Source of the DNA: Bartonella sp. TP
GTDB lineage: Bacteria > Pseudomonadota > Alphaproteobacteria > Rhizobiales > Rhizobiaceae
Length of the DNA stretch: 64,000 nt
Direction of reading: 5' to 3'
NCBI RefSeq assembly: GCF_030406085.1
Contig: NZ_CP129002.1
Location: 124,001 to 188,000, forward strand
Under the pieces are notes generated by a model. The model had not been told where the DNA came from. It worked only from the letters and a program-made list of their open reading frames with translations, and searched no databases. The position numbers and the translations under genes were made by a program. Below are positions 1-64,000 of this stretch, one piece after another; position 1 is the first letter of the stretch; every line of letters starts with the position of its first letter.

Positions 1-1832
1 ATAATATCGCTATAAATGTCGCTGGACGTCTATTAATAGAAAATACTAGCCTTAATATCCCCTCTTCTGCCAAAGTAGGATTTGTTGGCCATAATGGTAC
101 TGGCAAATCTACACTTTTTCGAGCTATATTAGGAGAAATACCTCTGCAAGCAGGCAGCATAACTTATCCAAAGAATCTAAAAATCGGCACAGTAGAGCAA
201 GAGGTAGAAACCGGGGACACTAGCTTGTTAGACTTAATCTTGGCGCAAGATAAAGAGCGCTATGAATTATTAGCCAAAGCAGAAAATAATGATGACCCCA
301 TGGAGATTGCCGAAATTCATGAAAGACTGGCAGATATAGATGCATATAGCGCCCCTGCAAGAGCACAAACCATCTTATCTGGCCTAGGCTTCAATGAACC
401 GCAACACCATATGCCAGCAAAAAGCTTTTCTGGCGGGTGGCGCATGCGCGTCGCATTAGCCGCTGCATTATTTACTAACCCAGATTTACTATTGCTAGAT
501 GAACCGAGCAATTACCTAGATCTAGAAGGTGTTATGTGGCTAAGCCAATATATTAAACGCTTCAAAGGGTCTGTGATTCTAATAAGTCATGACAAAGATT
601 TGTTAAATGAATGTGTAACGCAAATCATGCATCTTGAGCATAGCAAAATTACTCTTTGGTCTGCAAATTATGACCGATTCGTAGAGCTTCGAGCCGAGCA
701 GCTGAATTTGCTACAAAAACAAGTACAAAAACAAGAGCAGCAACGTAAACATATAGAAAGCTTTATTGAGCGTTTTCGCGCTATTTCTTCGAAAGCGAAA
801 CAAGCGCAGTCGCGCATCAAGGCTTTGGAAAAATTAACAACCATACAAATCTTGAATGATGAATTGACCGCGCCATTTTATTTTAACGATTTCGACAAAA
901 GCCTCTCTTCTCCATTAATAAAATTAGAAGATATTCAATTAGGCTATGGCAACAAGATTGTACTAAAAAACATCAGTTTGCGTATAGATAATGACGATAG
1001 AATAGCTTTGCTTGGCGCTAATGGTAACGGTAAATCTACTTTTGCCAAATTTATTGCTGGCAAATTGCAACAGCTCAGTGGAGACTATGTTAAAGCCCCG
1101 CAATTAAAAATCGCCTATTTTGACCAACATCACATTAATGCCTTGGCCCCAGAGCAAACAGCACTGGAGCATATCGCCCAAGCCTTTCCAGCAGAAAAAG
1201 AAGTTAAATTACGCGCTATATTGGCCAAGATAGGCTTAAATAAAGAAAAAATCTTTACACCAACAAAGAATCTATCTGGCGGCGAAAAAACACGCTTATC
1301 AATGGGGCTAGCAACGGCAACGCCAAGCCACCTTTTAATATTAGATGAACCCACCAACCATTTGGATATAGACAGTAGGCAAGCGCTTATACAAGCTATA
1401 AATGAATATAAAGGCGCCATAATATTAATCTCGCATGACCAGCATTTATTAAATGCTACCGTAGATCGTTTATGGCAAATAAAAGACGGCAGGCTGACCC
1501 AATATAACGGCACTATTGCGGAATATAAAAAAGAAATATTAAGCGCTAAGAAAAATTATGCAAAGACAGAGAAAGCCAATAAAACTGTACGGCCAAAAAA
1601 CATACAAAAGGAAGTCAGGGAGTTAGCAAAAAAGTTAGAAGAAATAGCAAATAAATTAGCTATTATAGACAAAAGCCTAGCTAGTGATGAAATATATAAA
1701 GCTCTAAACTCCGAGCTCAAGCAATTAACAGCACAAAGAAAAAGTTTAGAAGAAGAAAAACAAAAATTAGAAGATCTGTGGCTAAATTATAGCGCTATAA
1801 TAGAAGAAGAAGCTGCCCAAAGCCAGCCATAG
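1..1832 (+). CDS. ABC-F family ATPase, YheS-like (5' end outside window)
   Basis: The reading frame is open from base 3, so the gene begins upstream; about 609 residues are visible. Two ABC ATPase domains lie in tandem without membrane segments, the ABC-F layout. Domain 1 has Walker A GHNGTGKST (bases ~87-113), signature SGGWR and Walker B LLLLDEPSNYLDL; domain 2 has GANGNGKST, LSGGEKTR and LLILDEPTNHLD. The linker with ...RFRAISSKAKQAQSRIKALE resembles the P-site-tRNA-interaction linker of YheS/Uup-type proteins, and a charged coiled coil ends the protein. ABC-F ATPases act on the ribosome E site in the cytoplasm; a role in rescuing stalled ribosomes is family knowledge, not visible here. 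The 3' end overlaps the opposite-strand small membrane protein gene by 51 bases. Confidence 0.93.
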   Translation, partial: NIAINVAGRLLIENTSLNIPSSAKVGFVGHNGTGKSTLFRAILGEIPLQAGSITYPKNLKIGTVEQEVETGDTSLLDLILAQDKERYELLAKAENNDDPMEIAEIHERLADIDAYSAPARAQTILSGLGFNEPQHHMPAKSFSGGWRMRVALAAALFTNPDLLLLDEPSNYLDLEGVMWLSQYIKRFKGSVILISHDKDLLNECVTQIMHLEHSKITLWSANYDRFVELRAEQLNLLQKQVQKQEQQRKHIESFIERFRAISSKAKQAQSRIKALEKLTTIQILNDELTAPFYFNDFDKSLSSPLIKLEDIQLGYGNKIVLKNISLRIDNDDRIALLGANGNGKSTFAKFIAGKLQQLSGDYVKAPQLKIAYFDQHHINALAPEQTALEHIAQAFPAEKEVKLRAILAKIGLNKEKIFTPTKNLSGGEKTRLSMGLATATPSHLLILDEPTNHLDIDSRQALIQAINEYKGAIILISHDQHLLNATVDRLWQIKDGRLTQYNGTIAEYKKEILSAKKNYAKTEKANKTVRPKNIQKEVRELAKKLEEIANKLAIIDKSLASDEIYKALNSELKQLTAQRKSLEEEKQKLEDLWLNYSAIIEEEAAQSQP

Positions 1833-2063
1833 AAAAACAAGCAACCCAAAGGCCCAGCTGCTCTGGATTCGTGAACCAAATAATTGCCAAACAGCAAAAC
1901 TGGCTACAGAAACCAACACTATAATTAAGCCATTTAGAATAACAGGTAAATATACATTAGAAACAAGGCTGGAAAGCAAGTTTGTTCTACCCAGCAAGTA
2001 TAGTAAGAAAAAACTTATTAAAGCACCATAAAGCACACTGAGCATTTGGGCTAAATAACGCAT
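1782..2063 (-). CDS. Small hydrophobic membrane protein, function unknown
   Basis: I do not recognise a family. The 93-residue product is almost entirely hydrophobic, with three likely membrane segments (about residues 8-28, 38-60 and 68-90) and a short charged loop around GSRIQSS. It starts with ATG only 3 bases after the holC stop codon, and a GGA-type ribosome binding site precedes it, so it looks like the last gene of a pepA-holC operon. The final 51 bases overlap the end of the convergent ABC-F gene. The tight spacing and coherent transmembrane pattern favour a real gene, but a hydrophobic shadow frame remains possible. Confidence 0.55.
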   Translation of the reverse strand: MRYLAQMLSVLYGALISFFLLYLLGRTNLLSSLVSNVYLPVILNGLIIVLVSVASFAVWQLFGSRIQSSWAFGLLVFLWLALGSFFFYYSAII

Positions 2064-2066
2064 ATA

Positions 2067-2519
2067 TCAATCCACATTGTTTTTAAACCAAGAACCGTCG
2101 GTTTTTTGCTGAAAATAGGTAAGTGAATAACCCTTTCGCTTAAATTCTTGCCATTGTGCTCGAGCTTTGGTTATTTGCTGCGTAGAATTAGCCATAAACA
2201 ATACTACCACGCGCTTGAATTTATCAAAATCCTCATAATCTTCACAATCGGCACCATTTACCAAAAAGCAAAGCTCGGCTCTATTTATGTTTGCTGCGCT
2301 TAGCGTTAGCAATATTGGCTGCTCTTGTGCAAATTCTTCTCCCTCAATACCATGCAGTATAAATTTGCTCCATAATTCTTGGCTAAGATTAAGCATAAAA
2401 TCAGCGCCAAGCACCCGCACTATTACACGCGAATGCTGGTCCATAGCTTTGGCAAGCAATTTTGCTATAGCATCTTGTACTGTATTTTCTGTTATGTGAT
2501 AAAAAAATATCTCTACCAA
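2067..2519 (-). CDS. holC: DNA polymerase III subunit chi
   Basis: The 150-residue protein fits the chi (HolC) family. Chi links the clamp loader to single-strand binding protein at the replication fork. The N-terminus ...VEIFFYHITENTVQDA matches the usual chi opening (FYHLT), and the middle ILLTLS...RAELCFLVNGAD and the C-terminal FKRVVVLF...AREQW-like pattern (here ARAQWQEFKRKGY) are family features. The start is TTG at 2519; no ATG lies nearby that keeps the conserved N-terminus. It follows pepA by 18 bases, an order common in alphaproteobacteria. Chi is poorly conserved in sequence, so the call rests on the pattern plus the neighbour. Confidence 0.85.
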   Translation of the reverse strand: MVEIFFYHITENTVQDAIAKLLAKAMDQHSRVIVRVLGADFMLNLSQELWSKFILHGIEGEEFAQEQPILLTLSAANINRAELCFLVNGADCEDYEDFDKFKRVVVLFMANSTQQITKARAQWQEFKRKGYSLTYFQQKTDGSWFKNNVD

Positions 2520-2537
2520 AATCGTCTCGCTCAGAAT

Positions 2538-4031
2538 CTATTCATAATATTTCTGGGCAAAACGGTCAAGCAATCTTACGCCAAATCCTGTCGCCCAAGA
2601 TGAGCCATAAGAATATCTTTTGGCATCAAAAGCAGTACCGACAATATCTAAATGGGCCCAAGGAGTTTCTGCCACAAAACGCTTTAAAAATTGCGCGGCT
2701 GTGATAGAAGCACCATAGCGACCGGGGCTATTTAACATGTCAGCAAATTTAGAATCAAGCATCTCATCATATTCTTCATGCAGAGGCATTTGCCACAGTT
2801 TTTCACCACTTTCTTTGCCAGCTTCTAGCAATTGGCCCCCTAAATTATCGTCATTACTAAATAAACCAGCGTAGTTTTTTCCCAAAGCTACCAATATAGC
2901 TCCAGTTAAAGTCGCCAGATTTATTATAGCGCTCGGGGCAAAATTCTCTTTAGCATAATATAATAAATCTGCTAATACCAAACGCCCCTCAGCATCGGTA
3001 TTTACTATTTCTATGGTTTGTCCCGACATAGATGTTACAATATCCCCAGGGCGCATAGCCTCGGCTCCGGGCATATTTTCTACTAGACCGATAATGCCTA
3101 TGGCATTTATTTTGCTTTTACACATGGCCAAAAGCTGCATTACTCCTGCTACTGCAGCGGCTCCGCACATATCACCCTTCATCGCCTCCATATTAGCCGC
3201 TGGTTTTAAAGAAATACCACCACTGTCAAAAACCACTCCTTTGCCTACAAATACTAATGGCGCTGTTTTTGCCTCTGCAGCCCCCGACCAACGCATTATT
3301 GCCATATAGGGCGGATTTTTAGAACCCTGTGCCACCGCCAGCAGTGCATTCATGCCTAGCTCTTGCAACTGTTTTTGCTCCAATATCTCTATCTTTAGCC
3401 CCTTACCAGACAAGTTTTCAATGCGTGTTTTAAATTCTGTAGTAGTTAAAATATTAGCTGGCTCATTACCTAGATCTCTGGCAAGAATCACACTTTCTGC
3501 GGTAGCTTTTGCCTTAAATAGCACCGTATTTATCGCCTCACTAGATAACATGTCGCTAACTACTAGGGTAATTTTTTGCCCCATAGGCTGTTTATCTTTT
3601 TTGCTTTTCGCCACAAAATATTTATCAAATCTATACGCACCTAAGGCCGCACCTACTAAAAAATCTATCAGCGTCTCCACATTCTTATTGTCAAAGAATA
3701 TAAATGATTCTTCCCTAGTTTTTAGTAATTTGGCCGCTATAGAGCCTAATTTTACATAGCCATCGCCAGGCAGATTTGTTCCTTCGCCCGTGCCGATAAA
3801 AGCGAGCTTGGCTACATTTTTGTAGTACGGCACTGTGGTTTCGATATGAGAAAAAGCTGCTGCTTTAAAATCACTGCTTGTGTAAAAATTCTTTACAAAA
3901 GCTTTACCAAAAAGCGTATAGATAATTTCTAACCCTTCATTCTGCGCGCTATGCACAGCCATGAATCCAAGCTTTTTGCTATTATTAAGAGCCTCTGCAG
4001 AAAAATCCTTGTAATTGATTATATTAAACAT
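2538..4031 (-). CDS. pepA: Leucyl aminopeptidase (M17 family)
   Basis: The product (497 residues from this start) is a cytosolic two-metal leucine aminopeptidase that removes N-terminal residues during peptide turnover. The M17 signature NTDAEGRL lies near residue 345, and the metal/catalytic stretch GKGVVFDSGGISLKP and the MKGDM motif precede it. The frame can be extended to an ATG at 4058, but an AGGAGG ribosome binding site sits 9 bases before the ATG at 4031, so I chose 4031. It leads the pepA-holC-small membrane protein set and is divergent from lptF across about 77 bases. Confidence 0.95.
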   Translation of the reverse strand: MFNIINYKDFSAEALNNSKKLGFMAVHSAQNEGLEIIYTLFGKAFVKNFYTSSDFKAAAFSHIETTVPYYKNVAKLAFIGTGEGTNLPGDGYVKLGSIAAKLLKTREESFIFFDNKNVETLIDFLVGAALGAYRFDKYFVAKSKKDKQPMGQKITLVVSDMLSSEAINTVLFKAKATAESVILARDLGNEPANILTTTEFKTRIENLSGKGLKIEILEQKQLQELGMNALLAVAQGSKNPPYMAIMRWSGAAEAKTAPLVFVGKGVVFDSGGISLKPAANMEAMKGDMCGAAAVAGVMQLLAMCKSKINAIGIIGLVENMPGAEAMRPGDIVTSMSGQTIEIVNTDAEGRLVLADLLYYAKENFAPSAIINLATLTGAILVALGKNYAGLFSNDDNLGGQLLEAGKESGEKLWQMPLHEEYDEMLDSKFADMLNSPGRYGASITAAQFLKRFVAETPWAHLDIVGTAFDAKRYSYGSSWATGFGVRLLDRFAQKYYE

Positions 4032-4108
4032 TATAGCAAGCCTCCTAGTAAAATTCATATAGAATATTTAGTTTATTAAATTTAAGATATGGTATATATT
4101 CTTGCGCT

Positions 4109-5224
4109 ATGACGCTTATAGAAAAATATATTTATCGGCATATATTAGCCTTGTTAACAGCCATCTTAGCCATAACCATAGCTATTTCCTGGTGCATAGA
4201 GACATTAGGCCGTATTAATTTTGTAACCACAAACGGTCAGGGACTATTGTCGTTTTTATATTTATCTATATTATTTTTACCAACTATTATGGTAACGGTT
4301 ATACCATTTGCCCTAACAATTACCATAGCGCAAAGCCTACATATACTTAATCAAAATAGCGAAATTATTATTATAGCCAATGCTGCTGGCTCGCGTCTTT
4401 ATATTTGGCGACCTATTATTGCTCTTAGCTTACTATTTTCTATTGCCATGTTTCTTCTAGCAAATCTGCTGGTGCCAATGGCGCGCATAGATATGCGCAG
4501 TATAATAGCTAATGCCAATGCAAATTTTTTAAACAATGTTATACAAGAAGACAGATTTATAGAGTTGCAAAAGAATCTCTTTATAAAAATAGGCAAACAC
4601 TCTCAGCAGGCTGGAATAAACAACATAATGATAGCAGATGAGCGCGATAAAATTATGAACCGCTATTATTATGCCACCAATGGACACATCATACAGCAAG
4701 ATAACAGCTCAATACTGGTAATGATAGAAGGCCAGCTGGCCAAAAGGAATAAAATAAATGGCGAAACCTCGCTAGTAAAATTTAGCTCCGCCGATTTTGA
4801 TTTAGGTACACTTATGTCTACAGGTGGCAAAGGCTATCTATACCCGAAAGATCAATATCTAAGCACGCTGCTAAATTATCCTAAGCAAGCAGCTGAATAT
4901 AAAAAATATGTGGCGGAGTTACATTACCGGCTCATCTCGTGGCTGTATCCTTTGGTTTTTGCTATAATCGCTCTAGCCCTTAATACAGGCCCCATAACGC
5001 ATAGGGACGCCAAAAGCAATACAGCCTTGATTTCTACTGCAATGCTTGTACTAACTATATATCTACTTAGCTATGTGTTTAAGAACAAAGCGGAAACAAA
5101 TCAAAATTACATAATTGCCCTATATTTAGTGCCAATAATTATTTTATTTGCTGGACAATATCTATACACTCATGCTAGAAATTTTTCTAAATTGTTTAAT
5201 GGCTTGGTGCGCAATATAACATGA
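4109..5224 (+). CDS. lptF: LPS export ABC transporter permease LptF
   Basis: LptF is one of two inner-membrane permeases of the LptB2FG complex that extracts lipopolysaccharide and passes it to the periplasmic bridge. The 371-residue protein has the YjgP/YjgQ layout: three N-terminal membrane segments (first about residues 10-30), a periplasmic beta-jellyroll region (about 130-255) and three C-terminal segments. It opens with LIEKYIYRHI, as LptF usually does. Its stop overlaps the lptG start (ATGA), so the two are translationally coupled. It is divergent from pepA. No clear ribosome binding site precedes the ATG. Confidence 0.93.
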   Translation: MTLIEKYIYRHILALLTAILAITIAISWCIETLGRINFVTTNGQGLLSFLYLSILFLPTIMVTVIPFALTITIAQSLHILNQNSEIIIIANAAGSRLYIWRPIIALSLLFSIAMFLLANLLVPMARIDMRSIIANANANFLNNVIQEDRFIELQKNLFIKIGKHSQQAGINNIMIADERDKIMNRYYYATNGHIIQQDNSSILVMIEGQLAKRNKINGETSLVKFSSADFDLGTLMSTGGKGYLYPKDQYLSTLLNYPKQAAEYKKYVAELHYRLISWLYPLVFAIIALALNTGPITHRDAKSNTALISTAMLVLTIYLLSYVFKNKAETNQNYIIALYLVPIIILFAGQYLYTHARNFSKLFNGLVRNIT

Positions 5225-6423
5225 TTGGCAAAACATTATGGCTATATATCCTAGCAAAATACATTAAAATATGTTTTTATCTGGCGCTAATAATTTGCGC
5301 TCTTTGCCTTTTAGTAGATTTTACGCAAACAGCTTCTCGCCTAAGCTCTATACCAAATTATACTGCAAAATACGCCATAATAATTTCTGGTCTACGCACC
5401 CCCTTTTTATTACTAGAAGCACTACCTTTTATAAGCTTATTGGCAGCTCTTATAGCTTTTTTCATGCAAAACAAATCATTGGAGTTGGTAATCATGCGCG
5501 CCTCCGGCCTTTCAGCCTGGCAATTTTTATTACCCATGTGTTGCGGTGCTTTTTTATTCGGCATTATCGGCATATTTATCCTAAACCCCCTCAGCGCTTA
5601 TGGGCTTAATAAATCTAGCGACCTAATTTCGCAATGGCGCGGTGCCATTGGGTTAGAAAACAACAAGCCATATAACCCTTGGATAGTACAAAATAACTCT
5701 GACAAAAGCGAAACCTCCATAGGCGTAACAGCGATAAATAAACATATCAACTACCAAGACATAATTGCAAAACTAGTGGCGCTACCCCAAAGTCCAAACA
5801 TAGAAAATGTTATAAATAATGTAAAACAATTGGCAAGCCAAGGAAAACAAGAGTATCTAGGGCTAATAGACGCCACCTTCATAACAATAAATAAACCAAG
5901 CTCTACTGTACCAGAATGGCGTTATGTTACAAATGCTATATTATTACCCGGCTATTGGCTATTGCTAAAGCCTATAGAGTATAATAACGAGTCTGTTCTT
6001 AATCTACCCTCTATTGTTACTATACAAACCTCTATTCAGCAAAAAGCATTAGAGGAATATATAAGAGACCCAAATGGCGTAAGCTTCTATGAATTATGCG
6101 ACAAAATTACAATGGCAAAAACTTTTGGCTATAAACCTTACCCGCTGCAAATGATATTACATAAACTAATAGCGCTGCCAATATTAGATGTAGCTATGGT
6201 ACTAATAGCCGCTGTTGTTTCTATAAGATTCGCCAGGTTTAACAATATAAAATTATACATGTTAGGCGGCCTAATAGCCGGGTTTTGCCTCTATTTAATC
6301 ACCATATTATCCCAAGATTTCGGCAAATTAGGCATAGTTCCCCCTATAATCGCCGCATGGACGCCCGTGGTTATAGCCCTTTTCACCGGAGTTTCCTTTA
6401 TTTTACGACGAGAAGATGGTTAA
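5221..6423 (+). CDS. lptG: LPS export ABC transporter permease LptG
   Basis: This is the partner permease of LptF in the inner-membrane LPS extractor. The 400-residue protein again has three N-terminal and three C-terminal membrane segments around a periplasmic domain. The motifs LVDFTQTASRLS near residue 30, ALPFISLLAAL near 80 and the ELVIMRASGLS stretch (coupling helix that contacts LptB) near 90-100 are typical of LptG. It overlaps lptF by 4 bases and ends directly against the ATG of lptD, so lptF-lptG-lptD is one operon that encodes both membrane ends of the LPS route. Confidence 0.94.
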   Translation: MIGKTLWLYILAKYIKICFYLALIICALCLLVDFTQTASRLSSIPNYTAKYAIIISGLRTPFLLLEALPFISLLAALIAFFMQNKSLELVIMRASGLSAWQFLLPMCCGAFLFGIIGIFILNPLSAYGLNKSSDLISQWRGAIGLENNKPYNPWIVQNNSDKSETSIGVTAINKHINYQDIIAKLVALPQSPNIENVINNVKQLASQGKQEYLGLIDATFITINKPSSTVPEWRYVTNAILLPGYWLLLKPIEYNNESVLNLPSIVTIQTSIQQKALEEYIRDPNGVSFYELCDKITMAKTFGYKPYPLQMILHKLIALPILDVAMVLIAAVVSIRFARFNNIKLYMLGGLIAGFCLYLITILSQDFGKLGIVPPIIAAWTPVVIALFTGVSFILRREDG

Positions 6424-8655
6424 ATGAAGCTACCTATCTATAATTATAGCGCTCGCTTATTGTTATTGCTCGCTGCTTATTTTATGCTTAGCAACGCCAT
6501 AGCTGCGACTACTGCTGTGAATAACCTAACCGCAAACCAGCTTATCTACAATAAAACGCGGGACGTTGTTATTGCTAAGGGTAATGTAAAGCTTTACTAC
6601 AATGGAAATCATGCAACATCTGACCTATTGCAATACAATAAACGCACCAACAAAATTTTGGCTATTGGCCATGTAACACTAACAGATAAAAACGGCAATA
6701 TCATACATTCAGATAAAGCCGATCTTACAAAGGACCTTTCGTCTGGCTTTATTCAAAAACTACAGGCAGAAACGTCGCAAAACACTTATTTTACAGCCAA
6801 AGGCGCGCAGCGCCTAGCAAATGGCCGCTTAGTAATTTTTAATAATGCCTCTTATACAGCCTGCAAAAGCTGCGATACTAAGCAACAAACAGGCGCAGTT
6901 TTATGGCGTATAAAAGCCAAACAGATTATTTGGAACAAGGGCGAAAAAAAGCTAACTTTCAAAAAAAGCCATTTTGAGATTTTTGGCAACAAAGCAGCCA
7001 ATTTGCCAAATTTTACCATACCGGATTATAGCGTAAAGCGATATAGTGGTTTCTTATCTCCTAGCATAAATTATAATAAATATCTGGGTTATGGTGCAAT
7101 TGGCGCTTATTTCTTTAACCTAAAGCCGCAATATGACTTAACGCTACGCCTTGGCACTTATACACGACAAGGCATCATTGCCAGTGGCACATGGCGGCAT
7201 CGCTTGCAAAACGGAATATATGACCTAAGCTTTGCTTATGTTCGGCAGCAGCATCCTGAAATATTCCAAAAAAACAGCGTGGATTCTAAAACACAAAACC
7301 GCTTTATGATCGGCACAAAGGCTTCCTATAATATCAATGCTAGATGGAAATTTGGTTGGGACTTATTGCTACAATCAGATGAAGATTTCTCACGCACCTA
7401 CAGTATAGACAGCTACAATAAATATGTCCATGCGTCGAATCTTTATTTAGAAGGCCTAGGACGCTATAATTATTTTAAGCTAAATTTTTATCATTTTCAG
7501 GTGCAAGACCCCTATTTAGCTTATGACAGCAAGAAAAAAAATAAATATACCTATCTGCAGCCATGGGTGCTGCCAGAAATCACCTATAGTTATCGCGCGC
7601 CAAAGCCAATATATGGCGGTACCGTAAAGCTTGTTACTGACACACGCACCATATATCGCAACAATACAGACTATGGCTATCCAGGCTTTCCAGGCTCAAA
7701 TACTCGCCTTAGCTCTGAGCTCAGCTGGGAAAAACTTATAATAAATAAAACTGGCTTTTTACTACGCCCACTTCTTGCTTTACGCGCTGATCTAAGAGGC
7801 GTTTACAGCAACCAAGGAAAAGACATAAACTTACCAAATAAAGCCGTACATGGCTTGGCTACCGCAGGACTAGAAATACGCTACCCCATATCAATACGAA
7901 ATCAATACGGCACACAAATATTAGAACCCATCGCCCAAATTTATTTACGAAATAATCTAAAAAATGCTGAAGTTTTCGTAAATGAAGATGCGCAAGAATT
8001 AAGCTTTAATGCTTTATCGCTATTCCAACGAGATAAATTTTCTGGTTACGACAAAATAGAATATGGATCGCGCGCGAACCTAGGCTTTCGCTATTATAGC
8101 AAAATAAAAGATTACCTAAATCTGTATGCCATAGCTGGCCAGTCCTTTCAACTTTCTAGTAAAAACCCTTTTTCGCAAGATCTGCTAACGAATATATGGC
8201 AAGACTCCGGACTAGAACATCCACGCTCTGACTATGTTTCTATGATACAAATAAGCAACCCATATAATCTGTCCCTAAATATAAGCAATAGATTCTATTA
8301 CAAAGATTTTTCGCTGAGAAAAACTGAAATAGATTTAAGCAAAGTTTGGTCACGCTTCAGCACAGCATTGCATTACACACAGCTAAATAAAAACACGAAT
8401 CAAAGCTCAAAAGCACAAATTGCCAGCTTGGCAAATCTAAAACTTACAGAAAATTGGCAAATAGGCGCTTACCAAAATATTGACCTAACAACACATAAGT
8501 TGATAAATTTAGGTAGCTCTTTAACTTATCAAAATGATTGCTTAGCCCTAACCTTGCTATACAGCCACAACCGTGAGTTTGATAAAACCTTACCAAATAA
8601 TAGTTTTGGCTTTAGACTTAATCTAAGAACTATAATGGACTTGCACAATAATTAA
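6424..8655 (+). CDS. lptD: LPS-assembly outer-membrane protein LptD
   Basis: LptD is the outer-membrane beta-barrel translocon that inserts LPS into the outer leaflet with LptE. The 743-residue protein starts with a signal peptide (cleavage likely after residues NAIA, ~28) followed by an OstA/LptA-like jellyroll (LTANQLIYNKTRDVVIAKGN, HSDKADLTKDL) and a long beta-barrel rich in aromatic alternation. Only three cysteines are visible: the CKSC pair near residue 147 and one in YQNDCLAL near the C-terminus, so the disulfide pattern differs from the four-cysteine E. coli protein; this is common in alphaproteobacteria. It begins on the base after the lptG stop codon. Confidence 0.94.
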   Translation: MKLPIYNYSARLLLLLAAYFMLSNAIAATTAVNNLTANQLIYNKTRDVVIAKGNVKLYYNGNHATSDLLQYNKRTNKILAIGHVTLTDKNGNIIHSDKADLTKDLSSGFIQKLQAETSQNTYFTAKGAQRLANGRLVIFNNASYTACKSCDTKQQTGAVLWRIKAKQIIWNKGEKKLTFKKSHFEIFGNKAANLPNFTIPDYSVKRYSGFLSPSINYNKYLGYGAIGAYFFNLKPQYDLTLRLGTYTRQGIIASGTWRHRLQNGIYDLSFAYVRQQHPEIFQKNSVDSKTQNRFMIGTKASYNINARWKFGWDLLLQSDEDFSRTYSIDSYNKYVHASNLYLEGLGRYNYFKLNFYHFQVQDPYLAYDSKKKNKYTYLQPWVLPEITYSYRAPKPIYGGTVKLVTDTRTIYRNNTDYGYPGFPGSNTRLSSELSWEKLIINKTGFLLRPLLALRADLRGVYSNQGKDINLPNKAVHGLATAGLEIRYPISIRNQYGTQILEPIAQIYLRNNLKNAEVFVNEDAQELSFNALSLFQRDKFSGYDKIEYGSRANLGFRYYSKIKDYLNLYAIAGQSFQLSSKNPFSQDLLTNIWQDSGLEHPRSDYVSMIQISNPYNLSLNISNRFYYKDFSLRKTEIDLSKVWSRFSTALHYTQLNKNTNQSSKAQIASLANLKLTENWQIGAYQNIDLTTHKLINLGSSLTYQNDCLALTLLYSHNREFDKTLPNNSFGFRLNLRTIMDLHNN

Positions 8656-8750
8656 ACCTGTAATATTAATGGCTTATTTAGAAAATTGCATTTTAATATA
8701 AGACGCTTATATGCATAAACTAAAACCAGCCTTATATAAAGATTATAAAT

Positions 8751-9716
8751 ATGTATAAATCTATAGAGAAAACTAAGTTGAAAAAAACTATTTTACCCTT
8801 AATTTTTAGCCTGATACTAGCCAACACTGTTTTTATGCAAAATGCTGTCAGCGAGGCTAAAATTAAAATAAGCGTTAACAACAATGCTATAACTGACACC
8901 GATATACAGCAACGTGTAGCCCTTTTGCACCTACAACATCAAACTGGCGACCTAGAAAATAAAGCTAAACAACAGTTAATAGAGCAAGAATTGCAAGCTT
9001 CAGAACTAAGGGCCCGCGATGCTCTGCCAAGTAATGACGAGGTGGATAATAGCTACAAGGATTTCGCGCAGAAAAATCATATGACGGTCCCACAATTATC
9101 CATGATGCTACTGAATGCAAATTTAAGTCCAGAGCATTTTAAAAACTATATTGCTACACAAATTGGTTGGCAAAATCTAGTAATAATGCGCTATAGAGCC
9201 GAAAATGCTAATAATGGGATGTTAAGCCAAACAGAAACCATACAAAGAGAACTAGCGCATGGCGGCACAAAGCCACAAGTTACAGAATATAATTTGCAAA
9301 AAGTGCTATTTGTATTGCCAGACCATCCAAGCCAAAAAGCCTTGCAACAGGCCAAAAAAAATGCGGCATATTTTAAAAAGCGTTTTTCTAGCTGTGACAG
9401 TTCTCGTGAGATAGCAGCAAATCTTCAAGATGTGATAATACAAAATGTTGGTAGTGTTTTGGCTCCACAATTACCTACTGAGTGGAAACAAATAATAGAA
9501 ACCACCAAAATAGGCCATCTCACCAATGCTATACAAAGTCCTGAAGGACTAACAGCGTTGGCAATATGCTCCGCTCGTAAGGTTTCCGATGACCGTGTGG
9601 CCCAAATTGTTTATTCTATGCAAGAAACTAAGAAAAATACCCCACAACAACTAAAAACGCTTAACGATAAATATTTAGAAGAATTAAAAGCAAAAGCACG
9701 TATCGTTAATTTTTAA
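8751..9716 (+). CDS. surA: SurA-like periplasmic chaperone
   Basis: The 321-residue protein has a signal peptide (hydrophobic residues ~13-30) and then a SurA N-terminal domain: KISVNNNAITDTDIQQRVALL, LIEQELQASE and the long helices up to residue ~170. A region around residues 180-285 resembles a strongly diverged rotamase (parvulin) domain, so prolyl isomerase activity is doubtful. SurA-type proteins escort outer-membrane proteins through the periplasm, and the position between lptD and pdxA is the standard alphaproteobacterial place for surA. The 95-base gap after lptD probably carries a promoter, but I see no convincing one. Confidence 0.85.
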   Translation: MYKSIEKTKLKKTILPLIFSLILANTVFMQNAVSEAKIKISVNNNAITDTDIQQRVALLHLQHQTGDLENKAKQQLIEQELQASELRARDALPSNDEVDNSYKDFAQKNHMTVPQLSMMLLNANLSPEHFKNYIATQIGWQNLVIMRYRAENANNGMLSQTETIQRELAHGGTKPQVTEYNLQKVLFVLPDHPSQKALQQAKKNAAYFKKRFSSCDSSREIAANLQDVIIQNVGSVLAPQLPTEWKQIIETTKIGHLTNAIQSPEGLTALAICSARKVSDDRVAQIVYSMQETKKNTPQQLKTLNDKYLEELKAKARIVNF

Positions 9717-9720
9717 AACT

Positions 9721-10737
9721 ATGAAACCACTAGCAATAAGTGCCGGAGACCCATCTGGAATAGGGTATGAACTTATAATCAAAGCTTGGTTGCAAAAAAG
9801 CAAGCAAGCTTTACCAAATTTTATCGCCATTGGCGATATTAATAGCTTTAAAAAATATGCTACAAGTTACGGACTAGAAGTAAAATTTCATCAGCTTAAC
9901 CTTAAAGAATTAGAGCACAGCCAAATAGACAATTCTAGTTTGCCAATAATACAAGTAGCTAATTCTGTAACTTTTAGCCCCGGCATAGCAAAAACAGAAA
10001 ATGCACCAGCTATTATCGAGGCAATTGAAAAAGCTGTAGATTTGGTGAATAAAAAAATTTGTGGAGCCGTAGTCACCTGCCCCATAGCAAAAAACAATCT
10101 ATATAAGGCTGGCTTTACTTATGCTGGCCATACAGAATTTTTAGCCTATCTAGCCCAGAAATTTGACGCTAATGGCAAAACATTTCTACCAGTAATGATG
10201 TTAAAAGGCGATAAATTAACAACCGTACCAGTTACAATCCATACGTCATTAGCAACTGTGCCAAAACTGCTAACAAAAGAATCCATATTAAACTTAAGCC
10301 GCATAGTACACTACGATATGAAGAAGCGCTTTAATATAAAAAACCCGCGACTTGCTTTCGCTGGACTAAATCCGCATGCGGGTGAAGAAGGCAGCATGGG
10401 GCAAGAAGAACAAACAATTATTACTCCAGCTATCAAAGAATTGCAAAAAGAAAATATCTTAGCCTCTGGGCCGTTTCCAGCAGACAGCTTATTTAATGAA
10501 ACAGCCCGCAAAAACTATGACGTCGCAATATGCATGTATCACGACCAAGCACTGATTCCTATAAAAACCTTGGAATTTGATAGCGCAGTAAACATTACTT
10601 TAGGTTTGCCATTTATCAGAACTTCGCCCGATCATGGTACTGCCTTCGATATAGCAGGAAAAAACTTAGCAAACCCAGCAAGCTTGATAAAAGCTATGCA
10701 AATCGCAGCACAAATGGCCAATATCCAATGCCAATAA
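9721..10737 (+). CDS. pdxA: 4-hydroxythreonine-4-phosphate dehydrogenase
   Basis: PdxA oxidises 4-phosphohydroxy-L-threonine in the DXP-dependent pyridoxal phosphate pathway; PdxJ then uses the product. The 338-residue protein shows the full motif set: ISAGDPSGIGYE at the N-terminus, TCPIAK, AGHTEFLA, metal-binding GLNPHAGEEG, MYHDQALIPIKTL and TSPDHGTAFDIAG. It begins 4 bases after the SurA stop codon and overlaps rsmA by 10 bases, so the three are cotranscribed. pdxJ is not in this window. Confidence 0.96.
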   Translation: MKPLAISAGDPSGIGYELIIKAWLQKSKQALPNFIAIGDINSFKKYATSYGLEVKFHQLNLKELEHSQIDNSSLPIIQVANSVTFSPGIAKTENAPAIIEAIEKAVDLVNKKICGAVVTCPIAKNNLYKAGFTYAGHTEFLAYLAQKFDANGKTFLPVMMLKGDKLTTVPVTIHTSLATVPKLLTKESILNLSRIVHYDMKKRFNIKNPRLAFAGLNPHAGEEGSMGQEEQTIITPAIKELQKENILASGPFPADSLFNETARKNYDVAICMYHDQALIPIKTLEFDSAVNITLGLPFIRTSPDHGTAFDIAGKNLANPASLIKAMQIAAQMANIQCQ

Positions 10738-11585
10738 AAAACTTACCCCCCCTACGCGATATAATTAAAGAATTTAATTTATCCGCAAATAAATCACTTG
10801 GCCAAAATTTTTTGCTAGACAGCAATGTAACAGCAAAAATTGCTAGCCTTGCCGACCCGTTAGAAAATAATTATGTCATAGAAATTGGCCCTGGCCCTGG
10901 TGGGCTAACCAGAGCGCTATTAGACCGCGGGGCCAAAATCATCGCAATAGAAACAGACGAGCGATTTCGCCCTGTTTTAACAAATTTAAGCAAGGCATAT
11001 AATAATAACTTAGAAGTAATCTATGGTGACGCCTTAAAGCAAAACTATAGCGAAATTGCGGCCAAATGCACGACCAAACCAAAAATCATTGCAAACCTGC
11101 CATATAATATAGCAACACAGCTTTTGCTCAATTGGCTAGTACAACCAAGCTGGCCACCATTTTATGAATCACTTATTTTAATGTTTCAAAAAGAAGTAGC
11201 AGAGCGTATCACCGCTCAAGCAGGTCAAAAAGCCTATGGCCGATTAAGCATTTTAGCAAATTGGCGTTGTTATATAAAAATTATCTATAATTTACCGGCG
11301 GCAGCTTTTACGCCACGTCCAAAAGTAGATTCTGCGATAGTACAACTAATACCCAAAACAAAAATTCTTAATTGCAATGTAGAAAGCTTAGAGAAGATTA
11401 CCTTTGCTACCTTTTCGCAAAGAAGAAAAATGCTAAGACAAAGTCTTAAAAATTTAGGCGGCATAAAGCTTATCGAGTCAGCCAAAATAAACCCCGAACG
11501 CCGACCAGAAACGCTAACGCTAGAAGAGTTTGTAGCCCTAGCAAAAAATTGGCAAAAAGCTACTAACCCGCGCTCTTTACCTTGA
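10728..11585 (+). CDS. rsmA: 16S rRNA (A1518/A1519-N6) dimethyltransferase
   Basis: RsmA (KsgA) dimethylates two adjacent adenines in helix 45 of 16S rRNA late in small-subunit assembly. In the 285-residue product, FLLDSNV and IEIGPGPGGLTRALL form the SAM-binding start (motif I), and NLPYNIAT is the catalytic motif IV that binds the target adenine; FQKEVAERI and FTPRPKVDSAIV follow as in other family members. It overlaps the end of pdxA by 10 bases and the convergent gmk end by 23 bases. The pdxA-rsmA pairing is conserved widely in proteobacteria. Confidence 0.96.
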   Translation: MPIKNLPPLRDIIKEFNLSANKSLGQNFLLDSNVTAKIASLADPLENNYVIEIGPGPGGLTRALLDRGAKIIAIETDERFRPVLTNLSKAYNNNLEVIYGDALKQNYSEIAAKCTTKPKIIANLPYNIATQLLLNWLVQPSWPPFYESLILMFQKEVAERITAQAGQKAYGRLSILANWRCYIKIIYNLPAAAFTPRPKVDSAIVQLIPKTKILNCNVESLEKITFATFSQRRKMLRQSLKNLGGIKLIESAKINPERRPETLTLEEFVALAKNWQKATNPRSLP

Positions 11586-12207
11586 GTTTATCTAAAAAAT
11601 CCACTACCCATAAAGCTCGCTTTCGTTTTAGAGTTTCAGCCTCATAAATCGCATTTAATTGTTGATAAGTTTGGTCCAACGTCTCGTTAATCAATACGTA
11701 ATCAAACCTATCGCTATGCTCCATCTCTTTATAAGCATTTTTGATACGCTGCTCTATAACCTCTGCAGTGTCTTCAGACCTATTCATTAATCTTTGACGA
11801 AGATTCTCTATTGATGGCGGCAATATAAAAACAGAGACCAAATGCTCTGGCATATTTTGCTGCAATTGCAGCATACCACAGTAATCTATGTCAAATAATA
11901 AATCTTGCCCGCTATTTATAGAATCCAAAACGGTCTTTGTAAAACTACCATAATAATTTCCATGAACCTCCGCCCATTCAATAAAGGCGCCTTTATCTAT
12001 TAACACCTTAAACTCTTGTACAGTAAAAAAATAATAATCCTGCCCATGTTTTTCACCCCCACGCGGGGCTCTAGTAGTAGCACTTATAGAGATAGTTAGC
12101 GCCAAATTTTCTCGCATCAATCTTGCTAAAGTCGACTTACCTGCTCCCGAAGGTGAAGATAAGACAAAAAGCATGCCTTGTCGTTTTGCCGAAATATTTT
12201 CTATCAT
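11563..12207 (-). CDS. gmk: Guanylate kinase
   Basis: Gmk phosphorylates GMP to GDP in purine nucleotide synthesis. The 214-residue protein has the P-loop SSPSGAGKSTLA near residue 15, the GMP-binding stretch SATTRAPRGGEKHGQDYYF, and the FIEWAEVHGNYYG and DIDYCGMLQLQ motifs (usually D-I-D-W-Q-G; here Y-C-G, a mild change). It starts inside the mltG stop codon (ATGA overlap), so it is translated with mltG, an order typical of alphaproteobacteria. Its 3' end overlaps rsmA. Confidence 0.95.
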   Translation of the reverse strand: MIENISAKRQGMLFVLSSPSGAGKSTLARLMRENLALTISISATTRAPRGGEKHGQDYYFFTVQEFKVLIDKGAFIEWAEVHGNYYGSFTKTVLDSINSGQDLLFDIDYCGMLQLQQNMPEHLVSVFILPPSIENLRQRLMNRSEDTAEVIEQRIKNAYKEMEHSDRFDYVLINETLDQTYQQLNAIYEAETLKRKRALWVVDFLDKLKVKSAG

Positions 12208-13244
12208 GCTCCGCCTCCACTAACTGCCAATTGCTTGGCCGACCTTATAATTTTTTCATGAATACGCAATTTTTTTACCACCAAATTATGATCTTCTAAA
12301 TTAGTAGAAAAAATATGCTTGCCGCTACCGTCAGCAGCAAAATACAAATAGTGGGTTTTTGCAGGGTGCGCCGCAGCCCATAAAGACTTGCGCCCCGGAT
12401 TTGCTATTGCTCCAACTGGCAGGCCAAAAATTTTATAAGTATTATAAGCATTATCATTTGCCAAATCAGAGATATAAATTGGTTCTTTAGGCGGCTTGCC
12501 CTTTCCACCATACCTACCATAAATCACCGTAGCATCTGATTGCAAACGCATATTTTGTGCTAAGCGATTATAAAACACCGAGGCGACCAAAGGGCGCTCT
12601 GCATCTAGGCTAGTTTCTTTTTCTATAATTGAAGCCAAAATTATAAGCTGGTCCGAATCTTTTAGCGGCAATGACATATCTCGATGCTGCCATATATCCC
12701 CGACAAGCTTACGCTGCTTAACCGTTAAGCGGCGCACAAGCTGCTCTCTAGTTTGGCCACGCAAAAACTTTAAGGTATCGGCCAATAAGCTACCTTCTTT
12801 CGGTAAATTTTGTGGCAAATTACCCGTTAAAGCAGCTTCAGATTGCAATTTTTGCATAATCTGCTCTACCGTAAGTCCCTCTGCAATCGTAAAACTACGC
12901 TCAAATAGCTTTCCCGAAATGAGATGTGACAATATATCATGCATAGAGCTGTGCGCTGGAAATTTATATTCACCAGCCCTGAGCTTAAACCCACCGCCAT
13001 ATAAGCGAGCGAATAATTTAAAATAAAAGGCTGATTTAATTAAATTTTCTTTTTTCAGCTGATGCGCAACTACTGCAATATTAGCGCCGTTATTCACCAC
13101 AAAAAAACTATCATATATCGCAGGCCCATCTTGAGCAAAAACCTTATGCCCATAATAAACAACACTACTAACGCAAAGACCTAGAAGCAAAAATAGTATA
13201 GCTAATGGTAAAACAAATTTTTTATACAAAGCCAGCCTTTTCAC
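12204..13244 (-). CDS. mltG: Endolytic peptidoglycan transglycosylase MltG (YceG-like)
   Basis: MltG cleaves nascent glycan strands at the inner membrane and so sets glycan chain length. The 346-residue protein has one N-terminal membrane segment (about residues 9-30), a LysM-like stretch FVVNNGANIAVVAHQLKKE, and the YceG domain with catalytic glutamate in IIEKET near residue 213 followed by VASVFYNRL and LQSDATVIYG. The C-terminal LYFAADGSGKHIFS is also family-typical. The start codon is GTG at 13244. It follows fabF by 38 bases and overlaps gmk by 4. Confidence 0.95.
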   Translation of the reverse strand: MKRLALYKKFVLPLAILFLLLGLCVSSVVYYGHKVFAQDGPAIYDSFFVVNNGANIAVVAHQLKKENLIKSAFYFKLFARLYGGGFKLRAGEYKFPAHSSMHDILSHLISGKLFERSFTIAEGLTVEQIMQKLQSEAALTGNLPQNLPKEGSLLADTLKFLRGQTREQLVRRLTVKQRKLVGDIWQHRDMSLPLKDSDQLIILASIIEKETSLDAERPLVASVFYNRLAQNMRLQSDATVIYGRYGGKGKPPKEPIYISDLANDNAYNTYKIFGLPVGAIANPGRKSLWAAAHPAKTHYLYFAADGSGKHIFSTNLEDHNLVVKKLRIHEKIIRSAKQLAVSGGGA

Positions 13245-13282
13245 ACTTCACTCAACGCATTTATCAGCTAACTATAAAATAA

Positions 13283-14545
13283 TCAAGGCTTGAAGCGCTG
13301 CATAATTAACGAAGCATTGGTCCCACCAAAACCAAAAGAATTAGATAATACAACATTAATTTCGCGTTTTTGCGGCACATGCGGCACTAAATTAATTTTA
13401 GTTTCAACTTCAGGATTATCCAAATTCAAAGTAGCTGGTGCTACATTATCTCGTATAGCTAACACAGAAAAAATAGCTTCTGCTGCTCCGGCTGCACCCA
13501 GCATATGCCCCGTAGATGATTTAGTAGAAGACATAGAAACTCGATCAGCGTGCTCTCCAAACAATCTTTCAACAGCCCCTAATTCAATTATATCAGCCAT
13601 AGTGGAAGTGCCATGGGCATTCACATAATCAATCTTCGCAATATCAAGATTTGCTTTGCGCACCGCCATTTGCATACAACGAAGCGCCCCCTCGCCCTCT
13701 GGCGAAGGCGCAGTAATATGGTAAGCGTCACCTGACAGACCATAGCCAACCAATTCGGCATAAATATGAGCTCCGCGGGCTAAAGCGTGCTCTAATTCTT
13801 CTAAAACTAAAACAGCCGCGCCCTCGCCCATCACAAAACCATCTCGGTCTTTATCGTATGGCCGCGAAGCATTCTGTGGGTCATCATTATGCGACAAACT
13901 CAGCGCCTTACAAGCAGCAAATCCAGCTAGGGAAATTCTATTTATAGGAGATTCGGTGCCTCCAGCTAGCATAACGTCAGCATCACCCATAGCTATTAAA
14001 CGCCCAGCGTCGCCTATAGCATGCGCGCCAGTAGAGCAAGCAGTAACCACCGAATGATTGGGGCCCCGCAATTTATGACGAATCGAAACCTGTCCTGCTG
14101 CAAGATTAATAAGCCGCCCCGGGATAAAAAAAGGCGAAATACGCCGCGCGCCCTTATCGCGCAAGGTATATCCGGCCTCTACAATCCCCTGTACCCCGCC
14201 TATACCAGAGCCAATTAACACACCAGTTTTTATTTGATCTTCATCATTTTCAGGGTGCCAATTAGCATCTTGCAGCGCTTCATCTGCTGCTGCAATAGCA
14301 TATACAATAAAAGGATCCACCTTGCGTTGCGCTGGCGGATCCATATATCTATTCGCATCAAAACTATAAGATAAAGAACTATCTAAAGGTATAGAGCAGG
14401 CTATTTTACATGGTAAGTCTTCTACCTCAAACTGTGTTATACGTTGAGCAGAATTCTCGCCAGCCAGCAGGCGCGACCAGCTATCTTTAACATTGCCAGC
14501 TAGTGGAGACACCAGCCCCAATCCTGTAATAACAACACGCCTCAT
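13283..14545 (-). CDS. fabF: 3-oxoacyl-[acyl-carrier-protein] synthase II
   Basis: FabF elongates fatty acyl chains by condensing malonyl-ACP with acyl-ACP. The 420-residue protein carries the Cys-His-His triad: Cys170 in VTACSTGAH, His in VNAHGTST and His in STGHMLGAAGA. GLGLVSPLAGN at the N-terminus and NSFGFGGTNASL at the C-terminus are classic KAS II elements. It lies about 120 bases downstream of acpP and upstream of mltG. The cluster fabD-fabG-acpP-fabF is the usual type II fatty acid synthesis locus. Confidence 0.97.
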   Translation of the reverse strand: MRRVVITGLGLVSPLAGNVKDSWSRLLAGENSAQRITQFEVEDLPCKIACSIPLDSSLSYSFDANRYMDPPAQRKVDPFIVYAIAAADEALQDANWHPENDEDQIKTGVLIGSGIGGVQGIVEAGYTLRDKGARRISPFFIPGRLINLAAGQVSIRHKLRGPNHSVVTACSTGAHAIGDAGRLIAMGDADVMLAGGTESPINRISLAGFAACKALSLSHNDDPQNASRPYDKDRDGFVMGEGAAVLVLEELEHALARGAHIYAELVGYGLSGDAYHITAPSPEGEGALRCMQMAVRKANLDIAKIDYVNAHGTSTMADIIELGAVERLFGEHADRVSMSSTKSSTGHMLGAAGAAEAIFSVLAIRDNVAPATLNLDNPEVETKINLVPHVPQKREINVVLSNSFGFGGTNASLIMQRFKP

Positions 14546-14665
14546 ACTGCTTGCAGTCCTTTAAAATTTATCTCAAAAGAATAAGCATTATATACTCCCA
14601 TTAGCCGAAAAAGCATATGGGCAAAGACAAACCATAGCGCTGTCTAAAATTATATAAAACCTTAT

Positions 14666-14902
14666 TTAGGCAGAAGCATCTTCGATAAATTTAACAGCGT
14701 CACCAACTGTTAAAATTCGTTCTGCAGCATCGTCAGGAATTTCTATACCAAATTCTTCTTCAAACGCCATAACAAGCTCAACAGTGTCAAGACTGTCTGC
14801 ACCGAGATCATCAATAAAACTTGCGTTATCGGTAACCTTATCGGCATCTACGCCTAAATGCTCCATAACAATTTTTTTAACACGTTCTGCTTTATCACTC
14901 AT
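14666..14902 (-). CDS. acpP: Acyl carrier protein
   Basis: This 78-residue acidic protein carries growing acyl chains on a 4'-phosphopantetheine arm. Ser37 in [12 protein letters not shown] is the attachment site, later supplied by AcpS (also in this window). The frame runs open to an ATG at 14926, but GGAG lies 7 bases upstream of the ATG at 14902, and [11 protein letters not shown] is the usual ACP start, so I chose 14902. A gap of about 190 bases separates it from fabG, enough for its own promoter, which fits the high demand for ACP. Confidence 0.97.
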
Positions 14903-15093
14903 GTCGTAACTCCGACTCATTTCCAAATTAATATATACAATTAAGTATCAAGTTAAAATAAGATATGATTATAACAAACAATAAATGTCTACACAACCAC
15001 ATCTTGGCGAGAGCTTAACAGCTTAGCTAAGCAAATAACATTTATCTATAAAAAAAGCAACATCTTTTAAACAAAATTACTTTTACTCCACAA

Positions 15094-15852
15094 TTATAAC
15101 ATTGCCATGCCGCCATTTACATGTATAGTTTGCCCCGTTATATATGCTGCTTCTGTGCTCGCCAGGAATATGGCAGCTGCCGCGATATCTATTGGCATTC
15201 CCATCCTTTTCATCGGAATAGAAGCCAAAATACCTTCTTTTTGCTTATCATTTAACTTTTCTGTCATTGCTGATTCTATAAAACCAGGAGCAATACAATT
15301 AACCGTTACATTTTTTGTAGCTAATTCACGCGCCAGAGCCTTAGAAAAACCAATTAGTCCAGCCTTAGTAGCACAATAATTAGTTTGTCCGGGATTTCCT
15401 GTAACTGCTACTACAGAAGTGATGTTTATGATTCTACCAAAACGCTGCTTTAGCATAGACCTAGAAATTTCCTGCGTTAAGCTAAAAACTGCAGACAAAT
15501 TCACGGCTATAATATCGTCAAAATCCTTATCCGACATTCTTATGAACAGCCCATCCCTTGTGATGCCAGCGTTATTTATTAAAATATCTACTCCGCCCAT
15601 ATCTTGCAGAGCTTTGGTGGCAAATTCCTTGGTAGCAACACGGTCTGCCAAATCTGCAGCAAATGTAAAAACTTGCCTATCCGTAATAGACCCAATTTGG
15701 GTCAAACTGTTAGTTAAATTATTCAGCTTCTCTTCGTTGCTACCATGCAATCCAACTATACATCCCTGACTATAGAAATTTTTAGCTAAAGCTTGCCCAA
15801 TACCCCCGGTTGCGCCAGTTATGAGTACTTTTTTTCCAGTTAAATCAAACAT
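15094..15852 (-). CDS. fabG: 3-oxoacyl-[acyl-carrier-protein] reductase
   Basis: FabG reduces 3-oxoacyl-ACP with NADPH in fatty acid elongation. The 252-residue protein is a short-chain dehydrogenase: cofactor motif TGATGGIG at residues 12-19, NNAG at 93-96, and the catalytic Ser146, Tyr159 and Lys163 (SVVAVTGNPGQTNYCATK). The end GQTIHVNGGMAML is typical for FabG. It sits between fabD (31 bases upstream) and acpP. Confidence 0.96.
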   Translation of the reverse strand: MFDLTGKKVLITGATGGIGQALAKNFYSQGCIVGLHGSNEEKLNNLTNSLTQIGSITDRQVFTFAADLADRVATKEFATKALQDMGGVDILINNAGITRDGLFIRMSDKDFDDIIAVNLSAVFSLTQEISRSMLKQRFGRIINITSVVAVTGNPGQTNYCATKAGLIGFSKALARELATKNVTVNCIAPGFIESAMTEKLNDKQKEGILASIPMKRMGMPIDIAAAAIFLASTEAAYITGQTIHVNGGMAML

Positions 15853-15883
15853 TTATTAGTGCTTTCTACAAGGTTACCTTAAA

Positions 15884-16834
15884 TCATAAGTTTAAAGCTT
15901 TTAAGCTAGTTTCAATAGCTTCTGCTTCATATACACTGTAAGCGCTTAGATTCTTATCAATGCGCTTAGTTAATTTAGTTAATATTTGCCCCCAACCTAT
16001 TTCATATAAACTATTTACCCCATTGGCCGCAAACCATTCTATAGTTTCTCGCCACCGAACTCGACCTGTAACTTGTTGTACAAGAAGGTCAACAATTATA
16101 TCTAAGTCCTTTTGCGGACTTACACTAATATTAGGTATCAATTCTATTTTTGGCTCTGATTTAACAACATTAGCCAACGCTTTTTCCATCGTCAATGCCG
16201 CATTGTGCATTAAAGCACAATGAAAAGGAGCCGATACTGCTAAGAAAACAGCTTTTTTTGCCCGCAATTCTTCTTTAGCCAAATTAACAGCAGCGGCAAC
16301 AGCGTCCGCCGAGCCAGAAATAACCAATTGGCCTCCGCCATTATCATTAGCTATTTGACAAACTTGGCCTTTTGTTGCTGCTTTATCGCAAATCATTGCT
16401 AATTCGTTTTCTTCACAGCCAATTATCGCAGCCATAGCCCCTTTGCCAGCCGGAACTGCTTGCTGCATTGCCTGCCCCCTTATACGTAATAATTTTGCTG
16501 TGTCACTTAAGCTAAACATGCCCGCTGCGCACAAAGCAGAATATTCTCCAAGAGAGTGTCCCGCAACAAATTTTACATGCCGCTTTATATCCAGCCCCAA
16601 GCTTTCCATAACCCTTAACACAGCCATAGAAACGGCCATGATAGCTGGTTGCGTATTCGACGTTAAATCTAACTCCTCTTGCGGCCCCTCAAACATTAGC
16701 TGCGACAAATTTTGCCCCAAAGCTTCATCTATTTCTGCAAATACATCACGCGCAACACTGAAATCTGCTGCTAATTTTTTGCCCATTCCTACTGATTGGC
16801 TACCCTGACCAGGAAATATAAATGCTATAGTCAC
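15884..16834 (-). CDS. fabD: Malonyl-CoA:ACP transacylase
   Basis: FabD moves malonyl from CoA to ACP to feed chain elongation. The 316-residue protein has FPGQGSQSVGMG at the N-terminus, nucleophile Ser94 in GHSLGEYSA, and the catalytic His in SAPFHCALM. The start is GTG at 16834 with GAGG seven bases upstream; no ATG fits the conserved start. It follows the PAP2 phosphatase gene by 21 bases and precedes fabG. Confidence 0.96.
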   Translation of the reverse strand: MTIAFIFPGQGSQSVGMGKKLAADFSVARDVFAEIDEALGQNLSQLMFEGPQEELDLTSNTQPAIMAVSMAVLRVMESLGLDIKRHVKFVAGHSLGEYSALCAAGMFSLSDTAKLLRIRGQAMQQAVPAGKGAMAAIIGCEENELAMICDKAATKGQVCQIANDNGGGQLVISGSADAVAAAVNLAKEELRAKKAVFLAVSAPFHCALMHNAALTMEKALANVVKSEPKIELIPNISVSPQKDLDIIVDLLVQQVTGRVRWRETIEWFAANGVNSLYEIGWGQILTKLTKRIDKNLSAYSVYEAEAIETSLKALNL

Positions 16835-16855
16835 AATTACCTCTATGAAAAATTA

Positions 16856-17449
16856 TTATTTATTACTACAAGGCACAAATTTGTCTACTGCAAAAGCGCA
16901 AAAAAGCCCTAAAATCGCGCCACCCAAAATATCAAAAGGATAATGTATTCCAACAAAAATCCGCCCCCAGCATGTTAGCAAAGCTAAAGCAATAGCGACA
17001 TATACTATATTATATGAGTCTTTCTTACATTGCTGATTCTTATAAAGCATATAGCAATAAGCTGCCCATATCGTAGCATGATCGCTTGGAAAAGAAGGAC
17101 TGGCTGTATGCAACAGCAAAGCAATATCAGGATAAACAACAAAAGGACGAGGCCTATGATAAAAGCAACCAAACAAAAAAGAAAGCAGCAAAGCAATGCC
17201 AATGGATAATAAAATTTTTGCCACTAGCGGCGAAACAAGTCGTCGAAATCTGCAGCCTTCTGCTGCTATGGTAGAGCTGCTGGTTAGCCAATTAATGCTC
17301 AACCACAAAAGATGCAAGGGGATAAAATATGTAAGCCATTTTGCGCATATTATAGCAAAAAAGAATAGACCGTGGGGAACTATTGCCCCCGGATACATAT
17401 ATTTACCAGCCATATGTAGCAATAAAAAATTATCTATATTTGTTAACAT
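16856..17449 (-). CDS. PAP2-superfamily membrane phosphatase
   Basis: The 197-residue membrane protein has the three PAP2 active-site motifs: KxxxxxRP-like YHRPRPF, PSFPSDHA and RIFVGIHYPFD, placed between about five to six membrane segments. Such enzymes hydrolyse lipid phosphates at the membrane face; BcrC-type undecaprenyl pyrophosphatase and LpxE-type lipid A phosphatase are both plausible, and sequence alone does not decide. It is the first gene of the minus-strand run into fabD, 21 bases apart, which points to an envelope role. I do not recall this gene as a usual partner of fabD in related bacteria. Confidence 0.85.
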   Translation of the reverse strand: MLTNIDNFLLLHMAGKYMYPGAIVPHGLFFFAIICAKWLTYFIPLHLLWLSINWLTSSSTIAAEGCRFRRLVSPLVAKILLSIGIALLLSFLFGCFYHRPRPFVVYPDIALLLHTASPSFPSDHATIWAAYCYMLYKNQQCKKDSYNIVYVAIALALLTCWGRIFVGIHYPFDILGGAILGLFCAFAVDKFVPCSNK

Positions 17450-17747
17450 AATCTCATTCTTTAAAAATTAATCGACTAAAGCAACATATAAAAAAATATC
17501 CACATTTACAATTCAAAAGTTAAAATTAAGCTTGTAAAACTTTTAACAATGTAGTAGAAGAAAAATTAATGATTAAGTTTGGCTGGGGGCTGAACGGAGG
17601 CGCATTTTGTGTATGGGCATAAAGCTCACTTCCTCCCTTGTCTCCGCTCTCGATTGTCTCAAGCATTATCCTTTCTTCAATTATCAGGAGACGGAAGTGA
17701 GGCTTAGCGCTAAGTTTAATTAGATTAGTTTGAAGAAAGGTAAAACT
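17450..17747. other. Divergent intergenic region between PAP2 and rpsF
   Basis: These 298 bases separate the minus-strand PAP2/fab run from the plus-strand ribosomal protein operon and must hold promoters for both. The half next to the PAP2 gene is very AT-rich; the half next to rpsF is more G-rich and contains the long hairpin described separately (17624-17701). I see no credible open reading frame and could not settle on a promoter. Confidence 0.6.
17624..17701 (+). promoter_or_regulatory. Long imperfect hairpin in the rpsF leader
   Basis: Bases 17625-17633 (CTCACTTCC) are the exact reverse complement of 17693-17701, and 17640-17645 (GTCTCC) of 17687-17692. The result is a 15-base-pair stem interrupted by a 6-base bulge (17634-17639) on one side only, with a 41-base loop. 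It ends 46 bases before the rpsF ATG. Autoregulation of rpsF operons by the S6:S18 complex through a leader hairpin is known in many bacteria; whether this is that element is inference, because the exposed CCG expected of it is only loosely matched (CCG at 17644-17646). Confidence 0.5.
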
Positions 17748-18158
17748 ATGGCACTTTATGAACATATTTTCATGGCTAGGCAAGACATCACGCAGCAGCA
17801 AGTCGACCAGCTGATTAGCAATTATAAAGAGGTAATAACTTCTAACGGCGGCAAAGTTGGTAGGGTAGAATATTGGGGCCTGCGTACCCTAGCCTATCGT
17901 ATTAATAAAAACCGCAAAGCGCATTATGTATTAATGGATCTAGATGCTGAAGCCCCTGTAATTGCAGAACTAGAGCGCCAAATGCGATTAAATGAGGATA
18001 TTTTGCGTTATATGACCGTTCGCGTTAAAGAGCATGAAAAGGGCCCCTCTGTGGTGCTAGCTAAGCGAGATAAGGATGAATATAATTTTAAATCTGACGA
18101 CCGCTTTCGTCCATCTCGCCAAGACATTAATACAACCGCAATGCAAGGAGATCTGTAA
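17748..18158 (+). CDS. rpsF: 30S ribosomal protein S6
   Basis: S6 pairs with S18 on the platform of the small ribosomal subunit. The 136-residue protein begins [14 protein letters not shown] and contains [19 protein letters not shown] and LRYMTVRV, all typical of S6, with the longer charged tail seen in alphaproteobacteria. A TTG eighteen bases upstream is in frame, but AAGAAAGG lies just before the ATG at 17748, which decides the start. Its stop overlaps the rpsR ATG (TAATG), coupling the partners. Confidence 0.97.
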
Positions 18159-18406
18159 TGTCAGCAACTACTAGTTCCACCATACGCAGAGCTTTTATAC
18201 GTCGTCGTAAAAGTTGCCCTTTCAGCGCTGAAAATGCACCCAAAATTGACTATAAAGATGTAAAGCTATTGCAAAAATATATTTCAGAACGTGGCAAAAT
18301 TGTGCCTTCACGCATAACAGCTGTAGCACATAAGCATCAACGCGAATTAGCCCAAGCAATCAAGCGTGCGCGCTTTTTGGCCTTACTACCTTATGTAGTA
18401 AAATAA
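18158..18406 (+). CDS. rpsR: 30S ribosomal protein S18
   Basis: S18 forms a heterodimer with S6 on the 30S platform. The 82-residue basic protein contains [28 protein letters not shown] and the S18 signature [21 protein letters not shown]. The ATG overlaps the last base of the rpsF stop codon. A 12-base-pair hairpin lies 15 bases after its stop codon, between it and the DUF2232 gene. Confidence 0.97.
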
Positions 18407-18420
18407 CATATTGTTATATT

Positions 18421-18448
18421 TTTAAGTCAGCAAAAATGCTGACTTAAA
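18421..18448 (+). other. Intercistronic 12-bp hairpin after rpsR
   Basis: TTTAAGTCAGCA at 18421-18432 is followed by a four-A loop and its exact complement at 18437-18448. No run of T follows on either strand, so it is not a standard intrinsic terminator. Placed between highly expressed S18 and a membrane protein gene, it could stabilise or process the upstream mRNA end. Confidence 0.6.
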
Positions 18449-18494
18449 AGTTGAGTATATTCTCTAACTGCAATTTAAGCAGGACAGCAAATTA

Positions 18495-19493
18495 ATGAAC
18501 AAAGCTATATATCTCTGGTACGAATTACGCATGACCCTTTTTGCAGTGTTAGGCTTGCTTAGCTCTGCTTTGCTATTTGTTTATTTATTAAGAAATGGTT
18601 CAATATTTTCTATTCCATTAGCTTGCTGCCTTACTGTACCGTTATATTTGATAACATTAAATATAAACATCTATGCCGGATTAGGTGCTTTACTAGCCAC
18701 AACAGCTGGCTTATTATTACTAACTACCCCATTATACGCTATAATGCATACTGGAGTGTTTTTATTACCAGCTTTTTTTGGCGCTAGTCTGTTATACTTT
18801 AGTTATTTTCGGTTAGCTAATAACGCAAAACTTACACTATCTACTGTATTTTTTGATTTGATATGCGCAAATATTATCATAATTAGCACTTTATTGTTGC
18901 TGTTAGAACATATGCCAGCCCTGCAAGATAGTTTAAAACATATTATACTCACAAAGATAAATCATGCACTGACTGTGGGCCAAGCTTACAATATCGATAT
19001 TAATCTGCATGAGAAACTTATTGAGGCAAAGAATCTGCTAGAAAAACATTTCAATTTAATCTTAGCAAATATGCTAGCAATATATTGCTTATGCTTTAGC
19101 CTTAGTAATTTATATTTTGCTACTCTATTAAGCAAAAAAATTAATAGCCTAAAAACCTTATATTTTTCCTGGCCAAAAGATTTGTTTCTACCCTTAATTT
19201 CTATGCTGTTACTACCTTTGTTTCTTTTTTTTAGCTTTGTACCAACAAGTCATGCAATAGAGCTAGTAGCCAATGTTGGGTTAGTTAGCTTTATAATTGC
19301 CTTTTTTGCTGCTGGATTAGCTTATTTACACAATTTAACCTGGCCGATGTATGGTAGATTCTTTTTGCTAACATTAATCTATGTAAGCCTGGCTAGTAGT
19401 GTAATTTTTACTGCACCACTATTTATTACATTAACTTTAATGGGGTTGTGGTCAACACTGAAATATTATGGACAATATAAATATTTTATTTGA
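18495..19493 (+). CDS. DUF2232 family multi-spanning membrane protein
   Basis: The 332-residue product has about eight hydrophobic segments spread over its length and no soluble domain. Position between rpsR and rplI is the place where Hyphomicrobiales carry a DUF2232 (YybS-like) membrane protein, which is the basis of this call along with the topology. Its function is not known; S-component-like transport has been proposed for related families. It starts with ATG after AGGA and ends 18 bases before rplI. Confidence 0.75.
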   Translation: MNKAIYLWYELRMTLFAVLGLLSSALLFVYLLRNGSIFSIPLACCLTVPLYLITLNINIYAGLGALLATTAGLLLLTTPLYAIMHTGVFLLPAFFGASLLYFSYFRLANNAKLTLSTVFFDLICANIIIISTLLLLLEHMPALQDSLKHIILTKINHALTVGQAYNIDINLHEKLIEAKNLLEKHFNLILANMLAIYCLCFSLSNLYFATLLSKKINSLKTLYFSWPKDLFLPLISMLLLPLFLFFSFVPTSHAIELVANVGLVSFIIAFFAAGLAYLHNLTWPMYGRFFLLTLIYVSLASSVIFTAPLFITLTLMGLWSTLKYYGQYKYFI

Positions 19494-19511
19494 AATGGAA
19501 AGGAAAAACAC

Positions 19512-20066
19512 ATGCAAATAATACTTCTAGAACGCATCGCGCGCTTAGGTCAAATGGGTGATATAGTAAAAGTTAAAAATGGTTATGCTAGAAATTTCTT
19601 GTTACCACAAAAAAAAGCTATTCGTGCTAATGATGCAAATAAGCTAATTTTTGAAAATCAACGAGTTCAGCTAGAGGCTAAAAACTTAGAAAGAAAAAGC
19701 GAAGCAGAAAAAGTCGCAAAAATTCTAACAGGCAAAACTTTTATAGCAGTGCGCTCCGCTGGCGAAACAGGGCATTTATATGGTTCTGTGTCTGCCCGTG
19801 ATATAGCCGATTTACTTTCAGAAGGTGGATTTGAAGTAGCAAAAAATCAAATTATTCTAAACCAACCACTAAAGACTATAGGTTTGCACAATATAATTAT
19901 AAGCCTACACCCAGAGGTTGAGTCTGCAGTAGTGCTAAACATCGCCAGATCCATCGAAGAGGCTAACCGCCAAACAGCGGGAGAAAAATTGAATACCGCA
20001 GAGGCGATCTACGGAAAAGAAGAAACTGTCGAACATGAAGAAGAGTTAGAACCAGAAAATTCTTGA
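19512..20066 (+). CDS. rplI: 50S ribosomal protein L9
   Basis: L9 binds 23S rRNA near the L1 stalk and helps hold reading frame. The 184-residue protein begins [17 protein letters not shown] and has the L9 signature [16 protein letters not shown], then the connecting helix rich in charged residues and the C-terminal domain ([25 protein letters not shown]). The acidic tail makes it longer than the E. coli protein (149), as usual in alphaproteobacteria. AAGGA lies before the ATG. Confidence 0.97.
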
Positions 20067-20091
20067 TAGTAATATTATATAGTGAGAAGAA

Positions 20092-21624
20092 GTGGCAAAC
20101 ATAGCGGAGCGTAATAAAACTATTATGGGTGATTATGCAGGCGCGCCGTCTGGTACGGGGGGCGCAGCTTCATCACTTCGCCATTTGCCACATTCATTAG
20201 AAGCAGAACAAGCTTTATTAGGCGAGCTTTTAATAAATAATGATGGTCTTGACAAAATCTCCGATTTTTTAAGAGCTGAGCATTTTATTCTGCCTTTTCA
20301 TCGGACTTTATATGAACTAATAACTCGAAAAGTTAATATAAACCAAGTCGCGACACCGCTAACGCTAAAAGAATTTCTGGACAAAGAGCAAAATATAGGC
20401 GATATCAGCGCCTATGAATATGCGGTTCAACTAACAATAGAAGCCGTTACAATAAGAAACGCCCTTGGCTACGCTACTATGATATATCGCCTATTCTTAA
20501 GGCGCTCCTTAATAGATATTGGCGGCCAGATTGTAACAACAGCTTTTGACGCACCATTAGAGCTTTCGCCTTATGACCAAATTGAATTGGCCGAGCAAGC
20601 ATTATTCAATCTAGCAGAAAAAGGCCAAATCAATACTGGCTTTGCTCCATTCAAAACTGCTCTGCAAAAATCTATTGAGCTGGTGCAGAGTGCTTATAAA
20701 AGACCAAACAAACTTTCTGGCTTTCCGACCTATATTGTAACGTTGGATAATGCATTGGGCGGGCTTCAGCGCTCAGATTTGATTATATTAGCTGGGCGGC
20801 CAGGCATGGGCAAAACTTCGCTAGCCACCAATATAGCCTTTAACATAGCGAATCGCTATAAAGCAGCGAAAGCAAAAACTGAAACGGAAGAAGAAAGCAT
20901 ACAAGAAGGCGGCATGGTTGGCTTTTTTTCATTAGAAATGTCAGCCGAGCAGCTTGCAACACGTATTATCTCTGAGCAAGCGGAAATTTCGTCCCACAAA
21001 ATACGTCGTGGAGATATTACAGAAAATGATTTCATTAAACTAAGCGGTCTAGCGCGCAAATTAGAATTTTTACCACTATATATAGACGAAACAGGAGGCG
21101 CTTCAATAGCGCAAATCGCCTCTAGAGCGCGCCGCTTAAAACGCCAGCACGGACTTGATGTGCTTGTTATCGATTATATACAATTAATCCAGAGCAGCAA
21201 AAACACTTCAGCAAACAGAGTTAATGAATTAACCGAGATAACCATTGCTCTGAAATCTCTAGCAAAAGAGCTAAATGTACCAATCATAGCTTTATCTCAA
21301 TTATCCAGGCAGGTAGAACATCGCGAGAATAAGCGCCCGCAACTTTCTGATCTCAGAGAATCTGGGTCGATTGAGCAAGATGCCGATATAGTTTTGTTTG
21401 TGTATCGCGCTGCTTATTATAAACTGCAAGAGCAACCAGCTACAGGAACAGACCAACACGACATATGGCAAGAAGAAATGGATGCGGTACGAAGAACAGC
21501 AGAAATTATAATCGCGAAACAAAGACATGGCTCTACTGGCAATATCGAATTAGCTTTTGAAGCAGAATATACTCGCTTTTATGATCGTGCCACAGAAAGC
21601 TATACGCCAGCAAGAAACTATTAA
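20092..21624 (+). CDS. dnaB: Replicative DNA helicase DnaB
   Basis: DnaB is the hexameric 5'-3' helicase of the replication fork. The 510-residue protein has the N-terminal helical domain (LPHSLEAEQALLGELL near residue 32) and the RecA-like helicase domain with Walker A GRPGMGKTS, FSLEMSAEQLATR, Walker B VLVIDYIQLI, SQLSRQVEHR and DLRESGSIEQDAD. The start is GTG at 20092 after GAGAAGAA; ATG at 20125 is an alternative. It sits between rplI and radA; in many relatives an alanine racemase gene lies between dnaB and radA, and it is absent here. Confidence 0.96.
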   Translation: MANIAERNKTIMGDYAGAPSGTGGAASSLRHLPHSLEAEQALLGELLINNDGLDKISDFLRAEHFILPFHRTLYELITRKVNINQVATPLTLKEFLDKEQNIGDISAYEYAVQLTIEAVTIRNALGYATMIYRLFLRRSLIDIGGQIVTTAFDAPLELSPYDQIELAEQALFNLAEKGQINTGFAPFKTALQKSIELVQSAYKRPNKLSGFPTYIVTLDNALGGLQRSDLIILAGRPGMGKTSLATNIAFNIANRYKAAKAKTETEEESIQEGGMVGFFSLEMSAEQLATRIISEQAEISSHKIRRGDITENDFIKLSGLARKLEFLPLYIDETGGASIAQIASRARRLKRQHGLDVLVIDYIQLIQSSKNTSANRVNELTEITIALKSLAKELNVPIIALSQLSRQVEHRENKRPQLSDLRESGSIEQDADIVLFVYRAAYYKLQEQPATGTDQHDIWQEEMDAVRRTAEIIIAKQRHGSTGNIELAFEAEYTRFYDRATESYTPARNY

Positions 21625-21627
21625 AGA

Positions 21628-23010
21628 ATGCGAACAAAAGCACAATTCATATGCAGTAAATGCGATGCTATCCATAATAAATGGGCTGGGCGTTGCGATA
21701 TCTGCGATGAATGGAATAGTATAATAGAATTAGATGGTGAAATAGGCATAGGTACAAGGCCAAAAGCAAAGCAGCTTCGCGGTACAAAGATCGCCTTGAC
21801 CTCACTTTGCGGCGAGATAGAAACATTGCCGCGAATTGTAACAAAAATAAATGAGCTAGACCGGGTTACTGGCGGGGGCTTTGTTCCCGGTAGCGCAATT
21901 TTATTAGGTGGCGATCCTGGCATTGGTAAATCCACTTTGCTTACCCAAGCCTGCGCCGCACTTAGCAATAAAAATTACAACGTTGTTTATGTTTCTGGCG
22001 AAGAGGCCATAGCCCAAATTAAACTACGCTCAAAAAGACTTAACATTTTACAAAGCGATGTAAAATTAGCCGCCGAAACAAATGTAGAAAATATCTTGGC
22101 CACATTGCAAAAATGTGAAAATTTAGACGTAGTAGTCATAGATTCCATACAAACTTTATGGTCAGACCTAGCCGATTCCTCGCCTGGCACGGTAACACAA
22201 GTTAGAACAAGCGTGCAAGAAATGATACGCTTTGCAAAAAATAGCAGTACAACAGTAATCCTAGTGGGCCACGTAACTAAAGAAGGCCAAATAGCAGGAC
22301 CAAGAGTTGTAGAACATATGGTCGATGCCGTATTATATTTTGAAGGAGACAAAAGCCACCATTATAGAATTTTACGCACTATCAAAAATCGCTTTGGCCC
22401 AACAGATGAAATTGGCGTATTTGAAATGTCTTATGATGGCTTAAACGAGGTACAAAATCCCTCCGAACTTTTCCTAAATTATCGCAGCGAAAATGCACCG
22501 GGCTCTGCCGTTTTTGCTGGCATGGAAGGTACAAGACCTCTGTTGGTAGAGGTACAAACACTAGTTTCACAATCCTCGCTCGGTATGCCACGTCGCTCCG
22601 TAGTAGGCTGGGATACCAATCGCCTGTCAATGGTTTTGGCTGTCTTATCCTCTTATTGCAACCTAAAATTAAACAATCATGATATTTATATAAGCATTGC
22701 TGGGGGCTACAAAACCACAGAACCCGCCCTAGATTTAGCGGCCGCAGCAGCGCTTATTTCTGCCATAAGCGGAGTGCCCTTACCTGCTGATCATATCTAT
22801 TTTGGTGAAGTTAGCCTTTCTGGCACCATCCGCCCTGCTTCACTTTCTGCGCATCGTATAAAAGAAGCACAGAAATTAGGCTTTAAACATGCTATAATAT
22901 CGCAAAATACGAAAGATTTACCATTATTAGAAAATTTTTCCTATACTAAATATAGAGATTTGGCCGAATTAGTTGCAGCTATAGCGAGCGAAAAAACAGA
23001 CAAGGCTTAA
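21628..23010 (+). CDS. radA: DNA repair protein RadA
   Basis: RadA (Sms) is a RecA-like, DnaB-type branch-migration ATPase in recombinational repair. The 460-residue protein starts with a four-cysteine zinc finger (CSKCDAIHNKW...CDICDEW), then Walker A GGDPGIGKST, Walker B VVIDSIQTL, the RadA-specific KNRFGPTDEIGVFEM, and a C-terminal Lon-protease-like domain (RRSVVGWDTNRLSM to the end). It begins 3 bases after the dnaB stop codon. Confidence 0.97.
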   Translation: MRTKAQFICSKCDAIHNKWAGRCDICDEWNSIIELDGEIGIGTRPKAKQLRGTKIALTSLCGEIETLPRIVTKINELDRVTGGGFVPGSAILLGGDPGIGKSTLLTQACAALSNKNYNVVYVSGEEAIAQIKLRSKRLNILQSDVKLAAETNVENILATLQKCENLDVVVIDSIQTLWSDLADSSPGTVTQVRTSVQEMIRFAKNSSTTVILVGHVTKEGQIAGPRVVEHMVDAVLYFEGDKSHHYRILRTIKNRFGPTDEIGVFEMSYDGLNEVQNPSELFLNYRSENAPGSAVFAGMEGTRPLLVEVQTLVSQSSLGMPRRSVVGWDTNRLSMVLAVLSSYCNLKLNNHDIYISIAGGYKTTEPALDLAAAAALISAISGVPLPADHIYFGEVSLSGTIRPASLSAHRIKEAQKLGFKHAIISQNTKDLPLLENFSYTKYRDLAELVAAIASEKTDKA

Positions 23011-23027
23011 GAGAGGACTAAAAATTT

Positions 23028-23570
23028 ATGACAATATTTGACATCATAACCATCGCCTTTAGTATAATTTCTGGCATAATAGCTATGCTACGCGGTTTTT
23101 CACGCGAAGTATTATCACTCTTATCCTGGATTCTGTCGGCTTATTTAGCCTATAAGCTACATCCTATACTCATACCGATTTTAGAAAACCTTACTTCTAG
23201 CCATAATTTACAGAAAATCATTGGCCTAGCTACAATTTTCTGCATTAGCTTAATAATTATATCCTTCTTAACATTAAAAATATCAGACCTTATCCTTACC
23301 AGCTTCATCGGCCCCTTAGACCGCTTTCTAGGCCTAGTATATGGCGTTGCTAGAGCAGTAATTATAATGGCGCTAAGCTCTTTATTAATAAGCAATATCT
23401 TTGAACCGCAGAAGCAACCAGCATGGTTTGTATCTGCAAAAACCTATCCTTTGCTTTACAAAATGGGACAAAGCATTTATGGGGCGATACCTCCAGATTT
23501 GCTAAATCTAGACCAAATATTTGCCTTAATTAAACAAAAAGTCTCGGAGACAGCCAAGGATGCACCATGA
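23028..23570 (+). CDS. cvpA: CvpA family membrane protein
   Basis: The 180-residue protein has four hydrophobic segments (about residues 5-22, 28-45, 63-85 and 103-125) and the CvpA features GFSREVLSLLSWI and GPLDRFLGLVYGVARAVII. CvpA was named for colicin V production but is a broadly conserved inner-membrane protein with an envelope-related role that is still poorly defined. GAGAGGA precedes the ATG. The end overlaps the purF start by 11 bases; cvpA-purF pairing is conserved. Confidence 0.92.
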   Translation: MTIFDIITIAFSIISGIIAMLRGFSREVLSLLSWILSAYLAYKLHPILIPILENLTSSHNLQKIIGLATIFCISLIIISFLTLKISDLILTSFIGPLDRFLGLVYGVARAVIIMALSSLLISNIFEPQKQPAWFVSAKTYPLLYKMGQSIYGAIPPDLLNLDQIFALIKQKVSETAKDAP

Positions 23571-24969
23571 TTTTTTGCCAATTGACAAATTACAGGAAGA
23601 ATGTGGCGTTTTTGCAATTTTAGGCCACGAGCATGCTGCCTATCTAACCATGTTAGGCTTGCATGCCTTGCAGCATAGAGGGCAAGATTCCGTAGGCATA
23701 ATTTCTTATGAAAAAACGCGAATATACCAAAAAAAGGCGCTAGGTACCGTATTAAGCAATTTTAATGCTGGCGAAGCTTTATCTAAACTACCAGGCGAAA
23801 GCGCCATAGGCCACGTACGTTATAGCACCTTAGGTGATACCGAACTTGAAAATATACAACCACTCTTGGTAAACTCGCCAATAGCGCAAAATCTAAGCCT
23901 AGCTCATAACGGGCAATTATTAATCTCGACTTCAGCCAAATCAAATACAAGTGATAGCCATGGCTTAATAAAGCTTATTAAGCTAAACAGCTTAGCAAAA
24001 AACGCAACTATAGAATCAGCTTTTACCAACACTATAAATGCTATTAACGGCGGATTTGCTATAGTCGCGCTAAATGAAAATATATTGTTTGCTGCTCGTG
24101 ACCCTATAGGCATTCGCCCCTTAATCATGGGAATGCTGGATGGCAGCCCGATATTTTGCTCTGAAAGCTGCGCTTTAGATATCATAGGCGCTGAGTTTGT
24201 AAGAGAAGTAGAAAATGGTGAAATAATTTGTTGCAAAAAATTAACAAACGGTTCCGTAGAGATTATACAACTGCAAAAACCATGTACGAAGCCAGCAAAA
24301 TTATGCATATTCGAATATATTTATTTTTCACATAATGACAGCGAGATAAAAGGACAAAATATTTATAATATACGCAAGCATATGGGTAAAATTTTAGCAA
24401 CAGAAGCCTATATACAGGCAGACATAGTTGTACCAATTCAACATAGTGGTACAGCTTCTGCCTTAGGTTATGCCTGCCAGAGCCGTATCCCTTTTGAACT
24501 CGCCATTTCAGCTAGCAGCTATGCCGGGCGCAGCTTTATCGCTGCCGATATTACCGAACAAACCTGGGCCGCCAAAATAAAACATAATGTTAATAAACAG
24601 CTTATAGCAGGCAAAAACATAATTTTAGTTGACGATTCAATAGTACGTGGCACCACACTAAAAGCAATTATAAAGCAATTAAAAGCAGCAAGCGCAGCAA
24701 GCATTCATATCAGAATAGCAAGCCCCATGCTGCTTTATCCAGATTATTTCGGTATCAATATCAAAACCAAAACAGAATTGCTTAGCTATAACTATACTGA
24801 TGCAGCAGCCATGGCTAAGCATCTTGGCGTAGACAGTATCGCCTTTCTTTCGCTAGATGGGGTATACAAGGCCATTTGCAATGAAAAACGTAACGATAAC
24901 AACCCGCAGCTAACTGATCATTATTTTACCGGCCAATACCCTGATTTCTATAATAATTCTCTTTTTTAG
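23560..24969 (+). CDS. purF: Amidophosphoribosyltransferase
   Basis: PurF makes phosphoribosylamine from PRPP and glutamine, the first committed step of purine synthesis. The 469-residue protein has a short propeptide ending before Cys15 (KLQEECGVFAI), which becomes the N-terminal nucleophile, then HRGQDSVGI, GHVRYST, ARDPIGIRPL and the PRPP loop ILVDDSIVRGTT. The iron-sulfur ligand positions known from the Bacillus enzyme are not kept (for example YPDYFGINI and TDHYFTGQYP lack the cysteines), so this is a cluster-free type. The 3' end overlaps the convergent pssA end by 44 bases. Confidence 0.96.
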   Translation: MHHDFLPIDKLQEECGVFAILGHEHAAYLTMLGLHALQHRGQDSVGIISYEKTRIYQKKALGTVLSNFNAGEALSKLPGESAIGHVRYSTLGDTELENIQPLLVNSPIAQNLSLAHNGQLLISTSAKSNTSDSHGLIKLIKLNSLAKNATIESAFTNTINAINGGFAIVALNENILFAARDPIGIRPLIMGMLDGSPIFCSESCALDIIGAEFVREVENGEIICCKKLTNGSVEIIQLQKPCTKPAKLCIFEYIYFSHNDSEIKGQNIYNIRKHMGKILATEAYIQADIVVPIQHSGTASALGYACQSRIPFELAISASSYAGRSFIAADITEQTWAAKIKHNVNKQLIAGKNIILVDDSIVRGTTLKAIIKQLKAASAASIHIRIASPMLLYPDYFGINIKTKTELLSYNYTDAAAMAKHLGVDSIAFLSLDGVYKAICNEKRNDNNPQLTDHYFTGQYPDFYNNSLF

Positions 24970-25738
24970 CATACGAGATATAGCTTAAAGGCAAAAACAA
25001 AATATAGAAAAAAGTTGTAAAAGTGAGTGTTTGCCAAGGATAAACTGCTATAAAACTAACATAAGCAACTAGGATCAATAATAAAGGAATCATAATATCC
25101 CGCTTCAAGCTATTGGCAATATTTTTAGCGTTCCAAACGGGCAATTTGCTAACCATTAAAAAAGCTATGATAACGATATATAAGCTAAAGAATAATACAG
25201 TTTTTGGACCGTGCTCCATTCCCAAAGCACCTAAATACATTGGCAATAAAGCTAGCAAAGCTCCAGCTGGCGCTGGAATACCTACAAAATAGTCCTTTTG
25301 CCATGCAGCCAAAAAGCTGTCTTCTAACATTACATTAAAACGCGCTAAGCGCAAGCAACAAGCCAAGCTGTAAATCAAAACTGCTATCCAACCAATACCA
25401 CCAGCCTCATGCAACATATAGCTATATACTATCAGTGCAGGAGCAACGCCAAAATTTATAGCATCCGCTAGTGAATCCATTTGCGCTCCAAAAGCGCTCG
25501 TGGCCTTCAACAATCTAGCAATTCTTCCGTCTAATCCGTCGAGGGTAGCAGCAACTAAAACCATAAAAATAGCTTTTTCATAATGATTTTCAAAGGCAAG
25601 TCGTATGGCGCTCATACCAGCACAAACAGCCAATATCGTTACCAAATTGGGTATATAATAACGTATAGGAAGATTAGGTGCTGGCATATTACTACCACCA
25701 TTTATCTGCAAAGGCTGTGTTTTAGTTCTTAACGGCAT
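24926..25738 (-). CDS. pssA: CDP-diacylglycerol-serine O-phosphatidyltransferase
   Basis: PssA makes phosphatidylserine from CDP-diacylglycerol and serine. The 270-residue membrane protein carries the CDP-alcohol phosphotransferase motif D-G-x2-(A/R)-R-x8-G-x3-D-x3-D as DGLDGRIARLLKATSAFGAQ followed by MDSLAD, with about seven membrane segments. RYYIPNLVTILAVCAG is typical of the small PssA class. It follows psd by 12 bases; the two give phosphatidylethanolamine. An internal ATG at 25687 with GGTGGTAG upstream is an alternative start. Its end overlaps purF by 44 bases. Confidence 0.95.
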   Translation of the reverse strand: MPLRTKTQPLQINGGSNMPAPNLPIRYYIPNLVTILAVCAGMSAIRLAFENHYEKAIFMVLVAATLDGLDGRIARLLKATSAFGAQMDSLADAINFGVAPALIVYSYMLHEAGGIGWIAVLIYSLACCLRLARFNVMLEDSFLAAWQKDYFVGIPAPAGALLALLPMYLGALGMEHGPKTVLFFSLYIVIIAFLMVSKLPVWNAKNIANSLKRDIMIPLLLILVAYVSFIAVYPWQTLTFTTFFYILFLPLSYISYAKKENYYRNQGIGR

Positions 25739-25750
25739 AATAATCTACAA

Positions 25751-26443
25751 TCACTCGCATAGAAAATCTTCTATCGCATGATCTTCTTTAAAACTAGCAA
25801 TGCAGGTTTCACCAGCAATGGTTTTTTGCCCATAAGCAACTAAGGGCTTAGCTCCTGCTGGTAAATAAATATCTACACGAGAGCCAAAGCGTATCAAACC
25901 AAATCTTTGTCCAGCATGCACTTGTTCTTCTAGCTGCGTCCAACACAGAATGCGCCTAGCAATTAATCCAGCAATTTGCACAAGAATTATATTTCCATGT
26001 GCCGTTTCTAACACCAAGCTATTCCGCTCGTTCACTTCACTTGCTTTATCCAACTTAGCGTTCATAACGCGCCCAGCTTTATGAACAATGTTTTTTACAA
26101 CACCTGCCATAGGCATACGGTTAACATGCACCGAAAAAACATCCATAAAGATAGAAATACGCTGTAATTCACCTTCGCCTAGCCCTAATTCTGCTGGCGG
26201 CTTGCTTAGCCCTACCCACGAAATCTCACCATCAGCAGGGGAAATTACCAAATCCTTATCTAACGGAATAACACGTAGCGGGTCGCGAAAAAAATATATA
26301 CACCAAATGGTCAACAATAAGCCTATCCAAAATAAAGGAGGCCATATAAATCCCAAAACTACAGAACCAATAAAAAAACCGGCAATAAAAGGATATCCCT
26401 CACGGTGTATAGGAGGTATAATACTAAAAATATCTTGCAACAT
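25751..26443 (-). CDS. psd: Phosphatidylserine decarboxylase proenzyme
   Basis: Psd decarboxylates phosphatidylserine to phosphatidylethanolamine at the inner membrane. The 230-residue protein is of the short, alphaproteobacterial type: N-terminal hydrophobic segment (about residues 20-50), VISPADGEISWVG, IFMDVFSVHVNRMPMAG, and the GS self-cleavage site in LIRFGSRVDIYLP near residue 205 that creates the pyruvoyl group. AAGGTAG precedes the ATG. It is the upstream partner of pssA. Confidence 0.96.
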   Translation of the reverse strand: MLQDIFSIIPPIHREGYPFIAGFFIGSVVLGFIWPPLFWIGLLLTIWCIYFFRDPLRVIPLDKDLVISPADGEISWVGLSKPPAELGLGEGELQRISIFMDVFSVHVNRMPMAGVVKNIVHKAGRVMNAKLDKASEVNERNSLVLETAHGNIILVQIAGLIARRILCWTQLEEQVHAGQRFGLIRFGSRVDIYLPAGAKPLVAYGQKTIAGETCIASFKEDHAIEDFLCE

Positions 26444-26532
26444 AGATCTACCTTATCAAAAACAGCCAAACAAAAAAATCATAATATAAACGATCATATT
26501 AATAACAAAGTTCTATCTCTTACACAAAAAAA

Positions 26533-28407
26533 TCAATAAGACGCATTATCAGACAAAATCTCTTGGGCTTTCATTATTTCTTTTTGCTTGGACCACATCA
26601 TAGCATATATACCTTGCTTTTTCAAAAGTTCTTCATGCGAGCCGCGCTCGGCTATTTGGCCTTCACTCAATACTAAAATTTCATCTGCATTTACGATAGT
26701 AGACAATCTATGCGCTATAACTAAGGTAGTGCGACCAACACGCACTGTATCAAGCGCTTCTTGTATTTGCCGCTCGGTACCAGAATCTAAAGCAGAGGTA
26801 GCTTCATCTAATAACAAGATTGCCGGGTTTTTTAAAATGGTTCTAGCTATAGCTACACGCTGTTTTTCACCGCCAGATAGCTTTAAACCACGTTCCCCAA
26901 CCATTGTATTATAGCCTTCTGAAAGGCGCGCTATAAACTTATCTATTTGCGCCTGTTTCGCGGCATTTACCATTTCTTCGTTGCTGGCAGTAACCTTTCC
27001 ATAGCGAATATTATAACCGATAGTGTCATTAAACAATACTGTATCTTGCGGCACTACGCCGATTTGCGCCCGCAAACTATTTTGGGTAACATCGCGAATG
27101 TCCTGTCCGTCAATCAAAATCTGACCGTTGCTTACATCATAAAATCGAAATAACAATCTGGATATAGTAGATTTACCTGCACCAGTTGGTCCAACAATGG
27201 CCACTGTTTTGCCACCCTCTACCGAGAAACTAATGCCATGCAATATTTCTCTATCTTGATTATAAGAAAAGCTTACATTCTTGAACTCTATCTTCGCCTT
27301 GCTTATCTGCAAGGGCAAAGCAGCGCTAGAATCGACTATCTCTGGTTTAGTATCCAACAAATTGAATAGCGCTTCTACATCTGTAAGCCCCTGTTGTAAC
27401 TCGCGATATATTGTGCCAATAAAATTTAACGGAAAAGATAATTGTATCAAAAGACTATTCACAAAGACAAAATCGCCTACCGTTTGTGTACCATGCATTA
27501 CTTGATAAGCCGACATCGACATGATAATTGCCATAGCTATGGCCAAAATAGCCGCCTGACCAAAATTCAACCAGCCAAGGGAGGTCCAAACCTTTATTGC
27601 CGATTTTTCATACACCGCCATAGCTTCGTCAAAGCGCTGCGCTTCTAACTTTTCATTGCCAAAATATTTTACGGTTTCATAATTTAACAAAGCATCAACC
27701 GACCTACTATTTGCTTCGGTATCATATTTATTCATATCACGGCGAATATCTATACGTCTAGTGCTGGTAGTTACACTAAACCAGATATAAACAACTAGCA
27801 TAATAGCTACTATAAGTAGGTACCAAAAATTATAAGAATACCAAAAAGCTGCAGCCGCCAGAACAAACTCTAGTAAAGTTGGTATGCTATTCAAAATAGT
27901 AAACCGAACCATAGATTCTACCGATTTTATGGCTCGCTCAATTATCCTTGCCAGCCCACCTGTATAGCGCTCTAAATGAAAACGTAATGAAAGCTCATGC
28001 ATATGTATAAAAGCTCTACCAGCTAATTGGCGTACAGCATGTTGTGCAACTTTTGCAAACAAAGCGTCCCGCAATTGATTCAACCCAGCCTGCGCTAGCC
28101 TAGCTGCATTATAAGAGCATACCCATATTATCGGCAAAGCTACCCAGAGCAAAGTTTTGTGTTGCTGAATAAAGCCAGCACCCTGCGGTGCCAAACTGTC
28201 CGTAGCATATTTAAACAAATATGGCACGGCTAACAGAATAAATTTCGCCAGAATCATATAGCCTATAGCCAAAATAACATGCAGCTTTAAATCTGGCCGA
28301 TTCTGCGGCCACATGTAGCTCCATAATTGGCCTATAGTTTTAAGCGTTTTCTTCTCCTGCGGGACAGCAGAACTATTTGCATTAGAATCTGGAGCAATAT
28401 TTTTCAT
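26533..28407 (-). CDS. Atm1-type ABC exporter (fused permease and ATPase)
   Basis: The 624-residue half-transporter has six membrane segments (residues ~40-340) and a C-terminal ATPase with Walker A VGPTGAGKST, signature LSGGEKQRVAIAR and Walker B AILLLDEATSALD. The opening QLWSYMWPQNRPDLKLHV and VPYLFKYATDSLAP match the Atm1/HMT1 group, which exports glutathione-linked sulfur compounds or metal-glutathione complexes across the inner membrane as homodimers. The subgroup assignment is from motif recall. It is separated from psd by about 90 bases and divergent from the LOG gene. Confidence 0.9.
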   Translation of the reverse strand: MKNIAPDSNANSSAVPQEKKTLKTIGQLWSYMWPQNRPDLKLHVILAIGYMILAKFILLAVPYLFKYATDSLAPQGAGFIQQHKTLLWVALPIIWVCSYNAARLAQAGLNQLRDALFAKVAQHAVRQLAGRAFIHMHELSLRFHLERYTGGLARIIERAIKSVESMVRFTILNSIPTLLEFVLAAAAFWYSYNFWYLLIVAIMLVVYIWFSVTTSTRRIDIRRDMNKYDTEANSRSVDALLNYETVKYFGNEKLEAQRFDEAMAVYEKSAIKVWTSLGWLNFGQAAILAIAMAIIMSMSAYQVMHGTQTVGDFVFVNSLLIQLSFPLNFIGTIYRELQQGLTDVEALFNLLDTKPEIVDSSAALPLQISKAKIEFKNVSFSYNQDREILHGISFSVEGGKTVAIVGPTGAGKSTISRLLFRFYDVSNGQILIDGQDIRDVTQNSLRAQIGVVPQDTVLFNDTIGYNIRYGKVTASNEEMVNAAKQAQIDKFIARLSEGYNTMVGERGLKLSGGEKQRVAIARTILKNPAILLLDEATSALDSGTERQIQEALDTVRVGRTTLVIAHRLSTIVNADEILVLSEGQIAERGSHEELLKKQGIYAMMWSKQKEIMKAQEILSDNASY

Positions 28408-28495
28408 AGCTACAACTTATAGATAATTTTACCGTTCTTTGCAAGATTTTAAAAAAATTCTTGCTTTAGAGATTATTATACAGCATAATTGTCTT

Positions 28496-29050
28496 ATGAA
28501 AAAGATAAATTCTGTATGCGTCTATTGTGGCTCGCGCCCTGGTAGTCAGTTAGTGTTTAAAGAAACCGCAATAGAGCTTGGTGCGGCTCTAGCACAAAAT
28601 GGCGTTGCTTTAGTATATGGCGGGGGAGATAGTGGAATTATGGGCTTTATTTCGCAAGCAACGCGCCAAGCTGGCGGTAACGTCTTAGGCATTATTCCTG
28701 AATTTTTACTTGAGCGTGAGGCTGCCGACTCTAACCCATATGGTAGAGATGACGTTATTATAACGCAAACTATGCATGAAAGAAAAAAGCTGCTATTCGA
28801 AAAAGCAGATGCCTTCATAGCCCTACCTGGCGGCATCGGCACGCTGGAAGAACTAACAGAAATAACCACCTGGGCGCAGCTGAATAGGCATAGCAAGCCT
28901 ATTATCATTGCAAATATCGCTGGCTTTTGGCAGCCTTTAATAGATTTACTACGACATATGGAGTCCAGCGGTTTTATCCATGATTTAGCTGGCTTCTCAC
29001 CGCTTATTGCTAAAAACGTCCCAGAAATTATTAAAATCTTACGCAGCTAA
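28496..29050 (+). CDS. LOG family protein (cytokinin riboside 5'-monophosphate phosphoribohydrolase type)
   Basis: The 184-residue protein begins KKINSVCVYCGSRPG and contains YGGGDSGIMG and the LOG signature PGGIGTLEEL near residue 105, with the preceding HERKKLLFEKADAFI. LOG proteins cleave nucleoside 5'-monophosphates, releasing base and ribose 5-phosphate; in bacteria the true substrate is often AMP or unknown. The frame extends upstream, but the conserved start and the ATG at 28496 decide it. It is convergent with cysS, overlapping by 4 bases. Confidence 0.92.
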   Translation: MKKINSVCVYCGSRPGSQLVFKETAIELGAALAQNGVALVYGGGDSGIMGFISQATRQAGGNVLGIIPEFLLEREAADSNPYGRDDVIITQTMHERKKLLFEKADAFIALPGGIGTLEELTEITTWAQLNRHSKPIIIANIAGFWQPLIDLLRHMESSGFIHDLAGFSPLIAKNVPEIIKILRS

Positions 29051-30465
29051 GTTTTATGTAAATATTCAGTTTGTCTGGCCCCTGATTCATCTTTCCAGTC
29101 TCGTACCTCAACGCCTTTACTTTGCAAAATAAGACGAATTTCATCTGCTGTGTGCCAATCTCTATTTGCTATAGCCTTAGCCCGCTGCTCAATAAGATGT
29201 TTATACTGCTCAAGCTTATTAAGTTGCGCTGCTGTTGTAACATTTATCCCCAAAAACTCTAGCGATAGCTTTAATTTTACCAATTCATTATTCTTAAAAT
29301 ATTCACGCATATGAGTAATAGCTGAAGGTGTATTTAAATCATCGCACAAAGCTTCAATAAATTCATCAATAGCGACATCTTGCGTAGGTACGCCTTGCAA
29401 TTTTTCTTGCCATTTAGCCAGCTCATTATGCGCTTGTTCATAGCGCTCATTCGTCCAATTAAAATTACTACGATAATGCGTTTGCAGCATAGCAAACCTT
29501 ACCACATTACCTTTATTTCTAAACATGGCTTCGTCGCTGCCAATAATATCCTTTACCGTAATAAAATTATTCTCGCTTTTTGACATTTTTTTGCCATCAA
29601 CCTGGAGATAGCCATTATGAAGCCAAAAATTTGCCATTTTAGTGGCCCCCAAGCTGCAACGACTTTGAGCGATCTCATTTTCATGGTGAGGAAACATAAG
29701 ATCTATACCCCCACCATGTATATCAAAAACATTTTTCTCTGCTTCAGTAGATTCTAAGCCGCCACCATAAGGTTCTAATAATTCGGCCATAGACATTGCA
29801 GAACACTCAATATGCCAACCTGGGCGACCGCCTACGGCAATGCCCCCTGGCGAAGGCCAAGAAGGCTCGCCCGGCTTTGCAGGCTTCCACAACACAAAAT
29901 CCATATCTCCATGCTTGTATGGCGCTACTTCTACTCTAGCGCCAGCCAACATTTCGCCTACCGAGCGTCCAGATAATTTGCCATAATCTGCAAAACTTTC
30001 TACACTGAATAATATATGATCCTGCTCGATATAGGCCCGTTTTTTTTGCAATAATCTTTCTATCATTGCTTTTATATTTTCCATATGTTCGGTAACGCGG
30101 GGCTGAGAGCTAGGCGGCAAACAACCCAAAGCAGCAGCGTCTTCTTGAAAAGAAAGGTTAGTTAGCGTCGTTAATTGATGTATAGCAGCATTCAGATCTA
30201 TATCACCATAACGTGATTTTGCTCTAGCGTTAATTTTATCATCAACATCCGTAATGTTACGCACATATACAACATGCTCTTCTCCATAAATATAACGCAA
30301 TAAACGAAACAATATATCAAAAACAATAAGTGGCCGAGCATTACCAATATGAATAGAATCATATACGGTTGGTCCACAAACATACATACGCAAATTTTTT
30401 TTATCTATAGGCGTAAAAAGATTCTTTTGCCTGGTTAATGTATTAAAAAGCCACAATTGATACAT
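29047..30465 (-). CDS. cysS: Cysteinyl-tRNA synthetase
   Basis: CysS charges tRNA-Cys. The 472-residue class I synthetase has the zinc ligand motif YVCGPTVYD near the N-terminus, the HIGH-type HIGNARP, zinc-site HIECSAMS and HHENEIAQS, and KMSKSENNF. The frame can be extended to 30504, but GGAG lies 7 bases before the ATG at 30465, and MYQLWLFNTLTRQK is the expected start. The small gap to the divergent TIGR02301 gene (84 bases) must hold both promoters. Confidence 0.96.
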   Translation of the reverse strand: MYQLWLFNTLTRQKNLFTPIDKKNLRMYVCGPTVYDSIHIGNARPLIVFDILFRLLRYIYGEEHVVYVRNITDVDDKINARAKSRYGDIDLNAAIHQLTTLTNLSFQEDAAALGCLPPSSQPRVTEHMENIKAMIERLLQKKRAYIEQDHILFSVESFADYGKLSGRSVGEMLAGARVEVAPYKHGDMDFVLWKPAKPGEPSWPSPGGIAVGGRPGWHIECSAMSMAELLEPYGGGLESTEAEKNVFDIHGGGIDLMFPHHENEIAQSRCSLGATKMANFWLHNGYLQVDGKKMSKSENNFITVKDIIGSDEAMFRNKGNVVRFAMLQTHYRSNFNWTNERYEQAHNELAKWQEKLQGVPTQDVAIDEFIEALCDDLNTPSAITHMREYFKNNELVKLKLSLEFLGINVTTAAQLNKLEQYKHLIEQRAKAIANRDWHTADEIRLILQSKGVEVRDWKDESGARQTEYLHKT

Positions 30466-30549
30466 AATCTTTCTCCAAGAAAATTTAAGTTTGCGTTTTG
30501 CCAAACATACCCTATTTAATATAATTATGCTAAATAATAGTGGAAAATA

Positions 30550-31005
30550 ATGAATATTAAGCTCAAATATTTATTTATATATATCTTGCTCGCCAGCACA
30601 AAGCTAGCTTACGCCACCGATAACCCAACTGTCGCCACTGGGATTAATGACAAAGCTACTATAACAACTACAGATGCAAATAAAATAACCGAAACGATTT
30701 ACGACGATAGATTAGCGCAGCTATACAGCGCGCTTGGAGCTTTGCATTTTTTAACTAATATATGCTTTGAACAAACGATGCAATTTAGGCAAAAAGCAGA
30801 AGATTTAGCACAAAGTGAAAAATTAAATGACCTAAGAAAAAAGAATCTATTCGGAGCGTTTAATGATTCCTATAACGCGTTTAGCACTAATTACAGAAGC
30901 TGCACACAGTCTGCCCGCAAAGCATACAATATCTACAAAACAGATGCTCTGGCAATAAGTGCCTCTTTAATAACACAACTTGGCCAAAGACAAAATCAAG
31001 ATTAG
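30550..31005 (+). CDS. TIGR02301 family secreted protein
   Basis: The 151-residue product has a signal peptide (residues 1-22, ending in LAYA) and a mature region with LAQLYSALGALHFLTNICFE and FNDSYNAFSTNYRSC, the pattern of the TIGR02301 family of alphaproteobacterial exported proteins. Cys72 and Cys118 could form a disulfide. No function is known for the family. GTGGAAA precedes the ATG. It lies divergent from cysS and ends 8 bases from the convergent dihydroorotase-like gene. Confidence 0.8.
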   Translation: MNIKLKYLFIYILLASTKLAYATDNPTVATGINDKATITTTDANKITETIYDDRLAQLYSALGALHFLTNICFEQTMQFRQKAEDLAQSEKLNDLRKKNLFGAFNDSYNAFSTNYRSCTQSARKAYNIYKTDALAISASLITQLGQRQNQD

Positions 31006-31013
31006 AGAAAATT

Positions 31014-32345
31014 TTATATAAATTTTACCACACGCCCGATGGCTTCGCCAATTACTTTACCTTGCCACATTACGATTTTTCCTCTCAGCACTGTAGCTAT
31101 AGGCCAACCCTTAATTTTTATCTTATCGTAAGGCGTCCATGCCACTTTAGAGGCAGAGCTAGCATTAGTAATAATTTCTTCACGATTTAGATCCACTATA
31201 GCTAAATCTGCATCATACCCAACCGCTATGCGCCCTTTTCTACTTATACCAAAAATACGATTTGGCCCATGGGATGTCAAATCAACCAAGCGCTCTAAAG
31301 TTAATTTGCCCATATTTACATAGTTCAGCATAATAGGTAGTGTAGTTTGCACGCCAGGCATGCCAGATGGAGACGCGGGATAAGGCTTCGCCTTTTCTTC
31401 TAATGTATGAGGGGCATGATCAGAGCCCAGAACATCTATCAATCCTTGCTCTACTCCCCACCAAACAGCCTCGCGATGCTCAGGGCCTCTAATTGGTGGA
31501 TTCATTTGTATTAAATTTCCGTATTTAGCATAATCATCACTGCTAAAAGTAAGATGATGCGGCGTTGCTTCTAAAGTTACCAGATCCTTATGCAACTGTA
31601 AAAACGCGATCTCCTGCTTAGTAGAAACATGCAAAACATGAATAGGGCTATTTGTTTCATGTGCTATTTTCACCAACCTTTCGGTACACAATATCGCTGC
31701 TGTTTCATCACGCCAAATAGGGTGACTGGAAGCGTCACCAGCTATGCGCAAATCTTTACGCTCATTAAGCCGTGATTCTTCTTCGCTATGTACAGCTACG
31801 CGACGCTTAGTATTTTGTAATATAGCACGCACACCAGCATCATCAGCCACTAAAAGATCACCCGTAGAGGAGCCCATAAATATCTTTATTCCGGCAGCAC
31901 CAGGCAAGCGTTCTAGCTCACCAACATTAGCCGCATTTTCATGCGTGCCGCCTACCCAAAAAGCAAAGTCACAATGCATCCTATTCACAGCTCGGGCAAC
32001 CTTATCTTGCAAAGCTTCTGCGCTAACTGTTGGCGGATTTGTATTGGGCATTTCAAAAACAGAAGTTACGCCACCCAAAACAGCCGCACGTGAACCAGAC
32101 ACCAAATTTTCCTTATGTTCCGCCCCTGGCTCACGAAAATGCACCTGGCTATCTATAACACCAGGTAAAATATGTAAATCTGTGCAATCAATAATCTCTT
32201 CAGCCGCGGCTTTATTTAAATCACCCAAATAAGCTATAGTTTCACCCACAACACCAACATCACACCGCATAACCCCTGCGGGCGTAACAACAGTACCATT
32301 GCTAAAAATTTTATCGAAGCGCATATCATCAGGCGAAAAAACCAT
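31014..32345 (-). CDS. pyrC: Dihydroorotase-like cyclic amidohydrolase (class I)
   Basis: The 443-residue protein is an amidohydrolase of the dihydroorotase/allantoinase group: DSQVHFREPGAEHKEN, GGVTSVFEMPNTNPP, VAVHSEEE, IHVLHVSTK and GSDHAPHT are in order. Dihydroorotase closes carbamoyl-aspartate in pyrimidine synthesis. The first zinc-ligand His of the usual HxH is Gln here (QVH). I believe this variant occurs in other rhizobial proteins annotated as dihydroorotase, but activity should not be assumed. GAGG before the ATG at 32345 supports the start. Its gene is not next to pyrB; pyrE lies elsewhere in the window. Confidence 0.85.
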   Translation of the reverse strand: MVFSPDDMRFDKIFSNGTVVTPAGVMRCDVGVVGETIAYLGDLNKAAAEEIIDCTDLHILPGVIDSQVHFREPGAEHKENLVSGSRAAVLGGVTSVFEMPNTNPPTVSAEALQDKVARAVNRMHCDFAFWVGGTHENAANVGELERLPGAAGIKIFMGSSTGDLLVADDAGVRAILQNTKRRVAVHSEEESRLNERKDLRIAGDASSHPIWRDETAAILCTERLVKIAHETNSPIHVLHVSTKQEIAFLQLHKDLVTLEATPHHLTFSSDDYAKYGNLIQMNPPIRGPEHREAVWWGVEQGLIDVLGSDHAPHTLEEKAKPYPASPSGMPGVQTTLPIMLNYVNMGKLTLERLVDLTSHGPNRIFGISRKGRIAVGYDADLAIVDLNREEIITNASSASKVAWTPYDKIKIKGWPIATVLRGKIVMWQGKVIGEAIGRVVKFI

Positions 32346-32398
32346 AAGAGATCCTCTAGCTTATTTATCTTTTTTACATTTTATGCTAAATTTTATAA

Positions 32399-33193
32399 AT
32401 GGACAATATTAAATATTATAGTACTGAAGCTAGCAGCCTTTTAGAAATACGAGGCGAAGACGCGCAAAAATTTTTACAATCGCTCATTACCGCTGATGTA
32501 GCAGCAATTTCAGAAAATCATTTTTATCCTGCCGCATTATTAAATGCACAGGGCAAAATTATTTTTGACTTTTTACTCACCACCAATAACAGCTCATTTT
32601 ATCTTACTATAAATAAGCAATATAAAGAGAGTTTTTTACAGCGTCTTGCTATGTATAAGCTACGCTCAAATGTTGAAATTATAGAACATGATAGTGAGCA
32701 CATAATACTCACCAACGAGCAGAATTATGGCTTTTACGACTCAAGATTTTCCCCGTTAAATGTTCGACATATTTATAAAATTTTACATCAAGAATATAGT
32801 GGGCTTAATCAAAACAAGACTCTAGCAGAGGATTTTAACGAGCTACGCATAAATTATCGCATAGCAGTAATGGGGGCCGATTTTCTGCCAAACAGCATCT
32901 ATCCCCATAATATAAATTATGACTTGCTACAAGGCGTTTCTTTTACCAAGGGTTGCTACATTGGCCAAGAGGTAGTAGCAAGAATGCAGCATAAAACTAG
33001 CGTAAAAAAACGACTATTCATAGTTACAGCCAAACAAGCACTAAATACTGGCGAAGCTATCTTAGCCGATGAAAAGATTATTGGAACTATAGCTACAGCC
33101 AAAGGCGCAAAAGCTTTGGCTATCTTACGGTTAGATCATCTCGAACAAGCAAAAATCATACGCGTAGGCGAGAAAATAGTAACTATTAACTAG
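32399..33193 (+). CDS. ygfZ: YgfZ/CAF17-like folate-binding protein
   Basis: The 264-residue protein has the T-protein-like fold features of YgfZ: LLEIRGEDAQKFLQSLITADV and ALLNAQGKIIFDFLL at the N-terminus, and the signature KGCYIGQEVVARMQHK near residue 185 with the reactive Cys. YgfZ supports synthesis or repair of certain iron-sulfur enzymes in a folate-dependent way. It is divergent from the dihydroorotase-like gene and ends one base from the convergent recO end. No ribosome binding site is obvious. Confidence 0.93.
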   Translation: MDNIKYYSTEASSLLEIRGEDAQKFLQSLITADVAAISENHFYPAALLNAQGKIIFDFLLTTNNSSFYLTINKQYKESFLQRLAMYKLRSNVEIIEHDSEHIILTNEQNYGFYDSRFSPLNVRHIYKILHQEYSGLNQNKTLAEDFNELRINYRIAVMGADFLPNSIYPHNINYDLLQGVSFTKGCYIGQEVVARMQHKTSVKKRLFIVTAKQALNTGEAILADEKIIGTIATAKGAKALAILRLDHLEQAKIIRVGEKIVTIN

Positions 33194-33194
33194 C

Positions 33195-33947
33195 TTATAG
33201 ATTTTGAATATTTTCTATTATATTTTCAAAAAACCAGCTTCTAGTAGCAAGCGGTTTGATATTGTCTGGTTGCCATATATTTTTATATAGAAAATAAGTT
33301 AGCAGTTTTTGTCCAGCTTCAATATCCTCTATCTTATCTAACCTTTGTTCTCGATATAGTAAAAATTGCGGCAATAAAAGCAGCTTGTGCTTCCACGGCT
33401 CGCCAGCTGCGCGAGACACAGCCTGCCCAGATTTAGGCGAAACATAGCATAAATTTACCGTTGTCCCAGTTGCAGCACAAGAATTGGTATCAATGCCAAA
33501 ACCTAATTCTGCCAAATAAACAAATTCAAACCGCAAAACTAACTCAGCTAAAAAAAATCGTGCACTTGCCTCATCGGCTTTAAAACCATATTCAAGCAAA
33601 ATTAACAAAATATCGTATAGCAATTCATGCTTCACTCGCTCAGTAAGCAAATTTATATGAAAACGTAGAATAGAAAAAGCATAAAGCAAATCTGCATGAT
33701 TCATTAATTTTACAGCATAATAAACAACAACCTCTAGCGAAAAATTCCCTAGCTGCTCTTCTAGCCTAGCGCGCCAATTAATTTGTACCAAATTGCCTGG
33801 CTGTAATATCGAGCGCTTTACCTTAGAGGCACCGCCTTTTACCAATCCAGCGTGATAGCCATGATTTTTCGTTAAAACTTCTAAAATTACACTGGTTTCA
33901 CCATAGGGTCGGCTACCCAAAATAATAGCCTCATCTTGCCATTTCAT
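33195..33947 (-). CDS. recO: DNA repair protein RecO
   Basis: RecO loads RecA onto SSB-coated single strands with RecR. The 250-residue protein opens with MKWQDEAIILGSRPYGETSVI and has YHAGLVKGGASKVKRSILQPGN, an OB-fold start typical of alphaproteobacterial RecO, and the later AATGTTVNLCYVSPKSGQAVSR stretch. AGGAT precedes the ATG. It is the last gene of the acpS-lepB-rnc-era-recO run, 18 bases after era. Confidence 0.95.
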   Translation of the reverse strand: MKWQDEAIILGSRPYGETSVILEVLTKNHGYHAGLVKGGASKVKRSILQPGNLVQINWRARLEEQLGNFSLEVVVYYAVKLMNHADLLYAFSILRFHINLLTERVKHELLYDILLILLEYGFKADEASARFFLAELVLRFEFVYLAELGFGIDTNSCAATGTTVNLCYVSPKSGQAVSRAAGEPWKHKLLLLPQFLLYREQRLDKIEDIEAGQKLLTYFLYKNIWQPDNIKPLATRSWFFENIIENIQNL

Positions 33948-33965
33948 TTATAATCCTAGAACATA

Positions 33966-34859
33966 TTATTCATGGCCTATATAATCCTCCGCGTGCGATT
34001 TCCAATTTGGCCGCGTTTTAACAAATAAAAATAAATGCACCTTTTTGCCTAAAATGTCACATAATTCTTTTCGCGCAGCAAGCCCTATAGCCTTTATCAC
34101 AGCGCCCTGCTTGCCTAGAACAATTTTCTTTTGTCCCTGACGCTCCACATAAATAATTTGCTCAATCCGGATCGAGCCGTCTGTTTGCTCGGTATAGCTT
34201 TCGGTTATTACAGCTGCGCTATAGGGCAATTCTTTATGTACACGCAGATATAATTTTTCTCTAGTAATTTCAGCGGCTAATTGCCGAACAGCCATGTCCG
34301 AAATTTGATCATCCGGATAATAATGTGGCCCCAAAGGCAGCATAGATACCAAAGTTTTTAAATAATCTTCGCAACCCACACCTTTTAAAGCCGAAACCAT
34401 AAAAATATGCGCAAATTCATAAATTGTACTGATCTCTGCTATAAGCGCTAATAATTTAGCATGAGTTATTAAATCTATCTTATTTAATATTAGAATTTTT
34501 GGCTGTTTTAAAGTTTTTGCCCTATCCAAAATAATTATATTTTCGCTATTTAACCCTACAGAGACATCTACGCATATGGTAACAATATCTGCATCTTCAG
34601 CTCCGCCCCAAGCAGAGTGCACCATAAGTTTATCCATATGCGATTTGGGCTCAAACAAGCCAGGAGTATCAATAAATACAATTTGCCCGTTTTTATAATT
34701 TACAATGCCGCGTATTTTGGTGCGTGTAGTTTGCACCTTATGCGTTACGATAGAAACCTTGGATCCAACTAGCTTATTAAGAAAAGTAGATTTACCAGCA
34801 TTTGAAGCCCCTATTAAAGCAACAAACCCCGCGCGCGATAATTCTTCAATTTCAGCCAT
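33966..34859 (-). CDS. era: GTPase Era
   Basis: Era is a GTPase that binds the 3' end of 16S rRNA and checks small-subunit maturation. In the product (297 residues from this start) the G1 loop is GASNAGKST, effector region TTRTKIRGI, G3 DTPGLFEP, G4 NKID, and the C-terminal KH domain contains KKIVLGKQGAVIKAIG. The frame extends to TTG at 34868, but ATG at 34859 gives the usual start (AEIEELSRAGFVALIG). It begins next to the rnc stop codon, an old rnc-era pairing. Confidence 0.96.
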   Translation of the reverse strand: MAEIEELSRAGFVALIGASNAGKSTFLNKLVGSKVSIVTHKVQTTRTKIRGIVNYKNGQIVFIDTPGLFEPKSHMDKLMVHSAWGGAEDADIVTICVDVSVGLNSENIIILDRAKTLKQPKILILNKIDLITHAKLLALIAEISTIYEFAHIFMVSALKGVGCEDYLKTLVSMLPLGPHYYPDDQISDMAVRQLAAEITREKLYLRVHKELPYSAAVITESYTEQTDGSIRIEQIIYVERQGQKKIVLGKQGAVIKAIGLAARKELCDILGKKVHLFLFVKTRPNWKSHAEDYIGHE

Positions 34860-34861
34860 AA

Positions 34862-35566
34862 CTACCAAATTCCTTCCCGTTGCAGCATTTTTTTAGCGGC
34901 TTTACTCTGAGCCTTACGTTTTGACGCACCCTCTGCGCGCACTGGTTCGAAGCCAACAACAGCCAGTTCTATTAAGAATATGGGGTCATGATCAGAGCCC
35001 CTTCGCTCTAATAAGCGATATACTGGTTGAGCACCATTTTGCTTATGGGCCCATTCTTGCAAAGCAGTTTTGGCATCAGATTTTTCTGCATAATCTTCTT
35101 GTACTAAAGACTGCCAATATTGTTCTACAAAACTACAGGCTGTTTCTAACCCAGCATCCAAAAAAATAGCAGCAATAAAAGATTCTATGATATCAGCATA
35201 AATATTAATATGCGGCTTATCGTTATTATTTTGCAGCTCGCTACCCAACCGCACCAAAGATATCAGCCCTATTTCTTCTGCTATTTTAGCACATATTTCA
35301 GTATTGACCAAAGCGTTAAAGCGCTTTGAAAGCTCGCCTTCCTTAGCATCAGGAAAATTAGCATACAGCATATTGGCTACACATAGGCCTAATACCCTAT
35401 CGCCCAAAAATTCAAGCCGCTCGTAATTTTTTTTATGCCTATTTATCTCATTAGCACAGAAGCTCGAATGCGTCAAAGCTTGGCTCAATAATTCAGTATT
35501 GACAAATTTATGCCCAGCAAGTTGCTCTAATCGCTTAATTATAGATGTTTCAAAGCCATTAAACAT
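34862..35566 (-). CDS. rnc: Ribonuclease III
   Basis: RNase III cleaves double-stranded RNA, including the rRNA precursor. The 234-residue protein has the catalytic signature ERLEFLGDRVLGL near residue 45, the second acidic cluster DIIESFIAAIFLDAGLE, and a C-terminal dsRNA-binding domain (AKTALQEWAHKQNG...EGASKRKAQSKAAKKML). The start ATG lies inside the end of lepB (8-base overlap). Confidence 0.96.
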   Translation of the reverse strand: MFNGFETSIIKRLEQLAGHKFVNTELLSQALTHSSFCANEINRHKKNYERLEFLGDRVLGLCVANMLYANFPDAKEGELSKRFNALVNTEICAKIAEEIGLISLVRLGSELQNNNDKPHINIYADIIESFIAAIFLDAGLETACSFVEQYWQSLVQEDYAEKSDAKTALQEWAHKQNGAQPVYRLLERRGSDHDPIFLIELAVVGFEPVRAEGASKRKAQSKAAKKMLQREGIW

Positions 35567-36356
35567 TATAATTAAGTTTATTTACAAAAGTAAATAATCG
35601 ATTCCACCGAATGGAACTAGGCCAACGCCAAAACTGATAGCCACTTGTATTTTTACCCAAAGAAAAAAATATTAAGTTCGCCCGCCCAACCAATTCTTCC
35701 TTAGCTATATAATGCAACGAAAAGCGACTATCCTCAGAATCATCTCGATTATCACCCATCATAAAATAATGTTCTGCAGGCACCGTGAATAGCTGAGTAT
35801 TATTACCACGCATCTGCGGGTCCAAATCCAAAGTATTATAGCTTATCCCATTCGGCAAGGTCTCCAAATAGCAATCAACCGGGCCATAATGTCCTGTTAC
35901 GTCATAATCATTAACAGCGTATAATTTACGCCGCGAAACCATCTTATCATTTATATATAACACACCGTCCCGCACCTGGATGCGATCTCCTGGTAGGCCA
36001 ATAAGACGTTTAATAAAATCCTTGCGTTGGCTGTCATAAGTGTCTACATGACTAAATACAACAACATCACCGCGATTTGGCTGATGGCCAAATATACGAC
36101 CGTGTAATAAAGGTAAACCATAAGGTAAACTAAAGCGCGAATAGCCATAAGAATATTTTGAAACAAATATATAGTCCCCAACAAGCAAAGTGGGGCGCAT
36201 AGATCCTGAAGGTATAACAAAAGGCTGAAATAAAAATGTCCTAATAAGCAACGCAACTAATATAGCTTGCACAAAAACGCTAATATGTTCTAAAGTGCTA
36301 TTTTCTTTTTTCTTAAAAACAATTTTACTATCTTGCGATGCTGTAGCTTCTTCCAT
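35559..36356 (-). CDS. lepB: Signal peptidase I
   Basis: LepB removes signal peptides from exported preproteins at the periplasmic face. The 265-residue protein has one membrane segment (about residues 24-44), the nucleophile Ser52 in PSGSMRPTLLVGDY, the general base Lys116 in DFIKRLIGLPGD, and box E GDNRDDSEDSR. It lies between acpS (70 bases upstream) and rnc, the conserved alphaproteobacterial order. Confidence 0.96.
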   Translation of the reverse strand: MEEATASQDSKIVFKKKENSTLEHISVFVQAILVALLIRTFLFQPFVIPSGSMRPTLLVGDYIFVSKYSYGYSRFSLPYGLPLLHGRIFGHQPNRGDVVVFSHVDTYDSQRKDFIKRLIGLPGDRIQVRDGVLYINDKMVSRRKLYAVNDYDVTGHYGPVDCYLETLPNGISYNTLDLDPQMRGNNTQLFTVPAEHYFMMGDNRDDSEDSRFSLHYIAKEELVGRANLIFFSLGKNTSGYQFWRWPSSIRWNRLFTFVNKLNYNV

Positions 36357-36426
36357 GTTCTATGCCTTAATTTAAATAATTTAAGCTATATTAAACTCAT
36401 AACATGGCAAATACAATATATTTTAT

Positions 36427-36831
36427 TCATATTTCTAACACAACCATTGCCTGAGCATAAGGATATTCGTCGCTTAGCGACAAATGTAAGCGAGGCTGTT
36501 TTGATTCTGAAGTGTTTTGGCCATTTGCCAAAAGCTTTAGCCTTTGTTCAGCCATACCATACACATATATATGTGGTTTACCAAAAGCGTCATTTCTAAC
36601 CTCTATATCACGCCATCTAATGCCTTTGCGAAACCCAACGCCCAAAGCCTTTACCAAAGCTTCTTTAGCAGCAAAACGTTTAGCATAATGCGCTGCCTCG
36701 CTAAATTGCGAAGATGCCGCGCACCTTTCAGCATTTGTAAATAATTTAGTTATAAATACCTGGTTATATCGCAGCAAAAGCCCAGAAATACGACGTATAT
36801 CTACTATATCGCTGCCTATGCCGATAATCAT
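36427..36831 (-). CDS. acpS: Holo-[acyl-carrier-protein] synthase
   Basis: AcpS transfers 4'-phosphopantetheine from CoA to Ser37 of the acyl carrier protein encoded at 14666-14902. The 134-residue protein has IIGIGSDIVDI with the magnesium-binding Asp8 and KRFAAKEALVKALG with the catalytic Glu/Lys. AGGAAAT precedes the ATG. It heads the acpS-lepB-rnc-era-recO run; pdxJ, often its upstream neighbour in relatives, is not present. Confidence 0.95.
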   Translation of the reverse strand: MIIGIGSDIVDIRRISGLLLRYNQVFITKLFTNAERCAASSQFSEAAHYAKRFAAKEALVKALGVGFRKGIRWRDIEVRNDAFGKPHIYVYGMAEQRLKLLANGQNTSESKQPRLHLSLSDEYPYAQAMVVLEI

Positions 36832-36929
36832 TTTTTAATTTCCTGTAAATAAAATTTTCTATACTTTTCAAAAATCTTCTGCTATAAGATCCATAACATT
36901 TATCTTACACATTTTAAAGGTCTGTCTTC

Positions 36930-38120
36930 ATGCAAGCCGTCGCTTCCTCTGCTAATCAACGCGTCATGTCAATAATATTGGTTATTTGTGCTGGACACTT
37001 CATCAATGATGCTATGCAATCTTTACTACCATCTATTTATCCTATTTTGCACGATAAATACGCCTTAAGCTTCTTACAGGTAGGTTTAATCACCGCAACC
37101 TACCAAATCACTGGCTCATTATTGCAGCCAATTGTTGGGTTTTATGGCGATAAAACTGCCATGCCTATAGCGTTACCAATATCATTTGTTTTCTCTCTAC
37201 TTGGCATTCTGAGTCTAGCCTTTGCACAGAATTATAGCTTATTTATCTTAGGCTCAGCCTTGTTGGGCCTTGGATCCTCGCTATTTCATCCAGAAGCCGC
37301 GCGCGTTACCCGCACAGCATCTGGCGGTCGCTATGGCTTTGCACAATCTGTATTCCAAATAGGCGGCAATACTGGCACAGCTGTTGGCCCATTAATAGCC
37401 GCTTTATTTATTTCACGCCAACAGCAATTAGTTTGGATAGCGCCTTTTGCTGTAATTGGGGCCATGTTATTGAAATATGCTAGTAATTGGTATATCGGGC
37501 AATTAAAGCAAAAAACAAAGCGTACCGAAACTACGGCCACACACACACTTAGCAAATCTGCTATAGCCACCAGCCTGGCGATACTTATAGGCCTAATGTT
37601 TGCGAAATATGTTTATTTGAGCACTTTTCAAAATTATTATACGCTTTATGTAATAGAAAAATTTGGAGTAAGCGTAAAACAAGCCCAGTTGATGTTATTT
37701 TTATTCCTTAGTGGCGTAGCTATTGGTACTATCTTTGGCGGTCCTATAGGGGATAAAATAGGAGCTAGAGTAGTTATATGGATCTCGATATTGGGTGTAT
37801 TGCCATTTACTCTTATACTGCCTTTTGTTGGGCTAATTCCTACAGCAATTCTATCGGTAATAATAGGAGCGATATTAGCTTCTGCTTTTCCTGCTATTGT
37901 AGTATATGCACAAGAATTAATACCTGGCAAAGTTGGTACTATAGGCGGGGCCATGTACGGACTTTCCTTCGGCATAGCTGCGCTTTCTTCGGCTGTTATG
38001 GGATATATCGGAGACTATATTGGCTTGCATAAGCTCTTTATCTTATGCTCATTTTTACCGATATTGGGTATATTAGCTATATTTTTACCAAATTTCGAAG
38101 ATAAAAATATAATAACCTAA
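36930..38120 (+). CDS. Fsr-type MFS efflux transporter
   Basis: The 396-residue protein has about twelve membrane segments and the MFS features GDK...(A)MPIALPISF and GPIGDKIGARVVIW. The start FINDAMQSLLPSIYPILHDKY and GLITATYQITGSLLQPIVG closely follow the fosmidomycin-resistance (Fsr) group. The natural substrate of these exporters is not known. The gene sits alone on the plus strand between acpS and pyrE, both on the minus strand, with AAAGG before its ATG and a strong hairpin after its end. Confidence 0.88.
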   Translation: MQAVASSANQRVMSIILVICAGHFINDAMQSLLPSIYPILHDKYALSFLQVGLITATYQITGSLLQPIVGFYGDKTAMPIALPISFVFSLLGILSLAFAQNYSLFILGSALLGLGSSLFHPEAARVTRTASGGRYGFAQSVFQIGGNTGTAVGPLIAALFISRQQQLVWIAPFAVIGAMLLKYASNWYIGQLKQKTKRTETTATHTLSKSAIATSLAILIGLMFAKYVYLSTFQNYYTLYVIEKFGVSVKQAQLMLFLFLSGVAIGTIFGGPIGDKIGARVVIWISILGVLPFTLILPFVGLIPTAILSVIIGAILASAFPAIVVYAQELIPGKVGTIGGAMYGLSFGIAALSSAVMGYIGDYIGLHKLFILCSFLPILGILAIFLPNFEDKNIIT

Positions 38121-38137
38121 GCTCTGAGGCATAGCTA

Positions 38138-38181
38138 TTCGGTAGAATCGCTGCTAATATTATCGCAGCTTTTCTACCGAA
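38138..38181. terminator. Two-tier hairpin between convergent fsr-like gene and pyrE
   Basis: TTCGGTAGAA at 38138-38147 pairs with TTCTACCGAA at 38172-38181, and inside it GCTGC (38150-38154) pairs with GCAGC (38165-38169). It lies in the 72-base gap between two convergent genes, where a shared bidirectional terminator is expected. No T run follows on either strand, so termination strength is uncertain. Confidence 0.6.
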
Positions 38182-38192
38182 ATCATAACACG

Positions 38193-38771
38193 CTAATTAT
38201 ACCTACTTCCCGGTTTAACCGGAGGAATTGCAGCAAGCTCTGCTGGTAACTCATCAGCCGAATAAGATGGAACATTGTAGCTACATAGAGAAATCAATGG
38301 CACCCCCACATCCACAGCACCAGCAGAACGATCTATAATACATGCAGCGGCCAAAACTTTTGCTCCAGCAGCCAGCATAGCGGCAATAGTTTCTTTTATA
38401 GACAACCCCGTAGTCACTATATCTTCTATTATCACTATTTTAGCGCCCGGCTTTATATCAAAACGCTTTAAACAAAATTGTCCGTTTACACGTTCAACCC
38501 AGATAGCTGGTAGATGCATATGTCGTGATGTTTCATAAGCAGGTATAAGACCGCCAATGGCCGGACCGACTAAATAATCTATAGGCTGCGCAATTTCAGC
38601 TTTTATTTTTGCCGCTAAACCCTGGCAAAGCTGCTCGGTTAAATCAGCATGCATAAACACTTTTGCCTTTTGCATATAGGTAGCACTTCTACGACCAGAG
38701 GTAAGTATAAAATGTCCTTCTAGTATCGCTCCTGCTTTACTAAATATTGCTAAAACATCTTCGCTATTCAT
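38193..38771 (-). CDS. pyrE: Orotate phosphoribosyltransferase
   Basis: PyrE joins orotate to PRPP to form orotidine 5'-phosphate. The 192-residue protein has the type I PRTase PRPP loop VIIEDIVTTGLSIKE near residue 115 and HFILTSGRRSATYMQKAKV at the N-terminus, matching the PyrE subgroup common in Hyphomicrobiales. It follows rsh by 13 bases, the order rpoZ-rsh-pyrE being typical. Confidence 0.95.
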   Translation of the reverse strand: MNSEDVLAIFSKAGAILEGHFILTSGRRSATYMQKAKVFMHADLTEQLCQGLAAKIKAEIAQPIDYLVGPAIGGLIPAYETSRHMHLPAIWVERVNGQFCLKRFDIKPGAKIVIIEDIVTTGLSIKETIAAMLAAGAKVLAAACIIDRSAGAVDVGVPLISLCSYNVPSYSADELPAELAAIPPVKPGSRYN

Positions 38772-38784
38772 AAAATTCCTTTAT

Positions 38785-41025
38785 CTAATCATAAAGTCGC
38801 AACGCCTTACTAACTAAAGGCTCATCTTTTATTTGCGACAAAACACGTTTTAATTGCTTGCCATTCCAAACTTCTACAATAAATTCAATTTTCCCTATAT
38901 CAGCCTGTGCATCAACTATCTTTACGTCTTTAACGTTTACGTCATTAGCGGCGATAATTGCCATTATCTTATTAAGCGCGCCTGGCGTATTGGCGACATA
39001 AACACAAATATGCGCCCTATATCGCTCACACGGCAATTCGTCAGACCAAACAATATCAATTACTTGCCCATCTTGGTAAGATTGGTGAGGTAATTTTGCT
39101 TTTATCGGATAAATTACCATTTCTTTTGTAGCTTTATCAAGTAAACCTATAATTTTATCGCCAGGCACAATTCCCTTTGCAGCATAACTAACTTTGATGT
39201 CATTGTTAATGCCGTAAATAGGATAATCCTTACCATGCAGATATAACTGCGAAGGTTTACGTTGCGCCCTTCGCTTTTTGATCTTACGCAAACGAATAAA
39301 AGATAAATTAGCAAGCTTGGGTAAGCTACGCCATGCAAATTTAAGCCTTGGGCGTTTTTTAGCAGGCACAGACACCAAGCCCGCCAACGCGGTTGGATAA
39401 AGAGCTGTAAATATATCTCTACTTTTCAGCTCATCACGTCCCACGGCCGCCAGTAAGCTATTAATGTCCTTATAAGAAAATTGTTCTAATAATTTATGCA
39501 AAGATTCTTTAACAAAAGAATGCTTATATTTCTTAAAATATCGTGTTAATTTTATATAGCCTATAGTACAATATTTCTCGTAAGCAGCGTTTTTTGTCGC
39601 TTTACGAATAGCGCTACGAGCTTTAGCTGTACGCACAAATTGCTCATAAACTAGATAAGTTTTTGCATCTGGCTCGCATAAAATTTCTACTTCATCACCA
39701 TTCTGCAGCTCCGTAACAAGCGAAACCACTCGTCCATTAATTTTAGCCCCAGCACAACTATTGCCTACATCGGTATGTACAGCATAAGCAAAGTCTAAAA
39801 CTGTAGCACCCAACGGTAATATAACTAACTTACCTCTAGGCGTAAAACAAAATACCTGATCTTGAAACAGCTCCAATTTGGTATGTTCTAAAAATTCCTC
39901 AGGCCCTTCGCCCTCATTCAAAAGCTCAATAGTTTTGCGCAACCAAGCATAAGCTTTGGTATTGCCTATTTTACCTAGCTCGGCAAAAACATCTTGCCCT
40001 TTATAACTAGCATAAGCTGCTATACCATACTCTGCTATCTCATCCATATCATCAGTACGAATCTGTAACTCTATACGCTGCCCCAAATGGCTTATTACTG
40101 TAGTATGTATCGACTGGTAATCATTTTGCTTTGGCGTTGAGATATAGTCCTTAAACCGCCCAGGCACCATGGTCCACCTAGTATGAATCAACCCCAATAC
40201 CTGGTAGCAAGCTATAATATCTGGTACAATTACACGAAAGCCAAAAATATCCGAGAGCTCTTCAAATTTTAGCCCTTTAGTTTCCATTTTATGAAAAATA
40301 GCATATGGCTTTTTCATACGCCGCTTAATAATGGCTGTCACTTTATGCTGTGTAAATAAGGATTGTAACTCATTTCCTATAATTTCTAGTAAATTCTTAT
40401 TTTCGCTAGAAATTTTATCCAACCTAGTTTTTATTACATGATAGGCTTTATCATTCAGGTAACAAAAAGACAAATCCTCTAGCTCTTCACGAATATCCTG
40501 CATACCCATACGACCAGCTAGAGGGGCATAAATATCTAATGTTTCTTGCGCAATATTATGCTGACGCTGCGGCGATAACGCAGCCAAGGTACGCATATTA
40601 TGCAGACGGTCAGCCAACTTAACCAATAAAACACGTATATCCTTGGCAATAGCCAAAAGAAGTTTTCGTAAATTTTCTGCCTGTATAGCTTTTTTAGAAA
40701 TCAGGTCTAGCTTTTTTAAATGCGTCAAGCCCTCAACCAAGTCAGCTATCTCTTGGCCAAAAAGCTCTTCGAGCTCTGCCTTAGTAGCTGTAGTATCTTC
40801 TATAGTATCATGCAATAAGGCAACAGCTATGGTTGCTTCGTCTAAACGCAATTGTGTTAAAATAAGCGCAACAGCTATGGGGTGAGAAAAATAAGCCTCA
40901 CCACTTGCGCGCACCTGATGCTTGTGCTTTTCCTTGGCGTAATTATAGGCTTTAACTAAAAGATCTGAGTTTACATGTGACTTATAAAAACCTATACGTT
41001 CTATAAGTTGTTCTACAGGAATCAT
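38785..41025 (-). CDS. rsh: Bifunctional (p)ppGpp synthetase/hydrolase (RelA/SpoT hybrid)
   Basis: Rsh makes and degrades the alarmone (p)ppGpp, the master stringent signal, and is usually the only long RelA/SpoT enzyme in alphaproteobacteria. In 746 residues: HD hydrolase domain with HPIAVALIL and LLHDTIEDT (residues ~45-80), synthetase domain with EELSDIFGFRVIVP and HTRWTMVPGRFKDYISTPK (~240-310), TGS domain (QVFCFTPRGKLVILPLGATVLDFAYAVH split by a few residues, ~400) and a C-terminal ACT domain (~670-746). The hydrolase residues look intact, so both activities are expected. It lies between rpoZ and pyrE. Confidence 0.96.
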   Translation of the reverse strand: MIPVEQLIERIGFYKSHVNSDLLVKAYNYAKEKHKHQVRASGEAYFSHPIAVALILTQLRLDEATIAVALLHDTIEDTTATKAELEELFGQEIADLVEGLTHLKKLDLISKKAIQAENLRKLLLAIAKDIRVLLVKLADRLHNMRTLAALSPQRQHNIAQETLDIYAPLAGRMGMQDIREELEDLSFCYLNDKAYHVIKTRLDKISSENKNLLEIIGNELQSLFTQHKVTAIIKRRMKKPYAIFHKMETKGLKFEELSDIFGFRVIVPDIIACYQVLGLIHTRWTMVPGRFKDYISTPKQNDYQSIHTTVISHLGQRIELQIRTDDMDEIAEYGIAAYASYKGQDVFAELGKIGNTKAYAWLRKTIELLNEGEGPEEFLEHTKLELFQDQVFCFTPRGKLVILPLGATVLDFAYAVHTDVGNSCAGAKINGRVVSLVTELQNGDEVEILCEPDAKTYLVYEQFVRTAKARSAIRKATKNAAYEKYCTIGYIKLTRYFKKYKHSFVKESLHKLLEQFSYKDINSLLAAVGRDELKSRDIFTALYPTALAGLVSVPAKKRPRLKFAWRSLPKLANLSFIRLRKIKKRRAQRKPSQLYLHGKDYPIYGINNDIKVSYAAKGIVPGDKIIGLLDKATKEMVIYPIKAKLPHQSYQDGQVIDIVWSDELPCERYRAHICVYVANTPGALNKIMAIIAANDVNVKDVKIVDAQADIGKIEFIVEVWNGKQLKRVLSQIKDEPLVSKALRLYD

Positions 41026-41065
41026 AAACTCTATTCACCTAATATTTGCAAATAGAATAATTGAG

Positions 41066-41449
41066 CTAAACTTCCTCAGTCTTTTCTGGCGGCACCAATT
41101 TTTCTATTTTTTCCAATAACTCTTCTTCGGACAACGCATCAAAGCTCTTAACTTGCTCAGAAGCCGCAGTGCTAGATTGCCCTTCCAACAATTGATAGCC
41201 ATATAATTTTGGCTCATCAACATCAACATGCTTTTGCAAGGAATGTATCAAATCTTCTTTCAATGAAGTTGGCGTTACTGTTTCGGCTGCTATTTCACGC
41301 AAAGCTATAACTGGGTTTTTATCCCCGTTTCTATCAAGCGTTAAAAGAGCACCTTTAGACAATTGCTTTGCCCTATGTGCAGCCAACAACACTAAATCAA
41401 ACCGATTATCAACTTTATCTATACAGTTTTCAACGGTTACGCGGGCCAT
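41066..41449 (-). CDS. rpoZ: RNA polymerase omega subunit
   Basis: Omega helps assemble RNA polymerase and in proteobacteria takes part in (p)ppGpp binding, which fits the neighbour rsh. The 127-residue protein begins [23 protein letters not shown], the standard omega start, followed by [10 protein letters not shown] and [18 protein letters not shown] just before the ATG at 41449 decides the start against an in-frame ATG at 41515. The long acidic tail is normal in alphaproteobacteria. Confidence 0.96.
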
Positions 41450-41561
41450 AGACACCTCTTTTAAGAATATTGACTTGTTACTTGTCACTATATTACATGT
41501 TAAAGCTATATACAAGTTTTATTATCTTGTCCAAGCAAAAAAATCATGCTAGCGTTAGCAA

Positions 41562-42239
41562 ATGAACCAGAATGTAATATTTGATAAGTTTGAGCCGCCC
41601 ACCAATTGTGAAATATGCCCACGGCTATCTCAATTTCGTTTAGAAAATCGGCAACAAGAACCAACTTGGCATAATCAACCGGTAGCCCCGTTTTACCCTA
41701 CAGATAACGCTGCAAATACACAATTATTAATAATCGGGCTGGCCCCTGGTTTACGCGGCGCAAACCGTACAGGGCGACCATTTACAGCAGATTATGCTGG
41801 TGATTTACTATATAGCACTTTAAAACTCTATGGCCTTGCTAAAGGTGAGTATGAAGCTAAGGTTAACGATAGCCTAGAGCTAATAAAAACAGCAATTGTT
41901 AATTCGGTACGCTGTGTTCCACCGCTTAACAAACCGCTTGGGGCAGAGATAAATAATTGCCGGCAATTTTTTGCACCAATAATTTTTGCCCTACCAAAAC
42001 TAAAAGCCATCTTGACCTTAGGGTCAATAGCACATAACTCAACATTAAGAGCCCTAGGGCTAAAAACTAGTCTTTACCCATTTGGGCATAATAGAAAATA
42101 CCAAATAAAAACAAAAAAATCTCTATATCTTTTTTCTAGTTATCACTGCTCGCGCTATAACACAAATACAGGCAGATTAACCGAAGAAATGTTTCATCGA
42201 CTATTTGAAAACATTAAACAAACCGTAGAATTAAGCTAA
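41562..42239 (+). CDS. Type 5 (UDGb) uracil-DNA glycosylase
   Basis: The 225-residue protein is a family-5 uracil-DNA glycosylase, which removes uracil and some other deaminated bases from DNA. The active-site motif [16 protein letters not shown] (residues 59-74) and the C-terminal [14 protein letters not shown] (194-207, with H-C where H-P is usual) identify it. Cys16, Cys19, Cys118 and Cys133 are placed to hold the [4Fe-4S] cluster of this family. It is divergent from rpoZ and overlaps the smpB end by 9 bases; a UDG next to smpB-rpoZ is a familiar alphaproteobacterial order. Confidence 0.92.
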
Positions 42240-42689
42240 GCTTTTTAATAACCTGGCCTTTTCCCGCCCCCAATCGCGTTTCTTTTCTGTTTCGCGCTTG
42301 TCATATAGCTTTTTACCCTTAGCCAAAGCAATTTCAAGTTTCACACGCCCCCTTTGATTAAAATAGAGCTTAAGCGGCACTATAGTCATACCCTCCCGCG
42401 TTACAGAAATAAATAAGCGCTTTAATTCTCGCTTAGCCAATAAAAGCTTACGCAAACGGCGATTGTCGTGATTAAATCTATTGCCAGCTTCATAATCGCT
42501 AATATAAGAATTTATAAGCCACAATTCGCCAGCTTCAAAAGCAGCATAAGATTCGGCAATATTGCCCTTAGCTTCTCTCAAAGCCTTAACCTCAGTACCT
42601 TTTAACTCTATCCCTGCTTCTATCGGATCAGCTATTTCATAATTAAAACGCGCCTTGCGATTTTCTGCTATAATCTTTTTTTGTGCCAT
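42231..42689 (-). CDS. smpB: SsrA-binding protein SmpB
   Basis: SmpB binds tmRNA and delivers it to stalled ribosomes. The 152-residue protein has [27 protein letters not shown]-type start (motif [16 protein letters not shown]), then [23 protein letters not shown] and the C-terminal basic tail [16 protein letters not shown]. It follows dapA by 3 bases. The tmRNA gene itself is not in this window. Confidence 0.96.
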
Positions 42690-42692
42690 TTT

Positions 42693-43571
42693 TTAAAAAA
42701 GTCCTGCATGCTCCATACCAGCTCGTATATCACGCTTTGTTTGCTCTGTTAAGGGGACCATAGGCAAGCGCACATGCGGCTGAACTAAACCCAATAAATG
42801 AACAGCATATTTTATACCTGTTGGATTAGGCTCTACAAACAAAGCATTATTTAAAGGCGCTAAAAGATCATTAATTTGCAAAGCCTGCTTATAATCCCCG
42901 GCCGCACAAGCTTCTTGCAAAAGCGAACAAAGCTTAGGCGCCACATTAGACGTTACCGAAACACAGCCAATTCCGCCTTGCGCGTTAAACGCAAGCGCTG
43001 TGCAATCATTACCGCTAAATTGCTTAAAATTTGGCCCACAAACTATGCGCTGACTAACAGCTCGCTCTAGATTTCCTGTAGCATCCTTTACGCCAATTAT
43101 ATTACTATACTCAAAGTGCAAAGCTCGCATGGTTTGCTCATTCATATCAATAACAGAGCGCCCAGGAATATTATAAATCAACACAGGAATGGTTATAGCT
43201 CTTGCAATAGCCCCGTAATGCTCTAATAAGCCTTGTTGATTTGGCTTATTATAATATGGTGTAACTACCAATACACCATCAGCGCCATTATCTTGCGCAT
43301 ATTGCGCCAAAGCAACTGCCTCACGCGTGCTATTTGAACCAGTACCCGCTATTACTGGCACACGCCCATTAACTATCTCGACACAGCGCTTAATTATTAA
43401 TCTATGCTCTTCGTGGCTAAGTGTTGGAGATTCTCCAGTAGTACCAGTGGGTACTAAACCATGGATATTCTGACTAATTTGCCATTCTATTAGCTTTTCA
43501 AAAGCATTGACATCCAGCTCCCCATCTTCTTGGAAAGGCGTTATAAGGGCGGTTAAAGCTCCTTTTACCAT
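42693..43571 (-). CDS. dapA: 4-hydroxy-tetrahydrodipicolinate synthase
   Basis: DapA condenses pyruvate with aspartate semialdehyde at the entry to lysine and diaminopimelate synthesis, which peptidoglycan needs. The 292-residue TIM barrel has GTTGESPTLSHEEH, the catalytic Tyr in VVTPYYNKPNQQG, IYNIPGRS and the Schiff-base Lys in IIGVKDATG. GGAG precedes the ATG. It leads a dapA-smpB pair and is divergent from slt. Confidence 0.97.
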   Translation of the reverse strand: MVKGALTALITPFQEDGELDVNAFEKLIEWQISQNIHGLVPTGTTGESPTLSHEEHRLIIKRCVEIVNGRVPVIAGTGSNSTREAVALAQYAQDNGADGVLVVTPYYNKPNQQGLLEHYGAIARAITIPVLIYNIPGRSVIDMNEQTMRALHFEYSNIIGVKDATGNLERAVSQRIVCGPNFKQFSGNDCTALAFNAQGGIGCVSVTSNVAPKLCSLLQEACAAGDYKQALQINDLLAPLNNALFVEPNPTGIKYAVHLLGLVQPHVRLPMVPLTEQTKRDIRAGMEHAGLF

Positions 43572-43645
43572 CGTTTAGCTCCATATTGTACACATATTCA
43601 TACACCAACAGTAGCAAACAACATAAATATTCTATCAGTAATTTA

Positions 43646-43673
43646 TTTTGTTGCTATACTAGCCCAGTATAAT
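43646..43673 (+). promoter_or_regulatory. Candidate promoter of slt
   Basis: A perfect TATAAT lies at 43668-43673, with TTTTGT at 43646-43651 as a weak -35 (spacer 16). The inverted repeat TATACT-N5-AGTATA (43655-43671) overlaps the -10. The transcript would start only a few bases before the ATG at 43688. Confidence 0.4.
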
Positions 43674-43687
43674 ATATAAGACTAACA

Positions 43688-45712
43688 ATGTCATATAAAA
43701 TACTGTTGGTAATATTTTTTATAATGCGTTTGTTTTACTGTCCAATAATTTTCTATATAACAGCAAATATCTATCTGTCTACAGCCTACGCTACACCGTT
43801 AGCAAACTTAAAAACTGGCCTTGCCGCCATAAAAGCGCAAGATATAGTTAAGGCAATAATTATACAAAATACGCTACCTAAAAATTCCATTGAAGCAAAA
43901 CTAATGCTTTGGGCCATGGCAACAAGCGAATTAAAAAATACGCCCAGCCAACTTATTAAACTAGCGCTACAGGAATTAAAAACATGGCCAGCGCAAAATA
44001 AAATGAAAGCGAATTTTGAAAAAGCCTTGTATGCAGAGCTATCGCAACACAATTCTACCATGAGTCTAAAAATCAATAATGCACAAGCCAGCGATATTTT
44101 AAAATTCTTCCAAGAAAAAACCCCACTAACCCCAGAAGGCATGGCCCTGCTAGTAGCAAGCGCCACCTATAAGCACCAACCCCAGGTCGCCTATAGCAAA
44201 TTGGCAAATTATTGGTATACCACACCTTTTTGCACACCAATACAAAAATTGATATTAGCCAATGGCGGGAAGCTATTAAGCTCTATAGACCATTTGAAAC
44301 GTCTGCGTATGCTATTGCTTACACGCCATTTTGAAGAAGCGAAGCAATTAGCGCCCCTAGCCTATGCAGCGCCTATAACTAGCGCTTTTATCGCCGTAGC
44401 CAAAAATAACAAAAACAGCCTGGAAATTCTTAAAAAAATACCAAAAAAATGGCAAACTGGTACGCTATATCAATATGCTTATATAGAATATCTAAGACAC
44501 AACCACAGCTACCAACTCGCCGCAGAGCGACTAAATCATCTACCGCAAACAAATGCTTTTCTAGTATATCCTACTATTTGGTGGCACCTGCGCATGGCTC
44601 TAAGCTGGGAATTGCTGGATGCAGGCAAACCAAAATTAGCATATGAACTTATAAATAAGCCTAGCATAAAAAACACATACCAAGCCGCAGAGCAAGAATT
44701 GCGGGCAGGCTGGCTTTGTCTAAGATTTTTAAATAATCCTACCAAGGCTATTGCACATTTTCTGCATGTACTAAACTATGAGAAAGATAAAAAGCACGCA
44801 GCTAAAACATATTATTGGCTTGGCAGATGCTATCAAAAATTAGGCAAGCCAAAATTAGCGCAAGCTTATTACCAAAATTCGGCAAAATTTAACACCAATT
44901 ATTATGGTCAATTAAGTGCAGCAGCCCTAGGCCAAACCAAACTAGCGCTAACTATGCCAAAAGACACGGCAAATATAAAACTCCCTAGTTTTCAAGCGCA
45001 AATCTTAAATAAGCTCAATAAAATAACCGCAATTGACCACAGCAGAATCTGGGCAATAAGCCTGGCTAATAACTTAAATTCGCGCGAGGAAATTATCATA
45101 TTAATAAAGAAAATGTGTGAATATAAGGATTATTACGCCGCTTTAAAAATAGCTAAAATAGCTGCTGCCCGCAATATGGACATAGGAATTCTTACACATA
45201 TAACTGGCGCCATACCCTCAGAATTAAAGCTAAAGCCGCAAGACAAAGCCCTGGCCTATGCCATTGCCCGTCAAGAAAGCGAATTTAACCCAAAAGCTGT
45301 CTCCAGCGCTGGAGCGCTAGGCATAATGCAACTAGTGCCGCAAACAGCAAAAGAGATTGCACGTAAAACAGGGCAAAAATTCTCGCTCGAAAAACTTACA
45401 AGCAGCGCATCCTACAACATTAAACTAGGGCTCAATTTTCTACAACAACAAATAAACAATTTCAACGGTTCTTATCTACTAACCTTTGCCGCTTATAACG
45501 CAGGCCCGCACCGCACTGCCCAATGGGTCGCGCGCTATGGCGACCCGCGCAAAATGAATCTTTATCAAGAAATAGATTGGGTTGAACGAATACCCTACTC
45601 GGAAACACGTAATTATGTAATGCGCGTGCTAGAAAATTACGAAATTTATAAAACAAAACTAATAGGCCGCATGGACATCGTCAGCGACCTCAAAGGCAGG
45701 CCAGCACACTAA
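43688..45712 (+). CDS. slt: Soluble lytic murein transglycosylase
   Basis: Slt cleaves peptidoglycan glycan strands in the periplasm to 1,6-anhydro products. The 674-residue protein has a long hydrophobic N-terminus (signal peptide ending near STAYA, ~37), a helical superhelix of TPR/ALR-like repeats (~50-500), and a C-terminal lysozyme-like domain with catalytic Glu530 in RQESEFNPKAVSSAGALG, MQLVPQTA and FAAYNAGPHR. An ATG at codon 14 is an alternative start. It is divergent from dapA and convergent with the tRNA-Ser gene, 8 bases away. Confidence 0.94.
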   Translation: MSYKILLVIFFIMRLFYCPIIFYITANIYLSTAYATPLANLKTGLAAIKAQDIVKAIIIQNTLPKNSIEAKLMLWAMATSELKNTPSQLIKLALQELKTWPAQNKMKANFEKALYAELSQHNSTMSLKINNAQASDILKFFQEKTPLTPEGMALLVASATYKHQPQVAYSKLANYWYTTPFCTPIQKLILANGGKLLSSIDHLKRLRMLLLTRHFEEAKQLAPLAYAAPITSAFIAVAKNNKNSLEILKKIPKKWQTGTLYQYAYIEYLRHNHSYQLAAERLNHLPQTNAFLVYPTIWWHLRMALSWELLDAGKPKLAYELINKPSIKNTYQAAEQELRAGWLCLRFLNNPTKAIAHFLHVLNYEKDKKHAAKTYYWLGRCYQKLGKPKLAQAYYQNSAKFNTNYYGQLSAAALGQTKLALTMPKDTANIKLPSFQAQILNKLNKITAIDHSRIWAISLANNLNSREEIIILIKKMCEYKDYYAALKIAKIAAARNMDIGILTHITGAIPSELKLKPQDKALAYAIARQESEFNPKAVSSAGALGIMQLVPQTAKEIARKTGQKFSLEKLTSSASYNIKLGLNFLQQQINNFNGSYLLTFAAYNAGPHRTAQWVARYGDPRKMNLYQEIDWVERIPYSETRNYVMRVLENYEIYKTKLIGRMDIVSDLKGRPAH

Positions 45713-45720
45713 CCAAAAAC

Positions 45721-45811
45721 TGGCGGAGAGGATGGGATTCGAACCCATGAGAGCCTTTTGAGCCCTACTCCCTTAGCAGGGGAGCGCCTTCGACCACTCG
45801 GCCACCTCTCC
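45721..45811 (-). tRNA. tRNA-Ser (anticodon GCU)
   Basis: Read on the minus strand the 91-base sequence starts GGAGAGG and ends CCTCTCC-G-CCA, so the acceptor stem is perfect and CCA is encoded. It has the GTGGCCGAGTGG D-arm start, an anticodon arm with loop CTGCTAA (anticodon GCU, reading AGC and AGU), a long variable arm (AGGGCTCAAAAGGCTCT) and the T loop GGTTCGAATCC. The long variable arm confirms a serine tRNA. Confidence 0.97.
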
Positions 45812-45824
45812 TAGATTATTCAAA

Positions 45825-45853
45825 TATTTATTACAGAACAACCCTATTGTCAA
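45825..45853 (-). promoter_or_regulatory. Promoter of tRNA-Ser
   Basis: On the minus strand TTGACA (45853-45848) is followed after exactly 17 bases by TAAATA (45830-45825). The tRNA 5' end is 13 bases further on. This is a near-consensus sigma-70 promoter at the expected distance. Confidence 0.7.
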
Positions 45854-46047
45854 ATAATATTTTTGATGGCTAAAAGCTATGCTCGACAGCAAGAGTGACT
45901 TTTTTGCAACAGAATAAACTATTTTACAATTAGCTATTGCATCCCTGAATCAGATGGGTATTCTGACATCACATTAAAGAAGATTGATTTATTGTTAATT
46001 TCTTTGGTATGGTAACTAATGTGTAAATTTTGACTGGAGGTCAAATT

Positions 46048-47448
46048 ATGAATATCAAAAGTATATTGCTGAGCACCACAGCAACGCTACTTCTAACAAT
46101 CGCCTCGGCATCTGCACAAGCAGAAAAAACTGAGCAGTCGGCTAACAAACAGCAAGCTGTGCATCATGCAGAAAAAACAAAGCATGAAGCAAAGGCAAAG
46201 CATAAGGCAAAAACTGTAGAGCATCACAAAAAGAAAGCTGCAGTAAATAAGCCAGTTAAAAAGGTAATAGTAAAAGCGCCTGTAGTGGCAAACACTGTTT
46301 TACGCTCTTGCAATGCATTTGGTCCTGGATATTTCACAATTCCTGGCACATCAACTTGCCTAAAGTTTAATGGCCGTCTTCTAGGTGACCTTATGCTAGG
46401 TAGCACTTTGAATGCAGATTATTTCACAACATTCAAAACTAACACCGACGCAAGAGCAGGCATAAGCTTTCAAGGCCGTCTTGGCGCATCTACCATGACA
46501 GCAACTTCTCTAGGCAGATTACATACCTATGCAGAACTTCGCGGTGGTTATGGTAGCGGTTTGGGCTTTATTGGCCTTGCTGATCAAGAAAAACGCGAAG
46601 CAGAATCAAATGGCGTTAAGGTTCACTTCGCATATGCTGAAATCGGTGGCGTTCGCTTTGGTATTGATGAATCGATCTTTAATACTTGGACAGGCGTTTT
46701 CGGTGCAGTAGAAAACAACACCATACTTAACCCACTAGTTGGCACAGTAATGGGCACAGTGAATTATACATTCAATGCTAAAAACGGTGTATCTGCTATA
46801 ATCGGCGCAGAAACTTACAACAAAGCTGTTGACAGGTTACAAAGAGATGGCATACACAAAGTGACAGATACACGTCGTAAAGGTGAAGATCTTAACCTAG
46901 TTGCTGGTGTAAAATACGCGCAAGGTTGGGGTGACATTATTGCCGCCGCCGCTTATGACGGTTATTACGAAAGTCTTTCTGGACGTCTACGCGTAGATGG
47001 CAAGATCAATGACAGAATGACCCTATGGGCCATGGCTTCTGTAAAGAATCTGAAAGATGCGCATATTACTAATATTAAGCCTGATGGAACCGCAGACACT
47101 AGCGAGCTAGGTAAGCTGCTAGGCGATAAATATTTCCTACGTAATAGCGTAAGAAGCCCTTATGCAGATTGGGATGGCAGATGGCAAGGTTTAGTAGGTG
47201 CTACCTATAAAATGACCCCTAAGGCTGACATCAATGGCCAGCTTGGCTTTACATCTGTAAATACTGTTGCTGCTTCTGCAAACATTGAATACAGGCTAGC
47301 AAATGGTTTCGTAATCGTACCAGAACTTTCTTATGTTGCTTGGCATGACAATACGACATTTACTGTTGGCACAACTGCCCCAAGAACGAATTTCTTGAAA
47401 GGCAAACATGAAATTCAAGCATTGTTACATGTAGGCTACAAATTCTAA
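46048..47448 (+). CDS. Rhizobial-type outer-membrane porin (Omp2b/RopA-like)
   Basis: The 466-residue protein has a signal peptide (cleaved near ASAQA, residue 25) and a 16-strand-type porin barrel ending in Phe (VGYKF). The segment SCNAFGPGYFTIPGT and TCLKFNGRL (Cys88 and Cys104) is the hallmark of Hyphomicrobiales porins such as Brucella Omp2b. Between signal and barrel lies an unusual segment, residues 26-80, with 21 Lys or His. GGAGG before the ATG at 46048 decides the start over an in-frame codon at 46030. A long leader and a strong terminator suggest an abundant, monocistronic product. Confidence 0.92.
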   Translation: MNIKSILLSTTATLLLTIASASAQAEKTEQSANKQQAVHHAEKTKHEAKAKHKAKTVEHHKKKAAVNKPVKKVIVKAPVVANTVLRSCNAFGPGYFTIPGTSTCLKFNGRLLGDLMLGSTLNADYFTTFKTNTDARAGISFQGRLGASTMTATSLGRLHTYAELRGGYGSGLGFIGLADQEKREAESNGVKVHFAYAEIGGVRFGIDESIFNTWTGVFGAVENNTILNPLVGTVMGTVNYTFNAKNGVSAIIGAETYNKAVDRLQRDGIHKVTDTRRKGEDLNLVAGVKYAQGWGDIIAAAAYDGYYESLSGRLRVDGKINDRMTLWAMASVKNLKDAHITNIKPDGTADTSELGKLLGDKYFLRNSVRSPYADWDGRWQGLVGATYKMTPKADINGQLGFTSVNTVAASANIEYRLANGFVIVPELSYVAWHDNTTFTVGTTAPRTNFLKGKHEIQALLHVGYKF

Positions 47449-47470
47449 TATCAACTTTAACTATACTCTT

Positions 47471-47498
47471 GAGCCCGGCGTTTAGTCGGGCTTTTTTT
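47471..47498 (+). terminator. Intrinsic terminator of the porin gene
   Basis: AGCCCG at 47472-47477 pairs with CGGGCT at 47487-47492 across a 9-base loop, and a run of seven T (47492-47498) follows. It begins 23 bases after the porin stop codon. It separates the porin from the thiamine operon. Confidence 0.9.
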
Positions 47499-47543
47499 AT
47501 ATAATATCCTTTACGTGCAGATTTAATTATTATACTATATTAG

Positions 47544-49363
<1,820 letters not shown>

Positions 49364-49364
<1 letters not shown>

Positions 49365-50323
49365 TGCAAAAAATACTCATCCAAGGTGGTGGCATTGCAG
49401 CTTTGGTCGCTAGCTGGGAATTAATAAAAAAACAAAAATATATCCTAGATATAGCAGCACCAAGCGCAGCGCCTGTTGGCTCGGCAAGCTGGTATGCTGG
49501 CGGCATGTTGGCACCCTATTGCGAAAGAGAAAGTAGTGAAGCATTAATACAAAACGCTGGTGTTAAGGCCATTGAATGGTGGCAAGAAAACTTTCCTAAT
49601 TTGGTAAATAAAACTGGCACATTAGTTTTAGCAACCAGTAGAGATCAAAGCGAATTAGAGCGTTTTGCTGCGCAAACAGAACATTATAGCTATTTAAATA
49701 GCCAAGAAATCGCTATTTTAGAACCAGATTTAGCTGGCAGGTTTGATACAGCCCTATTCTATAAAGACGAGGCATATTTAAACCCTAGGCAAATTTTAAT
49801 GCATTTAAAAGAGCAATTAGCAAATAAAGGCGCAAATTTTATAAATCCTTTTGCGCAACAAATAGACGAAAGTAAATATAGCTATATTATAAGCGCGACT
49901 GGCATAGATGCTAAAAATGACCTTACGCAGTTGCGCGGCGTACGCGGCGAAATGTTGTTATTAAAATGCGAGGATATAAAGCTTTCTCGCAGCATCAGAT
50001 TGCTGCATCCACGCATACCGCTGTATATAGTGCCGCGGCCCAACGGTGAATTTATGATAGGTGCCACAATGATTGAAAGCGATAGTAGCGCTCCTATAAC
50101 AGCGCGCTCTATGATGGAGTTACTAAGCGCAGCTTATGCGCTGCACCCCGCTTTTGGCAATGCTACTATACTAGAATCTAGTGTCGGCGTACGTGCCGCT
50201 TTTCCTGACAATTTACCCCGCATTGATGCATCTGGCAAATATATATCCATAAACGGTCTCTATAGGCATGGCTATTTAATAAGCCCCTATCTAGCCCAAC
50301 AATTAGTGCAATTGCTACAGTAA
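49364..50323 (+). CDS. thiO: Glycine oxidase ThiO
   Basis: ThiO is a FAD enzyme that oxidises glycine to the imine needed for the thiazole ring; it needs oxygen, unlike ThiH. The 319-residue protein has the dinucleotide fold start ILIQGGGIAALVASWEL, SASWYAGGMLAPYCE near residue 45, RGVRGEMLLL, and IVPRPNGEFMIGATMIE followed by the family end (GVRAAFPDNLPRI, NGLYRHGYLISP). It overlaps the thiC stop codon and precedes thiS by 11 bases, the classic rhizobial order. Confidence 0.94.
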
Positions 50324-50334
50324 GGAGTTTATTA

Positions 50335-50532
50335 ATGGAGCTAATTATTAATGGCGAAAAAACCAACAGCCAAGCAAATAACTTAGAAGAATTATTGATA
50401 GAGCTGGACTATACACAACCATGGTTTGCTACTGCTGTAAATAGCGAATTAGTACCAGCGGATAAACGTCAGAAATATTTATTAAAAGATAATGACGCTA
50501 TTGAGATTTTGACCCCCATGCAAGGTGGATGA
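50335..50532 (+). CDS. thiS: Sulfur carrier protein ThiS
   Basis: ThiS carries sulfur as a C-terminal thiocarboxylate for thiazole synthesis. The 65-residue ubiquitin-like protein begins MELIINGEKT, contains VAVN-like TAVNSELVP, and ends in the required Gly-Gly (IEILTPMQGG). AAGGAG precedes the ATG. The stop codon overlaps the thiG start. The activating enzyme ThiF is not encoded in this operon. Confidence 0.94.
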   Translation: MELIINGEKTNSQANNLEELLIELDYTQPWFATAVNSELVPADKRQKYLLKDNDAIEILTPMQGG

Positions 50533-51308
50533 CTATGCTAAAGCTTTATAATAAAACTTTTCGCTCTAGATTTTTATTAGGTACAGCACAATATCCTTCA
50601 TTAACAGTTTTGCAAAAAGCTATCCTAGAGGCAGAAGCCGAAATTATAACCGTTTCTATAAGGCGCGAAATGGCAAGCGGCAAACAAAGCGGAAGCTTTT
50701 GGCAATTTTTGCAAGATATGCAGCTAACCATATTACCAAATACCGCTGGTTGCTATAGCGTAAAAGAAGCCGTAACTACGGCCCTATGCGCACGCGAAAT
50801 TTTTAAAACCAACTGGATAAAATTAGAACTAATAGCAAATGAAGATAGCCTACAGCCAAATGTATTTGAACTGGTTGAAGCTGCCGCTATACTTATCAAA
50901 GAAGGGTTTCAAGTTTTTCCCTATACCACCGAAGACCTGGTGGTAGCACAAAAATTACGCTCTATGGGCTGCAAAGTTATAATGCCGTGGTGCGCCCCTA
51001 TAGGTTCTGCACGCGGTATAGAAAATAACTATAAATTAAGGTCGTTGCGAAACTATTTGCCAGATACGACGCTAATAATTGACGCTGGCCTTGGCCGGCC
51101 ATCCCATGCAACTAAAGCTATGGAGCTAGGCTATGATGCTGTTTTACTGAATACAGCAGTAGCAAAAGCAGCAAACCCAGAGCTAATGGCAAAAGCGTTT
51201 AAATTAGCTGTACAAGCAGGCCGACTGGGCTACCAATCTGGCTTATTATCCCCTCGAGACATGGCTTTTCCCTCTACCCCTAATTTAGGCTTAGCAAATT
51301 TTGAATAA
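50529..51308 (+). CDS. thiG: Thiazole synthase
   Basis: ThiG builds the thiazole phosphate from deoxyxylulose 5-phosphate, dehydroglycine and ThiS thiocarboxylate. In the 259-residue TIM barrel, FRSRFLLGTAQYPS opens the fold, Lys in WIKLELI is the Schiff-base residue, and PWCAPIGSARGI, DAGLGRPSHA and LLNTAVAKAANP are conserved. The ATG overlaps the thiS stop codon by 4 bases; a second in-frame ATG lies two codons later. Confidence 0.95.
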   Translation: MTMLKLYNKTFRSRFLLGTAQYPSLTVLQKAILEAEAEIITVSIRREMASGKQSGSFWQFLQDMQLTILPNTAGCYSVKEAVTTALCAREIFKTNWIKLELIANEDSLQPNVFELVEAAAILIKEGFQVFPYTTEDLVVAQKLRSMGCKVIMPWCAPIGSARGIENNYKLRSLRNYLPDTTLIIDAGLGRPSHATKAMELGYDAVLLNTAVAKAANPELMAKAFKLAVQAGRLGYQSGLLSPRDMAFPSTPNLGLANFE

Positions 51309-51933
51309 ACAAATATTAGACCCCTTTTACCTCATAACAGATAATAATTCTTTATTAGAGCAGCTAATTCCGCTAGGAATAAAGCTGGTGCAATTACGCA
51401 TAAAAAACGCCTCGGCAGCAACATTGCAACAAAATATAATAAGCGCCAAAAATCTCTGCAATAAATATAATTGCCAATTAATTATCAATGATCACTGGCA
51501 ATTGGCGCTAGAAGCAGGCTGTGATTTTATACATCTTGGTCAAGAAGATTTAGCTAACTGCGATATTGCTGCTATAGCACGATCTGGAATAAAGCTCGGC
51601 GTAAGCACCCATAGCAAACAGGAATTACAAATTGCTCTATCGCTAAAAACTAAAGGAGTAAATCTGGCCTATATAGCACTCGGGCCAGTTTATGAAACAA
51701 AATTAAAAAAAATGCCTTGGCCACCACAAGGCATAGAAAAACTAACCATTTGGAAAAAAACTATAGGCAACCTACCATTAGTAGCTATTGGTGGCTTTAC
51801 CCCACAACGCGCCCTACTAGCACTACAGGCGGGAGCAGATAGTATAGCTGTGGTTACAGATATTTCGCTGCATAGCGACCCCAAAGGCCGGACGTTAGAA
51901 TGGCTAAACACAACTGAAAATTGGCGCAAATAA
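51301..51933 (+). CDS. thiE: Thiamine-phosphate synthase
   Basis: ThiE joins HMP pyrophosphate with the thiazole phosphate. The 210-residue protein has FYLITDN, LVQLRIKNAS, LIINDHWQLALEAGCDFIHL, GQEDL, GVSTHS and ALGPVYETKLKK, and ends with VAIGGFTPQRALLALQAGAD. The start is TTG at 51301, overlapping the thiG end by 8 bases; no ATG fits the conserved N-terminus. Confidence 0.94.
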   Translation: MNKQILDPFYLITDNNSLLEQLIPLGIKLVQLRIKNASAATLQQNIISAKNLCNKYNCQLIINDHWQLALEAGCDFIHLGQEDLANCDIAAIARSGIKLGVSTHSKQELQIALSLKTKGVNLAYIALGPVYETKLKKMPWPPQGIEKLTIWKKTIGNLPLVAIGGFTPQRALLALQAGADSIAVVTDISLHSDPKGRTLEWLNTTENWRK

Positions 51934-52676
51934 TGAAAAAAAAATGCGCCTTAGTAATTGCTGGAACAGACCCAACTGGCGGCGCTGGCATAGTACGGGA
52001 CATAGCAGCATTAGAATTTTTTAAAGTAAAGTCAGCCATAGCCCTAACTGCTATTAACGTACAAGATAATTATAGCGTGCAACATATTGAACTAACCCAA
52101 CCAGATTTACTTTCTGCGCAAATCGATTGTGCTAGGCAGGCACAAAAGATAGCGGCTATAAAAATTGGCATGATCGGTTCTATAGAGAATGTTAAACTTA
52201 TCGAGCAAAAGATTCAAAACCTAACTATACCCATTGTGCTAGACCCTGTGATAAAATCTAGCTCTGGCTATATGTTAAGCCAACCAAATATGGTCAACTC
52301 GATAAGTCAGCTATTGCTAAACAAAATTAGTCTTTTAACACCTAATCTACCAGAGCTAAGCCTTTTCGTACAAGAAAAAGAAGCAACAACTATAGAACAA
52401 GCAATTATACAAGGCAAAAAATTAATGCAAACAACAAAGCTGAACGCACTATTGATAAAAGGTGGGCACGCTGCGTCTTGTGTTGAGGCTATTGATATTT
52501 TATTAACCCGAAATAACGCTCCGCGATATTTTAAGCAAAAATTTCTGCCTCAACAAATGCGCGGTACTGGCTGCGCCCTTTCCAGTGCAATTACTGCGTT
52601 ACTAGCCAAAGACTACGATTTGACACGCGCTGTAAAGCTAGCAAAAGGCTACGTCTATAAACTTATAAAAGACTAA
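51933..52676 (+). CDS. thiD: Hydroxymethylpyrimidine (phosphate) kinase
   Basis: ThiD phosphorylates HMP-phosphate to the pyrophosphate used by ThiE. The 247-residue ribokinase-fold protein has [17 protein letters not shown] near the start, [36 protein letters not shown] and the anion-hole/base motif [15 protein letters not shown] at 51933 overlaps the thiE stop (TAATG). It closes the operon and overlaps the convergent katE end by 4 bases. Confidence 0.94.
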
Positions 52677-54757
52677 GCTGCATCTATCCGTTGCCAAAAA
52701 CGTATGTCGCCACAGCTAGCAATAAATTTTTCAACATCTGCTGCATGATTTACTTCCATAAAGCCATCATCCATCCGCGCAGAAAGATCCAATTTGGCAA
52801 AAAATGGCTTAGATGCATCATTATAGCCAATGAATTTATAGTGGGCATATGCATCATTTATAAAATCACGAATCGCTGGCTTTTTTACCATCGCAGTAAT
52901 CTGGGGTTCCGCTATTAACAGCAAAATAGCGTCAAACAACACACTAGGTGCGCCATCTATCTGGTGATGTACGTTAACTTTTTTCCCATCTTTATCAACA
53001 ATACCGCCTACTTTCATAGCAATACGCTCAATATTAACTTCATGCTTTTTTGCAATATGTTCTATAGTTTGCAATAAACTGCTGTCTATAGCATCGCTTA
53101 ACAACACACCAATTTTTCGCCCCTTGAAAGCCTTCGGTCCATTTTTTAAAATACTCAATGCTGGTGAAGGCGGCAAATCGGTACGCGCAGGCACAGCAGT
53201 TTCAGCAGGCGCTGGCAAAGACTCAAGACCTATATTATCGGCTACGCTTTGCGCCAAACTGGTATCAATGTTAAGCAAATGCGCTATCATGGCACGACGA
53301 ATGTGCAAATGAGCACATTTTGATAATTCAAAACTCAACGCAGCGATAATATGTTTCTGCTCGATTTTAGTTTGACTAATATAAAATTGCCGTGCTTGCG
53401 AGTAATGATCGCCAAAACTAGGGCTACGCTCGCGAAGTTTTTTGCCTCCTATTTCTTGTGGAAAAGAATGATAACCTGCTTCTTTTTGTTCACGTGGGCC
53501 GCCATCTTTAGCGCCCCAACTATTTGGCTCGTAATTAGCCCGCCCTACAGGAGTGTGAAAGGCCATATGGCCATCTTGTTGAAAATGGTGAAAAGGACAT
53601 TTCGGGGCGTTGATAGGCAAATGAGTAAAATTTGGACTACCTAAACGTTTTATTTGTGTGTCCAAATAAGAAAAATTCCTACCCTGCAGTAAAGGATCGT
53701 CAGAAAAATCAATGCCAGGCACAATATTTTGCGTACAAAAAGCAACTTGTTCTGTTTCAGCAAAAAAATTATCTGGCATACGGTCTAACACCATACGCCC
53801 TATTATCTCAACCGGGCACAATTCTTCCGGTATAAGCTTCGTTGGGTCTAAAATATCAAACTCAAATTTTTTAGCCCATTCATCATCAAAAACCTGCACC
53901 CCTAGCTCCCATTCGGGATATTGTCCAGTTTTTATACTTTGCCATAAGTCACGGCGATGAAAATCAGGATCGGCACCATTAATTTTTACTGCTTCATTCC
54001 AAACAACAGATTGCATGCCTAATTTAGGCTTCCAATGAAATTTAACAAAACTAGATTTATTTTCAACATTGATAAAACGAAAACTATGCACGCCAAACCC
54101 TTCAATAAATCGTAAACTACGCGGTATAGCACGATCAGACATAATCCACATCACCATATGCATCGCTTCTGGCGTAAGAGAAATATAGTCCCAAAAATTA
54201 TCGTGAGCACTCTGGGCCTGAGGAAAATCACGGTCTGGAGCCGCTTTTACAGCATGTATAACGTCTGGAAATTTTATAGCATCTTGTATAAAAAACACTG
54301 GCATATTATTGCCGACAAGATCCCAGTTGCCCTCTTTAGTATAAAATTTCACCGCAAAGCCACGTACATCACGCGCTAAATCCATAGAGCCCTTATTACC
54401 AGCTACAGTAGAAATACGTGCAAAAACGGGGGTACGTTCACCAACAGTTTGAAACAGGGCGGCTTTTGTTAACTGAGAAATAGACTTTAACGTTTCAAAA
54501 TAACCGTGCGCTCCAACCCCCCTAGCATGAACAACCCGCTCTGGAATACGTTCATGGTCGAAATGAAAAAGCTTTTCACGAAAATGAAAATCTTCTAAAA
54601 GAGTGGGCCCACTAACACCAGCACGCAAACTATTTTGATTGTCTGAAACCGCAGCGCCCTGCGCTGTAGTTAGCCCAACAAAGCCATCGCCCGCTAGTTG
54701 ATGCAACTCGCCTGCTTTGCCTTTTTCTGTCTTGGGCTGCTTAATATCTTTGCTCAT
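52673..54757 (-). CDS. katE: Large-subunit catalase (HPII/KatE type)
   Basis: KatE breaks down hydrogen peroxide in the cytoplasm. The 694-residue protein is a clade-2 catalase: distal-His region [29 protein letters not shown], and the heme-ligand Tyr364 in [14 protein letters not shown], followed by a C-terminal flavodoxin/DJ-1-like domain ([17 protein letters not shown] to the end) that small catalases lack. A GGGGAGTGAG ribosome binding site directly precedes the ATG. It is divergent from the acyl-CoA dehydrogenase-like gene over 113 bases that contain two dyads. Confidence 0.95.
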
Positions 54758-54779
54758 CTCACTCCCCTTAAATAAATCC

Positions 54780-54795
54780 AGCTAATTTATTAGCT
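54780..54795. promoter_or_regulatory. Palindrome upstream of katE
   Basis: AGCTAAT at 54780-54786 and ATTAGCT at 54789-54795 form a 16-base palindrome with a 2-base centre. It lies 22 bases before the katE start codon, where a repressor or the -10 region would be. No known regulator is assigned. Confidence 0.45.
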
Positions 54796-54827
54796 AGGTC
54801 ACCAAAAAAACTTTTCAAAAACAAATA

Positions 54828-54854
54828 ACGAGTCTGTTTTAACAATTAACTCGT
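54828..54854. promoter_or_regulatory. Inverted repeat ACGAGT-N15-ACTCGT before the ACAD-like gene
   Basis: ACGAGT (54828-54833) and ACTCGT (54849-54854) are exact reverse complements, with centres 21 bases apart, about two helical turns. A possible -10, TATGTT, follows at 54857-54862. If that is used, the transcript starts at or next to the ATG at 54871. Confidence 0.4.
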
Positions 54855-54870
54855 CCTATGTTATTTTAGT

Positions 54871-55980
54871 ATGTTTGAACATTTAGCAAAGCCAATTTTT
54901 AAAAAATTAAAAAACGATTATAAAAATAGCGAAACAGCAGGTCTTGCTTATGCGTGCAGCTTAGCCAAGCAAGCGGGGTTATTTAAAGCATGTTTACCAA
55001 AAGCTTATGGAGGACAAGATTTAGCCTTAGCTAATAATGCCGACTATCAAAATGCTTTTGTTCATATGCGGGCCTTGGGCTATGCCAATCCTTCTTTTGG
55101 TCGTATTTTTGAAGGTCATTTTAACGCTGTGCAATTGATTGACTGCTATGCTAATCCAGAATTAAAACATAAAATTTTTACTGCCCTAGCAAATAATCAG
55201 CTTGTCGGAGTTTGGGCTACTAACGGCGACAAACCACTGCAAGCCCAGCAGCGAGGCCAAAGCCAATACATTCTTGATGGTAACAAAATTTATGCCTCTG
55301 GAGCAGATTTATTAGATTTTGCAATAATTACTATAGAAAAAACTAGCCAAACTGGCTTAATGTTAGCAATAATAGATGTAAAAAACAAGGCAAGAGCGCA
55401 GATTAAACATTGGCAAGCCAGCGGAATGCGCGCTACAGCCTCAGGCGAATATGACTTTAGCAATATAGTAATAAGCGAACAGGATTTTATAGGCGTAGCT
55501 GATGATTATTTTAAAGAGCCATATTTCGACGGCGGGGTTTGGCGTTATTGCGCTATACAATTAGGCTGTGCTGAAGCTATAATAAATGACTGGCAGATAA
55601 TGCTGCAGCAACGTAATAGAGTTAGGGACCCTATTCAAATCGCGCGTTTAGGCAAAGCAAAAATAGCAGCCCTATCTTGCGCAGCCAGCCTTTCTCAAGC
55701 CATAAGACAAATAGAGCAAAGCGCCAACCAAATTTCTGTAGAAACAACTAATCTAGGGGTCGCGGCTGCACTCAGCGCCCGCAAAATAACTGAAAATAGC
55801 TGTCTTTATATATTAAATCTTTGTGAAAAGGCTCTGGGAGTACAAGCTTTTTTAACCTCGTATGAAATTGAACAAAGACGCCGAGATCTAGGTTTGTTTC
55901 TACGCCAAGCCGCCCCAGATCAAAAATTACAAAAAGCAGCCGAGATTTTATTGCAAGCACCGGATTTATGGCTATGGTAA
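54871..55980 (+). CDS. Acyl-CoA dehydrogenase-like protein
   Basis: The 369-residue protein matches the acyl-CoA dehydrogenase superfamily: an N-terminal helical domain (LPKAYGGQDLALANNADYQ near residue 40), a middle beta-domain (QLVGVWATNGDK, YILDGNKIYASGAD, MRATASGEYDFSNIVI) and a C-terminal helical bundle (VWRYCAIQLGCAEAIIND). These enzymes are FAD-dependent; the usual end motif near the catalytic Glu (YxGTxEI type) is not seen, so substrate and even dehydrogenase activity are open. No ribosome binding site precedes the ATG. The PIG-L gene starts 13 bases inside its end, so they are coupled. Confidence 0.8.
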   Translation: MFEHLAKPIFKKLKNDYKNSETAGLAYACSLAKQAGLFKACLPKAYGGQDLALANNADYQNAFVHMRALGYANPSFGRIFEGHFNAVQLIDCYANPELKHKIFTALANNQLVGVWATNGDKPLQAQQRGQSQYILDGNKIYASGADLLDFAIITIEKTSQTGLMLAIIDVKNKARAQIKHWQASGMRATASGEYDFSNIVISEQDFIGVADDYFKEPYFDGGVWRYCAIQLGCAEAIINDWQIMLQQRNRVRDPIQIARLGKAKIAALSCAASLSQAIRQIEQSANQISVETTNLGVAAALSARKITENSCLYILNLCEKALGVQAFLTSYEIEQRRRDLGLFLRQAAPDQKLQKAAEILLQAPDLWLW

Positions 55981-56717
55981 CAGCATTTGCTAAAGGTACA
56001 TTATTAAAAATAGCCGCCGATAACATAAGCATAAGCAGCTTATCTGCCAATGGCCCCATAGTTGTTTTGGCGCCTCATCCAGATGACGAAGCCTTAGGCT
56101 GCGGAGCAGCTATAGCAGCAGCAAGCGATATGGCAACAGATATACATATAATATGCCTTACAGATGGCCGAGCCTCACACCAAAATTCCCGCGATTGGTT
56201 TCCACAAAGGCTAATTGACACACGCCGCAAAGAATTCATAAAATCCTGTGATATATTAACTAATGGCAAAGCAAAAACCTATTGGTTAAATTATATAGAT
56301 CAACACAGTCCAAATAACGGCAAAGAACAGCTAAAAGCTGCAGAAACTATAGCAACATTGCTAGCATATACAAATATAAAAGCAATATGGGCTAGTTGGC
56401 TTTTTGACCCACATATAGATCACAAAAATACAGCCAAAATCGCTTTATTATTGCAGCAACGTTACCTCAAAAATGCACAGCTTTATTTTTATTCTGTTTG
56501 GGGCCGTTTTATCAGGACAAAAGCTCTACAAAATTATAAGTGCTTTACTTTCGACCCCCAGCCCTATCTAGAGCGTAAAAAGGCAGCCAGTTTAGCACAT
56601 AGAACACAAATGACTGCTTTGATAAATGATGATCCTGACGGCTTTATCATGCAGCAAGAAACGCTTGAACATCTAATCCACAGCCCCGAGTATTTCCTGA
56701 GCCTTAAAATAATATAA
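55968..56717 (+). CDS. PIG-L (LmbE) family N-deacetylase
   Basis: The 249-residue protein has the PIG-L zinc motif APHPDDEALGCG (HPDD at residues 37-40) and the second histidine motif DPHIDH (147-152). Members remove N-acetyl groups from N-acetylglucosamine-containing lipids, mycothiol or bacillithiol precursors and antibiotics. It overlaps the ACAD-like gene and its stop codon shares a base with the methyltransferase ATG (TAATG). Two ATGs (55968, 55974) are possible starts. In other alphaproteobacteria I recall PIG-L and methyltransferase fused in one protein. Confidence 0.88.
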   Translation: MAMVTAFAKGTLLKIAADNISISSLSANGPIVVLAPHPDDEALGCGAAIAAASDMATDIHIICLTDGRASHQNSRDWFPQRLIDTRRKEFIKSCDILTNGKAKTYWLNYIDQHSPNNGKEQLKAAETIATLLAYTNIKAIWASWLFDPHIDHKNTAKIALLLQQRYLKNAQLYFYSVWGRFIRTKALQNYKCFTFDPQPYLERKKAASLAHRTQMTALINDDPDGFIMQQETLEHLIHSPEYFLSLKII

Positions 56718-57322
56718 TGAAAGACCGCTTTGACTTATTATATGAAAATAGCTTTGATCCGTGGGATTATTTGACTTCTCGCTATGAAGAAGAAAAATAT
56801 TTAACCAGTCTAAAAACGCTGCCAAAACAAAATTATAATCGCATATTAGAGCTAGGATGTTCAATTGGCGTTTTTACGGACAAACTCGCATCCATGGCAA
56901 AGTCTGTCTATGCTATAGACAGCTCCACACTAGCTCTAAAGCGCGCAAAGCATATTTGTAGCAAACATAATAATATCCACTTTATACAAACCAAAATCCC
57001 CTATAACATGCCCAAGCTATTATATAAAAAATTTGATTTAATAATTTTGTCAGAATTTCTATATTATCTAACGCCAGAAGAGTTACAAAAGCTTGCCTAT
57101 TTTATAGCACAATGTCTAACATCTTCTGCCCATTTATTATTAGTAAGCTATAGCTTGCCTATAGACGAGCAAATACAAGGCCCGCAAGCCGCAGAATATT
57201 TTTGCAGCTTTTTAGCCGCTACAAATAAAGTTAGCTTTAGACAAGAAATTTATAAACGAAAGAATTATCAAATAAATTTGCTAATTTGCAAAAAACTTTG
57301 CAAAAAACTGACTATATTGTAG
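56717..57322 (+). CDS. NodS-like SAM-dependent methyltransferase
   Basis: The 201-residue class I methyltransferase has motif I ILELGCSIGVFTDKL (residues 43-57), VYAIDSS as motif II, and FDLIILSEFLYYLTPEEL as motif IV. The N-terminal SFDPWDYLTSRYEEEKY and the EFLYYL motif resemble NodS, the N-methyltransferase of Nod factor synthesis. With a deacetylase gene immediately upstream, methylation of a freed amine is a reasonable guess. It is coupled to the PIG-L gene by a one-base overlap and followed after one base by the UDG-like gene. Confidence 0.85.
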   Translation: MKDRFDLLYENSFDPWDYLTSRYEEEKYLTSLKTLPKQNYNRILELGCSIGVFTDKLASMAKSVYAIDSSTLALKRAKHICSKHNNIHFIQTKIPYNMPKLLYKKFDLIILSEFLYYLTPEELQKLAYFIAQCLTSSAHLLLVSYSLPIDEQIQGPQAAEYFCSFLAATNKVSFRQEIYKRKNYQINLLICKKLCKKLTIL

Positions 57323-57323
57323 T

Positions 57324-58025
57324 ATGCTACGCATTATGGTTTTAGCCGCGCATAATAATTTTTCCTTTTCCGATATTGCTGAGATTTTTATCTTAGATAA
57401 TAATGACTATATAATCGCGCCTCTGCCACAGAATAGATTGCTAGCACCTACGGCTTCCCCAAAGCCTACTCCTATAATAGTAAAAAAGCCAAAAATAACC
57501 ACGCTCAGTGAATTGAAAAGGATAGTTGCTAGCTCAGAAGAGCTTAATTTAGAAAAAATTGCTAATAATTTATGTTTTTTCACTGCAATGCCTAAGCCGG
57601 CCCCCTGCGATATATTAATTTTTAGCGACTATCCAAACAGCACAGAAGATAAAACAGGCGAATTATTTACCGGGAAGCATAGCGAACTTTTGGATAAGAT
57701 GCTTGACACCGCTGGACTAAAAAATAAAAACATAGCTAAAGCAAATTTAGTTTTTTGGCATCCTTTAGGAGGGGCGGCGCCCTCTGCACAACAAATAAAA
57801 TTATGCTTACCTTTTGCAGAGCAACTCATTAATCTCTTGCAACCTAAAATATTATTGCTTTTAGGCAGCATAAGCTCTGCTTCATTAGCTAACGCGGCGA
57901 AAATGCATACAACAGCCAAAGTTATTACAAGCTACGATGTCAAAAATATTAATACTATAACGCCCAACATGGCCAAGCATTTATGGCAAGCCATATTAAA
58001 TATAAAAACCAGCTTAACAGAATAG
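57324..58025 (+). CDS. Diverged uracil-DNA-glycosylase-superfamily protein (family 4-like)
   Basis: The 233-residue protein keeps the frame of alphaproteobacterial family-4-like UDGs: a proline-rich N-terminal tail (~40-60), a core with GELFTGKHSELLDKMLDTAG, KANLVFWHPLGGAAPS, CLPFAEQLINLLQPKILLLLG and SISSASL. Key residues are missing: the GExPG-like loop reads FSDYPN, and the C-terminal HPxxLLR motif is replaced around TSYDV (residues 203-206). Only Cys84, Cys95 and Cys161 remain, so a [4Fe-4S] cluster with four Cys is not possible. It is probably not a normal glycosylase. Confidence 0.7.
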   Translation: MLRIMVLAAHNNFSFSDIAEIFILDNNDYIIAPLPQNRLLAPTASPKPTPIIVKKPKITTLSELKRIVASSEELNLEKIANNLCFFTAMPKPAPCDILIFSDYPNSTEDKTGELFTGKHSELLDKMLDTAGLKNKNIAKANLVFWHPLGGAAPSAQQIKLCLPFAEQLINLLQPKILLLLGSISSASLANAAKMHTTAKVITSYDVKNINTITPNMAKHLWQAILNIKTSLTE

Positions 58026-58032
58026 GTGCCAA

Positions 58033-60660
58033 ATGACTAAACGCCCAATTTACTATCTTAGTGACTATAAACCCACCCCCTATTCTATCCCCAAAATAGA
58101 TTTAGAATTCTATTTAGGTACAGAGCATACTATTGTAAAAGCTAGATTAGAAATACGCACAGAACAACAAAAATTAGTCCCGTTGATTTTAAATGGTGAC
58201 GATTTAGATTTACAAGCAATAAGCATTAATGGACAGATTATTGATAAATCTGCTTATAGAGCTAGCCCTAATGAATTAGAAATTTTACAAATCCCAGCTA
58301 CAAATTTCACCTTAGAAATTACCACTAAAATAAACCCAGATAGCAACTTGCAGCTTATGGGACTTTATCGCTCTAATGGCATTTTTTGTACACAATGTGA
58401 GGCTGAGGGCTTTAGGCGCATTACCTATTTTTACGACCGCCCAGATGTTTTAAGTGTATATACAGTATATATAGAAGCAGATAAAACCAAATGCCCTATT
58501 TTATTATCTAATGGAAATTTAATAGAGACTGGCGATCTAAACGAAAATAGGCATTTTGCCAGATGGCATGACCCCTTTCCTAAACCGTGCTACTTATTTG
58601 CTTTGGTGGCTGGTGATTTAGACGTTCTTAAAGACAGCTTTATAACCGCCAGCAAGAAAAAAGTTGACCTGGCTATATATACAGAAAAAGCTAAGACTAG
58701 CAGAGCAGCCTTTGCTATGGACTCACTAAAGCGCGCCATGATATGGGATGAAAAACAATTTTCACGTGAATATGATTTAGCTCTGTTCAATATAGTTGCG
58801 GTCAGCGATTTTAATATGGGAGCTATGGAAAATAAAGGGCTCAATATTTTTAATGACAAATGCATTTTAGCAGATAAAGAAACTGCCACAGATAGTGACT
58901 ATGCTGGCGTTGAACGTGTAGTTGCCCACGAATATTTTCATAATTGGACAGGCAATCGTATAACATGTCGCGATTGGTTTCAGCTATGCTTAAAAGAAGG
59001 CCTAACAGTTTATAGAGACCAAAGATTCCGCGCGGCAGAGCGCTCCGCCGCGGTACAGCGCATAAATGACGTGCGCCAATTAATAGCTAGCCAATTTTCA
59101 GTAGATGCTGGGCCCTTATCTCATCCGGTAAGGCCCAACCAATATAGTGAAATCAATAATTTTTACACCACTACAGTTTATGAAAAAGGCGCAGAGCTCG
59201 TACGCATGCTGCACACTATGCTAGGAGAACAACACTTTCACAAAGCTATGGACCGTTATTTCGAAATTCATGATGGACAGGCCTGTACTGTAGAAGACTT
59301 TGTTGCATGTTTCGAACATGTAAGCAACCAAGATCTCAGCCAGTTCATGTTATGGTACTCACAATCTGGAACACCACATATTAAAGCATTAATATCTTTT
59401 GAAAACTCTACGCTGAAAATTCAATTAGAGCAAAGTTTGCAACAAGGCACAAATAATCAAAAACTCCAGCCTATGAGCATTCCCATCAATTTTAATTTGC
59501 TTAGCCAGCAAGGACAGCTTTTACAACATGGCCTGCTTTTGCTTACTAAAGAAAAGGACAGTTTTGAATTTCATGCTTTAGCAGACATGCCATATGTTTC
59601 ACTATTATGCGGCTTATCAAGTCCAGTAACCATAGAAAAAAAATATGTAAACGGACATAGCGCAGAGCAAGACCGGCTGTTTTTGATAAAACACGACAAA
59701 GATCCAGTAAATATCTGGCATAATTTACAGCAACTAAGTTTAGAAAAACTAGCCGCTATAATAAAAAACTATACAACAAACAATAATGTACACACTTCAG
59801 AATTAGATCCGGATATTGCGCAAGCGATGCAAGCTATAGCCAATAATAGCGAGCTAGAGCCAGCTTTAAAAGCTACCTATCTAAGTTTGCCCAGCGAACG
59901 AGAAATTGCACAATATCTAAAAGAGAACCTTAATCCCGAGCATATTTACAAAGCCCGTTGTGTCATGCAAGAAAATATAGCAAAAGCTAATATAGAAATC
60001 TTTAAAGACATATTAACAAAATTTGCTCCACAGGCCAATTATAGCCCTATCGCAGAAGAGGCTGGCAAACGCGCCCTATATAATATAGCCATATTTTATA
60101 TTTCATTATACGAAAACTCTCCAACCCGCGCATATGAGCAATATAATAATGCGGATAACTTAACAATGCGTGTTGCAGCTTTAAGTATGCTACTTCATAA
60201 ATTCCCGAAAGCCGAGAACACCAATCAAGCTCTAAAGGATTTTGAAAATCTATATGCAGAAACCCCTTTGGTTATGGATAAGTGGTTTGCATTACAAGCA
60301 ACGGTAAGCTCGACTGAAAGTCTGGCACAAGTAAAAGCTTTGTGCAAACATGCGGCCTTTTCTTTTAATAACCCAAATAGGGTTAGAGCGCTAATAGGCA
60401 GCTTCGCTTACGGTAATCTAGTTAATTTTCATGCAGAAGATGGCGCAGGATATCAATTTGTGAGCAAGATAATATTACAAATTGACCCGCATAATCCGCA
60501 TTTAGCAGCGAATCTCTTGGGAGCGTTTGGCGATTGGCAAAAATTTGAGCCAAAGCGCTATGCACAGGCCAAAGCTGTATTAGAAAACATGCTTGAAAAA
60601 CCAACTATTTCAAATGATATAGCAGATATATTATCCCGTATGTTAAAAAAAGAGGCATAA
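58033..60660 (+). CDS. pepN: Aminopeptidase N
   Basis: PepN is the main broad-specificity zinc aminopeptidase of the cytoplasm. The 875-residue M1 protein has the exopeptidase motif GAMENKGLN, zinc site HEYFH (His299, Glu300, His303) with the third ligand Glu322, and the conserved FTTTVYEKGAELVRM-like stretch FYTTTVYEKGAE. AGGTGCCAA precedes the ATG, 7 bases after the UDG-like gene. Its length matches the E. coli type (~870). Confidence 0.96.
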   Translation: MTKRPIYYLSDYKPTPYSIPKIDLEFYLGTEHTIVKARLEIRTEQQKLVPLILNGDDLDLQAISINGQIIDKSAYRASPNELEILQIPATNFTLEITTKINPDSNLQLMGLYRSNGIFCTQCEAEGFRRITYFYDRPDVLSVYTVYIEADKTKCPILLSNGNLIETGDLNENRHFARWHDPFPKPCYLFALVAGDLDVLKDSFITASKKKVDLAIYTEKAKTSRAAFAMDSLKRAMIWDEKQFSREYDLALFNIVAVSDFNMGAMENKGLNIFNDKCILADKETATDSDYAGVERVVAHEYFHNWTGNRITCRDWFQLCLKEGLTVYRDQRFRAAERSAAVQRINDVRQLIASQFSVDAGPLSHPVRPNQYSEINNFYTTTVYEKGAELVRMLHTMLGEQHFHKAMDRYFEIHDGQACTVEDFVACFEHVSNQDLSQFMLWYSQSGTPHIKALISFENSTLKIQLEQSLQQGTNNQKLQPMSIPINFNLLSQQGQLLQHGLLLLTKEKDSFEFHALADMPYVSLLCGLSSPVTIEKKYVNGHSAEQDRLFLIKHDKDPVNIWHNLQQLSLEKLAAIIKNYTTNNNVHTSELDPDIAQAMQAIANNSELEPALKATYLSLPSEREIAQYLKENLNPEHIYKARCVMQENIAKANIEIFKDILTKFAPQANYSPIAEEAGKRALYNIAIFYISLYENSPTRAYEQYNNADNLTMRVAALSMLLHKFPKAENTNQALKDFENLYAETPLVMDKWFALQATVSSTESLAQVKALCKHAAFSFNNPNRVRALIGSFAYGNLVNFHAEDGAGYQFVSKIILQIDPHNPHLAANLLGAFGDWQKFEPKRYAQAKAVLENMLEKPTISNDIADILSRMLKKEA

Positions 60661-60701
60661 ATAATATAAAATTCTTTATTTTCAGCTAGTTATCATAAAA
60701 A

Positions 60702-60716
60702 TTAATAATTTATTAA
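60702..60716. promoter_or_regulatory. Candidate CtrA box (TTAA-N7-TTAA)
   Basis: TTAA at 60702-60705 and TTAA at 60713-60716 are exactly 7 bases apart, the full CtrA-binding consensus. It lies 72 bases before the start of a PleC/DivJ/PdhS-like kinase. In an AT-rich genome such a match can occur by chance, so it is a candidate only. Confidence 0.4.
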
Positions 60717-60733
60717 AATAACTCTAGACATAA

Positions 60734-60751
60734 TGAATCAGTTTTGATTCA
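60734..60751. promoter_or_regulatory. Inverted repeat with two GANTC sites
   Basis: TGAATCA (60734-60740) and TGATTCA (60745-60751) are reverse complements around GTTT. Each arm contains a GANTC site, the target of the CcrM methyltransferase that marks cell-cycle timing in alphaproteobacteria. It lies 36 bases before the kinase start. Confidence 0.45.
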
Positions 60752-60787
60752 CTCTATGTATAAATTTTAATTTTGGTAGGATTACCT

Positions 60788-62965
60788 ATGATAAATTCTG
60801 GCGCACAAAATGTGGCTAAGTCGGCTTATAATAAAACCACTGGGGTTATTAATAAACCAACTGTAGCTTTTTGGCCACATTATCTACACGCCTCTTTATT
60901 CAAAATCAGAACCTACACCCATTTTTATGTTATAGGAGCTTTTTGTGTTTTCTTGGTTGCTATAAGCAGTATCTTTCTGGTCCATTTCAAACAAGAAAAA
61001 AACAAAAAAGAGCAATATATAAAGGCCCAAATACACGCAACGGCAAATGGTTTGCTACTGGCCATAAACCAAACTGTTAAAGAAAACAAAAATCTCACAT
61101 CGGAGCAAGCCAAAGAGTTACTGCAACAGACGTGGGCCAAAAGTCTTCTACCAATACAATCCTCTTTAATCATTGAGATATTATCGCCCAATGGGGCTTT
61201 ACTAGCCAGTAACGAAAATCTTTTGCCGAATAAAAAAGAACATAAAGCACTTATATATAAAGCAACAACACCCGTGGCCTCTTATAGCGTTCTTACCTAT
61301 CTTTCCGATGAAGCTGCCCTGGACTTAAAAAAAGAAATATATTGGGCGATATTAGAAATTGCAGCACTATTACTTATCTGCTCTTCTTTACTATACGCTT
61401 ATTATAAACAATTCCTATACACAAAAAGCTACGAAACTCTCCTACGGGATGCAAACTCTAGATTTTCTGCTGCAATGGACAGCGCTCAATGTGGTATGTG
61501 GGACTGGCATTTGGCAACTGGCAGGGTTTTCTGGTCTTCTTCACTTTACACAATGCTAGGGTACAAGCCCCTATCAGGTCCCTTATCTATAGACGCTATT
61601 AACGACTTAATCAATGACGAAACAATAGACCTATATGAAATAGCGAATGCCTTATTAAAAAGCAACCTACATGATATAGATCTCAATTTACCTATACGTC
61701 ATGCACAGGGCCACTGCGTGTGGATACGCTTAAAAGCACAGCTAGACAGTTCTAGCTTGCCCCATCTTATCGGCATGTCTTTTGATATTAGTGACCAATA
61801 TGAATTAGCTTGCAAAATAGAGCAATCGGATTTACAAACACGCGAAGCTATAGAAAATATATCTGAGTCTTTTGCTTTGTGGGACAAGGATAATCGCTTG
61901 GTTATGTGCAACAGCAAATACCGCAAACACACCGGATTGCCAGAGCATTTATTACAGCCCGGCGTGTTACGTACAAATATAGAAACTAAGTCACAAATAG
62001 GCCCAACAGCAGCAGAGATTATTTATGAGGCAGATGGGCTAAAGATTTACGAAAGACAGCTAGACACAAATAATTGGGTAAAGGTAAATGACAAAAAAAC
62101 TAGCGACGGTGGTCTGGTTTCCATAGCTACAGATATATCACAATTTAAACTAAACAATAAACATCTAGAAGAAAAACACCAATCATTACTAGATATAATT
62201 CAGCAAATGAAAATCAAAGGTAATGAAAATATTCAGTTAACTAAAAAACTACAAACTGAAAAAGAAAAAGCAGAAAACGCTAATAAAGCAAAGTCAGAAT
62301 TTTTAGCAAATATGTCCCATGAATTACGCACCCCACTAAATGCAATTATTGGCTTTTCGCAAATGATGCTTTCGGCTACTTTTGGTCCCCTAGCCAATGA
62401 GAGGTATCAGGAGTACATAAATGACATACATGCCTCAGGCAAGCATTTGCTAACTTTGATTAATGATATTTTGGACATGTCTAAAATTGAAGCCGGACGC
62501 TTTAGCCTAGATTTGCAAAAAGAAGATATAATACCTATAATACAAGAAACACAAAGATTTTTTGCGCCTAATATTAGCGAAAAAGAGCTCAGTGCCGAGC
62601 TAAATATGCCAGAAACTTTACCAGCCAACATAGATAAACGTGCAATTAAACAAGTCTTCTTAAATATTTTATCAAATGCAGTGAAATTCAGTTTACCAAA
62701 AGGTCAAATAACAATTTCAGCAATACAAAAAAATAATATTGTAGCTATTCAAATAAGCGACAACGGAGTTGGTATTTCTGCTGAAGCATTAGCAAAGTTA
62801 GGCAGACCTTTTGAACAAGTAGAAAACCAATTTAGCAAAACTTATGCTGGCTCCGGCCTTGGGTTAGCCATCTCTAAGTCCCTAATTGAACTACATAATG
62901 GACAACTAAAAATAGAATCGCAAGAACATAAAGGAACAACTGTTTCTATTTACCTGCCCGCATAA
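60788..62965 (+). CDS. PAS-domain sensor histidine kinase, PleC/DivJ/PdhS-like
   Basis: The 725-residue membrane kinase has two membrane segments (about residues 47-68 and 187-205) around a periplasmic region, two PAS domains ([16 protein letters not shown] onward, ~225-345, and [17 protein letters not shown], ~355-450), a coiled coil, then HisKA with His511 in [20 protein letters not shown], and HATPase with [15 protein letters not shown] and [32 protein letters not shown] is typical of the DivK-linked PleC/DivJ/PdhS kinases. No receiver domain follows. GGTAGGA decides ATG at 60788 against TTG at 60773. Its end overlaps the next, convergent kinase by 16 bases. Confidence 0.88.
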
Positions 62966-64000
62966 GGTTCACCCTTATTATTTGGAAAAGATAGTACGAC
63001 CTTAAAGCCATTCCCAGTATTGCTAAGAGCCATAGCGCCATTATGAAAATGCATAACAGCCTTAACTAAATTAAGCCCTATACCTATACCTGGTTGAGTT
63101 CTGCTTTTTTCGGCCCGATAAAAACGCTCGCTAAGCTTTTCTAACTCTTGTTCATTCACGCCTTCGCCATTATCTTGTACAATAATCAACAAATTTTCAA
63201 TGCTATTCGCCATAACCTCCAGCTGCATATCAATTGTAACGCGGCTTGGCTCGGCATTGCTAGCGCCATATTTAATGGCATTGTCAAAAATATTAAACAA
63301 TGCTTGCGCTACTAGCTCACGATTAAGAAACATCGAATAATCAAATGTTTGCCCCACACTTAGCTCTATACCAGCATTCTGCGCTACGGGAGCGCAAAAC
63401 TCTATTACATCCAGCAATAAATCTTTTACATTTAAGTAACTCAAAATTTCTGTAGAATTACTTGTTTCTAATCTTGAAACTAATAAAATAGCATTAAAAG
63501 TCGTAATAATCTGGTCAACTTGACCTATTATAGCGCTAAGAGAGTTTTGATACATAGCTGCAGAAAAATCAGGGCTTTGCGCATGTATCAAAGAAGCCTG
63601 AGCTATATTTTTAAGTCGCGTTAGGGGAGTTTTTAGATCATGCGCCACATTATCAGAAATTTCCTTTATCCCGCTATTCAATTTTTCTATTTTTTCTAGC
63701 ATAACATTTAAATTAACAACTAAACGAGCTAGCTCATCATTACTGCAGGATACGGGTAGTCTTTCCGTCAAATCTCCGGCCATTATGCGTCCACTAGCTT
63801 TGGTGATATTATCTATAGTTTTTAATACCCGGCGAGAAACAAAAAACCATATCAAAAATGCCCCGATAAACATCAAAATAAGCGCAGCAAATAAAGCATG
63901 AGAAGTTATTTTGATATATTTATCTAAATCATTAAGATCTCGGCCTATAAGCAAGCGAAACCCATTTTGTAAGGTTAGACTAACTGCCATAGCTTTATGC
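62950..64000 (-). CDS. HAMP-domain sensor histidine kinase (5' end outside window)
   Basis: The frame stays open to the window edge, so the N-terminus is missing; about 350 residues are visible. They comprise the end of a periplasmic region, one membrane segment ([20 protein letters not shown]), a HAMP domain ([22 protein letters not shown]), the phosphoacceptor motif [13 protein letters not shown], and an ATPase domain with [17 protein letters not shown] and [12 protein letters not shown]. The type is that of EnvZ/CpxA-like kinases; its response regulator probably lies beyond the window. The ATG at 63990 is likely internal. Confidence 0.88.

Follow-up and report, generated by a model that had tools for sequence, protein, structure and literature searches.

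Nod-factor synthesis offers a close chemical parallel to the locus described here: NodC, NodB and NodS combine a GT2 glycosyltransferase with N-deacetylation of an amino sugar that is then N-methylated. The bacillithiol and mycothiol pathways pair a GT4 with a PIG-L deacetylase in a redox context. N-methyl-bacillithiol, a redox buffer made by BshA, BshB, BshC and the methyltransferase NmbA, also involves a SAM N-methyltransferase, the methylated amine being that of cysteine and not of the sugar (PMC12719100). Single enzymes supply further precedents. The teicoplanin/A40926 deacetylases and diacetylchitobiose deacetylase have the PIG-L fold and zinc motif, and their substrates are N-acylglucosamine groups in glycosides. 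The nitrososynthases KijD3 and DnmZ and the monooxygenases DszC, TdsC and MsuC have the ACAD fold with catalytic residues that are not those of an acyl-CoA dehydrogenase.

The window analysed here, a 64,000-nucleotide stretch of the Bartonella sp. TP chromosome (NZ_CP129002.1, positions 124,001 to 188,000), contains an ACAD-like gene, a PIG-L gene, a methyltransferase gene and a UDG-like gene in close succession, divergent from katE (Table 1). The ORF coordinates bear out this arrangement, with its overlaps and gap, as an earlier sequence-only reading had described it. We lean towards the view that the first three genes, hereafter the trio, together with a distant operon of four glycosyltransferases (GTs), constitute one seven-gene pathway for a modified aminosugar compound made alongside KatE. 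A literature search on the gene combination, which was not exhaustive, found no paper describing the cluster.

Table 1. Positions of the trio, its neighbours and the distant glycosyltransferase operon. Positions are those of the window unless marked as chromosomal.
Feature	Position	Strand	Length	Remarks
katE	52673-54757	-		long (HPII-type) catalase; PF00199 595 bits, plus Catalase_C
katE/trio divergent intergenic region	54758-54870		113 bp	presumed site of both promoters
ACAD-like ORF	54871-55980	+	369 aa	
PIG-L ORF	55968-56717	+	249 aa	13-base overlap with ACAD-like ORF
Methyltransferase ORF	56717-57322	+	201 aa	1-base overlap with PIG-L ORF
UDG-like ORF	57324-58025	+	233 aa	1-base gap after methyltransferase ORF
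GT2a-GT4-GT28-GT2b operon	about 943,991-948,114 (chromosome)	-		about 763 kb from trio
GT2a	947011-948003 (chromosome)	-		own-genome match E=1.9e-88; heads operon, then GT4, GT28, GT2b

Conservation of the trio and its glycosyltransferases

The trio is a real conserved unit. The order ACAD-like/PIG-L/methyltransferase is kept in 9/9 relatives with a PIG-L match of E<1e-14, GT2a being adjacent in each, and this recurrence excludes chance. The same order is found in Alphaproteobacteria, Bacteroidota and a Nostoc. Deinococcus radiodurans carries a variant gene order, with GT2a not found nearby, and the Deinococcus ACAD has an N-terminal part of 420 aa for which no match was found. Relatives of the ACAD-like protein number at least 565 in one genome scan and span several phyla. 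Among 385 genomes of the class, strong PIG-Ls occur in seven and the ACAD in at least six, a lower bound (6/385) obtained by scoring the best five candidates per genome. The two overlap in six genomes (hypergeometric P about 1.6e-12; 9e-11 without the Bartonella genome), and the weak PIG-Ls of this sample have no partners. The three families co-occur in Alphaproteobacteria, a point on which the coupling proposed in the sequence-only reading depended. PIG-L and the methyltransferase, moreover, are encoded by one fused ORF in loci of the Aureimonas type and in Aequorivita; such fusions in several lineages, the conserved order and the intact active sites described below all favour the coupled deacetylation and N-methylation that had been proposed.

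The UDG-like gene, which had been counted as part of the coupled cluster, lies outside this unit of three. Its product belongs to the UDG family (56 bits), and the gene is an order-wide housekeeping gene, separate in 30/31 relatives and near the module in 0/80 named loci.

A glycosyltransferase missing from the locus had been expected elsewhere in the genome, and GT2a indeed heads a distant operon; the three further GTs of the set had been overlooked. The complete 1.157-Mb genome accordingly contains all seven genes (GT4a, GT2a, GT28, ACAD, PIG-L, MT and GT2b) in two loci. Sphingomonads and several Hyphomicrobiales keep all seven together in a compact cluster, as seen in Stakelama, Novosphingobium, Sphingobium, a Hyphomicrobiaceae MAG, Hansschlegelia and Methylobacterium WL119. 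An independent split occurs in genome G343, where GT2b, PIG-L, GT28, GT2a and GT4a lie at 174-181 kb and MT and ACAD at 458-460 kb. That the same seven genes are divided differently there argues that the set is a pathway, and these splits, with partial ones in genomes G072 and G394, show that a single locus is not required. The four GTs are not obligatory, since many genomes have only GT2a and the trio, without GT28. Aureimonas-type clusters include SPS-SPP, GT4b and GT2c; the Bartonella genome has no SPS-SPP ortholog.

Several GTs of the set come from exopolysaccharide/LPS-like families, as would be expected if they built on an inner-leaflet lipid and the trio tailored the amino sugar of an envelope glycolipid or lipo-oligosaccharide. 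Envelopes commonly contain N-modified amino sugars, and retention of the pathway in a small genome, maybe a host-associated one, would suit such a role. We nevertheless regard envelope decoration as unlikely: an initiating phosphoglycosyltransferase, a flippase and a polymerase were not recognised in the inspected clusters, and the module spans the very different envelopes of Alphaproteobacteria, Deinococcus, Nostoc and Bacteroidota.

Predicted activities of the trio

The PIG-L protein (PF02585, 80 bits against a cut-off of 28), the sole PIG-L of the genome, is an LmbE-type zinc de-N-acetylase as judged from its sequence. Its zinc/catalytic motifs, P-H-x-D-D-E and H-x-D-H, are invariant in 41 sequences except for P38, whose conservation is at least 90%. 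The closest folds are diacetylchitobiose deacetylase, BshB and MshB. Compared with diacetylchitobiose deacetylase and the teicoplanin/A40926 deacetylases, identity is at most about 24% and the gene context differs.

The methyltransferase is predicted to be a NodS-like SAM N-methyltransferase. It falls in the Pfam family NodS (PF05401, 56.7 bits against a gathering score of 24), and its profile matches 4isc and NodS itself (3ofj) in the PDB. DPW, YE..K and the G-C-x-x-G core of the SAM motif are invariant in 36 methyltransferase sequences. By motif, then, both active sites on which the coupled chemistry would depend are intact.

The ACAD-like protein is probably an ACAD-fold flavoprotein of monooxygenase or oxidase type, resembling FMN monooxygenases and amino-sugar N-oxygenases, rather than an acyl-CoA dehydrogenase. 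Its ACAD domains are weak (28, 24 and 17.5 bits), with only the N-terminal one above cut-off, and its best NCBIfam matches, SfnB/DszC, stay under their cut-offs. By sequence its nearest relatives are the ACAD-fold flavin monooxygenases (DszC/SfnB/nitrososynthase). The predicted structure (pLDDT 93) finds DszC/TdsC, MsuC, KijD3 and DnmZ among its nearest solved folds (Z 36.7-38.9, at 11-19% identity), with true ACADs nearly tied. Throughout the family EGHxNA is invariant, and RD....LRQ(A/P) replaces RD....IYEGT in 51/51 sequences, so that the usual end motif is missing, as the sequence-only reading had noticed. The catalytic Glu of acyl-CoA dehydrogenases is absent, with Ala/Pro at position 347 in 51/51 and no Glu at 222-225, positions which we take, from motifs and without superposition, to correspond to the IYEGT and IVD/LCAD Glu sites. 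In contrast to DszC and MsuC, the family also lacks the His-Asp pair and has Q-A or Q-P there instead, which leaves room for a different reaction; unlike the situation for KijD3 and DnmZ, no nucleotide-sugar deoxyhexose pathway lies near the gene.

ACAD-fold enzymes act mostly on acyl groups, and PIG-L-fold proteins include the non-sugar GalB hydratase (Z 21). The trio might on these grounds tailor a non-sugar amine or acyl compound, its linkage to GTs being incidental or later. Such a substrate is improbable in view of three observations: GT2a adjoins the trio in most loci, PIG-L sits with four GTs where it is apart from ACAD and MT (genome G343), and the closest solved PIG-Ls are GlcNAc deacetylases. 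The sequence-only reading had proposed a sugar or an amine; because the trio partners four GTs, we infer that a sugar is much the likelier substrate.

Comparison with described pathways and a candidate route

The resemblance to Nod-factor synthesis is one of chemical logic and does not extend to homology. PIG-L proteins are not of the NodB family, which they replace here, and the module has in addition the ACAD-fold flavoenzyme and as many as three further GTs. A chitin-synthase-specific match was not found for GT2a. Nod factor proper is rejected, since NodA (PF02474) has no match in the genome and the methyltransferase scores 59.5 against the NodS equivalog NCBIfam NF041650, for which the cut-off is 300.

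The product might instead be a thiol-like redox buffer of low molecular weight, derived by bacillithiol/mycothiol logic from GT4, PIG-L and the N-methyltransferase. The BshA/BshB and MshA/MshB pairing, a weak PIG-L likeness to BshB2, the catalase link and the precedent of NmbA would suit this reading, but it is very improbable. BshC (PF10079) has no match in the genome, which disfavours bacillithiol, and equivalog cut-offs are not reached (GT4 lies far under those of BshA and MshA). The bacillithiol and mycothiol pathways have no GT2, GT28 or ACAD-fold enzyme, which leaves three extra GTs and the flavoenzyme unexplained, and N-methyl-bacillithiol is methylated on its cysteine amine (PMC12719100).

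In the seven-gene aminosugar pathway that we favour, the four GTs would build up a small glycoside, to which GT2a, whose linkage to the trio is the tightest among the four, would contribute an N-acetylhexosamine. PIG-L would take off the acetyl group to give a free amine, which the NodS-like enzyme would then N-methylate. The ACAD-fold flavoenzyme, acting as a monooxygenase or oxidase, may oxidise this amine or the adjacent carbon. The product would be a deacetylated, N-methylated and perhaps oxidised glycoside.

KatE linkage and a possible role in stress survival

Divergence from katE, which is real, had received passing mention, though KatE is a recurrent neighbour. In a sample of roughly one locus for each genus, 9/47 other genera have KatE no more than about 10 kb from the module, where about 0.2 would be expected (a rough estimate, the genera being non-independent). 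With the Bartonella genome included the count is 10/48 genera, and the trio tree shows 10 changes. Sphingobium sp. RAC03 and Novosphingobium sp. P6W carry all seven genes in a single cluster adjoining katE. In most module loci KatE is not nearby. Its position beside the trio is probably not due to chance, and katE is associated with the pathway without being a biosynthetic step. Within the katE/trio gap, a sigma-70-like site at 54839-54867 matches at 9/12, the number of such sites there being no greater than in shuffled sequence. Gene neighbourhood suggests that the seven-gene pathway possibly has a role in stationary-phase or oxidative-stress protection.

More tentatively, the module may represent an unnamed natural-product pathway that crosses phyla and leads to an N-methylated, flavin-oxidised aminosugar glycoside within a stress survival programme linked to catalase (and to Ku/LigD), valuable enough to stay complete, in two loci, in a 1.16 Mb genome. 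Between them, the seven genes, the fusions of PIG-L with MT and the two ways in which the set is split make this a pathway open to testing. Tractable carriers include Paracoccus pantotrophus, Novosphingobium, Sphingobium and, with its variant gene order, Deinococcus radiodurans, and the linkage to KatE, Ku and LigD suggests the phenotypes to look for, namely those under peroxide, desiccation and radiation.

A conserved three-gene unit beside katE

All four ORFs of the sequence-only reading, with their overlaps and divergence from katE, are borne out by the sequence. Pfam detects weak ACAD domains in the first, a clear PIG-L domain in the second, a NodS-type methyltransferase (MT) in the third and a UDG superfamily protein in the fourth. 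The nearest NCBIfam families of the ACAD-like protein are SfnB and DszC, with every score far under cut-off.

The first three genes are consecutive and in the same order in nine of nine relatives (PIG-L match E < 1e-14), each with an adjoining glycosyltransferase, GT2a. PIG-L and MT form a single open frame in four of these nine, and are also fused in Aureimonas and in Aequorivita (Bacteroidota). An ACAD profile scan of 84,980 species genomes yielded at least 565 relatives. UDG was ruled out as a cluster member, being near the module at none of the best 80 loci of that scan, yet present in 30 of 31 genomes. The trio forms a real unit; the UDG-like gene, once counted as its fourth member, lies outside it. 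In this family-4 protein the usual GEAPG motif reads SDYPN and PPGNR reads PLGGA, with a similar change (SDYPK) in a 1.4-Mb relative (G039, locus L146); its glycosylase activity may be altered.

Co-occurrence independent of neighborhood was assessed in an even sampling of the class, 385 genomes in all. At E <= 1e-50 for ACAD and E <= 1e-49 for strong PIG-L, ACAD occurs in six (a lower bound, because the top five candidates per genome were scored), strong PIG-L in seven and both in six (hypergeometric P ~1.6e-12, or 9e-11 leaving out the Bartonella genome itself). No pathway partners were found in this sample for weakly scoring PIG-Ls. The relatives compared include Aurantimonas sp. Leaf443 (G023), of the same GTDB family (Rhizobiaceae in the broad sense).

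A distant glycosyltransferase operon and the seven-gene set

The glycosyltransferase previously thought missing is present in this complete, single-contig genome of 1,157,064 bases. A profile of nine GT2a proteins has one match there (947,011-948,003, E = 1.9e-88). By contig coordinates this places it ~763 kb from the trio or, should the chromosome be circular, ~388 kb in the opposite direction. G+C content is alike in the trio (33-40%), the operon (39-40%) and the window (39%). Relatives of all four operon glycosyltransferases lie directly beside the trio in Aurantimonas-type genomes.

Coordinates of the trio, its neighbors and the distant operon
Feature	Coordinates	Strand	Remark
katE	52673-54757	-	window; divergent from trio
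ACAD-like	54871-55980	+	window
PIG-L	55968-56717	+	window
MT	56717-57322	+	window
UDG-like	57324-58025	+	window
GT2a	946,900-948,114	-	chromosome; heads operon-like run
GT4	945,812-946,894	-	chromosome; second in run
GT28-like	944,800-945,837	-	chromosome; third in run
GT2b	943,991-944,800	-	chromosome; fourth in run

In the interval L028:14901-16294 (chromosome 946900-948293), which includes GT2a, a tRNA-Leu gene (taa) is found directly upstream of the operon, on the same strand. The longest GT2a ORF begins within this tRNA gene, so translation probably starts at the ATG at L028:16115.

A single compact cluster comprises exactly these seven genes, GT4a, GT2a, GT28, ACAD, PIG-L, MT and GT2b, in Stakelama flava, Novosphingobium, Sphingobium, a Hyphomicrobiaceae MAG, Hansschlegelia and Methylobacterium WL119. 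The Bartonella GT28 shares 40-44% identity with its counterparts in the MAG, Stakelama, Novosphingobium, Hansschlegelia and WL119. Genome G343 also has the seven genes in two loci, but divided differently from Bartonella: PIG-L is with the four glycosyltransferases at 174-181 kb, and MT and ACAD alone are at 458-460 kb. Genomes G072 and G394 carry GT2a with the trio in one locus and GT4a, GT2b and GT28 in another. That one set is split in two different ways is a strong argument for a single pathway, with the glycosyltransferase product as the substrate of PIG-L. Many module-bearing genomes lack the GT28 part; the minimal module is GT2a plus the trio.

Among 27 searched family members without the module, this type of GT28 occurs in one, the 2.0-Mb genome G005, where it is isolated (L141:11010-12092, ~44% identical over the best segment), the rest of the pathway being absent nearby. 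In Aureimonas-type clusters, GT2b and GT4a are separated by a fused sucrose-phosphate synthase/phosphatase (L023:2132-4261, minus strand), which has no ortholog in the small Bartonella genome.

Active sites and predicted folds

Loss of the PIG-L and MT active sites, which would have told against the sequence-only reading, is not seen, since the motifs of both are conserved. In 41 PIG-L sequences P-H-x-D-D-E and H-x-D-H are invariant apart from P38 (at least 90%), and the modeled structure (pLDDT 94) most closely resembles diacetylchitobiose deacetylase, BshB, teicoplanin-type deacetylases and MshB. MT retains DPW, YE..K and, within the SAM motif, the G-C-x-x-G core; among solved structures its profile matches 4isc and NodS.

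The ACAD-like fold is predicted to be complete (pLDDT 93). As first noticed, the usual end motif is lacking: with sites assigned by motif, the catalytic-glutamate place RD....IYEGT reads RD....LRQ(A/P) in 51 of 51 members, and no glutamate occupies the alternative site. Among solved structures it comes closest to the FMN monooxygenases DszC/TdsC (Z 38-39) and MsuC and to two amino-sugar nitrososynthases, KijD3 and DnmZ (Z ~37), with true dehydrogenases within ~2 Z units of these. The evidence supports something other than an ordinary acyl-CoA dehydrogenase and is compatible with an amine- or sugar-oxidizing enzyme. Deinococcus homologs (L120:7537-8799, L133:8672-9931) carry an additional N-terminal domain of ~420 aa, with no Pfam match in either and no PDB sequence match for L133.

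Catalase linkage and a proposed pathway

The gene immediately ahead of the seven-gene cluster, in the same orientation, encodes a catalase in N. resinovorum, N. sp. P6W and Sphingobium RAC03. In Sulfitobacter, Pseudooceanicola and Paracoccus maritimus the catalase gene directly adjoins the four-gene module, before or after it, and in Aequorivita it is divergent, as in the window. KatE lies at the module locus in 10 of 48 genera including Bartonella (about one locus per genus), against an expectation of ~0.2 for the remaining 47 at ~1.1-1.2 copies per 4.5 Mb, genera not being independent. The linkage requires 10 changes on the trio tree, loci cut by contig ends being scored absent. On this tree the window sits on a long branch, weakly grouped with a set including Pseudooceanicola and Paracoccus maritimus, both with adjacent katE. 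Ku or LigD neighbors the module in Novosphingobium, Ancylobacter and Bradyrhizobium. One alphaproteobacterial MAG likewise has LigD there, and many Methylobacterium loci have a LigD-like frame ahead of ACAD. The KatE, Ku and LigD neighborhood suggests a stress-response context. A Crp/Fnr-type regulator is a repeated module neighbor in seven genera (e.g., L041:15614-16453, L122:2531-3280) and adjoins catalase in sphingomonads.

The proposed NodB/NodS logic holds in way of working, which resembles NodC/NodB/NodS, but this is not the Nod factor system: NodA is absent from the genome, the deacetylase belongs to PIG-L and MT scores far under the NCBIfam NodS equivalog cut-off. Bacillithiol and mycothiol pathways share GT4 plus PIG-L with the present one, and N-methyl-bacillithiol a PIG-L-type deacetylase plus an N-methyltransferase (PMC12719100); unlike the bacillithiol pathway, the genome lacks BshC. 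A literature search of incomplete coverage found no paper on the cluster, so one may already exist.

What the analysis shows is the gene set of seven with its order, fusions and splits, the conservation of motifs and the linkage to KatE. In the route we propose, the glycosyltransferases would build a glycoside, GT2a adding an N-acetylhexosamine; PIG-L would free the amine, the NodS-like enzyme would methylate it, and the flavoenzyme would oxidize the amine or the adjacent carbon, giving a compound that may protect against stress. The original interpretation was broadly right but too narrow, the unit being three of its four genes and the pathway seven. The object of interest is a widespread, uncharacterized pathway, apparently for an amino sugar, linked repeatedly to catalase and kept whole, in two pieces, in a very small genome.
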